In this document: in pieces, positions 1-64,000 of the stretch
Layout: each line of letters starts with the position of its first letter
Position numbering within the stretch: position 1 is the stretch's first letter
Source: Pollenia angustigena
Taxonomy: Eukaryota > Arthropoda > Insecta > Diptera > Polleniidae
Length of the DNA: 64,000 bases
Reading direction: 5' to 3'
NCBI GenBank assembly: GCA_930367215.1
Contig: OV884057.1
Span: 199,257,621 to 199,321,620 of the forward strand
Notes under the pieces: model-generated
The model's database searches: none
The model's input: only the letters and a program-made list of their open reading frames with translations
What the model was told of the DNA's origin: nothing
Made by a program: the position numbers and the translations under genes

Positions 1-308
1 ACCCTACATAATTTTAAAGTACAACATATATGTATATCCAAGCATGGTCATATGGTGCACAATAATTTACAAAGGACTTTATTTATTTATGTACATTAGA
101 GTGCTCCAAGATTGTATGGACGAAAAAAAAAATGTGAAGGCACAGGCACCCCCTGTGTAGATATACGTTGTATTAAATATTAAGATAACGTCAACTGGCG
201 CGCCATGACGCCGCAACGACGCTGAAGTTGCAAGGTGCATTTACAAGGTGGAAAAATACATTTTTCAGTTTATGTAAAAATGTTCTCAAAAATAAATAAT
301 TACTAAAG

Positions 309-400
309 GTGCCCCGGTATGCTAGTTGGTAGTAAGCTAGTCTATCAGTTCGAGGGTTGCGGGTTCGTTTCTCGCCAGAGACTCTGGTCTGTTTCACTAC
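309..400 (+). repeat. tRNA-like SINE fragment
   Basis: Begins GGTGCCCCGGTA and contains a Pol III B-box-like segment (GCGGGTTCG, about 360-368) followed by CCAGAGACTCTGG. The same sequence recurs near 10802 (+) and near 13413 (-), so it is dispersed. The 5' and 3' ends do not pair as an acceptor stem, so it is a tRNA-derived retroposon and not a tRNA gene. No poly(A) tail is evident in this copy. Confidence 0.6.
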
Positions 401-460
401 AAAAGGCTGAAGGTCTACGTTACTATTGCTCGGTTAATTAAGTTAGAATATAATTTGTTA

Positions 461-608
461 GTCCCAATTCACACGTTGCAAGTCTTATTGATCATCTTGC
501 TTCTTTATAACGAGAGTGAAGAGAGGAAAATAAACGTTTCTCTCTCACTCTCTCTCGCCTATAAGGTAGCAAGCTGATCAATAAGACTTGCAACGTGTGA
601 ATTGGCAC
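461..608. mobile_element. 148-bp hairpin MITE
   Basis: Near-perfect terminal inverted repeats starting GTCCCAATTCACACGTTG on the left and ending CGTGTGAATTGGCAC on the right, flanked by TA on both sides (459-460, 609-610). The arms continue through AAGTCTTATTGATCA. The interior is a CT-rich tract. It has no coding capacity. Confidence 0.8.
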
Positions 609-629
609 TAATTGTATTTGTAACTCTTA

Positions 630-1160
630 GAGCCAGTTTTTGGGTTTTAGATTGAAGTTAATTAAATTCTATAATTAGCTAATCTGAGAATTAAGTTAAT
701 CTAGTATCAATTGAATTTGATATTTTTGGGTGGAGGCTTAAACTATGTAGCGCTACCATACTGATCACAAATAAATGACAGCATTTTTTTGCAAATGTCA
801 ACTTTTAATCAAGCAATATGGATGTTTTCAAAGAAGAAGAAGAAAATTCGCGAATTTAATATTGTTTACAAGGTAGAAATTTTTTGTGTTTAAAGAAAAA
901 ATATATTAAAGAAAAAATATAGAATGGAAAAATTATATAAAAGTGCTAAGCAATGTTTTAAAATGTATTTTTTGTTAATATTTTAGCAAAAGTTCTTTAT
1001 GTTAAACATGTTTTTTTGACAGTTTAAGTTTAGGTTTAAACCACCACCGTTGGCCGCTTAAACTAGCAAAAAAAAAAAAAGTTAAACAAATACAACTCAA
1101 AAAGTAAATACAGAGATTAAAGTTAATTTAATCGCTAATCTCTAACCCAAAAAGTGGCTC
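630..1160. mobile_element. 531-bp inverted-repeat element, TTA target duplication
   Basis: Left end GAGCCAGTTTTTGGGTT, right end AACCCAAAAAGTGGCTC, flanked by TTA at 627-629 and 1161-1163. A TTA/TAA duplication is typical of PIF/Harbinger (Tourist-like) MITEs. An inner pair (GGGTGGAGGCTTAAAC near 729 and TTTAAACCACCACC near 1035) suggests a second, older hairpin inside. Non-coding. Confidence 0.7.
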
Positions 1161-1913
1161 TTATTAAATTGTATACATAAATAATTACTTTTGCAAATAA
1201 ATGTAAAAGAATTGAGATGTGTACGTAATTATTGTTCCGATTAAAAAAAAACCTTCACAGTATATTTAAAATTATCTGGACTATAATATTTTGAATAAGT
1301 GTTATTTAAAATTTATAACAGTAAGGAAATTGGACTCAATCGCTAAAAATGAGTTTTTCTCGAAAATCGCAAAAATTAAATCGCAGCACATACTGGTATT
1401 TAGCCAATCTAGCCGGACATTACTTTTTGTTTTAGCTTATATTGCTTATAGTGAACCTAGATCGATGAAACTTGGCAGCAATATGTGTTCTCCTCCTAGG
1501 CAAGTAAAAGTCAAAAAAAATTTCACCTAGAAGAAATTATCCAACCTCTGAAAAATTTTATTTTGTTCAAAGTTGCCCATACTTTTGTTTAGCAAATGCA
1601 ACTTTTTACGTCGGCGAAAGTAAAAAACCAAAAATTGGACCCAGGAGATCGTAAAATAGCACCTTTCATCCCCGCCCCCTTTTATGTGCGGTTACATAAA
1701 ATAATATTTAAAAAAAAATGTAAATATTAAAATAAATAGATTACTTACGCCTTAATAACATAGGAATTGCATTTTTGAAATTTGTTGGGCAGGGGGAGGT
1801 ATCTCTCCAAACCCACCCCTCGGAACGACCCTGTAATATGTTTCTAATTTTTTGCTAATTTCCACAAATATTAATTTTTAAGCTTTTATGTGACTTTTAT
1901 GTATTTCATAGTA

Positions 1914-2716
1914 CAGTGTAGCCGCGTTGAACGCAACCCTCGATATGCGCAACCCCTCGCTTAACGCAACACTCAATTTCGCAACATTGTTGACTCTGTA
2001 AACGCAACTTTTTAAAAAACAAAGCCTCATATAACGCAACTTTGCAAAAGCAAAACAAGTAAGGTTTTTTTTGTTTTTTTTTAGTTTCGTTTTTGACAAA
2101 TAAATTCAAAACTAAAACGTGTGTTTGTAAAATCTTATGCTCAAGTGCAATAGTATTTTTGATTTACCGTTATTCTAAGAATGACAAATATTTCTTCTGT
2201 TTTTTAAATCAATTTACCCTACAAGAAATGAATGAGCGATTAGTCACATTTTTCATTTTGGTGTTAAGAAAATGATGGAAAGAAACGACCGAATGTGACC
2301 GAAAATTTTATTTCGGTCATTTCTTTCTATCATTTTCTTAACACCAAAATGAAAAATGTGACTACTCGCTCATTCATTTCTTGTAGGGTTAGTTTAGAAA
2401 CTTCGTTGTTCACTTAAAAACATGAATCTTTAACTCGATAACAACCATCAGTACAAATTAACATACATTTGAATGTGTATTTTATTCATTTTTTATTAGA
2501 TGTATATTTTGTTTTCTGTTTTTATTCTTTATTTCAATCAAATAAATACGATTATTAAAAGCTAACCTTAGCTTTTTTTATAAAATTCTTGATCGGTTTA
2601 AAATAAGCTTTTAAATAGAAAAATATGACTAGAAATTTGTGACTTGGTTTGCGCAACAACTCAGTTTTCGCAACAGCCCAAAATTTCTATTGGTTGCGTT
2701 CACCGAGGTTACACTG
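1914..2716. mobile_element. pogo/Tigger-like non-autonomous element
   Basis: Flanked by TA (1912-1913, 2717-2718). The left end is CAGTGTAGCCGCGTTGAACG and the right end, read inward, is CAGTGTAACCTCGGTGAACG. CAGT termini with a TA target and a C/G-rich subterminal stretch are the signature of pogo/Tigger elements. Repeated GCGCAAC/AACGCAAC motifs lie inside both ends. A 172-bp hairpin is nested at 2217-2388. No transposase remains. Confidence 0.75.
2217..2388. mobile_element. 172-bp hairpin MITE nested in the pogo-like element
   Basis: Arms of more than 60 bp (CCCTACAAGAAATGAATGAG at the left, the complement at the right) flanked by TTA at 2214-2216 and 2389-2391. Short loop near 2285-2315. 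Confidence 0.8.
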
Positions 2717-2755
2717 TATTTAAATTATCTGAAAATAATTAATTTATTCGTTATT

Positions 2756-3127
2756 CCCTGCAAATAATAGGACCAGTCCGAACACGCGTGTAAAGAGTAG
2801 TCCACAAGGGACCAGGACTAGTCCAAAACTAACCCAAACGTATGGAAAAAACCTGGTCTATTTAACATTACGATGTCCTAGGAGAGAACCATATAACCCA
2901 CCTTTGGACCACTAAGGAGTAGTTTTAAAACTACTACATGGTATACTCAAGAGGATTAGTTTTGAAGTCGTTGAAAAACGAATGCATGTCGTTAAAAAAC
3001 GAAGACATGTCGTCTCACTTCAAACACTTTTTAACAATGACATGGTCCATGCTTGCATTACATCGGACCAGTCCATGGAGTAGTCCATTTTATCAAAATG
3101 GATCAGGTGGTCCAATTTTATTTGCAG
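2756..3127 (+). mobile_element. CCCTGCAAATAA-ended non-autonomous element, copy 1
   Basis: Ends read CCTGCAAATAATAGGACC and GGTCCAATTTTATTTGCAG. The interior is rich in GGACCA, TAGTCC and AGTCCA words and includes a 24-bp tandem (GAAAAACGAATGCATGTCGT then AAAAAACGAAGACATGTCGT). Related copies lie at 32862-33218 (opposite orientation) and 41770-42348. Non-coding. Confidence 0.65.
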
Positions 3128-3224
3128 TGTTATAACTTATTTATAATAGGTAGTAACAATAAATTTTATTTAAAATAATAACAACTAATTTATTTAAAAC
3201 AACTTCTCTTTTGCACTAACATGA

Positions 3225-3930
3225 TGATTAATGCCATGGTTCTTCTTCGTCTGTTTCTTCAAAGTCCTCTTCCGAATCTGAATTCACTTCAGAGCCAAGT
3301 ACAGGTGTAAGCATAAAAGAAATTGCTTCTTTTGTAAAGGGTAATTACATTTTTTGAAATGGGTCTTATGCTAGTAATCAGTGGAGAACTGAGCAAAAGT
3401 CTATTTATAAATATCTTTGTTACACTGAACCCTCGAAAACTTTCTAGCAAAATGCTGACTGTTAAGCCGAAAATATTTATTTCGTGCCTCAGACGCTTCT
3501 TCCGATAATAGCCCGATAGACAAAAATGCTTCGCTCATTACAGTTTCGCCATGTATTAAAATCTTGTGCATTGTAGGTGTCATAGTATGCCAGGAATATA
3601 CAGTAAAGTAAAGTTTTGCAGTGCAAATGGATTTTGTGACCACTTTTAATAACTTCAATAATAACTTTGATTCGGTAGTTGAAATCAAATGCAATTCCAG
3701 TTATTTTTGCAGCTAATTCAGGATTGGAAAAAATCTTCTGCTGGTGTGTCCATTGTTGCTGTTTCCAAATCCAGTCTTCGGTACATCCACTATTAGCCCT
3801 ATTTTACTTCTAAATTTTTCCTGGTTAGGTTTTTCTTCTCTTTAACAATAGTTTTGTCCTCATCCGATCTTTGTTGCCACCTTTTAACTGTGAGTTTATA
3901 CGACAGGTGTAATATGCTCTCAAATAGACA
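3225..3930 (-). pseudogene. Decayed transposon protein gene (acidic C-terminus)
   Basis: The best open segment (3401-3694) translates as a fragment with the words TPTMHKILIHGETV, IGLLSEEASEARNKYFR and FARKFSRV. I associate these with a multi-copy uncharacterised protein family in insect transposons. Upstream frames give SYKLTVKRWQQRSDEDK-like sequence, and a downstream frame ends in an acidic tail (SDSEEDFEETDEEEPWH). The segments lie in different frames with stops between them, so the gene is dead. It probably belonged to the element whose ends are at 1403 and 4534. The family name is uncertain. Confidence 0.5.
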
Positions 3931-4534
3931 ATTTCTGGCTGCACAGGTGGTTAAAACCCGTTACTTACTGTTTCGCACATTCCTTTTTTACACAGATAAT
4001 ATTTGCCTTAGATGTAATAAGTTAAATAAAAGACAACCAAACATTTTTTGACTGACGAAAGGGTTTCTATCATACATATGTATGTACCTATGCAAGATGA
4101 GCAAAAACAAAAAAAAACGCCCAACTTTTTGTTTTAATTTAAAATTAGAGATTTCAAATTTTATCTTGATGTATAACATTTTTACAAATGCAACTAAATT
4201 CACTTTCTAAAACCTTTTAATTTTTTTTACAAAAATGTGAACAAAAAAAATCGTTATTTTAAATTTCTAAATTTTTCTAAAAATTTTTATAAGTAGCTGT
4301 TAACAACGTAAAATCTTTATTCGTTTACCCACAAATATATAGTTAACCTCTCAAAACCGTTAAAAGTCAATGAACACGCGTAAAATTTACTCAATTGTCC
4401 CAAAACCACAAATCTCAAGCAAATGACTTGAAATTTCACTATCCGATGCAGAATTTTATTGTCTGTCGAGCTGCGTACTTAAATTTTTACATTTCTTAAA
4501 ATTAATTTGTTGCCTAATGTCCGGCTAGATTGGC

Positions 4535-5205
4535 AAACAACTCTCTGAAATCATGTTAGTATGGCTAAAAACGTAATGCTTTTGTGGTGCAATTTAGCGT
4601 AATATACTTTCATATGACTCGAAATCACACCACAGGATTATATAAAGATCGAGTCTTAATTAATCATACGCCCCTTATAAAACACACTTTTGGAAAACAA
4701 TTTAACTACGCCCTTAACCGCAAAACTTAATAATATTGTTGTAAAACATAGCCCACTACAATTTGCTAAGACAAGAAATTGCACGCAGATAAAAAATATG
4801 GCTAGGCAGGGTTACGGCTACTACAAACAAATTGTTATTTTTATTAAATAAAAGCAGCATTATAGTTACTGTAAACATATCAATGTTTATCGCAATTATA
4901 AATTTGAGTATTGCTGACTGAAAAATAATTATTTTTCCAACAACTAAATAATGATTACTTTGAAAACATATAAAACTTCTTACAACCATACGTGTAGTCA
5001 TAGTATGCTTAAGATGCAAACATAATATCTTTACTCTAATAATATTTTGTTAGCGCCATTTTTAAAATAATTTTATATCAGTTCTGTCGTAATATTTTAA
5101 AGAAATAAAAAAAAGTTAACGAATTGTTCAATAAATATAAAATTGTTAAATAAAACAGCATTGCTAATAACATTTAACTTTTCTTTGTGAAATTTATTTA
5201 TTTAT
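4535..5205. other. No feature recognised
   Basis: A+T-rich sequence without recognisable coding potential or clear repeats. The short open frames are random. Confidence 0.5.
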
Positions 5206-5214
5206 TTATTTTAT

Positions 5215-5475
5215 CCCGGCTTCGCCCATGTATTCGTGTGTTGTCATCGGGAATATGTATGCCTGCAAAGTTTCATCCATTTGCATTGAGTATAAGGCGG
5301 TTAAATTAACGTTACAAGATTTGATTTTCCGAAGTGAAGCTAAAGAAAAGGTTATAAAAAACTTTGCCCGCCCACCCCTAGATTTTATCCTGGCTATGCC
5401 CATGTATTCGTGTACTGTCATCGGGAATATGTATGCCTGCAAAGTTTCATCCATTTACATTGAGTAAAAGACGGT
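5215..5475 (+). repeat. Two direct repeat units about 183 bp apart
   Basis: A segment of about 80 bp (CCCATGTATTCGTGT...TTTCATCCATTT) occurs at about 5226 and again at about 5399 with few differences. Both copies are preceded by TTATCC(C/T)GGCT. It looks like the tail of a dispersed repeat with internal tandem units. No protein match is recognised. Confidence 0.55.
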
Positions 5476-5896
5476 CAAAAAAGCATTTTACCAAAAAAAA
5501 TCTAAAGGGCCTTCCTGTAATTAAAAAAACTTTTTTTCATGTTTTATTCATATATTTCTTAACAATGGGACCATTATTGGATTTTTGTGAGATGTTTGTT
5601 TTTAGATGTTTTTTTACAGAAAACAATTCAAATGTTTTTGATTAAGATTTTTGGATTTGAAATTTTTAATTGGCAATGTGTAACTTTAAACTTCTTTCCA
5701 CCCAACAACTTATAAGTCCAGTCCGGTAGAGGGCCTTCCATAACTTTTTTCTCGATTTTTGAAAATTTACAAAATCAAAAATGGGTATCTAAAATGAAAT
5801 TTTTTTTTCGAATTCAAACCCTTGCAAATATCTTTAGGCAGCTTTATTTTTTTAAAAATAGTTAAATATGAAACACAAAAAAAAACCATTTACTTA

Positions 5897-6067
5897 CCCA
5901 ACGTTTCCACATGCAAGTAATTACTTGCAAGTAGTGTATACGTATCATTAACGAAAAATCGAGCAAACAACCGATTGGCTGAATGTACAAAAATTGTGTG
6001 AATGTTAGTGAAAAAGTGTCAGTGTATTGAGTTTTTCGAACTTGCACTTGCATGTGGAAACGGGGGG
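5897..6067. mobile_element. 171-bp MITE, TTA target duplication
   Basis: Left end CCCAACGTTTCCACATGCAA, right end CATGTGGAAACGGGGGG, flanked by TTA (5894-5896, 6068-6070). An inner ACTTGCA/TGCAAGT repetition extends the hairpin. Confidence 0.7.
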
Positions 6068-6632
6068 TTATGTTCGTTGCATGTGCAAGTTAAAAACAAA
6101 GCTAAGGTATGGGACTGCAAATTTTTTTTGTAATATTTTGTTAGAAATGAGAAATTTGCTCTAAAAACTGTTTTTGTACACAAACAACAAGTGCATAAAA
6201 GAGTTAAATCTTAAAAAAACTGGCAATTAAAATTTAATTAACTAAAATTGTATACAGAAATAAAAATTCGTTATGACCAAATAAAAAAATTTTTCAAGTT
6301 TCTTTTAATCTTGTCCTTTTTTCAAGAACAATTACCTTTTGAAGGTTCAACAAACTACCAAATCAAAACATTCAAGACAATATACAAAAGTATTGCCGTA
6401 AACAATAAACATGCAATACTTACTAATAATTTCTAACATTTATTTTAATGATGTCCCAATTATGTCAATAACTGACAAAAAGCTATAAATCTAATAAAAA
6501 ATCTAGAACGTAGTCAAATATTAACAAGTAAATTTATGTTGAATTTCATGTGAAATAGATGGATTTAATTAAACTTACCTGACATGTTCTTTAATTGTTC
6601 TTTATAATTTTTACTTAATTCAACTTATAATT

Positions 6633-6638
6633 TTTATT
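6633..6638 (-). terminator. Candidate polyadenylation signal
   Basis: AATAAA on the minus strand, about 260 nt past the stop codon of the PTB-domain gene. The region is A+T-rich, so the hexamer could occur by chance. Confidence 0.3.
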
Positions 6639-6899
6639 TATTAAAAAAATATATTAATATACATACATATACTACATATATTTGTTTTATATTTTTATAA
6701 ATTTACATCATTTAATATATATAAATGTATGTACTTGTATTTACATACATACGAAGTTATATGTGTATTGCACGAAATTATTAAAAATTTTGTTTAATAT
6801 TACGAATAGTAATTAATTAACGCATTATTATCACTTAAAACAACTAATAAGAATCTACATTTTGGATCGTAAAATCTGCTTGCTTTCTTCGAAGTTCTC

Positions 6900-7729
6900 T
6901 CAATAGGCCGCTATACGATGGCTCTGCTCTTGATCATCTTCGAAAGACACCCAAGTGTTTTGTAAATATTTTCGAACATCATTATCGGTAGCAGCTAAAT
7001 CGATAAGAGGATTTTCCACTTTCTTTTGCTCATCCGGCGAGTTGTAATGAATTTCGGCTTTAGATTCTATAACACCGAAACCATTTTGTTCTTTAAGGAT
7101 ATTTTTGGTTTCGAATTTAGATCTATTCTCAAGATTGTTGTTATTGTTGCCCGTTTTAACCTGATGCACTACTGTATCACGCCAATTTTGATAGGCATTC
7201 TCGAAACAGCGTGCCACCAATAAAGTTATTTCATGGGCAATTTTACGCTTAGGACACAAAAATACATGGCAAGACAACTTCTCCTTATCCGATAAAGGAT
7301 CTGGTTCTGAACTCACAAAAGAAAAGGCATGATCATTGGAGGCGTCCACAGAACAATAGGAAATTTTGTAAATGGAGAAACGCATGAGGGAATCATCGGT
7401 GGCATGATCTAATACTTCAATACCGTCTTGTGAGACATTGACCTTAACGCGTTTCTGTGTCTTTACTTTTCTACCACCCGCTTTAGCGTTGGCAATCACA
7501 GTTTTAATAGCCTCCGAAGTAACTTTTTCGGAACGTTTATTTTCAATTGGGGTACAACCTAAATATTTAATGTCATATGATTGGAATATAGGTTTAACGT
7601 CTTCTTCATCATCTGCCGTCAAACTGCCTTCGAAATTTAATTTTAAATCGTCAATTTGTTTTGCGTCTTTGGGGGTTTTCACATCAAGACCCCAATCTTC
7701 ACCGTCTATTGCATCGTCTGATGTAAATT
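6900..7729 (-). CDS. PTB-domain adaptor (ARH/LDLRAP1-like), last coding exon
   Basis: This exon supplies residues 15-290 of a 290-residue product when joined to 21734-21776. It opens after a good acceptor (TTTTATTTTACAG) at 7730-7732 and ends at TGA 6900-6902. A phosphotyrosine-binding fold spans about residues 62-200. Visible features are YDIKYLGCTPI (about 66-76), the SIYKISYCSVD strand (about 133-143), the HVFLCPKRKIAHEIT stretch, and the closing helix ending FENAYQNW (about 190-197). The pattern is closer to ARH/LDLRAP1 than to CED-6/GULP or Dab as I know them. A clathrin-box-like LIDLA lies at 256-260. Known ARH proteins bind NPxY tails of lipoprotein-type receptors and recruit clathrin and AP-2 at the plasma membrane; that role is inferred here. 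An asparagine run sits at about 209-213. The in-frame methionine inside the intron is not the start. Confidence 0.88.
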
Positions 7730-8009
7730 CTGTAAAATAAAAAATCATTTTTATTAATAACAAATTAAGTAGTTGGTTTTTAAAAAAATTTTTTATTGAT
7801 AAACCTAACATGACCTTTAAAACAGGCGGCAAGTTTAAAAAAGTAACTAGATTTATTTAGCGATTATAGATTTAAAATGAAATTAACGTAAAGTTAATTT
7901 ATTGCGTAATTTTTAAAATGATGTTATTTGCACTATCTTTAACTCGGGGAATTTTGCCAGTGAATAAAATGCAGAATTTAAAAGAGTGGATTTTTGATTA
8001 AAGGTTTTA

Positions 8010-8580
8010 TTTAACTTATAAATTTTCATATTAATTCGAATGTGTATTCCAAGTCAAATTTAAATTTTAAAAGCTTTTATACTTTAATAATCTTATTCCT
8101 ACAATATTTTCCAGGAATATTTTCTATGCACTCAGAATAAGACTATTAAAGTATAAAAGCTTTTAAAATTGTAATTTGACTTAGAATACACATTGGAATT
8201 AATATGAAAATTTTTAAAATAAATGTTTATCACCATGAGAAATAAATTCCCAGATTCTATTTGTTAAAATAATAAAAGTTAAATACATAAAATTTACAAT
8301 AGGCACTATCCAGTTATAAGATACAAAGAATGCTGAAGAAGGCCGTAGCAGGACAGAAAATGCATTACATTCTGCTGGTATCTAACAGTTGTATAAATGT
8401 TCTGTACAATTTACTTCATTTCTTGCCAAAAGATAGCTAAAGTAAACCTCGCAACAGAAATATACAAACGAAAAATTCTAAAAGTGCATAGAAAATATTC
8501 CTGGAAAATATTGAAGTATAAAAGCTTTTAAAATTGTAATTTGACTTAGAATACACATTCGAATAATATGAAAATTGTAT
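8010..8580. repeat. Long inverted repeat with a duplicated arm
   Basis: About 75 bp at 8024-8094 (ATTTTCATATTAATTCGAAT onwards) is inverted at about 8143-8213, forming a hairpin around a loop that includes TTTCCAGGAATATTTTC. A second copy of the right arm lies at about 8510-8580. TTTATTTAACTT also flanks both sides. This is probably a MITE with a partial duplication. Confidence 0.65.
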
Positions 8581-9257
8581 ATAATAAATGTTACTCACCA
8601 CGATAAATAAATTCCAAGATTCTATTTGGTTTTATTTAACTTTATAAAGTTTTTTTTTTACTTTATCTCTCCTTAAATTCCCCACTACAATTGATTGAAA
8701 TTCTTCCAAAATTAATTTTTTACTTTGACTAGGGCCTTAAATTTTTACCCATAATTAAGCTTTGTTATTAAAAATATTAGATATTGCAGTTTTAGTGTAC
8801 CATGTATCGATTTATGGTCCATATACACCATATTTTTGGTGGTGCGTACTAAATTTTACTTTTTACTATTGTTACTTTTATTTTTAAAGTTGGCAGAGTA
8901 ATTGTTTTCACTTTAAGGCTTTAGCCCAAAGTATATACTTTAAGCATTGTTACAACAAGTAAGTAAGAAAGTATAATTAATTGTCTTTAAAAAACTTAAT
9001 TTCAAAAATGAATAAATTGGAAATGGTAAAAGGTAAAAGGTACACTTCAGTTACGTATATTGAAACTTATTATAAAACAATTTTTTAAAACGGCTTAAAT
9101 CAGTATATTTTTATATTGATACTTTCTAAATTACCTTAATTATTTCCCCCAAATATTTTAATTTTTCAAGGAAGTACTCAACAAAAGTATAATAAAGTCA
9201 ATTTATAAATAAATATAAAATTTTGAAAACCCCAATTTTTAAAAAGTTTATTGCAAC

Positions 9258-9882
9258 CAGGGACCGAAAATAACAGTTATATTGGAATTTTAAAAGAAAA
9301 AAAGCGCATAGAAGTAAACGTCGAAAAACTGATTCAAGTATACCATATTGTTCCTTATGCACTTGTCAATGATAAAATATATTGATTTTTAAAATTTTGA
9401 TTTTTATTTTTTTGAACAAAAATAACAGTTATTTTTTGATTTCTATTTTTTCGAGCAAAAATATAAGTTATTTTTTGATTTCTATTTTTTCGAGCAAAAA
9501 TATAAGTTATTCTCTAAAGAAATGTACGTGTTTTAATAATTTAGATGACTTTAAATAATTATTTTAATGTGCATAAGAAATTCCAATGATAATGACACAC
9601 TAAAATAAAAATTTTAATTCAACTAAATTATTAAATCACGTACATTTCTTTAGAGAATAACTTTTATTTTATTTTAAAATAACTGTTACTTTTGATCGAA
9701 AAAATAAAAATCAAAAAATAACAGTTATTTTTGTTCAAAAAAATAAAAATATAACTGTTATTTTTGATCAAAAAAATAAAAATCAAAAAATAACAGTTAT
9801 TTTTGTTCAAAAAAATAAAAATCAAAAAATAACTGTTTTCATTTGACTTTTATGAAAAAAGGTATAACTGTTACGGTCCCTG
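9258..9882. mobile_element. Non-autonomous hAT-like element with perfect 8-bp target duplication
   Basis: Left end CAGGGACCGAAAATAACAG, right end CTGTTACGGTCCCTG, flanked by the identical octamer ATTGCAAC at 9250-9257 and 9883-9890. CAGGG termini and an 8-bp duplication are the hallmark of hAT transposons. The interior (about 9395-9840) is built from repeated AATAACAGTTATTTTT / TTTTTTGATTTCTATTTTT words in both orientations, so it can fold into several hairpins. No transposase is present. Confidence 0.85.
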
Positions 9883-10549
9883 ATTGCAACATAGTCATAT
9901 CTCAAAAAATCAAAAGTTTTAAGCTACTAAAGCAAAAGTGTTCCTCTATACCTTTTTTATATGTTAAACAATAATCAGCATTATATCTCAAACTGAACCG
10001 AAGTTATAGCTAAATATATTTTATTAAATCTGTATATAAAGGAAACTTTAACCGCATTTTGCCAAGTTTGATTGTTTTGAGATATGATTATGTTGCAATA
10101 AAGGAGCGATATTAAGTCAATTTAAAAATTGTGTGATTGTGACATATTGGTTGTGTTTGCTATAAATAATTGTATTAATGTCATAAATATTTTGTTTTAT
10201 TTTTTATATTAAAATAGCATATGAAAAACAAATTTTGTTCGCTTAATATCGCTCATTTACTTCAATAGTGACATAACTAGAAAAAATTCAATTCAAGATA
10301 AACGCGTTTTTGATTTGCTCTAACCACTTAGAAAAAATAACGACAATTTATCTTCAAACGGGGAAAGTATCACAGACAGAAAGATGTATTTTATACACAA
10401 TATAAAGAAAAACATAGCGAGCAGTTCTGCATCATTAACTCCAAAATTTAATTTTTTGAGTTATGTCCCTATTGAAGTAAACGAGTAGGGTAGTTAAATC
10501 TAAAGGGCCGATGTTGATTTTGAATAACACAAAAATTATTTAGGAAATT

Positions 10550-11603
10550 ATTGTCATATCTTTTTATTATGATAATATTGGTACACCTTTTCTTTCAAAT
10601 AACTCCAAAGAAAGAAGTCCAACGGTGTCAATCACATGATCTTGGCGGACTATTGACATCGCCACCACGTGAGATAACACGGCCATTGAATTTGTCGCCC
10701 AAAAGAGCCATGGTTTCGTTTGCTGTGTGGCAAGTGGCACCGTCCTGTTGAAACCCCATATCGTCTACATCTATATCTTCCAATTCGGGCCATAAATAGT
10801 TCGTGCCCCGGTAGGCTAACTAGAGTGCCCCGGTAAGCTAGCTAGTAGTGAGCTAGTCTATCAACCCCGGGGTTGCGGGTTCGATTCCCGCCAGAGACTC
10901 TGGTTTCTTTCCTGCAGACAAGCGTCAAGCTTCGCGGGGATAAGCACAGGGAATTAAAAAAAAATAAAATACAGTTATCATCTCACGATAGCGAACACCA
11001 TTCACAGTAACTGCCTGACCGCCCTCATTTGGGGAAAAAATACGTCCCGATGATGCCGCCAGCCCATAAACCGCACCAAACAGTCAATCTTTGTAGTTGC
11101 ATTGATTTTTCGACAATCACTCTTGGATTATCATTCGCCCAAATGCGGCAATTCTGCCTTTTGACGATACCACTGAGGTGAAAATGTGCCTCGTCACTGA
11201 AGATGATTTTAATCGAAAATTGATCATCCACTTTTACCATTTCTTGCCACCATTCTGATCATTGACGACGTTTGGGCTGGCCAAGAGGCTTTAGTTCTTG
11301 AGTCAATGGCGCCTTGTAAGCGTGTAAATGCAAGTCTTTATGCATACTGTTCATCAACGACGAGCGTGAGAGGTGCAATTGTTGGGCACGACGACGAACA
11401 GCAGCAATATTTTCTGCAGTACGAGCATGCACTGGTGTTTTCACATTTCCTACAGACCCGGTGTGCTCAAATTTTTGCACGATTTGGGTGATTAAATTGA
11501 CCGAAAAAATCACGAAGTGCCAATATGCATTCTGATTTGAACGCCCATTTTCATAATAAGCCTGAGTAACTTTAACGCGTTGCTCGATTGTGTATCTTTC
11601 CAT
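10550..11603 (-). pseudogene. mariner-family transposase, broken by SINE and frameshifts
   Basis: The reading starts MERYTIEQRVKV, an N-terminal helix-turn-helix typical of this transposase group. It continues through QELKPL, then in another frame IKIIFSDEAHFHLSG (first catalytic Asp region) and LTVWCGLWAGGIIGTYFF. It resumes as GGQAVTVNGVRYREMIT before the SINE. Beyond the SINE it reads NYLWPELEDIDVDDM and FQQDGATCHTA (second catalytic Asp region), ending with in-frame stops. At least two frameshifts and several stops make it inactive. The order of motifs is that of a full-length enzyme. Confidence 0.8.
10802..10976 (+). repeat. tRNA-like SINE inserted in the mariner transposase
   Basis: Contains a partial 5' duplication of the head (GTGCCCCGGTA twice), an A-box-like TAGCTAGTAGTGAGC, the B box GGTTCGATTCC, CCAGAGACTCTGG, and a 3' A-rich tail (AAAAAAAAATAAAATA). 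It splits the transposase reading between REMIT and NYLWPE, so it is younger than the mariner copy. Confidence 0.8.
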
Positions 11604-11758
11604 GGTTCAATTTGAATTAGTCTGAAATTGAGAAATGTCAAATGAAATGCAGAAAAAAACTTGACGTTTAGGTGTGGTTCACATTCAACATCGGCCCTTA
11701 AAAAAAACCACATAATAAGACTCAAAGGCCAAACACTTTTTAATATTACAAAGTATAT

Positions 11759-12562
11759 ACAGGGTGGTCCATCCGTAATGCACGATGTTAATTGTGAGTC
11801 ACACCTTAACGTTAAGTTTTTGCTCAACTTAATTAACTTTTTTTTTTGTTTCTTTATTTGACAAATTCAACCATAGAGAGGTACACAATTGAGCAGAGCG
11901 TTAAGATTGTTGAAGCCTTTTACGAAAATGGGTGTTAAAATCAAAATACATTTTGTACACTTCGTGATTTTTTGGTAAGTATAATCGACCAAATATGTCC
12001 ACAATCAGGAGAATTGTGCGCAAATTTCAGCAAACCGGGTCTGTAGTGTAGTAACTGTTTGGAGCGGTTTATGGGACAGCGGCGTAATCGGACCCGTACT
12101 TCTTCGAAAATGAGGACCGCCAAGCAGGTTGTCGCTATCGCAAGATGACTTCTTGTGGCCAGAAATTGAGGAAATGGACCTGGACAATATGTGGTACCAA
12201 CATAATGTTGCCACTTGACACAGCCAACGAACGAGAAATTCCTTACCGTGTTTTCTAACGTCGTGGCGATGTTAATTGGCCGCCACGAATATGTGATTTG
12301 ACAACGTTGAACTTCTTTTTTGGGGATATTTGAAAGAAAAAGTGTACGTCAATAAGCCAAGAACCAATTCAAGAGCTCAAGCATAAGATAATTCGGCACA
12401 TTAACGACATTAAACCTCAATTATGTATCAGAGTCATTGAAAATATAGACCATCGGATAGAGGTATGCCACCGAGGCGGTGGCGAGCATACACATACCTG
12501 TCGTTCTCTTTTTGTTTTATTTGCAATTAACATCGTGCTTTTAAGTTGGAACACCCTTTAGT
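11759..12562 (+). mobile_element. mariner-type element, degenerate copy 2 (opposite orientation)
   Basis: Left end ACAGGGTGGTCCATCCG, right end TTGGAACACCCTTTA, both next to GCACGATGTTAAT in inverted orientation. The plus strand carries remnants parallel to copy 1: an ERYTIEQ-like start near 11880, VTVWSGLW-like sequence near 12050, then MWYQHNVAT-like and DVNWPPR-like words to about 12290. It is internally deleted and full of stops. Confidence 0.7.
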
Positions 12563-13107
12563 ACAGAGTACGAAGAGTGCACGAATAAAACTCGCTACCG
12601 AGCGAATTCAACTTGAGCGTGTTTTATTTTCCATATAAAAGGAATTTTTTTTTCTGTTGGCGAGTAAAGAAAATATAACACGCGAGTTTTTTTTTGAAAT
12701 TTTATGATTTTGGGATTTCATGATCATGATTTTGGGATTTCAGTTGCCTATCTTGTTGTTGTTAACTTTGTCCAAACTTCTAAACATAACAACGTACGTC
12801 ACAGTTTTGTTTACAGAAATTTTATCAGCTTAAAGAAAAAATTAACAAATTTCTCTTTAAAAACAAATTTAAATATTCAACAAAAAAAGTTGTACATAAT
12901 TTTAAAAGCAAACAACTAAAATAAAACAACTTGCTGTTGATAAAATTCAAAAATTTTTGGTTTTTGCTTAATTTACAATATAAAAATTGTATTTAAATTT
13001 TATTAATTAGATGACGCCCTCCATTTTAAAACAGTTTATTTAGCAAGTTTTATCTCAGAAAAAAGCAGCTCTGTTGCTTTTATACATATGAAATCATATT
13101 CAGCTAA

Positions 13108-13915
13108 AAACAAGTAAGAAAGTATAGTCGTTCCATCCCGACCATAAGATACCCTTCACCAAAGTATTTAAAAATAAAATTTCAAAAGTGTACTCTACTT
13201 GAGGAGGGGGTCTACTTATATTATGAGGTAAAGATTAATGTAAACATTTTTTGTGCCAAATTATATTTAGATTTCTTCATTTACATGAGATTTTTTAAAA
13301 TTAAATTTCCTAAGTTAATCCCGCGAAGCTCTACGCTTGTCTGCAGGTAACCGAACCCGCAACCGCAGCGCTGATAGACTAGCTCACTACCAGCTAGCCT
13401 ACCGGGGCCTATAAGTGATTTTAGGAAGGGACCTTTGGTTAATTTTGGACCTACCAGAACAACAATTTTGTATGACCTATAAGCTATCATTGTCGCCAAT
13501 TTGTATGTCGATACCAACATTTACAAGGAAGTTATGGCATTAAAAGCAATTTCAGTCAAATATGGACCGATTCCAATCAAATTTGGTAAGATGACTAAGA
13601 TTTTAAGTGAATAAGTTTGGACCAAAAGACTCTATTAGGGAAAGAAAATTTTATCGTGGCTATCTGAAATTATGGACCGATTCTTACCATTTTATCCTTG
13701 TGGTAATTAGAACTCATGTACCAAATTTCATCAAATTATCTTTGACTGTACTTAGCGCACAAAGTTAACATGGAAAGGCTGCCAGTCCGCCGGGCGGACA
13801 GAAAGTGATTCTGAGTCGAAGGGTATATTTAAAGGTGGATCTACTAGAACCAATATTTTAAGGTGTTACAAACATCAGCACAAACGCATTTTACCCTCTC
13901 CACTATTGAGGTATG
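13108..13915 (+). mobile_element. Helentron-like element, family 2, with SINE insertion
   Basis: Starts AACAAGTAAGAAAGTATAGT, next to a short hairpin-forming CGACCATAAGATACCC, and ends near AAGGTGTTACAAACATC...CCCTCTCCACTATTG. The same two ends occur in reverse at 47987-48412, which defines a dispersed family. A terminal hairpin and no TIRs fit helentron/DINE-like elements; this classification is inference. Confidence 0.5.
13315..13412 (-). repeat. tRNA-like SINE, minus-strand copy
   Basis: Reverse complement reads GGCCCCGGTAGGCTAGCTGG...GCGGTTGCGGGTTCGGTTACC...GACAAGCGT...CTTCGCGGGATT, matching the copy at 10802-10976. It lies inside the helentron-like element, so it is the younger insertion. 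Confidence 0.7.
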
Positions 13916-14664
13916 GATATACATACTAACAAAATGCTAATAAACTGTCTACCATTGATTATCAGTACATACTATTGGAATAATAATGATTTATGTGAAA
14001 TAACATAATACTAATTATTTATTATTTTCTTATTATATTTGATTAAATTTAAACACATTAAAATAATATGTCTCGAATATTTTCACCGCTTTAACAATTT
14101 GCTTAGAAATTGCTGGAGATTTCATAGAAAAAATGTTTGAATCGGTTGAACTCATATTGTTTTTTCAAAGGTTCATTTTGATTTGTTAATTAGATTTGGT
14201 ATTACGTGCTTAATATTTTGTTTTAATAAATTTCATTTAAATTAGTTTTAATTGTTTTTAACTACAATTAAAATGTTTAATAGACGTCAAAAAAATTTTT
14301 ATTATTCACTTTTACTACAATTTCATGCTAAGTTTTATATTTTACTGCCGAAAAGGTTTTAATTGAGCAAATAGCATGTAACTATGTATTAATTTGTATG
14401 TAGTTATCAAGGTATGTTAAATTCTAGTATTAAAATCTAATACAGCTGATGGTTACTAAAACTTAAATTTATTTTTAAGAACTTAAAATTTTAAAACTAT
14501 CGTAAAAAGAGAAAAATGAAGATCATCAACTTGTCACAGACTAAGTTGTTTTAAAGAATAATTACAAGTCTCTGAGTTCATTGTTAATTTTCCTAGATTT
14601 AAGTTGAACATTTATATCATAAACTTCAAAATAATTTAACTTTGATCCCTCTTCATCACACCTT

Positions 14665-16372
14665 TTTATACCCTCCACCACAATTAGTTGTGAAGAGGGT
14701 ATATTCAGTTTGTCATTCCGTGTGAAACTTTTTTACTATTCATCTCAGACCCTATAAAGTATATATATATTCTCGGTCCTTGAGTAATTTTAAGTCGATT
14801 TAGCCATGTCCGTCTGTCTGTCCGTCTGTTGAAAACACGCTCACTTTCGAAAAACTCAAAAGAAATCAACAAACTTGGTGTCAAATTGCTTGTAGTTATC
14901 CTAAGCAGTTTGGGATTGAAATTCAGCAAAATCGGTTCAATAGGATCTGAGCTATGAATCAAAATGTGGAACCACCACCTAAAAAAAATTGATAATTTTG
15001 TTACAAAAACTAACATAAATGGTGGAAAAATGCACAGAATGATATAAGATTTCGCAACAATTCGTTTTATTCAACTGGAAATCACGCTGTGAAATTTCGT
15101 GAAGATCCGTCAATAATTTACCCTAGGCCCCATATAAGCCCTACTCCCGGAAAACAGTATATTAAGCCTAAAACCCTAACTAACAATGCTATCATTACAA
15201 ATTTTGGCAAGTCACAGTAACATAGGACTAGAAATTAAACTGTTAAGTTTCGTGAAGATCGGTCCATAATTTACCATAGGCCCCATATAAAACCTACTTC
15301 CGGAAAACAACTTAGTACGCCTAAAAACGTAAAAAAGAATGCTATCATAACAAAATTTGGTACATCAAAGTTTTATAGAACTAAAAATAAATCTTTGAAA
15401 TTTCGTGAAGATCGGTTCATAATTTACCATAGGCCCCATATAAACTTTACTCCCGGAAAACAACTTAGTACGCCTAAAAACGTAAAAAATAATGCTATCA
15501 TAACAAAATTTGGTACATCAAAGTTTTATTGGACAAGAAATAAAATTGTGTTATTTCGTGAAGATCGGTCCATAACTTACCCTGGGCCCCATATAAACCT
15601 TACTCCCGGAAAACAGTTTAGTACGCCTAAATCCGTAAAAAATAATGCTATCATAACAAAATTTGGTACATCAAAGTTTTATAGGACAAGAAATAAAACT
15701 GTGTAATTTCGTGAAGATCGGTCCATAATTTACCCTGGGCCCCATATAAACCCTACTCCCGGAAAACAGTTTAGTACGCCTAAAACCGTAAAAAATAAGG
15801 CTAGCGTAACAAAATTTGGTACGTCACAGTTTTTTAGGACAAGAAATAACACTGTGAAATTTCGTGACGATCGGTCCATAATTTACCTTGGGCTCCATAT
15901 AAACCCTACTACCGGAAAACAGTTTAGTACGCCTAAAACCGTAAAAAATAATGCAATCATAACAAATTTTGGCCCGTCACAGTTGTATATGACTATAAAT
16001 GATACTGTGAAATTTCGTGAAGATCGGTACATAATTTACCCTAGGCCCCATAGAAACCCTACTCCCGGAAAACAGTTCAGTACACCTAAAACCATAATTA
16101 ATAATGCTATCATAACAGTACGTCACAGTTTTAAAGGACTAGAAATGACGCTGTGAAATTTCGTGATGATCGGTCCATAATTTACCCTAGGCCCCATATA
16201 AACCCTTCTACCGGAAAACAGTTTGGTTGCCTTAAACCATAATTAATAACAAATCGTCACAGTTTAAGATTATAATAACATCATACAGATATTACTCCTT
16301 AAACATTCGAACTGTCGGTGGAGGGTATCAAAGATTCGGCACAGCCGAATATAGCACTCTAACTTGTTAAAC
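14665..16372 (+). mobile_element. Helentron-like element, family 1, with eight ~154-bp units
   Basis: One end is a hairpin (ACCCTCCACCACAATTAGTT followed by GTGAAGAGGGT). The other is a second hairpin (GATTCGGCACAGCCGAATAT) followed by AGCACTCTAACTTGTT. Between them, from about 15083 to 16250, lie eight tandem units. Each has TTTCGTGAAGATCGGTCCAT, GGCCCCATATAAACC, CCGGAAAACAGTTTAG and a GCTATCATAACAAA block. The open frames read here arise from repeat periods near multiples of three and are not genes. Confidence 0.7.
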
Positions 16373-16648
16373 TATAGATTTACATCGAATACCTGTTTGG
16401 CCATTTTTGAAAAAAAAAAAAAAAAAGTATTCCCTACAACATTTTACATAACGCAAATTTTAATGCAAAAAAAACTCCAAGACTTTTTCAACATTAAACT
16501 ACATATCGTCAGCTCATTATTGGTTTGGCACATATGCCAAAAAGTCGGAGTGGTGAAAAACGACAAGAAGGTTTTCATGAAGATTTTTTTTAAAAAGGAA
16601 TACGATAGTATTTTTTTTATATTTTCCCACTGCTTCGTCATATGTATA

Positions 16649-17447
16649 CACCAATACCCCGATTTGCGTCGCTTGGGTTTGCGTCATTTTCGAAGTTGCG
16701 TCTTTTAAAAATATCTGTGATTTCGAAGTTGCGTAGTTTTTGTTTCACTTTGCGTCCCATGGCTTCGAAGTTGCATCGTTAGTGATATGATTTGCTTCGT
16801 TAATACATATAAAAATGTTTGTACAAAGTTACAGAAAAAGGGAATTTCCCGTTTAAGTCTAATGCAAATATGTATGTGAACGTTGTCTGCTGATTGCAAC
16901 TGGTTTCAAATTATATTGGCTGAAGTAAAGTTAAATTTAAATATTTTGCAGCAACGAGTCAAAAAAAGCAAAAAAAAAAAGCTTAGAACAAAAACTGGGC
17001 GTTTTGACGCGTTCTTAATCAGGGGCTGTTGATATTGAAAGAAACCTTGAACTAGCCCCTTCTACAATAAAATCCATTTGCTGTTCAAGTGAGGCTGATA
17101 AAATTAGGAAATTTGTTGAAACAAGAACATAAACAGGTTACAAAAATGAGAAGTCTCTAAATGAAAAATATTAAGCCACTTCTTAATATTTGGACTGAAG
17201 ATCAAAATCAGCGATGAATGCCCTTACAACAAATGGTTATTCAAAAGAAAGCTTTAACTTTATTTGAGGATCTAAAATAAAATTATCCTTTATAAAGTCT
17301 ATCAAATCAAAATTTATTTTTTAAGCTAAAATTATGAATCTCGGAACCAACTAAATGAAAATCAATGCAAATGTATGGAAAATCGTGCTTCGGTTTGCGT
17401 CGAGTTTTTCTCGGCCCCAATTAGCGACGCATACCGGGGTATTGGTG
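16649..17447. mobile_element. TA-flanked element with GCGTC-rich ends
   Basis: TIR CACCAATACCCCG...CGGGGTATTGGTG, flanked by TA (16647-16648, 17448-17449). Next to the left end, GTTGCGTC/TTGCGTC words repeat (16663-16790), a layout like that of the pogo-like element at 1914-2716. About 800 bp; no transposase. Confidence 0.7.
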
Positions 17448-17689
17448 TATTTATGTCAACTTTCATGAATGAAGTAAGAAGTTAATTGTATTTTATTGAT
17501 AGTGAAAAATATTTTTTTGTGCCGCATACGCCACTTTTCTGAAAATATTATTAAAAAGTAGCTTTTTGTGCTGCATACGTATACTTATTGCTATGCATTG
17601 GTTGAGTAACTTGCTAAAATTAAAGTTTCTATATTAACAATCTAATAAATAAATGATCCAAAACTAAAAGAGATACAAAAAAACTGTAT

Positions 17690-18310
17690 AAAAATGTATC
17701 GTTGTTCTTTAGAAAAACAAGCGCACAGGTATCTGGTACTTTTTTGAATTTCGGCTCTTTTAGGGAGAAAACGGGTACACCCTGAGTTTTGGTACTTTTT
17801 GTCACTCCATCTGTCTTTTGAACCAATAAACCAAGAAAAAAAGTTTATACCACATTCGAAACTTATCAAAAATATACGAATATAATATGGTACTTTTTCG
17901 AAATTCGAACGTTAAAGGGGTGAAAATCGTAACTATATTGTTACTTTTTTTTGAAAACATTTTTCTCCATTCATTGACATATTCGTACTAAATTATGGGC
18001 CCCCACTACAATACTTTTTTACTGCATTACGCGTTTACTGAAACTAATTTTTTTTCAGTAATCAGTAAAAAAAAACAAAATACTGAAAAAGTACTGGTAC
18101 TGAAAAATGCCCATCTATGATATCTTTCTTCAGCTTTTTAGTTCTACAATTGGTATTTTTTTTTATTATCGTTAATATTGGACCTGAAAACATAAAATTC
18201 AACATGCAATGTCCTGAGTGGATACGAATCTATAAGGGTACTTTTTGGTACTATTTTCTTTATTAACAGGTACTTTTTGAATTTCCGGAATTTAATCAAG
18301 TTAAAACCTA
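17690..18310 (+). repeat. Degenerate dispersed repeat with GGTACTTTTT words
   Basis: GGTACTTTTT recurs at irregular spacing together with a block TTGGACCTGAAAACATAAAA and GTCCTGAGTGGATACGAATC. The same blocks occur at 29560-30060, so this is an old dispersed element with internal repeats of roughly 120-150 bp. Flanking 17450-17690 and 18310-19000 shows nothing else recognisable. Confidence 0.5.
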
Positions 18311-19047
18311 GAAAAACCAACTTTGGCATACAGATATGTCCACGAAGAAAAAGGAGACGCTAACGAAGTGTTTTTTTATAAAACTATGTTCAACAAATTT
18401 ATTTTCTTTTTGTCATTTTATTTTGCTTTTGCTCATGGTCCAATTATTAGCATTAGCTCTATGCAGAAATGCACCAATTACAAAAACAACATGCACTTTG
18501 TTTGTGTATAACATGATGAACATATCAAAAACAATTGAAGGAAAAGACACAACTCTACAACAAATCAGCAGTCGTTTTGCGTAGACCTACTGATTCGACG
18601 CTGCTTTTGCTTATTTTTTTTTTTCTTACGTTTATGAAGCAAAGCAAGAGTGAAATTTATTTTGTACGGTTTTATATAAAGAATTTGGTGAAATCGCCAA
18701 ATGATGGCGTGTAGAGCAATACAATACTTAAAAAACTTTAAAATAATTGATATGGAGCAAACCATAAAAAATTTCGCATAACAAGTTTCGGATTTAGAAA
18801 GGTAGTATTAAAAAAATATACTCCACATACAACTAAACTCATTTTTTTAAATGGTCGGTAGGTCAAACCAATAATGAGCTGACGATATATCTAATCTATT
18901 GAACAAATTAAGAGCTATTGTTCTTTGCATAAATTAAAGCATAATTAAATGCAATATACCGAGGGTAATTATTAAAATAGTGCGTGCTATCTGCAAAATC
19001 AAAATTTTTCAGGAGAGCGAAAAAACTGATTTTTTCGATAATTCTAA

Positions 19048-19173
19048 CGGCCATTATTACAACTTGAAGTTAGCTAAAGTTAAGATTAAATTGACAGATA
19101 ATTATGTGTTATCTGTCAAAAAGCGTCTGTTAACTGTCGGATAACAGCTAACGCCAAGTTATAATAATGGCCC
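19048..19173. mobile_element. 126-bp Tourist-like MITE
   Basis: Left end CGGCCATTATTACAACTTG, right end AAGTTATAATAATGGCCC, flanked by TAA (19045-19047, 19174-19176). Confidence 0.75.
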
Positions 19174-19228
19174 TAAGAGTATTAACTAAACTTTGTTTTA
19201 CAATGTTATTTAAAAACAACGTCTTATA

Positions 19229-20085
19229 GCCTTTTTACACTGATCAACATCTAACATTGGACTAAAAATCAACATCTCTTTTATAGCCTTTTTACACTGA
19301 TCAACATCTAACATCTACCATCAATTTTCCACCATTTGCGAAGATGTTAACATCTTTCCATAAGAAATACAAAGGGCTAAAAACCAACATCTTTAAAAAA
19401 TGTTCCTATCTCATTTTATTCCATTCTACATCTTTCGATTATTTTAGTGTCATCACTAGAAAAGTGGCAATAAGTTCTATTATTATTGTGGCATCACTGA
19501 CAAAAAGAAGTTTGTTTTGAAAGCAGCGTTACCATTTGTCAAGTTTTTTCTTTTATTGCAATGTTTTTATGTTAAGTATTTGTAATATTTTCAAACAAAT
19601 TGAACTTTTTTTTTTTCAAAAATGGTGACATTTTTGTTTGATAGTAGATGTTAGATGGGAGCAATGTAAACGAGTGTTTCACATATTCTACATCTTTGAT
19701 GGTAGATGTTAGATGTTGATCAGTGTAAAAAGCCTATTAACATCTTTCCATTCTACATCTTTCGATTATTTTAGTGTCATCACTAGAAAAATGGCAATAA
19801 GTTCTATTATTATTGTGGCATCACTGACAAAAATAAATTGGGTTTGAAAGCAGCGTTACCATTTGTCAAGTTTTCTCTTTTATTGCAATGTTTGTTGTTA
19901 TTTTTTTTTTTTTTTTTTATTCTAAAACAAATTGAACTTCAAATCCATTTTGGTGTTTTCTATTTTCAAATTTCGGCACTTTTGTTGAAAAAACATTTTA
20001 TTATTTTAAAAACATTTTTTTTAAAAAATGGTGACATTTTTGCTTGATGGTAGATGTTAGATGTTGATCAGTGTAAAAAGCCTAT
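19229..20085. mobile_element. Inverted-repeat element with AGGCTTTTTACACTG ends, partly duplicated
   Basis: TAGCCTTTTTACACTGATCA occurs at about 19228 and 19283, and its complement (GATCAGTGTAAAAAGCCTA) at about 19718 and 20069. Internal blocks (CATTCTACATCTTTCGATTA, TTTTAGTGTCATCACTAGAAA) are also present twice. The simplest reading is one element of about 450 bp (19283-19735) with a tandem duplication of its right half. Confidence 0.6.
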
Positions 20086-21373
20086 TAATCATACATATGT
20101 AATTTTTTTTTAAATCCAGATATTCGCGCTTATATGTCTGATAGCACTACTTACAAATTAAAACTTTGTCGACTTGAACGTTAAAATAAGCAGATAGCTG
20201 AAATGAAAACTATTTGAGACTTTAAATTAAGTTACACTAATTTTTATTAAAATAATTTGTTAAATTTAAAAAAACGCGTAATAGAAATTAAAATTAAAAT
20301 TTTACACTAACCTTTATTGAAAAGCAATAAACTTTACATATTTTAAATTATCATAAAAATAATGATATTCTTGCGAAATAATAGGCTTCAAGCTTTGTAA
20401 ATGCTTCCATTCGCTTAGTTAAATAGAAAGTGGTCCAGATTATAAGGAATTCGCTTCTATTTACATATATGTTCACTGCACTGTGTGGGAAATTTGGAAA
20501 AAATGGAAATAATTCTATATATTATAAACGGTTGGTCCGATTGGAATGCAGTTTGAGGTGAAAATTAAAGTGTTGTAGTCGAGTTTAAGTCTTCGATTTG
20601 GGTCTATAGACTTAGCAGGAGTGGTGCTATAGGTTCCCAAACTAGGACACCTCGGGTATAACAAAAACTAAAAACGGTTGTAAAAATAATTTTTTAGTGA
20701 AATGCGCTTGTCGAGTTCTTCATTATTTACAATTGGTCCAGTATTTTGGAAATATAAGACTCAACTTAATCATAATTTGTTAGCTGGTTTGTATTAAGCA
20801 TTAAACAATGTATTTACTAAAATAAAAATTTCATTAAATAGTATTAGCCAATAAAGATTTTATTGCATAAACTAAAGTTTTTTTTTTGAAAAAAAGTCAT
20901 AAACAAATTTTTTGCAGTTCTACATTTCTACAACGAATTCTAATATTACATTAGTTTTTGAAATCTAGACTCAATTCCAAACCATTTGATGTATTACACA
21001 GTGCAGCACTAAAATCTTGAACCAATTGAGACCCACAAAATCTGAAAGCTTATGATGGTAGAAGAAAACCCCTAGCTGGGTTTTGAATTATTAGCTAAGT
21101 TTTCGACTGGGGGTGGATTTTAGTACAATTTTCAAAAAACATGTACTGATTCTTAAGTCTATATCTCGTGAACTATTCGAAATATTGCTTGTCTCTCCTC
21201 GGCAAATGTTTAGCTATTAATCAGATCTAAAAATTTTACCTTAAGATAAAATCAAAAAAACAACAACATTTTACTCAAAACAGCAAGTGTCAAAAAAACG
21301 TCAAAAATTTCGTCATAGATTTCACTGTGTTAGTTGAAAAAATAGAAAAGCCGTTTTTAAATTAGTTAACTTT
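20086..21373. other. No feature recognised
   Basis: A+T-rich intronic sequence of the PTB-domain gene with no coding potential or clear repeat structure that I could identify. Confidence 0.4.
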
Positions 21374-21489
21374 GTCTGGGTTCATACTATGAAAGTTTTC
21401 TTTCAGAAAGTATGAGGGGAAGAGAACATGCTTTTTTCTCTCCTCTCTCACCCATTAACTAAGAAAAATTTCATAGTGTGACCCCAGAC
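21374..21489. mobile_element. 116-bp hairpin MITE
   Basis: GTCTGGGTTCATACTATGAA at the left pairs with TTCATAGTGTGACCCCAGAC at the right around a CT-rich centre. The end motif GTCTG.GTTCATAC is shared with the larger element starting at 48424. Confidence 0.7.
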
Positions 21490-21733
21490 TTATATACAAC
21501 ACTCTAATTTGTTTTGGAAATGGGTTACCTAATTTTTATAACCTACTTAACAAGTTCACAAACGTATTGTAAAGACATTAACTTTCTTCCTAATATTAAT
21601 ACGCTATCAACTAATTGATCAATATTAATCTTTATTTTTCTTATTTGCTTACATGAAAGATATTTTAGTTAAATATTTTTTTCTGTTTAGAAACAAATTA
21701 AACACCGATTCAAACAAATGAAAAAATACTTAC

Positions 21734-21776
21734 TTTTATGTTTATAGTGGGTTTTCCATTTGCGAAAAAATGCCAT
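21734..21776 (-). CDS. PTB-domain adaptor, first coding exon
   Basis: ATG at 21776-21774 opens MAFFRKWKTHYKHK plus one base, then the splice donor GTAAGT. The start context is GACCATGG, and an in-frame TGA lies three codons upstream, so this ATG is the first possible one. The leftover base completes Lys15 with the first two bases of the exon at 7729, preserving frame. A short basic N-terminus before the PTB domain also occurs in ARH-type and other PTB adaptors. The upstream 21780-21830 region encodes a CAG-rich (CTG on the gene strand) stretch that I read as 5' UTR. A spliced cDNA would settle the join; the alternative is an unrelated ORF start next to a chance donor. Confidence 0.6.
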
Positions 21777-22645
21777 GGTCAGTCACTGCGAACAACAGCA
21801 ACAGCAGAAGCAGCAGCCAGCTACAAAATAAACCGTTCGGAACCAATTGGAAATAGATACAAATAATAATTGTTCTCGCACTGCTTTACAAATGCTCCGT
21901 AATCACAATCAAAGTTGTTGAATCAAAAATTCATACATACAATCAATTAATTGTATTAGATTGAATCCAATCAACAGGTATTAGATTAAGAGAGTTAGAC
22001 AATTAATCACCCACCCGATTTTTAAATGTTCGTTTTGCGAGGGTTGATTATACGAAAGTACTGTTGGAAAAAATTATTAAACACTTGCTGAATAAAATAA
22101 ATGTTTATTTAGAGGTATTAATTATTGCAAAAAATTTTAGGTACCTATATGTTTTTTTTTTTTTGTTCCTTAAACAACGCAATTTAATTTAACAAAATTC
22201 AAATTATTGCTAATAAATAAAATCGGTAACAATCACTAAACTGCTTTTTTTTTGTTTTTTCCGTTTTGGTCGATTTATTACGAATCAGAAAAAAACTTGT
22301 TTCTCCGTTCAAATTTGAATACGGAATGAAACGAAAATAAAATTAACAATTAAATAAAATATTATTTAACAACGATTCGTAGAAATTTGCAAAAAATAAT
22401 ATTTTTTTGTTATTTGTTAAAAAAAACGACTATAAAAGAAAACAAAAAAAACAAATATAAATAAAAAAATAAAAATAAATATAAAAACGTAAATAATTCC
22501 ATAACAGCTTCAAAGCTTGAACAAATTTTTTTGAATATTATTTTTTTCTTCTCTTTTTTGCGAATAAGGCTGAAGTTCAGATGATAAGCCAATTGTATGC
22601 TTGCTCAATGGCGCCGCAGCCGCTTATGGAGGTCGCTCAGAGATT

Positions 22646-22654
22646 CTATTTATA
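22646..22654 (-). promoter_or_regulatory. Candidate TATA box
   Basis: TATAAATAG on the minus strand, about 870 nt upstream of the proposed ATG of the PTB-domain gene. A start site would fall near 22620. This is sequence match only, and no initiator element is clear. Confidence 0.3.
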
Positions 22655-24693
22655 ATCAGTGGACTGAGAATGGTACGACGGAGTATATACTTAACAATAT
22701 GACTATGACAAGAGGACGGACAGGAAAAAAATAATGTTAAAAACATTACACTTGCATTTTTGTGTTAATGCAGTCGTATGATGTGATGATAAGTGTTTTA
22801 TGGGAACTATCAGCAAAGTTGTAAAGGTCTATTCGCTTGTTGTGTCGTATGTAACACTGAGAAATTTTGAAAGCCTAAAGAAATTTCAATTTCAAAATTC
22901 TAATATAATTCTAATTTGCGGTAAGTTTTTTTACTTGCGGTCTACACCTAACATAAAATGACTTACTTTAACACTAACTTTAAGTTAATGTTAAGTGAAG
23001 AGTGCTCATGTTTAATTCTTTTATAAATTAAATTGACGTTTAAGTTTGACAGCTAGCTTTTTTGTAGTTTCTTTTCGCCACTTTGATTTTATTTGATTAT
23101 TTTAAACTTCACATAATATACATTAATCCCCAAATTGCGGAGAGGCTTTGGACTAGGAAATAGTTTTTGTCTTAGACTTAGAATGCAATTGCTTTCTAAT
23201 AGAAATACATTTGAAGCGGAAATAAGATATTGCTTGCTACCAGACGTTAATAAATAAGCAACGTGGGATTCGTGCTTTCTTAATCAAAGCAGACTGAACT
23301 ATTTTTACTAACGTTTCTAATTTCACGCTCCAGTGCATTTTAAGGCTCTCGCTACGACCCTTAGCATCACTTAATAAAATAAATCATTCGTCTAATTGCG
23401 TTTTCTTTTCTAAAAAAAGTGTTGCATAAGTGTTACATGTGACTTGGCAACATTTTTAAATGCTTCCCTAATTTTTAAGAAGTGCTTCATATTTTACGTT
23501 TACAAAAGAACACAACTTTCGGCATTAAACAATTAACTACAATTTGCGCAAGATAAATTCAATTACAGGTGGTGGCAAGACTACAACAATCCAAAGCCAA
23601 CAGAAACAGATGTTTTTTGAATTGCATTGTTAGTGTTTACGGCTCGAAATTGCCACCACCTTGTACGGAATTCGCCTTGATCTAGTGCTGCACTCATGCC
23701 CCTTTATTTAAAATGAATGTTGCACATGTAGCATTTTTTTTAGTTTTAAAGGGAACATCATCAGAAAAGAACGATTTACACTTTTAAAATAACACATGTT
23801 TTTCAGAAAAGAACGTTAAAAAATTTAAAAGGTGGAATAAATGCAGAATTTTACTCAGAAAAGAAAACGCCATAAGGCTTAGCAGAAATTTGGTCTTACG
23901 AGTAACATTTTTGACAAATACTGTTATATCAGATGTTTCATTTTTCTGATCGAAGTTTTTAGAATTCATTACAAAATGTTTTCTTTATTGAGACTTATCT
24001 ACACCGATTAGCTCATACACAATCAATCAGTAAGGTTTGCCATCACATACATATGTACGTACATCTGTATGTATTTCAACAATTGGTGGCGAATATTGAG
24101 AAAATTCAACATCAATAAATATCTGCACTCCTTCTTTTGGATATACAAGGCTTGCTCACTCCATTCCATACTCACATCTTTTTTACACACAATGTCACTG
24201 CGGGGTAAGTCTTCCGCTCTGGCTTCCTTCGCAGTAACATGAGAATGTTTAGTAACTGGATCAAAAAAACAGTGTGAATGAAGTATTTGGGTACTGAAGT
24301 AATCAATAGCAAAAAAATTATTTATGTTCTTTTAAATAATTTAACCCACTACAAATTAGTAAAATCAAATATAATAGAAAACAAACAAATATGAAAGATT
24401 ACATAAAACAATTTGTTTGTATTTTTCAAAAATGTTCGTGACATACAAAGTATTTAATCGAATACCGTTAAGAAAACGAGTTAAGTAGTCAAAAGTGTAA
24501 ACATTTTTCAACACGTTTATTATTTGCCATCAGATGTTGCCTTTATTTTACGAATTTTTACAAATTTTGCGTTCGCGTACTTTTTTGGACAACAGCTTTT
24601 TGTGAGAGGAAAATTTTCAGTTTACTCATTTAGTGCATTTATTTTAAAAGTACTGAAACTCACCTATTAAGAACATACATTTTGTCCATATCA
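22655..24693. other. No gene recognised; small palindromes only
   Basis: Non-coding A+T-rich DNA. A hairpin of about 100 bp has AGGTGGTGGCAA (about 23569) opposite TTGCCACCACCT (about 23651), possibly a tiny MITE. The stretch at 24400-24640 resembles part of the element at 38704-39762 in reverse. Confidence 0.4.
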
Positions 24694-24846
24694 AGACGAA
24701 TTCATACAGGTGACCGCATCAGAGGGAGATATAAAGATATAGTTATGCTAGCCGTCCTTTCTATATTTTGTGTTCTAAATGTCAAATATGTCCATACAAT
24801 TACAGCCCTTATGACTCTTTCTGTGGCCACTTGTATGAATTCGCCT
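24694..24846. mobile_element. 153-bp MITE with GAATTCATACAGGTG ends
   Basis: AGACGAATTCATACAGGTGA at the left opposes CACTTGTATGAATTCGCCT at the right. Single left-end copies (GCGAATTCATAAAGGTGACC) lie at about 36651 and 36748 inside the 33.4-37.8-kb transposon. Confidence 0.65.
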
Positions 24847-25601
24847 CGGACCAAATTAATTATTTAATTTTTTTTTTACTAGAACTGCAAATTTTTAACT
24901 AAAAATTGAGAGATTGCATGGTTACAATCGAAATATGGCCAACCTGTCCGTGAAAACCTGGTTTCGGTTCCCAGCTCAGTCAAGAATGAAAAATTATCAA
25001 TTACGACCGCATTTACATTTATGCAATTAACGCCGAGTTTTTTTCTATTTTCTTTTAAAGCAGGTGCTACAAAACTCTTTTCACATTTACATTTAAATTT
25101 GTTTGAAGCATTTTTTCAACTTTTTCAACCCCGTTTTCTTCCCTACACCTCTTGCTTACAAACAAAAAGTTGCATGCGAAAGTTGTGGCGTTAATTGCAT
25201 AATGTAAATATGGTCTAATTCTACTTAATTTCATGTTGCAAAATTCCTTTCTTCATAAGAAAAATTTAATAAAGCACTCAATAAACTGAGTGATTTTTAT
25301 AAAAAAAATTTCTAAAAAATCAATAGCCTGTCAACTGGAAACAGCACATAAATTAAATGAACTTTAGCCTGATTAAAATATCAAAATTTGGATTAAAAAT
25401 TTTTGTTTTAAAACAAGATTAAACAATGTTTTAGAAAAGCTTTCTATTGGTAGAAATTAATTAAAATTTTCCTATTTTAAATACAAATAGAAGAATTAAT
25501 CATAATATATACATACATACTACATTTAATATTTAGCAGCATTAGCAATGACAATAGCTGCATTGCAGTTACGGTCGTATAGTAACAGATAAATACACAG
25601 T

Positions 25602-25621
25602 CAGACAGACAGACAGACAGA
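25602..25621. repeat. CAGA microsatellite
   Basis: Five perfect tandem CAGA units, followed by a related TAGT. The rest of 24847-26487 has no other feature I can support. Confidence 0.8.
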
Positions 25622-26487
25622 TAGTAAGGCTTTACTGCAAAGCAAAAAACATTTTTTTGCAAACAAATAACGACAGCATCATCATCAATCCATCCATTCA
25701 TCCATTTGAGTAAATATTATAAGCTTTACCAAAACTCGCACGTTTCGTACCAGGCACAACAATTTTTTTGAAATGCAATGCAACCAATGTCTGCAGTGTT
25801 GCCATTTTTAAAAGAAAGAAAATCGTGCAGGGTACATACATTTAAGCGGAAAAAATACGAAAAAATTCAAATTTGTAATAAAATTTGAAGTTTTACTTTT
25901 AAAAGAACACATTAACAAAATTGGCACTCAAAAAAAGGCCTAAAGGCAATTTTAAAAAATATATACATATATTTTTTTTTTTTTAAATATCTGTTTTATA
26001 ATTGTCATCATCGGACTAAAAAAACTGTTTTAATTAAAAACTTAGATTTTTTATAAGTTTGTTTTGAATTAGTTAAACTAGAATGCAAATTGCAATTGCA
26101 GCAAAAAATTTCATTCTTGTTTTATACATTATTTAATTTGGAATAAAGAATAAGCTGAGGTTAAAGAAAGTCGATTTAAATTTTTCGGTTTAAAAAAACT
26201 CTTTAAGCTAAATGTTTTTTTGACTTTGACATAAGAAAACGCACTGCAAAAAAATACTTTAATTGCAAAACAAAAAACGCCACAAAAATGCAAAAAGAAA
26301 CTTAAAGGGTAACGAAAAGAAAAAAGCGTCATAAAAGTTTTGCGTTTTAAAGGCAAAAAAAAGTTGCCAGACCTGCGATAATGTTTGCCGTGAATGGGTT
26401 TGGTATTTGTTTTCTCTAGAAATAATAACGACTGAACTAAGAATATTTTTAAATTGAAATATAGTTCAGAAAATATAGTAAAAACCT

Positions 26488-26732
26488 GGGGTCTTATTAC
26501 CGCATACGATATCGAGCAAAATTGATCGAAATTTTTTATTTTGGTATTATGGCTCTCGATATCGAATGAAATGTATCGTAATTTGAGATGATAACATTCG
26601 ATATCGAGTAACCAAAGACATTACATCTCTCTACTTTTCATTCGATACGTCAGTTTCTATCGTATGCAGAAAAATACGATAGTTTACTCGATACGATAGC
26701 TTACACGATATCGAATGCGGTAATTAGGACCC
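26488..26732. mobile_element. 245-bp MITE rich in CGATATCGA palindromes
   Basis: Ends GGGGTCTTATTACCGCAT and ATGCGGTAATTAGGACCC. ATCGATATC-like palindromes (CGATATCGA, ATACGAT) recur about ten times through the interior. Non-coding. Confidence 0.7.
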
Positions 26733-26896
26733 TGGCATTTTTAATAATACTTCTGCATTCATTTTTTATTAATCAATACAGATTGCAAGACACTGGCGAA
26801 GAACCAAGTGAGCTAAGTTCTTGACGTTTGCCCAAGGAAATTAAGACAATAAAACATTTTGTACTCGAAATCATGGTTGAAAATCGAAACGTATAT

Positions 26897-27125
26897 GGGT
26901 ATTTCCACAGAAAAGTCTACTTTTTGTCACGACAGCAAACATTTTTAATTGTTTCTCTAAGAATAATGAAAATATTAATTACTTTTTTGCATTTTGTTTT
27001 AAAGCGCTACTAGCTTTACATAAAATGAAAGGGAGGAAACATTTTAAAACCATGGTTCTAAAATACAAGACGTATTGATTGGTATTGTAACGTGACAAAA
27101 AGTAGACTTTTCTGTGGAAATACCC
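26897..27125. mobile_element. 229-bp MITE with ~35-bp TIRs
   Basis: GGGTATTTCCACAGAAAAGT...TTTGTCACG at the left is repeated inverted at the right (CGTGACAAAAAGTAGACTTT...ATACCC). The interior open frame is incidental. Confidence 0.75.
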
Positions 27126-28560
27126 TTATCGGTATCGGTATTAAATAATTTATTATTTCGTTATTCGCAATTCTGTTATATCTATATGCTGATGCAAAAA
27201 CCTTTATATCATTTTAATTAATTTTATTTGAAAAAAGAAACCTAGAAGGGGTCCAAATGACTAAGATGACCCATTTTTTTCATTTTGACAATTATCAAAT
27301 TTTATTAGAAAAGTGAAAATAATCTTAAATATATATAATTAAATTTATTGCTTTTACGGTATGTTTATAGCAAATATAAGTTTCTGAACTTACTTAATTT
27401 TCTTTCCCAGCTTTGGGATTTAAGATAAAATGAGTTTAAATCAATATGTTGATATTTAATGGTTCGAAAAGGTAGCTTCGTAAAAAATTGTTATTTTTAT
27501 TCTTAATATAAAAAGTTACACTATGCTCGAATTTGAAATTTTTTAACATGCTGGGCACCGTACCCTTAAAGCTGAGTACGCTTAATTCAATGGGGATGGT
27601 AATTTTTCGAAAAACTTCTCAACGCAATGTGAATTGACCGACCCTCTAATTTTTTTTGCATTTGCCCTCCCAAGTTTTATATCAAATGTGTACCTATGGA
27701 TGCGTTTTTTTTTTTTAATCAATTAATGCAAGTTTTCTCGCAGAGTTTCAGAAAAATTCAATATCCATTTAAGCTTAAAATCTAGAAGTAAATAAAAAAG
27801 GTAAAAATAGGACAATAACGTCATTCTTTATAATTTGCCATCTAACTATCGTAAGTTGCATATCAATAGTTTCGTGTATCAAATCATGGTTCAAAACGTA
27901 AAATGACTCAATTCCGTAAGGTTAAATAATGTTATGAGCGGCAGTTAGAAAATAACGCAAAACCAGTGATAAAGTCATAACAAATTTAAAGAATTTCGAT
28001 ATTCAAGATTTTTCTATTATTTGTAGAACTCTGGCATTTTGTTTATTTGCTTTTGGTCTTTTGTTAAAAACTTCATGTGGCAACATTTTCTTATTGGAAA
28101 AAACTAATTGTAAAGGGAAAGGAATTTATTAAACAATGATACGAGGGTAGTGTAAGTTAAATACAGAATAACGTAATTGTTAAAGTAAAATACATATTGA
28201 CTTTTGATAAAAATAGGAGTCATATAAAAAAAGTTGTTTATGAATAAATTAAATGAACGCTGTACTTTTTTTTAGAAAAAAAAAAAAGAAAAGGGAAAGG
28301 AAAGGAAAGATAATGAAAATATCTTTGAAAAAATATCCTGAAATAAAATCATATGTTTTAAATTTTTTACATTTTAGTGTATTAGCGTTACGTTTTCACG
28401 GTTGTTCTGCGAATGATTTTTACAAAAAATTGAAAAATAGGAAACTTTTTTTTATTTTTAGCGACCAACAATGGTACATTTTTTGTCAATTTAAAAGTAT
28501 TATTCGTATCAAAATTGTTAATAATCTACGTCTTTCTTCGTAAAGGCACTGCAGGCGCCA
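27126..28560. other. No feature recognised
   Basis: A+T-rich non-coding DNA. Open frames such as 28253-28543 are lysine/phenylalanine-rich products of poly-A/T tracts, with no domain. Confidence 0.4.
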
Positions 28561-29560
28561 AATTTAAGAATTTTAAAAAACCGCGTTTTTTTTTGTAATT
28601 TTATTAAACTAACCCGTTTTTCAGTTATTCGAATATATTTTGTGCAACCTCCTCCATTTTCGAAATAACGGTATATCTCGAAAACAAGAGCTAACCTAAA
28701 AAAACGGTAAGCACCATTGGATTTAGCGTACCCGAATTATTAAAACGCCATGTGCCCGGCTTGTCTATTTTTTCAACTAGCACAGTGTTATTGTTAGATG
28801 TATTTAATATATTAAGATTTAATAAATAAATATTGAGAAAAACAATTTTTCTCAAAACATACTTGCCCCTTATCACCATCGATTAAGGGGGCTTCCATAC
28901 AAATATGGCGGTTTAATGAAATTCTCAAAATTTGTCCCCTGCAGCGACTAGGATGCCCCTAGAAAGATCAAAACCAACCCGACCTTTTTCACCTCCTTCA
29001 TTTGTTTCTAATATACCTAATATAGCAAATAAGTAGCTATATCCATTTCTTAAGGGATCCCCCATCCAAAATTTTCAAAATAGGCTAGAAATATATAGAA
29101 GATAAAGTCCCATAACTGCCTCGGAATCGTATGACCGACCTCCATTAGTATTTCGTCCTTAGCATTTTCGAAAAACATACCTTTCCTATGGGGCTCCCAT
29201 AGAAATATGGCGTTTAATTAAATTTTGAAGAAGAATTAAAAATTTGTATCTTTTGTGAATAAAATCAAAAGTTGTAGACAGATTTTTTCATTAATGGCTA
29301 GTTTTATTTGTAACTTTGTTTTCTATACGTGTAGAACAAATTAGAAGCATAGCAGCATTCCAGGGCCAATTTTTTATGCATTTTCAAGGAACAAAAATTT
29401 CGAAATTTTGCTAAAAAAATTATTTGTTTTTTTTGCCAAAAAAAAATTATTTTTTTAAAACGACTGCGCATATAAGAAAAAGTTGTTCCTTGCTTAAAGG
29501 TAATTTTATTGCGGAATTTCGGTGCTACATGTGGTTATTTTGAATTTTCTATAATATTAG
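28560..29560 (+). repeat. Dispersed repeat, copy 1 (GGGGCTTCCATACAAATATGG)
   Basis: Contains internal repeats of a block with GGGGCTTCCATACAAATATG (about 28888, with weaker versions near 29050 and 29195) and CTTGCCCCTTATC. The segment TTTTGTGAATAAAATCAAAA and the region after it match 60150-60860. This is probably an old transposon with internal tandem units. Non-coding. Confidence 0.55.
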
Positions 29561-30060
29561 ACTTAGATAGACATATAAAATTATAGGTGCAGGGTTTTGA
29601 GTGAATGATAACCTATACTATGAAAGACGTTGTTACTTTTATGCTTCCCAACTGGCACTTTTTGAATATTCTTATAATTGGACCTAAAAACATAAAATAA
29701 AACAGGCATGGTCCTGAGCGAATGAGAATCTATGGGAGGCAACTTTTTGAAACTGGGTGAGAATCTATAAGGGAATTTATTGGTACTTTTTTGCTCTTCA
29801 ACTGGTAGTTTTTGAGTTTTCGCTAGTATTTAACCTAGAAACATAAAATTAAACATCCAAGGTCCTGAGTCCTGAACTGTAAGAGGGTTCCTTTTGGTTC
29901 TTTATCTGGTACTTTTTGAATGTTATTATCTACTTAACCTACTCAAACAGAGTCCAGACTGATTGGGAAACTATAAGAGAAGGTACTTTGATAGTTTCTG
30001 ATTTTGTTTTATGTATTTTGTACTAAAAAAATAAAATTGAGCATTAACAAATTTGAGTGA
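29560..30060 (+). repeat. Dispersed repeat with GGTACTTTTTGA units
   Basis: Repeated blocks (TTGGACCTAAAAACATAAAA, GTCCTGAG.GAATGAGAATC, GGTACTTTTTGA) with spacing near 120-150 bp match those at 17690-18310. Confidence 0.5.
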
Positions 30061-31487
30061 AAGATAACATATGGACCGGAGGTTGATCCCTCCCAAATCG
30101 GAATTCTACCACTGAACAAACACTAGTTTATATTATTACTCATGTTTACAGGTATGTTTAAAATTTAGTTACTTAATTTTGTAATGCCATTTTAAAAACA
30201 CTTCTGCGACAAAACTCATCTGAAAATGCTAATTCATACTTCAAGTTGTTAAGTTTCTGCATACAGCAATAATTATTAAACACACCTCGTATGTTAAATG
30301 CATGCCATAGACCGGGAATATGTAAAATAACTTGTATTATAAATATTGTAATAAGTATGTTTTTTTAATTTCTTTATCTCAAATTCAAACAAATAAATTT
30401 TTTTGGTTTATATCAAAAAAATTTTCAATTAAATTGCGTTATACAAGAAACAGGAAAATGAGAGATTACAAATGAACATTTTTTTTAAACTTACATCTTT
30501 TCTTTGAACTAATTTCAAACTAGTTCAAAATTTTGTATGACATAATTTAATAGTAGAAAAACTTGTACATACATATGTATCTTGTTTTTGATTTTATATG
30601 CAAAAAAAACTTACAGTTTCTGTTTTTTAGAATTCAAAATAATATTTTACATTCACTTTTAAGTGATTAATAAGCAAACATTCACTTTGCAATAATTATT
30701 TGCTTGTTCCCAATTAAAGCGTTTTAAACATGTATGTATGTACATATGATGAAAACAATTAAACAAAAAAATAACAAAACTATTCTTTATTGAATACACG
30801 TACACTGTTTTTCTAAATCGAATTTAATGATTTGAATTGATTTCATTCCCAAAGCAATTCTCAACGAAATACACACGCGTACTTTACGCTTTAACGTATA
30901 AAAATGATCTGTGCTTTATACTCGTAACGATCTGTTTTAACTCAATTTGGGCAGTTATTGTACTCTTCTATGGTCTGACTCTATGCCTTTAGAAATACTA
31001 AATTTTTCGTTGTTATATGGTTTTTAAATCGTTACTCAAAAGCTCATTTCCGTCGGTTAACGTTTATTTGCTAGCACCCTACACTGACGTATCATTTATG
31101 ATCATGTTTGCTTTGTTGAATACTCTTGAAAGTAGGACTAGTGAAAATTGGTACTGACACTTTTTCCGTAAAAAAGGGGGAAACATCTGCAGTTTTAAAA
31201 CAGCTGGTATGATTTTAAGAAAATTTCCCATATCTATGGCATAAGTTTATCCAAGTTTGACGTTAAAACCTATATATTATACGCTCTAAAGAAGGGAATT
31301 TTGAATCTGTGCGAAATTCAAAATGATCACACATTCTATATCTTTTTTGTCCGAATAAAAGGAACGTATAAATTGAAATTTTAGGGAAGATTTCTGAAAA
31401 GATTGTTACCAATTTATTGTTTTGTAGCTTAAAAAAATATAACTTTGACAATTTAAATTTTTTAACGTTCATAATTTTTTCAATTTT
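30061..31487. other. No feature recognised
   Basis: A+T-rich DNA. I see no coding exon, and the only repeats are simple A/T tracts. Confidence 0.4.
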
Positions 31488-31930
31488 TTATATCCTCTAC
31501 CTCTAGTGCTGAATGTGGGTATACTAAGTTTGTCATTCCATGTGCAACTTTTTTTAATATACATCTAAGACACCATAAAGCATACATTCTGGGTCCTTGA
31601 ACTCACAGAAAATAATAATTTTTATGGGATTAAAATTCAGTGCAATCGGAACAGAAGGAAAAGAGTTATTAACCAAAATGTGAAACGACCTCCTTAAAAA
31701 GTTGAAATTTTTATTATAAAAACTTACATGAACTCGTGACAGAATGCACCGATTCTTAAATTTTTTCAAAATTTTGTGAATATCGCCACATAATATATCA
31801 TTCGACCCATACCCAATCTCGGAAAATACTTAAGCCATAGCAAAATTTGGTCGGTTATAGTTTCATAAGATTAGAAAGCACTATGCCAAATTTCGTGAAG
31901 ATCGGATTAAATTGACCATATACCCCATAT
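31488..31930 (+). mobile_element. Helentron-like family 1, decayed copy
   Basis: Begins with a CCTCTACCTCTAGTGCTGAA/GTGGGTATACTAAGTTTGTC terminus like that at 14665 and retains one weak internal unit (TTTCGTGAAGATCGGATTAA near 31890). The other terminus is missing, cut by the element that starts at about 31931. Confidence 0.55.
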
Positions 31931-32815
31931 ACACAGAAAAAATTATTTTTGCAATTCAAACAAAAAATTTGTAGAAACAAACAATTTTTTGTCTGAAATC
32001 GGTCCTATAAACAAATTCGCATATTCAAACAATTTATTTGCATTTTGTTTATTGAAAAAAACACCGATTTCTTCAAACAAATAATTTTACTGAATCAAAC
32101 AAAAATTTTACTGAAATTCATATAAATATCAAATAAATAATTTTGCCGAATCAAACAAAAAAGTTTTTGCACAAGCAATGACGCGCACACAAGCAAGCAC
32201 TGTTGGTGAAGATGAAGCAGATTAGAGCAAATTTTTTTGTTGGAATAATTTTTGAACGAAGTCTTATTTTTATTTATACTGTACCTACACACAATGTTTT
32301 TCTTCATCACTCACTGTTGCTGCATCCTTTCCTTTGCTAACGAAGAAGAAATTTAACCAAAAACGGCGGCAGACCGACTCGATATGTTTTTCGTCATCAT
32401 TCTACTTTTGTATTTGATGTATTTAAGCAAACAGTTTGAAAAAATTGAATACGGGATTTTGTTTTTTTTTCCAACTTTGAAACCAACCAAAAATTTATTT
32501 TGTTTCTTATAATGTTGTCGTTGTTTCTGTTGTTTAAAAAGAGTGAAACGTTTTTTTACCTGCTATTGTTTTTTTACTACAAACCTCGTCAGGTTTTTTT
32601 TAACATTTTTCTTATTGCTGTACTTTTTTAAAGCGTCCAAAAATAGACTGCATGTGTTTTTTGTTGTAGTTCTTATATTTCACAAAAAGAAGTGTTGATC
32701 ACGATCAAATAAAAAAATGCAAAAAGACGACAACATTAAAAAGCATTAAATATTTCATACAAAATTATGAAAACTTAAAACCAATAACGCGTAAATTATA
32801 TTATATTCAACATTT
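31931..32815 (+). mobile_element. ACACAGAAAAAATTATTTTT element, copy A (3'-truncated)
   Basis: Starts ACACAGAAAAAATTATTTTT and is collinear with the complete copy at 41498-43046 until about 32815. It lacks that copy's right TIR and the 41770-42348 insertion, so it preserves the uninterrupted sequence at that point. Non-coding. Confidence 0.65.
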
Positions 32816-32861
32816 TTCTTCTTTTTTCACTTGATAGCACACCACTACACACTTTATACCC

Positions 32862-33218
32862 CTGCAGATAATATTGGACTACTTGATCCATTTTGATGAA
32901 ATGGATTTCTCCCTGGAATGGTCCAATGTTATGCAAGCATGGACCATGTCATTGTTAAAAAGTGTTTGTTGTAAGACAACATGTCTTCGTTTTTTAACGA
33001 CATGTTTTCGTTTTTAAACGACTTCAAAACTAATCCTCTTGAGTATACCATGGAGTAGTTTTAAGACTACTCCTTTGTAAAAGGAGCTGGGTTATATGGT
33101 CCTACCCTAGGCCATCTTATTGTTAAATAGACATACGTTTGGGTTACTTTTGGACTTGTCCTAGTCCCTTGTGGACTACTTTTTACAAGCGTGTTTGGAC
33201 TGGTCCTGTTATTTGCAG
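32862..33218 (-). mobile_element. CCCTGCAAATAA-ended element, copy 2
   Basis: Inverted relative to the copy at 2756-3127. Its ends are CTGCAGATAATATTGG and CCTGTTATTTGCAG. It shares GAAAACGACATGT-type words and the CCTAGGCCATCTTATTG block. Confidence 0.65.
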
Positions 33219-33463
33219 GGATGTATAGTATGTACTGAGTAACAGGATTGTCTATAACTTGTTAGTTTTTAAACAGTTTTTGTTAATTTGGTTTTTTGCT
33301 CATATCAATAGCAATCTAATCCGGACTATATGTGGTATTGATTTATAACAATCGAGGGTTTTTAGAAACCCCATTTCAACATACGAACGCACAAACCGAC
33401 ATTGTGTTATCAACTGCGCTACTCATAATGACCTAAATTATACATATCGTCGGTTGATTATTT

Positions 33464-33745
33464 AATTGTCGTATGTGGATTCCGATAGTTTCGAGTAAAT
33501 TGAGTTTGAAGTTTGAACTCTTATAAAATTTTTTTCAGCAAAGCGATTTTCTTTAAATTTTAGGAGGGGAAACTACTAATATTTGACTAGTTAATTTAAA
33601 AGTTTGATGCCTATAACTCATTTGGGGTAGAAAATATTTTGACTTTTGTTCAGAATTAAATTGTCGTATGTGGCAAATGGGAACGTTTTTGTCATTTAAA
33701 TAGCTACATACGACATTTTGCTTCCGAAATGTTTACATACGACAT
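33464..33745. repeat. Left subterminal ACATACGACA motif cluster
   Basis: Four copies of TTGTCGTATGT or its complement ACATACGACA, at about 33466, 33661, 33706 and 33735, in both orientations. Together with six copies at the right end they are likely transposase-binding sites (inference from the arrangement). Confidence 0.7.
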
Positions 33746-34344
33746 TTAAACACTAAATGTATTTGAAAAGTATCAAGATATTATATAAGTAAGGAAATAA
33801 TATATGTATTATAGTTACGTATCTAATTTTTTTAGTTACCCATTAAAACATACCCTAGGTTTTTGGGGGTGGCACTTTTTCGAGGACATTAAAACTCTTA
33901 ACTTTATAATGAAACATATTTTATTTCAGTCTTTTCAAAAAAAAAATAAAAAATTAAATATAGAAAACAATAACTCGTCTTCATCGACAAAATTTTAAGA
34001 TTCGAAAATCAATTAATAAAAGAAAGTAGTTAACAATTAAGAGTATCAATTCAATTAACACAAATAATAATAAAAACAAAAACTTATATACTCTTCATAA
34101 CAAACTTAAACTTAAATAATTCATTGTTTTGTATTTTGACACTGCGTTAAATAATTAAAAAGGTTTTAGTCAAGTAAAATAAGCATACTAGGAATTTTCA
34201 ATACCCTGAAATCGCTCCAAATGTTTGGGTTGTTTGAAAATGCCTGGTATATAATTCTTTTACTTGACTAGAACTACAATATGTACTATGTGCCGCGAAA
34301 AGTACATTTTTATTGTAACGTTGTGTTATTTTCAACGATTAACA

Positions 34345-36437
34345 TTATTTTAAAACCGCATTAAAAAAAGCTCTGTCGTCGGGTTTCAAAAAAGGTATCA
34401 TGCTTTTCAAATCTTTTGATTTTTCAGAAGTTATTGCCTTTGGAGCAGCAACTGCTAATTTGGACTTTAAGATATCTTTGATATCCTTTTTGAATCGTAC
34501 ATTTTTATTTAAATTAGCATTCTTATAATTAATTTCTGTTCCAGAACCCTTATAAAAAATTTCGTATTTATGTGGTTGATATTTAATAAATTTGCACTTT
34601 GAAAATGGGAGCTGTTGAAAACAAAGTTGACTTGATAACTGAGAATACAACTTAAAATCAGAAGGCACCATCTGAATAATTTTTAATTTTACATTCTCGT
34701 AACCAAAATCGTTTAATTGTCTAATCAAAGAGACCGGGCTTCCAATTTCCATACGTCTAAGCTGTTTTTCGATTGTACTATGCACACAATCAACTTCCTG
34801 CACTAAGGAATGACCCGGTTCTGAGAACTTTTGCGTTATATCCTCAATATTTGAATTTAAGTGCAAAAAATGAAAAAGTGCTGTTGCCATTATTTGGTTC
34901 CTGTTCTGTGGAACACAAGAATCGCTCCACAGTATAATCCGCCTAATTTTAGGGTTATCAGCTACGACTCCAGTTAATATTTTGATTAGCCCACTCGCAA
35001 TTTCGTTCCCAGATCTACCATTCATAGTTTCGTTCCATATAGCGCAATACGTTAAGTTTGGAGTGTTTGGTAATATTAAAGTGGCAGTTAAATTAAAGGT
35101 AGCTAATTTCCTTTTATAAAAAAAGTTTGAACAGTAGCCTATCGGTAAATTAAAAACATTTTGCAAATCGAAACATATAATTGCATTTGATTCGTCAGTG
35201 TTTTGGCGATCAACGTCTCTTTCAGCCTTCATAAACAATTTTTCGTCCTTATGCTTCTTGTAGGCGTCTACATTTTTCGGATCTAAATTATCTTTGTTGT
35301 TCTTGTACATATAGCATTTATCACACAGATCCTTCTTTGGACGGTGAAAGGAAAGGTTGAAAGAGTAATTAAAAACATTCCTGTAAATATTGACGGACAC
35401 TGGCTGGCTAGTTTGTTCTTTGTATAAAGCATACATTCTCGCTACACTTAGATGACTTTCCAAATATTTTTTTTGGGATGATGCTCTACAGTAATGTGAG
35501 TCTAAAACAGGGAAACTGTTAATATGGCTTTTGACTTCCTCTATTTTCCCTTCATCAGTACCTTTTCTACCACGATTTTTTAATTTAGACGGTTTTGGTG
35601 CTCCAGTATCTTCATCGATATTAATAAAATAGTGATAAACTTTCCTCTCGCTTATTCCCAATGTATTAAGAAAGAATAACTTGCACGTCTGGATACATTT
35701 ACTACGAACTTGCAGGTTGTAGTGGTATGTATATTTTTTCTTGTTGGCTTCAAATTCTTCCGCTTGCTTCCGTCTTTTTATGCACTGAATTTTCTTTACA
35801 AAGGTTCCGAAAAACACCTTCTTTTCCTGCTCCTCTAAATCCCAAAATTGCCTTTTCACTTCAATTCTGTCAGCTTCGGAAATGTTTTTGTTGCATTTAT
35901 AAAAACATTTATCAGAGCATGCAGGGCGTACGCCTACCGTTTTAGCTGGAAAAACTTTGCCTTTATATCCAACATATGATTGGCCATGTTCACGCAACCT
36001 CTTTCTTATATTACATTTCCAGAGGTCAGATCTTTGCTGCCGCTTTTTACTTGTAAGCGTGGACGATGCAGAATTGCTTTCACTAGCTAATGGGTCAATA
36101 GAATTAAAATAAAGTAAGAAGGCCAACATACTTAAACTTACAAACATCTGTTGGTAAATCTCGCTCATTTAACTGAGGAGGACTATGACTCGAACTATTA
36201 GGAACAATGTTGTCTGATGCACTCGAATCCGAACCTGAAGGGCTGATACCTTGCGCAAATTTGTTATTTAATTTTCTGACCAATGCAGGAGAGTAATTTG
36301 AATCTAAAAACTCGTCATCGCGAGAAAAATCTAAATGTATATACATATAGTGTATGCAAAAATATAAATTGTATAACATCAGTTTACTTACCGCTTTGAC
36401 TATCGCTTTCACTCGTACTCAAAATTGCATCACTCAT
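34345..36437 (-). CDS. 658-residue transposon-encoded protein, putative DDE-type transposase
   Basis: Three exons: 36437-36392, 36330-36142 and 36086-34345. Introns of 61 and 55 bp have GTAAGT donors and TTTAG/TTAG acceptors. The joined length is 1977 nt, exactly 659 codons with stop. The first 80 residues are acidic and serine-rich (MSDAILSTSESDSQS onward). A Cys-rich segment lies at about 134-142 (CSDKCFYKC). LCDKCYMYK (about 332-340) looks like half of a zinc knuckle. The C-terminal half has ICFDLQNVF (Asp385), IWNETMNGRSGNEIASGL, ILWSDSCVPQNRNQ (Asp467) and EPGHSLVQEVDCVHSTIE (about 501-518). I associate this last pattern with a widespread uncharacterised metazoan family (I believe Pfam DUF7869; not checked). 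Asp385, Asp467 and one acidic residue of 509-518 are candidate RNase-H-fold catalytic residues; this is inference. The ORF is uninterrupted. Confidence 0.8.
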
Positions 36438-37059
36438 TCTGTAATAAAAAAGTGCGATCGTAAAAATTAGCCGTCCCCAACTAATCTGTTGCCATTTCAC
36501 AAGTAAATTAAATAAACGGCACTTCTGTTCTAAATAATAATAATCATCAATATACTTACTGAATCAAGGCAGGTGATAATAGCGGTGGTGGCGAAGACAT
36601 GACTTCTTTCGTCTGATGCCGCGTGCGAACTGACTTTTGCATGGGCAAAGGCGAATTCATAAAGGTGACCGCATCATGAGATAGAGCTATGCTAGCTATC
36701 TCTATTTTTTTAAATACTATGTTTTTTTGTTTTTGTAAAAAGCAAGGCGAATTCATAAAGGTGACCCCATCATGAGATAGAGTTATGCTAGCTATCTCTT
36801 TTTTTTTATAAAAATACTGTGTATTTTGTTTTTGAAAAAAGGTAGAGTGAATGTCAAAATGATTTGTTGAAAATATAAAAAAGGAAATTTTTTTGTTTAT
36901 AAAAAAAACACAATTTCTTTAGAAAGTAATTCTTTTTCATCTATTGAAAATTAATTGTGGCTCCACTATTCCTTACGCATTTTTAATTCCTTGTGTTTAT
37001 ATTTTATGTTCACTTTTTTTGTTTTATAAAATTTAAATAAATTATTTTTCAAGCATTTA

Positions 37060-37278
37060 GGCCCGTTTTCACAACTTACCGATAGCTAAAAGTAGACTTT
37101 AAACGGCCTAATAAAAAGTGTTCCATTATTAAAACTATAATTTAACCTAAAGTGAGCGATCAAGTAAATTAAGGTTCATCCTACCAGGTAGGTAAAAGTA
37201 AAGTTGTAATAATGGAAAACTTTTTATACGGCCGATAAAATCCCACCTTTAGCTATCGGTAAGTTGTGCAAACGGGCC
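37060..37278. mobile_element. 219-bp Tourist-like MITE
   Basis: TIR GGCCCGTTTTCACAACTTAC...CTATCGGTAAGTTGTGCAAACGGGCC, flanked by TTA (37057-37059, 37279-37281). It is inserted in the right arm of the 4.3-kb transposon. Confidence 0.85.
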
Positions 37279-37421
37279 TTAGATTTTTATTGAATTTCAA
37301 ACTTGAATTAATTTTTTCACAAAATGTAAACAAAGCTTTACATTCAGTATACACACAAAAAAATAAACAATAAACAGATTACTCGAAAATGATATGGGCA
37401 TAATACGTTTTCCTTTGGTAC

Positions 37422-37740
37422 ATACGACGCTTATTTTTAAAACAAAAATTATTTAAAAATCGTATATGCCATGAAAAATCCACATACGACATTTAAATAA
37501 TAAATCAATTTTTTGGTCGTTTTATATGGAAATTTGTCGTATGTGGCGTTTGGCAGTTACATACGACATTTAATTTTAAAATTGCTTCAGCAAATACCAC
37601 ATACGACAAAATCAACACTACATATCTCGAAAACGGTATGAGGTATCGAAAAACTGATTACGCCAAATGAAAGATCAGGTCGGAAAACCTAAGGAATCGA
37701 TCTTAACTCAAAACCGGAAAAAATCCACATACGACAATTA
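37422..37740. repeat. Right subterminal ACATACGACA motif cluster
   Basis: Six copies of (C)ACATACGACA or its complement at about 37422, 37481, 37534, 37559, 37598 and 37726. The outermost is part of the TIR. Confidence 0.7.
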
Positions 37741-38703
37741 AATAATGAACCGACGATATGTACAACCAATTGATACGTTAGAGATGTGTTTGGTCAACGG
37801 TTGAACAAAAAATCAAAAGAGTTTGATTTTCATTCAACTGGTTTATTTAAATAAATTGTACGTGGCCGAATAAGATCAATTTTGTTGAAATTACAAACGG
37901 AATAAAAAACTGGAGAAGGATATATAAAGGCAGAAAAAAAGCAATCAAAAAGGTTTTTTTATCAACGTTAACAAAGTTTAGGTGTCCTCCTAGGTCGACT
38001 TATATTTATTTAAACTTTTCTTAGGTTAACATGCAATTGAGTAAAATTTCGCTCATAATATTTTCCTATAAATTTGCAATTTTTCTTTCTTCTATTGCAT
38101 TGAAGAGATTCGAGTGGAATCGTCTACTATGTTTTAGTCTGAGTCATTAACTGCATAAGCTGCAGCACCTTCTGCGACTGCATCTAGCAGAGCGGTGTAG
38201 AAGCAGCTTTAACTGTTTAGCGGTTGATCGAACACAAGTTGTATACCACGTACAGTGTTGCCACTTTGTGGGTAATTACCCGAATTTGGTATAATTTTTA
38301 CTGTAGTGGGTAGAGCGTGGGTAATTTCTCTTAGGTGTTATTTTAAATTCTTGCTTCCAATACCTAAATAAAATCAAGATTCGATTTTAGTGATGAAATT
38401 TATTTCTTTTTAAATATTGTTGATAAAAAATGCACAGTCTTCTGAACCAAAGTCTCGATTTTTTTTAAGAAAATTCTCCAATCATTAAATATATATTTTC
38501 AAAAGATCAATAACGAATGTCGCAAGTTGGATTCTTAGATTTGGATAGAGATGGCTATCATAGTGATTTAGAACCTAAAAGTCTATTGAAAAAAGTTATT
38601 TAAACTAAAAACTAGCCTGGGGGAAGATATGTTTCCTATATTCTAACATATAATTAATTTTATTTTTATCTGGCAACTTTCAAATGCTTTAGTTTAAAGA
38701 ATA

Positions 38704-39762
38704 GGTGCGTTTGAGAACTTTTGCAGTAAAATGCAGTAAATGAGTAAACTAAAAAATTTGCTCTCACAAAAAGCTGTCGTACAAAAACGTACGCGAACGG
38801 AAAATTTGTAAAAATTCGTAAAATAAAGGCAACAGCTAATGACAAATAATTGAAGTGTTGAAAAATGTTTACACTTTTGATTACTTAACTCGTTTTCTTA
38901 TCGGTACTCGATTAAATACTTTTTATAATACGAACATTTTTGGAAAATACAAACAAATTATTTAATGTAAGCTTTCATATTCGTTTATTCTTTATTTTAT
39001 TTGATTTTATAATTTGTAGCGGATTAAATCGAGCCCTAACAGCGAAAATAATGTAAGCGCCAAAAATCAAATTTTACAGGAGAGAGCATTTTTGTTTTAT
39101 TACTTATTAAATTTTGTATGAAATTTGTCGCTTACACTAAAATTGTTTTGGCTATAAAATCGTAACGGTACATTATATGACCTTGATATTTTAGGAGATG
39201 ATGCAAGTGTTGCCAATAAAGTAATTTATCAAAAAAAACGAAAATTGAAAATCATGTCGCTTACACTATTTTCGCTGTTAGGGCTCGAAATTATTTAAAA
39301 GAACATGAATAATTTTTTTGCTGTTAATTACTTAAGTACCCAAATACTTCACACTTTTACAACTCTAAAAAATTAACATAACAAAAAAAATTTCAAAAGT
39401 TTGTATTTAGCCAAATAAATGCTTCACAAACAAGTTTAATTAATTAATATTTATTCACTTTTTGTTTTGGTTTAATTTTTATTTCAACTTTTCTTTAATT
39501 TAACAATTTTTTCACAATTTGTATGCTTTTTATTTGTTACTTTTGTTTGTTTACCTTTTGAAACATATGTTTTTTTGATTTACGTAATTTTACTGCAAAC
39601 ATTTCTGCAGTAAAAATTTGTAAATACTTAGACAAGAACTGTCACTTTTCGCTCTCAATTTATGTTCTCATTTACTGCATTTTGTGTACTCGAACGCAAT
39701 TTCGTAAAATGCAGTAAAGTTTAGTAAAAAATAGTAAAAACTTTTGTGTTCTCGAACGCAAC
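38704..39762. mobile_element. TA-flanked element with TGCGTTYGAGAAC ends
   Basis: Left GGTGCGTTTGAGAACTTTTG, right CTTTTGTGTTCTCGAACGCA, next to TA on both sides. GCAGTAAAATGCAGTAAA words repeat near both ends (38723-38745, 39660-39720). A second MITE is nested at 39030-39287. A related internal segment, reversed, occurs at 24400-24640. Confidence 0.65.
39030..39287. mobile_element. 258-bp MITE, AAAT target duplication
   Basis: TIR CGAGCCCTAACAGCGAAAAT, inverted at the right end as ATTTTCGCTGTTAGGGCTCG. It is flanked by AAAT on both sides (39026-39029, 39288-39291). The interior has TTTTACAGGAGAGAGC, a motif shared with the MITE at 49972-50363. A right-half copy is at 60868-60999. Confidence 0.85.
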
Positions 39763-39837
39763 TAATATTTAACGCCCTTAGCAGTTGTAAAACTGAATTA
39801 CGAAAGGGACAGTTCTACTTTACAGTTTACTAAATAA

Positions 39838-41294
39838 AGCCTAGTACTCTGTTCAAATTTGTGAAAACTGTTGAGCAACATTTATTTATAATTTTGACAT
39901 GTATCGATGTTACCTATCATGCGAGTTTGTACAATTTGCCGATTTTATTCCTGCAAAGTATGCGACATTGTTTTGCGTATGTAAACAAACCCCACATGTA
40001 TTTTACTAAAAATAATTTTTTTTAATAAAAACAAGTTAGAGTGCTATATTCGCCTATGCCGAATCTTTGATACCCTCCACCGACAGCTCGAATGTTTTAG
40101 GAGTAATATCTGTATGATGTTATTATTATCTTAAACTGTGACGATTTGTTATTAATTATGGTTTTAGGCGACTAAACTGTTTTCCGGTAGTAGGGTTTAT
40201 ATGGGGCCTAGGGTAAATTATGGACCGATCATCACGAAATTTCACAGCGTCATTTCTAGTCCTTTAAAACTGTGACGTACCAATTTCTGTTATGATAGCA
40301 TTATTAATTATGATTTTAGGTGTACTTAACTGTTTTCCGGGAGTAGGGTTTCTATGGGGCCTAGGGTAAGTTATGTACCGATCTTCACGAAATTTCACTG
40401 TATCATTTATAGTCCTATAAAACTGTGACGAGCCAAAATTTGTCATGATTGCATTATATTTTACGGTTTTAGGCGTACTAAACTGTTTTCCGGTAGTAGG
40501 GTTTATATGGGGCCTAAGGTAAATTCTGGACCGATCGTCACGAAATTTCACAGTGTTATTTCTAGTGCTAAAAAACTGTAACGTACCAAATTTTGTTACG
40601 CTAGCGTTATTTTTTACGGTTTTAGGCGTACTAAGCTGTTTTTAGGGAGTAGTGTTTATATGGGGCTTAGGGTAAATTATGGACGGATATTCACGAAATT
40701 TAACAGCGTGATTTCCAGTCAAATAAAACAAATTTTTGCAAAATCTTATCTCATTCCATGGCTTGTTCCAGCATTTATGTTATTTTTTGTAACACAATTA
40801 TCAATTTTTTTAGGTGGTGGTTCCACATTTTGATTCATAGCTCTGGTCCTACTGAAGCGATTTTTCTGGATTTCAACTCGACTTAGAATTACTCAAGGAC
40901 CCAGAATATATATACTTTATGGGGTCTGAGATGAATAATAAAAAAGTTTCACACGGAATGACAAACTTAATATACCCTCTTCACAACTAATTGTGGTATA
41001 AAGAAAGTAAATATGGATAAAAAACTGTTACCGGTTGTGTTATATTAATTTTTTATTTCTTATTAATTAATCAGTTCATCCATTTTTGCATTTGCTTAAA
41101 ATTCCACGCGAAATAAGTGCAGCTTACATTATTTCACAGTTGTAAAAAAATGTTGCCAGAAACATTTCGGAACTTTTTCACAAAATGAACAGAGTACAAC
41201 TCTATCAACATTATTTCATAGATATTCCGCACAAGTTTTTTTCATATGCGTTTTGACAGCATTTCACGTGAAATGTTGAACAGAGTACCAGGCT
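39838..41294. mobile_element. AGCCTRGTACTCTGTTCAA element split by a helentron-like insertion
   Basis: Left AGCCTAGTACTCTGTTCAAA, right TTGAACAGAGTACCAGGCT, flanked by TAA (39835-39837, 41295-41297). The helentron-like copy at 40030-40996 accounts for about two thirds of its length, leaving roughly 490 bp of the original element. Confidence 0.75.
40030..40996 (-). mobile_element. Helentron-like family 1, four-unit copy
   Basis: Both termini match 14665-16372 in reverse: ACAAGTTAGAGTGCTATATT plus CCGAATCTTTGATACCCTCC at the left, ATACCCTCTTCACAACTAAT at the right. Only about four ~154-bp units are present, against eight there. Confidence 0.7.
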
Positions 41295-41497
41295 TAAGGT
41301 ATTTCTTAAAACCTAAAACTTAAACAAACACAAAAAAAAATTTATATTAATCGCAGATAATTACACGGCATTACCATTTGAAACTAATTTCAAACAAATA
41401 GGAACCGCGCCTGTCCTTGACGAAACGCATTGCAGACGTCCAATTTTGTTTCTCTTTTTCGAGCATTACTGGCTGCATGTCACGAATAAAATGCACA

Positions 41498-43046
41498 ACA
41501 CAGAAAAAATTATTTTTCCAATTCAAACAAAAAATTTGTAGAATCAAACAATTTTTTGTCTGAAATCGGTCCTATAAACAAATTCGCATATTCAAACAAT
41601 TTATTTGCATTTGGTTTATTGAAAAAAACACTGATTTTTTCAAACAAATAATTTAACTGAATCAAACAAAAAGTTTACTGAAATTCATATACTAAATTTC
41701 AAAATCAAAAAAAACAGGTTTTTGCACAAGCAATGATGCGCACACAAGCAGGCACTGTGTTAGAAGATCCCTGCAGATAACGAGACTAGTCCATACATGC
41801 ATGTAAAGAGTAGTCCATAAAGGAGTAGGAGTACTCCAAAACTACTCCAAATATATGGGTAAAAGGTGGTCCATTTAACATTACGATGTCCTAGGAGGGG
41901 ACCATATAACCCACCGAAGTAGTCCCTAAACTACTCCATGGAGTACTTAAGTGGGTTAGTTTTAAACGTACTCCATGTTACTACATTATGGAGTACACTT
42001 AAGGGGTAGTTTAAGCATTTTTCTTTTTAATTTTTCACTAATCGCCTTTTATGGTGTGTACTGTAGTCTATTATTGCTATTATTAAATATATTTGGTATT
42101 TTAAATTTTTTTTTACCTTTTTCCACACATTTCACAAACTTTCACTTTTTAATAAACAATTAATAATGGACACCATCAGGGCTACCAATGTGTAATACTG
42201 TAAAGTATAGAAAAGTATAAATCATGCTGCTGTTGGCAGCACTGCATGTTAATTTCTTATAACATGGTCCATACTACAGTATATTGGACCATGTTGTAAG
42301 TAGTCCATTTAAGCCACAATGGACCACGTATTCCAATATTAGCTGTAGGGATGATGGCAGAGAGAGCAGAGCGGCCGGCTGGCTTTGAGACACATTTTTT
42401 TGTTGGAATAATTTTTGAACGAAGTTCTTTTTTTATACACACAATGTTTTTCGTCATCACTCACTGTTGCTGTATCCTTTCCTTTGCTAATGAAGAAGAA
42501 ATGTAACCCAAAAACGGCGACAGACCGACTCGATATGTTTTTCGTCATCATTATATTTTTGTTTGAAAAAATTGAATACGGGATTTTGGTTTTTTTTAAC
42601 CAACTTTGAAACCAACCAAAAATTTATTTTGTTTCTTATAATGTTGTTGTTGTTTCTGTTGTTTAAAAAGAGTGAAACGTTTTTTTACCTGTTATTTTCT
42701 TCATCTTTCTTACTGTTGTACTTTTTTAAAGTGTCCAAAAATAGACTGTATGTGTTTTTTGTTGTAGTTCTTATATTTCACATTAGGAAGTGTTGTTTAC
42801 GGTCAAATAAAAAAATGCAAAAAGGCGACAACATTAAAAAGCGTTAAATATTTCATACAAAATTATGAAAACTTGAAACCAATAACGCGTGTATTATATT
42901 TTTGAATGGTTGTCAACATTTTTGTTGGTTAAATAAAAATCAAACTAAAATTTTAATTCAATCAGTAAAAAAATTTGTAGAAATAAAAAAAAAATTATCA
43001 AACAAGCGTTTGTTTGAAAATAATTCGGCAATAATTTTTTCTGTGT
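41498..43046 (+). mobile_element. ACACAGAAAAAATTATT element, copy B (complete)
   Basis: TIRs ACACAGAAAAAATTATTTTT and GGCAATAATTTTTTCTGTGT. It carries the nested element at 41770-42348. The interior is A/T-rich with runs of TTTTTT-ACCTGTTATT; open frames such as 42563-42847 are low-complexity and also appear, disrupted, in copy A. Confidence 0.7.
41770..42348 (+). mobile_element. CCCTGCAGATAA-ended element, copy 3, nested
   Basis: Begins CCCTGCAGATAACGAGACTA and ends TATTAGCTGTAGG, possibly with a GAT duplication on each side. Copy A of the host element reads straight through this position, which supports the insertion. Confidence 0.65.
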
Positions 43047-43269
43047 AAGCGATATGGGGCAAAAAAACTCTAATTAAAAAGGAATGGCAATCAGCATTTT
43101 TAACCTTCCCTAGATATATGCCACCAAATGTGACAGGTAACTCATTACACAGTACAACATTTTTCAGTTAATTGATTGCCAACTCAATTCTGTGAACTGT
43201 ATGTGAAATTAGACCCAAAAAGAAGAATTTCTGCATCATTCGTTTTGTCTTCTTACCTGCGATTTGAAG

Positions 43270-43312
43270 TTAGTATCGATTTGAAGTTAGTATCGATTTG
43301 AAGTTAGTACTA
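43270..43312 (+). repeat. TATCGATTTGAAGTTAG minisatellite in the left TIR
   Basis: Three consecutive copies of an 18-bp CGATTTGAAGTTAGTAT unit; the right TIR has two (near 46675-46708). This is a copy-number difference between otherwise matching arms. Confidence 0.8.
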
Positions 43313-43848
43313 TCGTATAGGGGAATTTATCACGTTTTAGGCCCTGTTGTTTGACATAGCTCGACAACCACTAGCCCAATTTAGTTGAAATAAATTTTAA
43401 AAAATTAAGAATTACAATTCCCTTAATCTGTTCATATATTGTTTTCCTATACAAGTAACACTTTCGAAGTTAAAAATGAATGTATGAAGGGAAAAAATTA
43501 TTTTTTGCCTAAAAATTTAATTTTTTTTTTTTTTAAATACATAAAAAATCCAAAATGGAAAAAAGTTTCAAGTCTAGTTATTTTTTCGCAAAGTCACATA
43601 ACCTATGAGCAAAATGAGACAAATATCATAAAAATCGATGCACGCGTTTCGCTTTTATTCGCAATTGAGTAAAGGTATGAATTTCAAAAATCAGTTATAG
43701 CCACCACCCTTAAAATAAAAATAAAAATATAAATTAAAAAATTATCATGCAAAAAAAAACTTTATTTATAAAAACTTAATGAAAATAAAATAATATGCAA
43801 TTAATACGCAATTATAATATGCATAAAAACAAAATTTAGAACATTTTT

Positions 43849-45817
43849 TCAATTATTGGCAATATCCATCCTTGTAGAAGTTGACGCTTGTGGTTCTGAT
43901 GATCTTGTTTTCTTCGTAGGTTGTTCATATTCATGGTCTGAGTCTGTATCGTCATCCGAGATACACATACTATTCAAGGGCGTGTTTCTTTCACTGTGTC
44001 CACCAATTTCAATGTCTTCATCTTCGGTGCTTTCTTCAAACTGCATAATTGTGGAACTCCACCAACAAACCTCCGCAAGCAATGCATCCAATTTTTTGCT
44101 TTTGAACCGCTTTTCAAATGGCATGGTCACCTGGTGGAACCTCTCTCCTTGTTCGTCTGATTCCTGAGGTGATTGTGCCAAAAAAGTATCGAGGTGGTGG
44201 TGCAAGAAATGCAATTTCAGCGTCATGGATGCACCGATTTTTTCGAAATAAAACAGCAACCTGTCCACTCGTTGCTGTATCTCTTCTCGCTGGACACGGT
44301 TCTTTCCTAGAACGCCTTCTATTACTTCTTTCAATGCGTTCCATGCATGTTGGTGGTCGTGCTGCTCTGAAAGCAAATGTGTGAAAGAATCACTTTTGAT
44401 CAATTTCCGAATATCAGGTCCATTGAGAATACCTGTTTTAAATACATAAGAAAAACGAAAAAATTATTGGTAATGCGAATGTATAGAAATTAACAAATTT
44501 AGATATGACAATATTGAAATACAGAGTACGATACGTACCGTTTTTAATTTTCTCATCACTGAGTTTCGGAAAGATGGATTTCAAACAGTCAAAGGCGCCG
44601 TTAACTTTTTTGACCACCACTTCAACGAATTTCCCAGCTATTCCCAGTTTCATGTGGAGCGGTGGCAACAAAATATCATCCAGGTCCTTTATCATAGGTT
44701 CATTGCGTAATTTTAATTGTTTGTTGAGCTCGGGAGTTCTTCCTTTCCAATCTTTACATTGATATTGATTTCCTTTGTATCGTGAATCCCAATTACAAAG
44801 GAAGCAGAAGTATTTTGGAAATCCGCCCTTTTCTATAATCCCTTGTAGTATGTTGACCACCTTCAGATCGCAACAAATGTTCCATTTGTGTTCATCGTAT
44901 TTGATTTTCTTCAAAATTTCGCCCAATGCTTCATACGTTTCCTTCATAGTTGTGCTGAATCCCAATGGAATGCATGGTTTTTTATTTTTTTCGTGCAGCA
45001 GCACAGCCTTCAAACTAGTAACTGAACCATCGATGAATAAACGCCAGTCGCCAGCGATATAATCCATTCCCAATTTTTTCACTAAACCTGGGATATCATG
45101 GCAGTACGTGAACGTATTTGCTTCGTCAACGGAATAAAATTTCTGAAAATCAGCTTGGCGTTGTCGGTATGATGTTGCGCTGACATTTTGCTGTGTGAGT
45201 TTTCTTCTCTTCAAAAATGATGTCAGCCATTCGGAGTCGTATTGTGATAGTCCCAGCTTGGCCACAATGTAATCCATTTCGATTTGTGGTAGCGGTTGTG
45301 GTGCACTATTTTCAATATCGGGTATCCAATCAGCATCATCCAAATCGGTCGGATTGGTGAAAACGGTTTCGGCTAGCAGGGACACAGTATCCGCACTCGG
45401 AGGTTTAGGTGCATCGGTATCAGCAGGGCGTTGCACTGGAAGTGTGGCAGTAAATGCAGCAGTGTATACTTTTGTTTTCAATTGTTGTCTGTTTAATCCA
45501 GGACGAAAATTTATGCATGCATAGCACCTGGATTCATCATGTCCAGTTGTGTCTTCCACCCAAATTACTGGCTTCATAAAAGATAACTTTCTACTTTTTC
45601 CGTGAATCCATTTTAGAAGGGTAGTATAACAACTGTTGCACACTGTGTTCGGCGTAAAATTTGCACCACTTAAATCTGCTTCATCGAAATAATTACAATA
45701 CGCGGTTTTGAATTGCTCAGTAAACAAATTTTTTCGATCTTTTTTCTGTATTTTTCGGACGATATGACCACAAACGTAACAATATTCATCCAAATATGGG
45801 CACTTGTTGTTTTCCAT
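43849..45817 (-). CDS. 620-residue transposon protein, putative RNase-H-fold transposase
   Basis: Exons 45817-44539 and 44432-43849 join across a 106-bp intron (GTACGT donor, AAAACAG acceptor). The total is 1863 nt, 621 codons with stop, with no interruption. The N-terminus holds Cys pairs CYVCGH (13-18), CNSC (60-63) and CYAC (98-101), suggesting zinc binding. The middle has WRLFIDGSVTSLKAVLLH (Asp263), NICCDLKVV (Asp317), a CFLCNWDSR Cys pair (about 338-346) and LLPPLHMKLGI (about 383-393). The second exon adds NGPDIRKLI, LKLHFLHHHLDTF, then SDEQGERFHQ (Glu523) and an acidic, serine-rich tail. I recognise this as a multi-copy, mostly unnamed protein family seen in insect and Hydra genomes. 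Asp263, Asp317 and Glu523 are my candidates for a catalytic triad; not demonstrated. Confidence 0.82.
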
Positions 45818-46812
45818 ATTGATATATTTTATGTTTTGTTGTTATTCACTTTTAAAAAACTGGAGAAAAATCACTTTTACTGTTCGCGTTCGTCGGCACT
45901 GGCTGAATGCCAAAAATCGATCAATGCACACCTATAAATACTACGTATTTTTGAATATTTTACTGCCAGGTACTTATAAATGGGCGCATATTTTAAGGGC
46001 GGCTGGCTATATACCTGATTCAGCACTTGTACGTTTCAAACTGTGCAAAACTTTCCAAATAATGACCACCCTTAAATGTGGGTGCAATTTCTGTAAAAAA
46101 ATCATATAGGTAGCCACCGGAAAAACCCAAATAATAAAAAGGTCCACTTTCCGTTTAATTGTCCACGTACATTTATTACCGCAATCATAAAAATCAAATA
46201 ACCTTTTGTTTATTCCTTTTTTTTTTAATTCTCAGAATCATGAAAAAGGTGTCAATGTTTTCTCCAAATAATGTTGTGCATATCTCGAGCAAATTTTTGA
46301 AATTCATACATTTACTTAATTGTGAATAAATGACAAACGCGTGCATCGATTTTTATGATCTTTGTCTCATTTTGCTCATAGGTTATGTGACTTTGCGAAA
46401 AAATAACTAGACTTGAAACTTTTTTCCATTTTGGATTTTTTATGTATTTTAAAAAAAAAAAATTTAAATTTTTAGGCAAAAAATAATTTTTTCCCTTCAT
46501 ACATTCATTTTTAACTTCGAAAGTGTTACTTGTATAGGAAAACAATATATGAACAGATTAAGGGAATTGTAATTCTTAATTTTTTAAAATTTATTTCAAC
46601 TAAATTGGGCTAGTGGTTGTCGAGCTATGTCAAACAACAGGGCCTAAAACGTGATAAATTCCCCTATACGATAGTACTAACTTCAAATCGATACTAACTT
46701 CAAATCGCAGGTAAGAAGACAAAACGAATGATGCAGAAATTCTTCTTTTTGGGTCTAATTTCACATACAGTTCACAGAATTGAGTTGGCAAATCATGTGT
46801 TGTACTGTGTTA

Positions 46813-47986
46813 TTTAAGGAGTTTTATTTTATGTTTTTTATGCTTTTAAGGTTTAAATATTATTTTTGTTAATTTATTTTAAATTACAATAAGAATCTTA
46901 GCAGTTTGGCTCTTCTTTCAATGAGTTTGTTATATTTTTGCTTATTTCACTAAATAAAACTACAATTTTATATCAGGTGTAATTTCATTCAAATCGGGTA
47001 ATTTTGCTTCAACTCAAGTGTAATTTGAATTTTGCTGGTGATAACACTGACCACGTACGACAAGCTCTTGTATCTTTTCATGTATCTCAAAGTACGCGTG
47101 TTTTCTCTCAGAGTTTTCTGTTGCTGCGTATGTTTGTAATTATTGTGTGTGTTTGGAGACAAACACAGGTTGTTTTCATTGTTTTGATAATTTTGGAAAT
47201 TTTGTGTTTTTTTGTTGTCTTAGTACTCTGAACTTTTATACAGATTATAATTTGAATAAAGTGAACACTTTCAACTAGGTATTTAGTTTTTTAGATTTAT
47301 AAAAATGTATGTTAATGAATAGATTTTATTATCTTTCAGAGTATATTTGTAGAATTTTCGTTTTTTGTTTATTTAAAATTCCTCAAAAAAAAAAAAAAAA
47401 ATAATAACAAACATTAACAGTTGTTCTTCGGTTTATTAAAAATTGTAGGAATTAGTCATTGTACCTATGTGAGTTTCTTGACTTAATTTTTCTAGGTTAA
47501 ATTTGTGTATACACAGTTAGGTTTCTTAAATATTGAGGCAACACTAGAATGTTATAAAAATACTATACATCCGGCTTAAGAGTTTCATTTCGAAAAGCAA
47601 AAGAAACTGTATTTTAATAATTCAAAGCTTTATTGGTAAATGGACCAAGATTGTCGTTAATGGAGTAATTTTATTTTTAAAGAGATTTGCAGCGAAATTT
47701 AAATTTTCTACAAAAATTGTTACTTGAATAAAAGTAACAAGCTCTCAATTTTATATAGAATTCTCTTATTAAAAACAGTGTTCGAAAATAAACAGAACAT
47801 TATTTAGCGTTCAGCTCACACGCCAAAGAATGATATCTTTTTTAAACCTTAATACCGTTCGTAACTATTTGCAAGAAAGAGCCGAACATTAAATAGTGTT
47901 CTGTTCTTCCTTAAAAAACAGAACGATTGTAGTGGTACTGTAGACAAACATTCTATTTTAATGTTCTATTGTCTATCTTTTTTTAC
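46813..47986. other. No feature recognised
   Basis: A+T-rich non-coding DNA with a 17-bp poly-A run near 47385. No repeat or domain identified. Confidence 0.4.
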
Positions 47987-48412
47987 CCACACCACAATAG
48001 TGGAGAGTGTGTAACACCTTAAATTATACCGATCGACTCAGAATCATTTTCTGAGTTGAACTAACGATGTCCGTCCGGGTGGTTGGCTGTCCATGTAATC
48101 AAGCCTATTGAAAATGGGCCGAATCGTCCTGCTTCTCAGAAACTATCAAACCGATTTCAATGATATTTCAATCATAGATAGAAACATATTTATATGGACA
48201 CATAAGCTATGCAGTTTTTCCAAAATAGGGCGAAGGCAGGTAGCGGGCAATTTCTAACTCTCACAAACTTTCAAACCGATTTTAATGAAGTTTATAAACA
48301 AAGATAAATCCATGTTTATATGGACACATAAGCATGATGTGTTTTTAAATACTGTGGTGTAGGGTATCATAAGGTCGGGCTTCATCGACTATACTTTCTT
48401 ACTTGTTTTATA
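47987..48412 (-). mobile_element. Helentron-like family 2, short copy
   Basis: Reverse complement begins AACAAGTAAGAAAGTATAGT, followed by CGATGAAGCCCGACC (hairpin-like), and ends GTGTTACACACTCTCCACTA. It matches the ends of 13108-13915. It includes two ~120-bp internal repeats (TTTCAAACCGATTT...ATATGGACACATAAGC). Confidence 0.6.
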
Positions 48413-48697
48413 TTGATAAAGTAAGTCTGTGTTCATACGGCTCATGTCTTATTGACAAGATTGCTACTTTATAGGCGAGAGGGACGAGGCGAAAAGAAAC
48501 GAGTACACCGATGCATGTACTGTCTTTACGTTTTGCTTTCTTCTTCGTTGTTTAATTTTGTTTTTGTTTTCAATATCAAATAAAACAAAATAAAAAAACA
48601 TGTCGTCAACATGACATGATTCATTTGAACGCCAATTAATGTTCAAAGAAGAAAAAGGAAGAATCTTGTCAATGAGCCAATTTAGACTACACCTTTT

Positions 48698-48950
48698 CCA
48701 ATTGTAATTCAGAAAGCGTCAACTGTAATTCAGAAAGCGTCAATTGTAATTCAGATTAGTCGGTTTTAATTCAGAAAGCGTCAATTGTAATTCAGATTAG
48801 TCAATTGTAATTCAGAAAGCGTCAATTGTAATTCAGATTAGTCAGTTGCAATTCAGAAAGCGTCAATTGTAAATGAGAAATTGTCAATTGTAATTCAGAA
48901 AACATCAATTGTAAATCAGAAATTGTCAATTGTAATTCAGAAAGCAAAAA
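48698..48950. repeat. Left subterminal array, CAATTGTAATTCAGAAAGC units
   Basis: About twelve units. Two unit types partly alternate: CAATTGTAATTCAGAAAGCG (21 bp with the next T) and CAATTGTAATTCAGATTAG (20 bp with the next T). Degenerate units with TGTAAATCAGAAATTG lie nearest the gene. Confidence 0.85.
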
Positions 48951-49054
48951 ACTTGCATTATATATTTATTTTTATTTTTTTATAACAAAAGAAAAAATGT
49001 ACACTAAATAAAGAGCTAATATTTGGTTGTATTTTTAAATGCATATATTTATGA

Positions 49055-49933
49055 TTATCGACCGACAGCCATGTCATTCATTGAGGACGCAGAAGCTTGG
49101 TGAACTGTACAGTGTTGCACAGCACGAGCGCAATCACCCCCAGTTATGGTATTTGTTGCACGATCTATAATTTCCTCCAAGTAGATCAATCTTTGTTCTA
49201 TCACGCCAGGACCTGCAACGTTTGGAACACGAATGTTGCTTTTGGCGTAGGCTTTAACTTTGGACCAAATATTTTCAATGGGACTTAGCATTGGAGAGTA
49301 GGGTCCGAGCCGCAAAAGAGATGCTGGCGTACTATTGATTACTCTTTCAAGGTTTGAATGACAAGGTGCGTTGTCAGCAACAATCACCAAATCTTCCAGC
49401 AAATTACCCATATCTTGCCACTTTTGCATTAATGTAATCACCCAGTCATTTGCTAAATGTGCAGCAAATGAACCCCTTCTACGTTCCACGTGTACGATTC
49501 CTGTAGTTGAAATTGCTCCTATTAAATGTATGTTAGGACCTCTTGATGCTGGAAGGTGTTGTACTGCTCTATCCCCAGCTCTTGCACGGCCTCTCGTTCG
49601 ACGGCAAAACAAATTAAAATTGGTTTCATCCATCCAAACAATTTGCTTTCCATGCTGTATGTAGTGGTTCAAGGATTGAACATATTCAGCTCTTTTCCTT
49701 TTATTTGCCTCAGAGTTCATTGTAACAGGTTCAAAGTGTACTTGTTTTGTAGAGAACATTCTGCCTTCTAAATAATTACCTATTGTTGACACAGATAACG
49801 ATTTGTTGAAATGACTTATAACCTTTTCTTTAAGCTGCATTAATGTTATGGTAGAGTCTTCTTCTACCCACGAAAGCATCAAATCAATTTCATCATTAGA
49901 AAGGATTTTTGGCTTTGTACCAACATTTCGGTA
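49055..49933 (-). pseudogene. IS630/Tc1-type DDE transposase domain
   Basis: Open from 49933 (YRNVGTKPKILSNDE) to a stop at 49055. Catalytic motifs are WMDETNFNLF (first Asp), VIVADNAPCH (second Asp) and GPYSPMLSPIENIWSK (Glu), with 32 residues between the second Asp and the Glu as I count. This is the family that excises and inserts DNA at TA dinucleotides in the nucleus. The frame is shifted relative to the upstream helix-turn-helix/RING frame: TAA stops lie at 49936-49934 in this frame and 49944-49942 in the other. No independent start codon is evident. The domain looks undamaged, but the copy as a whole cannot make the full protein. Confidence 0.85.
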
Positions 49934-49971
49934 TTACCAGATTAGATCCAAAAATATGCGGTCTTATATTT

Positions 49972-50363
49972 GAAGCACAGCCGCGAATAACGTTTTAAGT
50001 TACAAAATAATAATTTTTCAGGAGAGCAAAAAAACGTTGCTTGACAGGCAGCATTATTTGCTTTAAAAATTTTATTTTTCTATTATTAAAAATTATGATA
50101 ATAAAAACTTTTATGCAAAAGGCTTTTAAAACATTATTCCGCACTGCAAAAACATTTCGGTTTCATCATTTTTTTTTTTTGTTATTAACTTGCAATGTTC
50201 TTCCACTGGCTGACACTTTGTATGCCATTTTTAAGGCGTTAAGGTGCATAGTTTTGGTTGATTTGATGTTTAAACGGTGTAAGAGAGAAAGGTCAACGGT
50301 TATCTGCAAAATAACAGTTTTTGCAAAATGTGTCGTTTACAACGTTATTCGCGGCTGTGCTTC
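49972..50363. mobile_element. 392-bp MITE inside the transposase helix-turn-helix, ATTT duplication
   Basis: TIR GAAGCACAGCCGCGAATAAC, inverted at the right as GTTATTCGCGGCTGTGCTTC. It is flanked by ATTT (49968-49971, 50364-50367). The right boundary creates the TGA that ends the RING frame. The interior contains ATTTTTCAGGAGAGC, shared with other MITEs in the window. Confidence 0.88.
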
Positions 50364-50646
50364 ATTTAATTCCTAGTGATGTAGCCAAACCTATCCAATC
50401 TTCACCTCTGTTAGCACAATTAACTATTCTTTCACGGTCTTTTGCACAATGTTTTTTATATTTTTTTCTTTCATTTTCATCTTTTCCAGTCACTATTGCT
50501 CTGCAGATTGGACAAGCACTATCTTCAACATCCGTTATGGGCTGTGCGCACTTCTTGTGAAAGAAATGTAGGCATGGTAGCAAGCGTATAACTGAATACC
50601 TTGTCATAACAGATTGGCAAATTGCACAATTATCCTTAAATTCCAT
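50362..50646 (-). pseudogene. RING-H2 finger and start of helix-turn-helix, 5' part of the transposon gene
   Basis: ATG at 50646 opens MEFKDNCAIC. The zinc ligands are Cys7, Cys10, Cys25, His27, His30, Cys33, Cys45 and Cys48 (C-x2-C-x14-C-x-H-x2-H-x2-C-x11-C-x2-C), a complete RING-H2. RING fingers usually recruit ubiquitin-conjugating enzymes. After a basic linker the sequence reads RERIVNCANRGEDWIGLA and TSLGIK, the first two helices of an IS630/Tc1-type helix-turn-helix, and then stops at a TGA formed by the MITE junction. Skipping the MITE and one ATTT copy restores YKTAYFWI, the expected recognition helix, before a frameshift. It is therefore the N-terminal part of the neighbouring transposase gene, not a separate host gene. 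Confidence 0.8.
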
Positions 50647-50767
50647 TTTTTTTTTTATTTATGTCAATATTACGTTTTAAACTGTTTAAAGTTTTAAATA
50701 GACTATGTATTTACATACATATATTTAAATGGATTTAGTGATTTTTCTTTTTTACATTTATTTTATT

Positions 50768-51008
50768 CTGAATTACAATTGACGCTTTCTGAATTACAAT
50801 TGACAATTGCTGATTTACAATTGACGCTTTCTGAATTACAACTGACTAATCTGAATTACAATTGACGCTTTCTGAATTACAATTGACTAATCTGAATTAC
50901 AATTGACGCTTTCTGAATTTCAACTGACTAATCTGAATTACAATTGACGCTTTCTGAATTACAATTGACTAATCTGAATTACAATTGACGCTTTCTGAAT
51001 TACAACTG
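50768..51008. repeat. Right subterminal array, CAATTGTAATTCAGAAAGC units
   Basis: About twelve units in inverse orientation to the left array, with the same two unit types (GCTTTCTGAATTACAATTG and CTAATCTGAATTACAATTG) in near-regular alternation. Confidence 0.85.
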
Positions 51009-51024
51009 GAAAAGGTGTAGACTA

Positions 51025-51431
51025 ATTGTTCTGGCAGAAAACGACAGTTTGTAGGCGAAAGAGGTGAAGAGAGTCGTTTTGGTTGGCATAATTTTTAATC
51101 CAGCTTCAACCCCGCATTAGCAGAACAAAACCAATACAAACACACTTATGAAAAAACACGTTCAGTGTTTTCTTTTTTGCAGATCGATTTTAATCGTTAG
51201 TTGTTCGCCGTCGTGTAAACACCCAATGTGCACAAAAACGGATGCGGATCCGTTACGGATCCGGAAAAGTTAGAAACGGAATCAGTGCAATCACGAATTT
51301 ACGGATCCGTTTCTGACTCGTTACGGATCCGTCAAAAAGTTAGAAACGGAATCAGTGTAATCGCGATTTGACTGATTTGACTAACACATACAAAGCTGCG
51401 TGTACGTATACAATTTTTTGCCAGAACAATT
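51025..51431. mobile_element. MITE with ATTGTTCTGGCA ends and a GGATCCG-rich core
   Basis: ATTGTTCTGGCAGAAAA at the left opposes TTTTTTGCCAGAACAAT at the right. TA or TAA follows each end. The core (51241-51372) has two units containing GTTACGGATCCG and GTTAGAAACGGAATCAGTG, each centred on palindromic GGATCC. Confidence 0.65.
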
Positions 51432-51528
51432 AATCCAGTGTAGTTTGGAAAGAACAAAAGTTAATCCGACTAAAAATTAGTCTAGTCTAAATTGGCTCAA
51501 TAAGACAAGAGCCGTATGAACTCAGACT

Positions 51529-52241
51529 TATGACCAAACAAAAAATTATAGCAACGACCACAGCACGAACAGCTTATGTATGAATTGTGCATATGTTTTG
51601 TTTGTGTAAATTATTTTTGTTTGTGTATTTTGTTTTTGTAAAAAAAGTTTGGTTTTTTTACCAATCAAAAGCACAACAGAAACGAACGAACACTAAAGAG
51701 CTGAACCGAACACAATGAAGTTTGTGGTTTGAAAACAACTGAACAGTATTAAATGTTCTCATCTGTTGTTGAGTTGGATAAGAACAGTATCACCTTGTGT
51801 TTGACAAATGATAAACAGGGAAACGTAATTTTTTTAATGATTTACTACACAAACACTATAAGCGTTTGTATTTTCCACAAATCTACCGAGTCAACAACCA
51901 CTAAGGAGCAATATTAAGTGTTTTTTTTTCGAACACTGATTTGAAATAGATATATGAGTGCTAACCTAGTTATTACTAGAATGCCTTATTTGAGTCCCAC
52001 TTCAAATGATGGACCAAATTCTTTTAAAACAAAAAAAAAAATAAGTGTAGTCGTTCAAGTCTGATCTACTCTACGTAAGTGTATTCTTAAATTAAATATT
52101 ATTACTATAACTAATTATCAGATTTGTCAAAGAATTCCATTCCGACCGAAAGTGGAATTAATTCCTTATTTTGCTTCTTTAGAAAAAGTAAAACGAAAAT
52201 ATTTTTCAGAATGAAATAAGTTTTAAATTTTATTAAAACTA
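51529..52241. other. No feature recognised
   Basis: Non-coding sequence. I saw no repeat or reading frame I can support. Confidence 0.4.
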
Positions 52242-52337
52242 ATATGCTGTTTTCACAACACAAGTGATTGAGCTGAGTGCTTTTTATATAAATTTTAATA
52301 CACGTTCAATCACTTTTGTTGTGAAAACAGCACATTA
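52242..52337. mobile_element. 96-bp hairpin MITE
   Basis: TATGCTGTTTTCACAACACA at the left pairs with TTGTTGTGAAAACAGCACA at the right. The arms extend about 30 bp each. Confidence 0.75.
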
Positions 52338-52740
52338 GTCTATTTTGAAGTTTCGTAGGAAAGCAATATCAGCTTAAGTCAAAAAGGCAGCAACATTTTC
52401 ATTTGCTGTTCAAAATAAACCAACAATTTTTTCGCAACGCAAAGAAAACGTTTGCAAATTTTTAACGGGGATTCACAAGGTGTTATAAAGTCATATGTCT
52501 TAAAATAATAACATGAAAAAATATGACTGTTGTGAACAAACCCTCATAATTCAGTGAACTATTTTGAATTTAAAGTCAGCTGTTTTAAAACAAATATGTA
52601 TAAAAAATAAATATTTACCTAAAATAAAAATATTTTTTAATTCTAATTCATGAATTTATAAATTAAATTAGATCTTACCTGACTATTTTCCATTTTTCAG
52701 ACGCAAATCACAAAAAATTTTATTTTGTTTGTTTACCAAA

Positions 52741-52993
52741 GTCCCAATTTACACTAGGGACATTTCTTGCCGGACATTTTTTGAATTCTCTTTTAATCTT
52801 ACCCGAAGCGTTTACATATGAAACATTAGAAGTCAGACAGAAATTAATACTTGTATGTAAACTACGAAAAGTAAGAAAGAGAAATGAAAAAATGTCCAGT
52901 ACAGATAGTCATGTACTACACACTCTACCTTTTCGACCCTTGCCATCAAACTTCGTCTGTCCGGCAAGAAATGTCCCTAGTGTAAATGGGGAC
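52741..52993. mobile_element. 253-bp MITE with 37-bp TIRs
   Basis: GTCCCAATTTACACTAGGGA...TTGCCGGACA, inverted at the right (TGTCCGGCAAGAAATGTCCC...GGGGAC) and followed by TAA. The open frame across it is incidental. Confidence 0.8.
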
Positions 52994-53482
52994 TAACAGC
53001 AGAGTCCTAAGCCGATATAATTTGACGCCGCAAGTAATTTGTTGCAAAAATTGCTAGACGCTGGTTAAATTCGGATGTTAGCCGGATAAAATTATACCAT
53101 CAACGGCGACGGCTTACAAAAACTAATGCGACTCAGCTCAGCGCATGTCTCTTCTTATAAGATACGACAGCACAATAAGCATATCAAGCAAAGTTCTATT
53201 AATGTAATACACTTTTTGTTTACAAAACAACAACACTATTTTAAACCATTGTAATAGAACATTATGACAACATAACATGATAACACACCTTGTGCTGATT
53301 ATTATTTTTTAAAACATTTTGTAAAAACTTTAATTTAAAACTTGCAAGCTCTTTGTGGTTTATGATCAGGGAAACCAAAAATATGCATTTAATATGCAGT
53401 TAAAACTTGAAAATATGCCATACAAATTTTTAAAAATATGCCTCAAAAATGCCTTATTTGAAAACGAAACAATCAGCTATTA

Positions 53483-55977
53483 AGCTTAGTCTAGACGATA
53501 TGTTGAATCAGCAAATGTATGCTTATAATCATATGCTTAAAAATAATAACAAATGTCTCTATCAGCATATGCAATATGCTAAGTGTCTAGACGATATGCT
53601 GAAAATACTAAATTTTTCAAATTCATCATATGCTAGCAAATGATATTTCAACAAATAAGTTAGCATACAATTTTTGTGTCTACACGATATGTTGAATTTC
53701 GTATGTTGTTATGTATGTTGAGTAAAGAGAACATTTGTTTAAAAATTAAAAATTCATTTGACAATTCTCTTTTTTTATTATTTTATTTAAAATTTGTTAT
53801 CAATTATCGCCTTTATTGCAAAAATGAATAGTTTTAGTGTGATTAACACTTAAAAAATAAGAGTGCTATATTGGGCTTGGTTAAATTCGCAAAAAATTAA
53901 AATATTTAAGGACTGGATTGATCTTAAAATTATTAGTTAAGTCTCACAGTTTATTAATTTATTTCAGTTCTACCCCTATGGTAAATTATGGGCCGACCAG
54001 AATGTTTTATGTATTTATTTGATACCCACACCACTATAGTGTCTGTAACACCGAAAAATATTGGTCCTATAACCATCGTTAAGTATACCGATCGACTCAA
54101 TCGCTATCTCAGTCGATATAAGTATGTCCGTCCGGCCGGCTGGCTGGCTGTCCACTTTGTAGTGCGAAAAGTACTTGTCGCAATAATTTGATGAAATTTG
54201 CTACATTGGTTCTATTATTTATTGTAATTAAACGATAAGGAACGGTCCATAATTTCTCAAAGATCCCATAAAAACTTCTTTCCGAATAAGAGTCTTTGCG
54301 CTCATAAACCATGTTCTATGTTTGTATTAAGACTCAATCCGGATCAAAAAGTTTTATTGTAAATCTATTGTTCCCATACAAATACCACTCCCATAAATAT
54401 TACCAATACCATAACGTCCTTAAAAATGTTGATCGGTTGAGTAATTTTTAGTATTAAAAACATAAATAAGACCAAATTTCAATACAAAACACTTGTATGT
54501 TTCAACCGTTTTAAAGTCCCGCTTTCTACGGGAGCTATAGTGAGTTTTTTTTGCCGATTATCACAAAATTGCATCGTGTTATTTCTAGCCACTTAAAGCT
54601 AAATTGGACTATATTTTTCCACAATATCAATATTTTTTACGGTTTTGGCGTATTTAAATGATTTCCCAGAGTGGGCTTTATACGGAGCCTATAGTAAATT
54701 GTGGGCCGATCTTCTCCAAATTTAGTTGTGTGATTTCTAATTTTATGAAAATATGACCGACCAAATTTTACTATAATAGCGTTATTAGGTACGTCTTAGG
54801 CATATTTAAGTATTTCCGAGAATGGGTTTAACATGGGGCCTATGGTAAATTATGGAACGATCATCTTAGTGTGATATCTAGTCATATAAGGTTCTTGCAA
54901 AATTAAATAGCAATCGGTTCATTCTGTCGCGAATTTTTGTTAGTTTCTTTAACAGAAATATCAATTTTTAAGGGTGTTGGGGTTCTGGTTAAAAAGAAGA
55001 AACTTTACTCAGCTGAGCGAAGTCGTTGCTTGATATACCATTAAATTAAGAACCCGGCAATAAGGAAAAAATTTATTAAGCGAAGCTGATGTTTGTCATA
55101 CCATATAGTTAATACCTATATTGAAGCAATTACATAAAGTATATTAAATATTACCACATGTATACTCAAACCTAATATATTAAACAAAAAGATTTATTAG
55201 AATACAAATGGTTAACTTTAATAGCTTCAGAATTTTATACGCTACTGTACCATGCATTATATTATATGAAAGCTTGAAGATTTCTCTAGAAAATATTATA
55301 TGTAAATAAAAATACCTTAATATCGAAAATATTTTGAGATAAGAGCCATTTTGACAAATTACATTAGAACCTAAAAATATTTTTTGAAATTGGTTCTTAA
55401 TGGGTTAATAATTCAGCATGTTTTATATACCACGTGAAAGGTGTTTGGAAACACGCTTCAGCGCTACCCATATTGCTGAGATCAAATTTATACTTCAAGA
55501 GATATTGGAAAATAATTTTTCAACTTTTATGATCTATTTCTCTAAAACAAAGTTCGTTGACCAACATTTTTATTTTCAAAGCACTTCTAAATGCAATTTT
55601 TTGTTTGCCGATGAGCTAGAAATCTTGATAAGTTCCGGGGTTATATACAAAATTAAACAAGTAATTAAAAGAATACCAATTTTTATCTATTTTATATGCT
55701 ACCAAATTTGCCGTATGCTGAAAAGCTTGCATACGACTTTCAACAAATAACATATTTGTCAACATACGTAGAAAGTTTGTTGAAAAGTAAAAATATTGTG
55801 TCTAGACGATATGCTATAATTGTGATAAAAAGTTTGCTGACTTCGTTAACAATTGCCTGTCATATGTTAGTAAGCATACGTTTGTTGAAAAAATTTGGTG
55901 TCTACACGATATGTTGGCGCTGAAAGCAAATTTTTCAACATAAATTTGCTGATTCAACATATCGTGTAGACTAAGCT
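53483..55977. mobile_element. TTA-flanked element with TCTAGACGATATG repeats, split by a helentron-like insertion
   Basis: Left AGCTTAGTCTAGACGATATG, right CATATCGTGTAGACTAAGCT, flanked by TTA (53480-53482, 55978-55980). GTCTA(G/C)ACGATATG recurs inside (about 53585, 53680, 55800, 55897) along with CATATGCTA-type words. The middle is occupied by an unrelated decayed element (53868-54990). Confidence 0.75.
53868..54990 (+). mobile_element. Decayed mosaic helentron-like element
   Basis: Starts AGAGTGCTATATTGGGCTTG (family 1 end), then carries a family 2-like block (CCCACACCACTATAGTG...ACCGATCGACTCAATC...GTCCGTCCGG). Four degenerate family 1 units follow (GGCCTATGGTAAATTATGG, TATTTCC.AGA.TGGG). 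It ends near ATCAATTTTTAAGGGTGTTGG. Confidence 0.5.
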
Positions 55978-56400
55978 TTATAGGTGTACAGCCACACCAT
56001 GCAGCACAGTCTTTCCAGACGGATTTTCGAGATTGTATATTATTCGTTGCCAATGGGCAGTCATAGTCCCACCAGAGCAAACCTATGTTAAGAGGTTAAG
56101 ATTAATATAAAAGTTTTTTTATGCAGAATATTATTTGGACATCACCATCAAAATATGGTTTTTTTCGTCTGAAAGTGATTTTTACACTTAACAGAAAGTT
56201 ATGGAATTTAAAGCTATTTTCGATATTTGTATGAAAGCTTAAGTCAAATGTAAACGATGCCAATAAAATTATGTTTGCTGTAAAATATGTCTGGACAGAA
56301 TTTAATCTAAGCACGAACATAACTAGATGGCTAATGGCCACAAAGACATTTTGGGAATAAGTTTGTATGAGGACTGGGTTGCATCACCATTGATATAGGC

Positions 56401-56697
56401 TTCGTTCTAATGACAATAAAAACATATCGAGCCTTTGCTGCAATAGAGTCATAACATGACTTTTAAGCTTATGTTTTTAATTCTTAAATTCCCCATGGAA
56501 CATAATGCCGCTTACTAGCTAAAAATGTGGAGTTAATCGCTATAGTTTCTTCATATTGTGTAAAAATTTCATACAAATATCTTAAATATTCAACTCTAGA
56601 GAGAAGAATTACTTTTAAAGGTGCTAGAAATTTCAAATTTTAGTTATGACTCTATTGCAGAAAACGCTCGATATGTTTTAATTGTCATTAGAACGAA
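56401..56697. mobile_element. 297-bp MITE with ~50-bp TIRs
   Basis: TTCGTTCTAATGACAATAAA...GCAATAGAGTCATAAC, inverted at the right (GTTATGACTCTATTGC...ATTGTCATTAGAACGAA). Confidence 0.8.
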
Positions 56698-57614
56698 TTG
56701 GTCTAAATGGTCGGACGGACATTGATTACGCTCAATTAAGAAAGTGAAGTGTCATGGGTCTAGATTTCTTTATTTTACGCACATCAGCATAAATGCATTT
56801 ACTGCCCGTCTCCACCATCCATCAACTTGGTATGAACAGCATGTCGCACATGAATTCTACTCGAGTAGACTCTTCATGTTCATGTTTCGTCCATGTGCTG
56901 CAATCGTTGCCTAAACATTCGTCTTAGCATCCATGTGCGCCATGATGTTGGCGATACAATGTATTTTCTGTATACAACCAAACGCACAACAACAAAAATT
57001 GTGGTCAATCAGAACATGAACATCAACACGTATTCGCCACATACAAGAACATGAACAAATTAATACCGTTGCTCTGCCGGCGTTATGGTCATGTCATGTT
57101 CGAATCGAAAGCGCATGGAGACGTGGGGTAGCAAAGATAAATTATTTTTCACTAATTTTTGCTTATGTATCAAATTTGAATAGGGTATAACAGTTATTTT
57201 TAGTGACGACTTGATTCGACTTATAATTACAGAGTAAAAATGAAATGTAGATGGCGAAATTGAAGCAAAACAATGAGTATACATATAGATACCTATTTAA
57301 AATAGATAAGCCATCTGTTAACCAGAAACGAAAACAATTTTTATTTTTTTTTTTCGCTGTGAAAGCACATGTAAAAAATTTTTAAATTCGCGCTAAAAAA
57401 AATTTAAAATTGCTGCACAAATTCTATTTAAACTAAAATCTGCTTCAAAAAGGTGAAATATGCAAAAGTTTGAACTAAAAAATATATGCCAAAATTCATA
57501 AAAAGCTCTATAACGGATAAATATATATTAATTGGTTACACAACGAAATACTCTCTTTTGAAAAAGTTCCATTTATTTAAATTTTTTCTCATCTTTGGAG
57601 AAATTGAGTACCAA

Positions 57615-58205
57615 CCCAGCGGGAAAATGGAATTAATAGGAATCGAGAAAGTAATACATATCTTGTATGATATTTGATTCCAGAATTCATTATTCTTAAC
57701 ACAGACCATGTCCTAGGATTGTAATAAATTATTTTAATGTATCCTGCGAATGAATTAAATAATTCATTCTTTGGAATAAATTATATTATTCAAAAGTCTT
57801 ATAATAAAAGTCTTCTCCAATGCCGTTTGGAATACATTTTTTAATACCTGTTTACTTTAAATAACTTTGACCCACAGACATATAATTAGTGCTTTGACCG
57901 TACGCTTTCAAACACAAACTGCGACTAAAATAAAAATTATAAGTAGGCGACATAAAGGCAGCAAAAAAATAACGGATTTTTATTAAGGAAATATGTATGT
58001 AAAGCAAAAACACGAATAATTGTTACTAACAGAAACAATACATTCCTTGTTCTGCAAATGTGGAATATACGTGGTAATCAGTGCTTAAATTTTGTGTCTG
58101 ATGAAATTACCTTCTCGATTCCAATGAATGCATTATTATTCTTTCGAAAATAATGCATTATTTTTTTAATTATTTATGTAATCAATTCCTCATTTTCCCG
58201 CTGGG
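57615..58205. mobile_element. 591-bp element with CCCAGCGGGAAAATG ends
   Basis: Left CCCAGCGGGAAAATGGAATT, right CATTTTCCCGCTGGG. A second inner palindrome of TTCATTCTTTGG/ATAATGCATTATT words lies between. No coding region. Confidence 0.7.
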
Positions 58206-58814
58206 AAGCTTCTTGAACCTTTTGCCACACAACCTGCTTATTTGTCGATTTATAAGTCTCAATTTAATTTTTTGTGGATTTCCCGGAGGAAATTAAGAAT
58301 CAGAACCTTACTTATGCAAAAATACAGATTTAACACTATGTATATAGTGCTGGAAGAATGCTATTCAAAAATTATAATATGAACGAAATAATATTTGTTT
58401 TAGGTTTTCTTCCCCATTTAAGACGAACGACAGTAACGATCGACACTTTGGAAATTCCTAAAAAAAAACCATTCCTAACCGAATCATAAAATTTAAAATT
58501 GATTTGAAAGGATTTCTTAGTTATTAGGGGTTTTAAAATTCGACCTTAAAATTAATACCGAACCTTTTGCGCTATTTTCTTTAATTTACTATTCCATAAT
58601 TTTAAGCTGGTGATGAGAAAAAAATTAACATAAATTATATTAAAATTAAAAAAAGATAAATAAATAAAACATTACAATTATATTTTTTTTTTAATCCAAA
58701 TTTTTATAATTAGGCTTAAGTTCATCAAATTTAATTTTCATTAAATTATTTTTATGAAGAAAGGAATTTTACAAACATGAAAATTAATTAAAATTGTTAT
58801 TGATAATCTTTCAT

Positions 58815-58890
58815 TCTTGACGTGGCTGGGGCTCGAACCCCGGCCGGCAGGTTACCATGAAATGTTTAGATCGCAACCACTCGATCTCCT
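58815..58890 (-). repeat. Second tRNA-like sequence
   Basis: On the minus strand: A-box-like GATCGAGTGGTTGCGATC, then GCCGGCCGGGGTTCGAGCCC (B box GGTTCGAGCCC). The surrounding DNA lacks a full cloverleaf with paired acceptor ends, so a SINE head or tRNA relic is more likely than a functional tRNA. Confidence 0.45.
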
Positions 58891-59212
58891 CAGATGCATT
58901 TGCCGTCTTACACTCGCAGCCATCGACGACCGCTAACGTCAATAGTCAAACATCAATCCTTAAACCAAATTGTATTTTAACCTTTGGTAGATCGAAATTT
59001 GCTTTTCTGAATGATTATCCATTTGTAATTGATTTTACGTGTTTTTTTTCTCCTTTACTTCTGTTTTCTCGTACTTTTGTCAAGAATTCTTCTTGAAGTC
59101 GAAAGTACATTTGTTTGGTTTTTTCATTTTTGTCGTTCTTTTTTCTGTTGACCTTTTTTCAGCACAACTTGAAGGACAAATGAATACATAGAGCTCGTGC
59201 CTTAGCTTTAAC

Positions 59213-59470
59213 AATAATCAGTATTGTGGTTATTTTGTTGAACTATTTATGGTTTTTAATCCAAATTTTTATAATTAGGCTTAAGTTCATCAAATTTAAT
59301 TTTCATTAAATTAGATTTATGAAGAAAGGAATATTACAAACATGAAAATTAATTAAAATTGTTATTGATAATCTTTAATGAAAATTAAATTTGATGAACT
59401 TAAGCCTAATTATAAAAATTTGGATTAAAAACCATAAATAGTTCAACAAAATAACCACAATACTGATTAT
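59213..59470. repeat. Large inverted repeat, one arm also duplicated at 58690-58812
   Basis: About 97 bp (AATCAGTATTGTGGTTATTT...CATTAAATT) is inverted at about 59375-59470. The inner part (TAATCCAAATTTTTATAATT...ATTGATAATCTTT) also occurs as a direct copy at about 58692-58812. This looks like a foldback element with a partial duplication. Confidence 0.7.
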
Positions 59471-60149
59471 CATAACAATTATAATTAAAAATACAAATCG
59501 AAATGAAGTGGATTTAAAATAGCATAAATTTTAAAAACGAGCCTGTAATGATAGTTAATTAAAATATTCCCTTTTATATACTTCATACTTTGAGTATCAA
59601 TTATCTTTACAAGAGCCACTGTGTAAATCAGGAAAAACTACAGTAATTTTGTAAATAATTGAATTCGAAATGACGTTCGATTTCAATTCCACTACATTTC
59701 GATTTCTAGAACATGCCCGAATATTTTTATATTTATTGTAAATTAAAATACTAACATATTTAAAATTTTTTTAATAAAAAATACGTTGACTAAAAATAAA
59801 ATTTTGAATATTTCAAAAACGTGTTATCGTAATAGAAATTAATTCAAGTCTTCAGATTTTAATAATTTGAATGCGAAATATATGTACATATTTACATAAT
59901 TTTTTACGCATTAAAAAAACAACTGATATGCGATAAATTTGGCTAATCCAAACTAAAACCTAAAACAACAACACAAATTGTGCTGAAAAATATCAACGAG
60001 AAAAAGGAAAGCAAAAACAAAAAGCAGAAAACTTTATTTCGACTTCAAAAAAAATATGGATCAACCAAGTAAAAATACCATTTGGTTAAAAGATTGATGT
60101 TTTTCTACACTGTGCTCGAAATTGACACTTGACACAATTTAAGAATTTC

Positions 60150-60860
60150 AATCAAACATATATGGCGGTTTAATAAAATTCTTAAATTTGGCGCCTAGGA
60201 TGACCCTATATAAGTAATATGTATGACCAACCCTAATTTATTTTTCATCTACAAAATCATTTATTTCTAAGATACCTACCCGTTATCTCCATTCCTTAAG
60301 GGGGCTTCCATACAAAATGTTCAATGCAGACTAGAGATATATTGAAGAAAAAGTCCCATAAATGCCCAGGAGTTGCCCCTAGTGGGATAAAATATATGAC
60401 CGACCTCAATTAGTTTTTTGTCCTTAACATTTTCTGGATACATACTTGCCCCTTATCAATACTTTTTAGAGGGGCTCCCATACAAATATTACGTTTTGTG
60501 AAATTCTTAAATTAATTAAAATTGTTCGACTTTTGTAAATAAAATCAAAAGTTGCCAACAGATTTTAATCATAAAGAGCTTGTTTTGTTAATAGCTTCGT
60601 TTTTTATATGTCTGAAAAAAATTAGAAGCCTAGCTGCATTTTCAATTTTTTATCAATTTTTAAAAAACAAAAATTTCAACATTTTGATAAAAAAAGTTAT
60701 TTTTTTTTCCAAAAACAAAAATTATATTTCTAAAAGGACTGCTCATATTAAAAAAAGTTTTACTAAGTTTAAAAGGAAATTTCAGTTTTGTTTTTTTTAA
60801 TAAACTAAACCGTTTTTGAGTTACGCGAATATATGTTGTGCAACCTCCTTCATTTTCAAA
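60150..60860 (+). repeat. Dispersed repeat, copy 2
   Basis: Collinear with 28560-29560: ATATGGCGGTTTAATAAAAT, TTAAGGGGGCTTCCATACAA, AAATCAAAAGTTGCCAACAG and GAATATATGTTGTGCAACCT each have counterparts there. Copy 1 has its blocks in a different order, consistent with internal tandem units. Confidence 0.6.
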
Positions 60861-60867
60861 ATAAAAT

Positions 60868-60999
60868 AAAATCGCAACGATACCTTTTGTGACCATGACA
60901 TTTTAGGAGATGATGCAAGTGTTGCCAATAAAGTCATTTATTAAAAAAAAAATGAAAATTGAAAATCATGTCGCTTACGTTATTTTCGCGGTTAGGGCG
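60868..60999. mobile_element. Right half of the 39030-39287 MITE family
   Basis: GACATTTTAGGAGATGATGC through GTCGCTTACGTTATTTTCGC matches the right half of that MITE. The left half is absent. Confidence 0.7.
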
Positions 61000-61282
61000 T
61001 TCGCATTGCGAACTATTCTCTTATTTTTGCTATTTGCATTCGCACTCACAGTGACTAAAATGTATGCAAATATTAAAAGCGAATATCTTATAAATGAAAT
61101 TTCTGCATAGAAATTTATTTGTAAAAAAACAATCACATCTTCTAAGCTAAGAGAAATTGAAATAAACAATTTCAAATTTTTAAAAAATTTTTAATGAAAA
61201 CTTTTAAGAATATGAAATTATTTACTTTTAAATGGAACCTTTTTTATTTTTAAGTTCAAGGGAACTGAAGAAAACATTTTTA

Positions 61283-63900
61283 ATACCCTCCACCACAATT
61301 AGTTGTGAAGAGGGTATACTAAGTTTGTCATTCCGTGTGAAACTTTTTTATTATTCATCTCAGACCCCATAAAGTATATATGTATATTCTGGGCCCTTGA
61401 GTAATTCGTCTGACCGCCTGTCCGTCTGTTGAAAACACACTCACTTTCGAAATACTCAAAAAAACTTGGTGTCAAATTCCTTGTAGTTATCCTAAGCAGT
61501 GTGTGATTGAAATCCAGCAAAATCGGTTCAGTAGGATCAGAGCTATGAATCAAAATGTGGAACCACCCCCCAAAAAAAATTGATCATTTTGTTACAAAAA
61601 CTAACATAAATGGTGGAAAAATGCACGGAATGATATAATATTTTGCAAAAATTTGTCTTATTCGACTGGAAATCACGCTGTAATGTAAAATTTCGCGGAG
61701 ATCCGCACTCATAAAATTATTACAGTAACTGATTGTAGGTTATTAAATTCGTTTTCGGTACTGTTAAAATTGAATAAAAATATAGTTATTTTACGAATAA
61801 ATTTATTTTTCAACATTTATGTTTGTTATTAAAAAAACAAACTACCAAAAAATAATGTTTTCCGTATTTTTTTTTTGTTAATTTGTTTGATTTTTATCGG
61901 TTAAAATATATTTTTTAAAAGTAAAAACTATTCAATTTTAACGAATATGATGTTCAATAAATAAAAAACTTAGAAATTACTGAAAAAATCATTTGTTTTA
62001 AATGAAATGTAAATGATCCGTTTTTTAAATGAATTTTAATTTGTTTCAAATGAATTTTCGTTTGAATTTAACTACATAATATTTTGAGTGCGTCTATAAT
62101 TAACAATTAAGTACGCCTTAAACCATAAAAAATTATGCTATCATAACAAAAAAAGGTACATCACAGTTTTATAGGACTAGAAATAAGACTATCAAATTTC
62201 GTGAAGATCGGTCCATAATAAACCATAGGCCCCATATAAACCCTACTCCCGGAAAAGAGTTTAGTACGCATTAAACCGTAAAAAATAATACTATCATAAC
62301 CAAATTTGGTACATCACAGTTTTATAGGACTAGAAATAAGACTATCAATTTTCGTGAAAATCGGTCTATAATTTCACATAGGCCCCATATAAACCCTACT
62401 CCCGGAAAACATAAAAAATAATGCGATCATAACAAATTTTGGCTCGTTACAGTTTTATAGAACAAGAAATACCACTGCGAAATTTCGTGAGGAGCGGTTC
62501 ATTATTTACCCTAGGCCCCATATAAACCCTTCTCAACGAAAACAGTTTAGTATGTCTAAAACCGTAATTAACAATGCTATCATAATAGAAATTGGTGCAT
62601 CAGAGGTGTTTAGGACAAGCCATTACACTGTGAAATTTCGTGAAGATCGGTCCATAATTTACCATAGGCCCCATATAAACCCTTCTTCCGGAAAACAGTT
62701 TGTTACGCCTAAAACCGTAAATAATTATGCTATCATAACAAATTTTGGTACATCGTAGTTTCATATGACAAGAAACAAGAATATAAAATTTCGTGAAGAT
62801 CTGTTTATAATTTACCCTAGGCCCCATATAAACCCTTCTCCCGGAAAGCAGTTTAGTACGCCTTAAACCATATTTAACAATGCTGTCATAACAAATTTTG
62901 GCTCGTCAAAGTTTTATAGGACTAGAAATGACAGTGCGAAATTTCGTGAAGATCGATCCATAATTTACGCTAAGCCCCATATAAACCCTACTCCAGGAAA
63001 ACAGTTAAGTACGCCATAAACCGTAATTACATGGCTATCATAATAGAAATTGGTGCGCTACAGTTTTATAGGACAAGCAATGACGCTGCGAAATTTCGTG
63101 AAGATCGGTCCATAATTTACCCTTGGCCCCATATAAATCCTTCTTCCGGAAAGCAGTTTATTACACCTAAAACCGTAAATAATAAAGCTATTATAACAAA
63201 TTTTAATACGTCACAGTTTAATAGGAATACAAATGAGACTGTGCAATTTCGTGATGATCAGTCCATAATGTATCTTTGGCACCATATAAACCTTACTCCC
63301 GGAAAACAGTTTAGTACGCCTTTAACCGTAACAAATAATGCTATCATAATAGAAATTGGTACGTCACAGCTTTATAGGACTAGAAATGACGCTGTCAAAT
63401 TTCGTGAAGATCGGTCCATAATTTACCTCAGGCCCCATATAAACCCTACTTCTGGAAAACAATTTAGTATGCCTTAAACCGTACAAGGTAATGCTTTTAG
63501 AATAATAATTAATACTTCACAGTTTTATATAACTAGAATTCACACTAATAAATTACGTGATGATTGGTCCATAATTTCCTATAGGCCTCATATAAAGCCC
63601 ACTCTGGTAAAATAATTAAATACACCTAAAACCGTAGCAGATATAGATATTGCGGTAAACTTTCTTCCAGCTTAGCTTCATATGACCTACAAAAAATGTT
63701 ATGCAATTTTGTGATATACGGTCCATAATAAACCTTAAAACCATTTTAAGCAGCCTTCTGAAATTCACTGCTGTATGAAATTTATGTTTTTTAATACCAG
63801 AAATCACTCTGCAGAATTTTGGGATGATTGGTTCATAGCTTACCATGGCTCCAATTTAAATTTCCCTCCTGAAAATCATTTAAGTTCGGCTTAAACTCTT
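61283..63900 (+). mobile_element. Helentron-like family 1, long copy with about twelve units
   Basis: The left terminus (ACCCTCCACCACAATTAGTT hairpin, 61285-61318) is intact. From about 62105 to 63480 roughly nine good ~150-155-bp units follow, then three progressively weaker ones to about 63890. The opposite terminus (TTCGGC...GCCGAA hairpin) is not seen before the window ends. A foreign insert lies at 61706-62091. Confidence 0.7.
61706..62091. mobile_element. MITE inserted in the long helentron-like copy
   Basis: CACTCATAAAATTATTACAG at the left opposes CATAATATTTTGAGTG at the right. It interrupts the first repeat unit right after GAGATCCG. The interior is nearly all A/T. Confidence 0.6.
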
Positions 63901-64000
63901 ACGAATCATGATATTTTACTCTAGTGGCTAGTAAAAATTGCTAAAAAAAAAAGTCATAAAACTTTCTGATTGACGGTCAATAATTAAATATATGTTTTTA

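Follow-up and report, generated by a model that had tools for sequence, protein, structure and literature searches.

A Tc1/mariner-type transposon lineage with a RING-H2 finger, a putative ubiquitin ligase, in its transposase

We describe a transposon lineage in which a RING-H2 finger, a linker of fixed length and a transposase with two helix-turn-helix (HTH) motifs and a DD32E domain are encoded by a single gene. The copy in the analysed stretch of Pollenia angustigena DNA (64,000 nucleotides of contig OV884057.1, hereafter the window) is dead, and the fusion of RING and transposase is confirmed as a real lineage, not an accident of one broken copy, because the joint protein is intact elsewhere in the genome and is found in many other sequence sources. 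On balance, we favour the reading that an insect Tc1/mariner-type lineage carries its own ubiquitin ligase within the transposase, and that the RING was gained once at the N-terminus, was kept since and is independent of RAG1/Chapaev. The RAG1-like layout would then have evolved a second time, with a predicted ligase acting on the transpososome.

The window element and its copies in the same genome

The window element is a decayed copy of a cut-and-paste transposon of the IS630/Tc1/mariner type, with the following features.

48690 to 51017, minus strand: whole transposon, 2328 bp, with ends CACCTTTTCC and GGAAAAGGTG
48688 to 48689: left TA target-site duplication
51018 to 51019: right TA target-site duplication
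48699 to 48945: subterminal repeat array with units of 20-21 bp, CAATTGTAATTCAG
50764 to 51008: subterminal repeat array in inverted orientation, at the gene's 5' end
50497 to 50646, minus strand: RING-H2 finger spanning residues 1-50, counted from the start codon (Pfam zf-RING_2, AF2 model and fold matches)
50362 to 50646, minus strand: ORF with the RING, the linker and the first half of HTH 1, with its ATG at 50646
49972 to 50363: inserted 392-bp MITE, with ATTT flanks at 49968-49971 and 50364-50367
49944 to 49967, minus strand: YKTAYFWI, the recognition-helix part of HTH 1, with an in-frame stop after it
49055 to 49933, minus strand: ORF with HTH 2 and the DDE (DD32E) catalytic domain, up to the natural stop

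The preliminary description had placed the element at 48685..51022, which was approximately right, and the ends were corrected to 48690 and 51017, where the element is flanked by TA. The inverted arms are 53 nt long and 94% complementary, a count that includes the TA and 6 nt of flank per side. The element is nested in another repeat, and an empty-site-like sequence, GAGCCAATTTAGACTAGACTAATT, lies near 51485 in the other end of this outer repeat; it equals the flanks of the window element minus the element and one TA.

The window gene is broken by the 392-bp MITE and, further on, by a stop within the frame and a frameshift. As had been described, a RING-H2 ORF begins at 50646 on the minus strand (zf-RING_2 over residues 5-49, E = 3.6e-10, above the cut-off) and terminates in ...TSLGIK, after which a TGA (50362-50364) spans the MITE edge. 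The frame resumes as YKTAYFWI once the MITE and one ATTT are skipped, as had also been described, and this motif corresponds to LGIKYKTAYFWI in the sister copy L003. The frameshift proposed for the junction of the RING and DDE parts was found as well, together with an extra in-frame stop between YKTAYFWI and the DDE frame, which had been missed. The ORF at 49055-49933 matches Pfam DDE_3 (E = 1.3e-18) and is 98-99% identical to that of sister copies L002-L005. Elsewhere in the window, long ORFs on the minus strand at 34345-36168 and 43849-45841 (607, 460 and 204 aa scanned) have no Pfam match at E 0.01, and an exon with a phosphotyrosine-interaction (PID/PTB) domain, which presumably resembles ced-6, lies at 6903-7856 on the minus strand (E 3.1e-19).

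The genome (1.37 Gb, 31 contigs) gave at least 136 matches to the DDE part and at least 108 to the whole protein of the relative P0001, and these counts are lower bounds. Copy L003 (C2, 70.04 Mb) has one ORF of 401 codons from ATG to stop, which contains the RING, HTH and DDE parts without an internal stop, and its protein matches zf-RING_2 (above the cut-off) and DDE_3. The ancestral RING-HTH-DDE protein postulated from the broken copy is supported by this 401-aa open copy and by many full-length relatives, and the proposed search for intact copies with both parts on one ORF was successful both in this genome (L003) and in other sources. Copy L004 has the same frame as L003 with one stop, L005 has an open frame with one zinc ligand and a short stretch lost, and L002, L006, L007 and L008 are damaged more than these two. 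All eight loci L001-L008 have a RING match that precedes the transposase in the same orientation; the match in L002 is partial. The seven sister copies L002-L008 all share the ends of the window element, with one mismatch in L002, and each is flanked by TA at both ends. The end sequence of the MITE (up to 3 mismatches) is absent from all seven, so this insertion is private to the window copy. The family is young: in the coding part, L006 is 94% identical to L003, and L002, L004, L005 as well as the window copy reach 97-99%.

When the eight copies L001-L008 were compared, a C before the left TA and a G after the right TA were present in five (L001-L005), which hints at a CTAG target preference. 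Among loci L001-L026, a RING match was found in 18 and none in eight (L014-L018, L020, L025 and L026), which complicates the picture of a RING kept throughout. Matches such as L015-L018 are a core-only derivative family of the transposase: 42 of the 108 matches to P0001 cover only about residues 174-187 to 323-341 at 53-59% identity, many of the core-only matches lie in open frames of about 209 aa, and the four loci read have no RING.

Relatives with the RING frame and the transposase as separate genes, a refuting case, were also looked for. A second subfamily of the same genome has an intron-like stretch after the RING frame and, once this is left out, the same 22-residue distance. In loci L010-L013 and L019, which are 44-54% identical to the window DDE part, the transposase is closely preceded by a RING reading frame in the same orientation. 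It ends in ...CPICRS(K/E)VE in L011, L012 and L019 and has a stop at that point in L010, and it is followed by GTAAGT...CTAACCTTCGTAG (GTAAGT...TTCGTAG; 93 bp in L010, 95 bp in L011 and L012) and then by the transposase frame. When L012 is joined without this stretch, it reads CPICRSKVEESERITRKKYKTYSNTD, and the last zinc Cys is 22 residues from the Asp that opens the HTH, as in the intronless relatives. The second subfamily looks as if it carries the RING on a separate exon. In L009 the RING and transposase parts are 2.3 kb apart, and in L013 the end of the RING frame is missing. In L010-L013 and L019, the RING is closely preceded, in the opposite orientation, by a piece of about 80 aa from the transposase C-terminus, and separate 117-aa open frames of the same C-terminus occur elsewhere in the genome, for example in L020; the upstream piece may represent another, divergent gene or else a nested end.

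Locus L014 (2266-3983; G000:C4, 147.67 Mb) looks like a host gene derived from a transposase of the RING-lineage group. Its 349-aa open frame is 36% identical to P0001 residues 57-399, the first catalytic Asp is lost (WLGDTNF for W-D-E-T-N-F), and the frame is preceded, with intron-like gaps, by a match to zf-AD (ZAD) that scores below the cut-off (Pfam E 6.5e-5). Over the 10 kb searched, this locus showed neither a RING nor the ends of the window family. The stretch with the dead transposase occurs three times (L014, L046 and L047) in steps of 11,468 bp. Over 10 kb, L046 is 99.96% identical to L047, and L014 is 99.9-100% identical to them both from its base 2711 on and different upstream, so the upstream ZAD part is in the first copy (L014) only.

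Relatives in other sources and the origin of the RING

The DDE search returned at least 186 proteins and the profile search at least 348, since only the best candidates were scored, and the best 120 were listed in each case. Among the best 120 of the 186 relatives, 46 have both PF13639 (zf-RING_2) and PF13358 (DDE_3) in one protein according to the precomputed Pfam column, and their named sources are Rhagoletis pomonella and Zophobas morio. A pattern search of viral and prokaryote genome contigs matched 36 and 22 stretches, respectively, none of which is a relative.

For the alignment, 51 of 120 proteins were picked for a whole or partial RING; 44 have a complete N-terminus and seven start after the first Cys pair. 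All eight RING-H2 zinc ligands are intact in 42 of the 44 complete rows (exceptions P0039 and P0078), and the distance from C8 to Asp70, that is, from the RING to the HTH, is 22 residues in every one of the 44. The catalytic residues are also well kept (D211 in 51, D296 in 50 and E329 in 49 of 51 rows), and the DD32E spacing is present in 37 of the 39 RING rows in which the motif was found, the other two having a spacing of 30. The linker varies in its letters, with a mean pairwise identity of 32% (against 48% for the RING, 57% for HTH1 and 64% for the DDE core), and is constant in length. Distances in the RING and in the DDE part correlate with r = 0.58, and those in the HTH and DDE parts with r = 0.80 (44 rows; none of 2000 permutations was as high). 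In the structure model, residues 64-399 align with Mos1 5-345 and the RING lies in front of the aligned part; helices 68-104 and 122-164, which are the two HTH regions, fall within the Mos1 alignment span. The only Pfam families above the cut-off were DDE_3, HTH and RING, in a set of profiles that did not include Chapa.

In the 120-row tree, for which only the transposase part was used, 67 rows form one clade (SH-aLRT 93), which consists of 44 rows with a RING, seven with a partial RING, two with the RING end only and 14 with no RING; P0078, a divergent RING row, is unplaced outside this clade. Transposases without a RING, which the preliminary description had named as a refuting case, therefore exist, with 14 rows in a neighbouring group and 14 inside the RING clade. 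The neighbouring group has a DD33E spacing in all 11 measurable rows. These RING-less neighbours (nine rows compared) start at a point that corresponds to about residues 58-60 in the RING proteins, so the RING seems to have been added cleanly before an ordinary transposase. The RING-less rows inside the clade, 11 of which have the clade's 32-residue spacing, are partly explained. First, P0033 begins within the RING with a changed ligand, and the other rows start at or after the linker or carry an unrelated prefix. Second, P0035 (Lucilia cuprina) and P0036, whose predicted proteins have no RING, group with L010 (support 95, 82-row tree), in which a RING frame lies just upstream; because of this grouping, rows such as these likely reflect gene predictions that took in exon 2 only. 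A true loss of the RING is possible in some of the RING-less rows of the clade.

The number of gains was judged from two further trees. In the 83-row tree, which omits 13 of the 14 no-RING rows of the clade and 24 others and counts P0033 as a RING row, the RING rows lie on one side of one branch (support 88, not starred). The 82-row tree, in which 12 of the 14 no-RING rows were restored, P0008 and P0020 were omitted and own-genome relatives were added, needs two RING changes, and the placement of L014 in it is unsure on a long branch. From these sequences, a single gain of the RING is likely, not proven. A homologue search with residues 1-75 of P0001 returned only P0001 among six candidates, and a cellular RING donor was not found in it.

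Putative function of the RING

RINGs that bind E2 enzymes have a hydrophobic residue before C2, a Pro after C7 and a linchpin Arg or Lys after C8. The transposon RING has the same RING-type E3 features, with eight ligands in RING-H2 order and the E2-contact hydrophobic residue, Pro and linchpin Arg/Lys. Because 40 of the 42 ligand-intact rows (exceptions P0013 and P0032) combine an I/V/L residue preceding C2 with a Pro following C7 and an Arg/Lys following C8, the sequence of this domain is best read as that of an active ubiquitin ligase. Its best PDB sequence matches are the E3 ligases Arkadia, RNF165/ARK2C, RNF13, RNF126 and RNF38. Two features count against a mechanism as an E2-dependent ligase: the Arkadia-type E2-contact Trp, four residues after C6, is absent in all 51 rows, and Met14 and Arg16 in loop 1 of the RING are near-invariant, which suggests an added role of the RING, perhaps in contacting DNA or the core.

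As the best explanation, which we consider reasonably probable, the RING-transposase acts at TA and its RING is an E3 ligase in cis on the transposase itself. By comparison with Mos1, the two HTHs would bind the transposon ends and a dimer would pair and cut them, and the fold, the ends and the target duplication suggest that cut and paste at TA would proceed as in Mos1. Given its E2-contact residues, the RING would most probably recruit E2~ubiquitin and function in cis as an E3 ligase, with the transposase itself, within or after the paired-end complex, as its likeliest substrate. We propose that the RING acts on its own complex because it stands at a fixed distance before HTH1. Self-ubiquitination could then cap the level of transposase and/or clear it from the cleaved DNA; by analogy with RAG1, neighbouring chromatin or repair proteins are an alternative substrate.

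Possible, and in our view rather doubtful, is that the RING ubiquitinates host proteins (silencing factors, histones or repair proteins) to favour transposition, and not the transposase itself. The conserved E2 surface fits this reading as well, and RAG1, whose RING is described with ubiquitin-ligase activity in the relevant part of PMC4411706, is a precedent; however, the constant 22-residue gap between RING and HTH contains no extra substrate-binding domain. We find it unlikely that the RING serves, like the cysteine-rich cross-brace domain of piggyBac (from the portion of PMC8086355 on this domain), as an accessory module for DNA binding or dimerisation, and that it reads the subterminal repeat arrays and has no ligase activity. 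Arrays of 20-21-bp repeats do adjoin both transposon ends, the RING region is mildly basic (with a median pI of 8.4 and an average net charge of +2.1 that ranges from -4 to +5; 44 rows) and Arg16 and Met14 would fit such a role. Against this, two residues outside the zinc ligands, Pro46 and Arg49, are conserved in 49 of 51 rows each, and 43 of 44 rows have I/V/L in the position preceding C2, both in the pattern of E2-binding RINGs, and the sequence matches of the RING are E3 ligases. A chance neighbourhood, in which a fragment of a host RING gene happens to adjoin the transposase of the window copy only, fits just the broken state of that copy and has a negligible probability, being refuted by the uninterrupted ORF of L003, by the upstream RING on the same strand in all eight loci L001-L008 and by the 46 joint proteins among the 120 listed relatives.

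If the RING is an active ligase, a lineage of a very widespread transposon superfamily would carry its own switch for protein turnover or complex remodelling. Self-limitation of mariner elements is debated, and overproduction inhibition has been claimed for Hsmar1 and Himar1 and not seen for Mos1 (in the part of PMC3419177 on this subject); the regulator proposed here would lie within the enzyme and be separately mutable. The lineage is testable, since copies 97-99% alike are present in one genome and one of them has an open fused gene.

Comparison with known systems

The TA duplication, a catalytic domain of the DDE_3/Mos1 kind, terminal inverted repeats and two HTH motifs identify the element as a member of the IS630-Tc1-mariner superfamily, and by its DD32E spacing it is in none of the named families, being outside DD34E, DD34D, DD37D, DD37E, DD36E and DD41D. 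DD32E is not among the families named by spacing in the available part of PMC6875036, DD33E is given for pogo in that of PMC8472432, and the term DD32E was not found in our search of open-licence PMC papers. Compared with Mos1 and the DD34D mariners, the RING lineage has E and not D as the third catalytic residue, the DD32E spacing, long subterminal arrays and an N-terminal RING. The preliminary description knew of no named Tc1/mariner lineage with an N-terminal RING, and our search agrees with this, as no Tc1/mariner element with a RING was found in the listed titles, the openings of the abstracts and the passages covered from open-licence PMC papers, Repbase entries being outside its scope. 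The word RING is absent from the main text of the superfamily survey PMC7325037, as far as this was available. Mentions of RING in excerpts of three other papers proved unrelated: Isis-like gag and Pao in PMC3630058, a legend of abbreviations in PMC12910113 and, with no relation to Tc1/mariner, RAG1 in PMC10799480.

The Mutator-like elements Ghost (Myzus cerasi) and 37_Pi (Phytophthora sub-group) also combine a RING or C3HC4 finger with a DNA transposon; according to the sections of PMC6446971 on these elements, the RING of Ghost is in a separate ORF and the oomycete element has a C3HC4 finger. Unlike the present lineage, Ghost belongs to the Mutator superfamily and does not have its RING in the transposase frame. 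Arkadia, RNF165, RNF13, RNF126 and RNF38 share with the transposon RING the RING-H2 ligands and Ile/Pro/Arg at the E2-contact positions, whereas the transposon RING is without the Trp after C6 and is fused to a transposase. In piggyBac, the cysteine-rich domain stands at the C-terminus. It is likewise a cross-brace zinc domain in a transposase, but it is PHD-like, binds DNA at the transposon ends and belongs to a different superfamily (PMC8086355, same portion).

The nearest precedent for a RING in a Tc1/mariner lineage is RAG1/Chapaev. In the passages of PMC4411706 on these proteins, the RAG1 RING has ubiquitin-ligase activity, two Chapaev subgroups carry a RING, and the RING and Chapa domains are stated to be absent from other known transposable elements. 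As in RAG1/Chapaev, the RING described here is N-terminal to a DDE-type recombinase in one protein; in contrast, the transposase is of another superfamily, and the 22-residue gap between RING and HTH has no further Pfam domain (profiles without Chapa). By analogy, the RING of this lineage most likely works like that of RAG1 without being its relative, and with a parallel RING on a different transposase, the benefit of a ligase to a recombinase can be asked in two unrelated systems.
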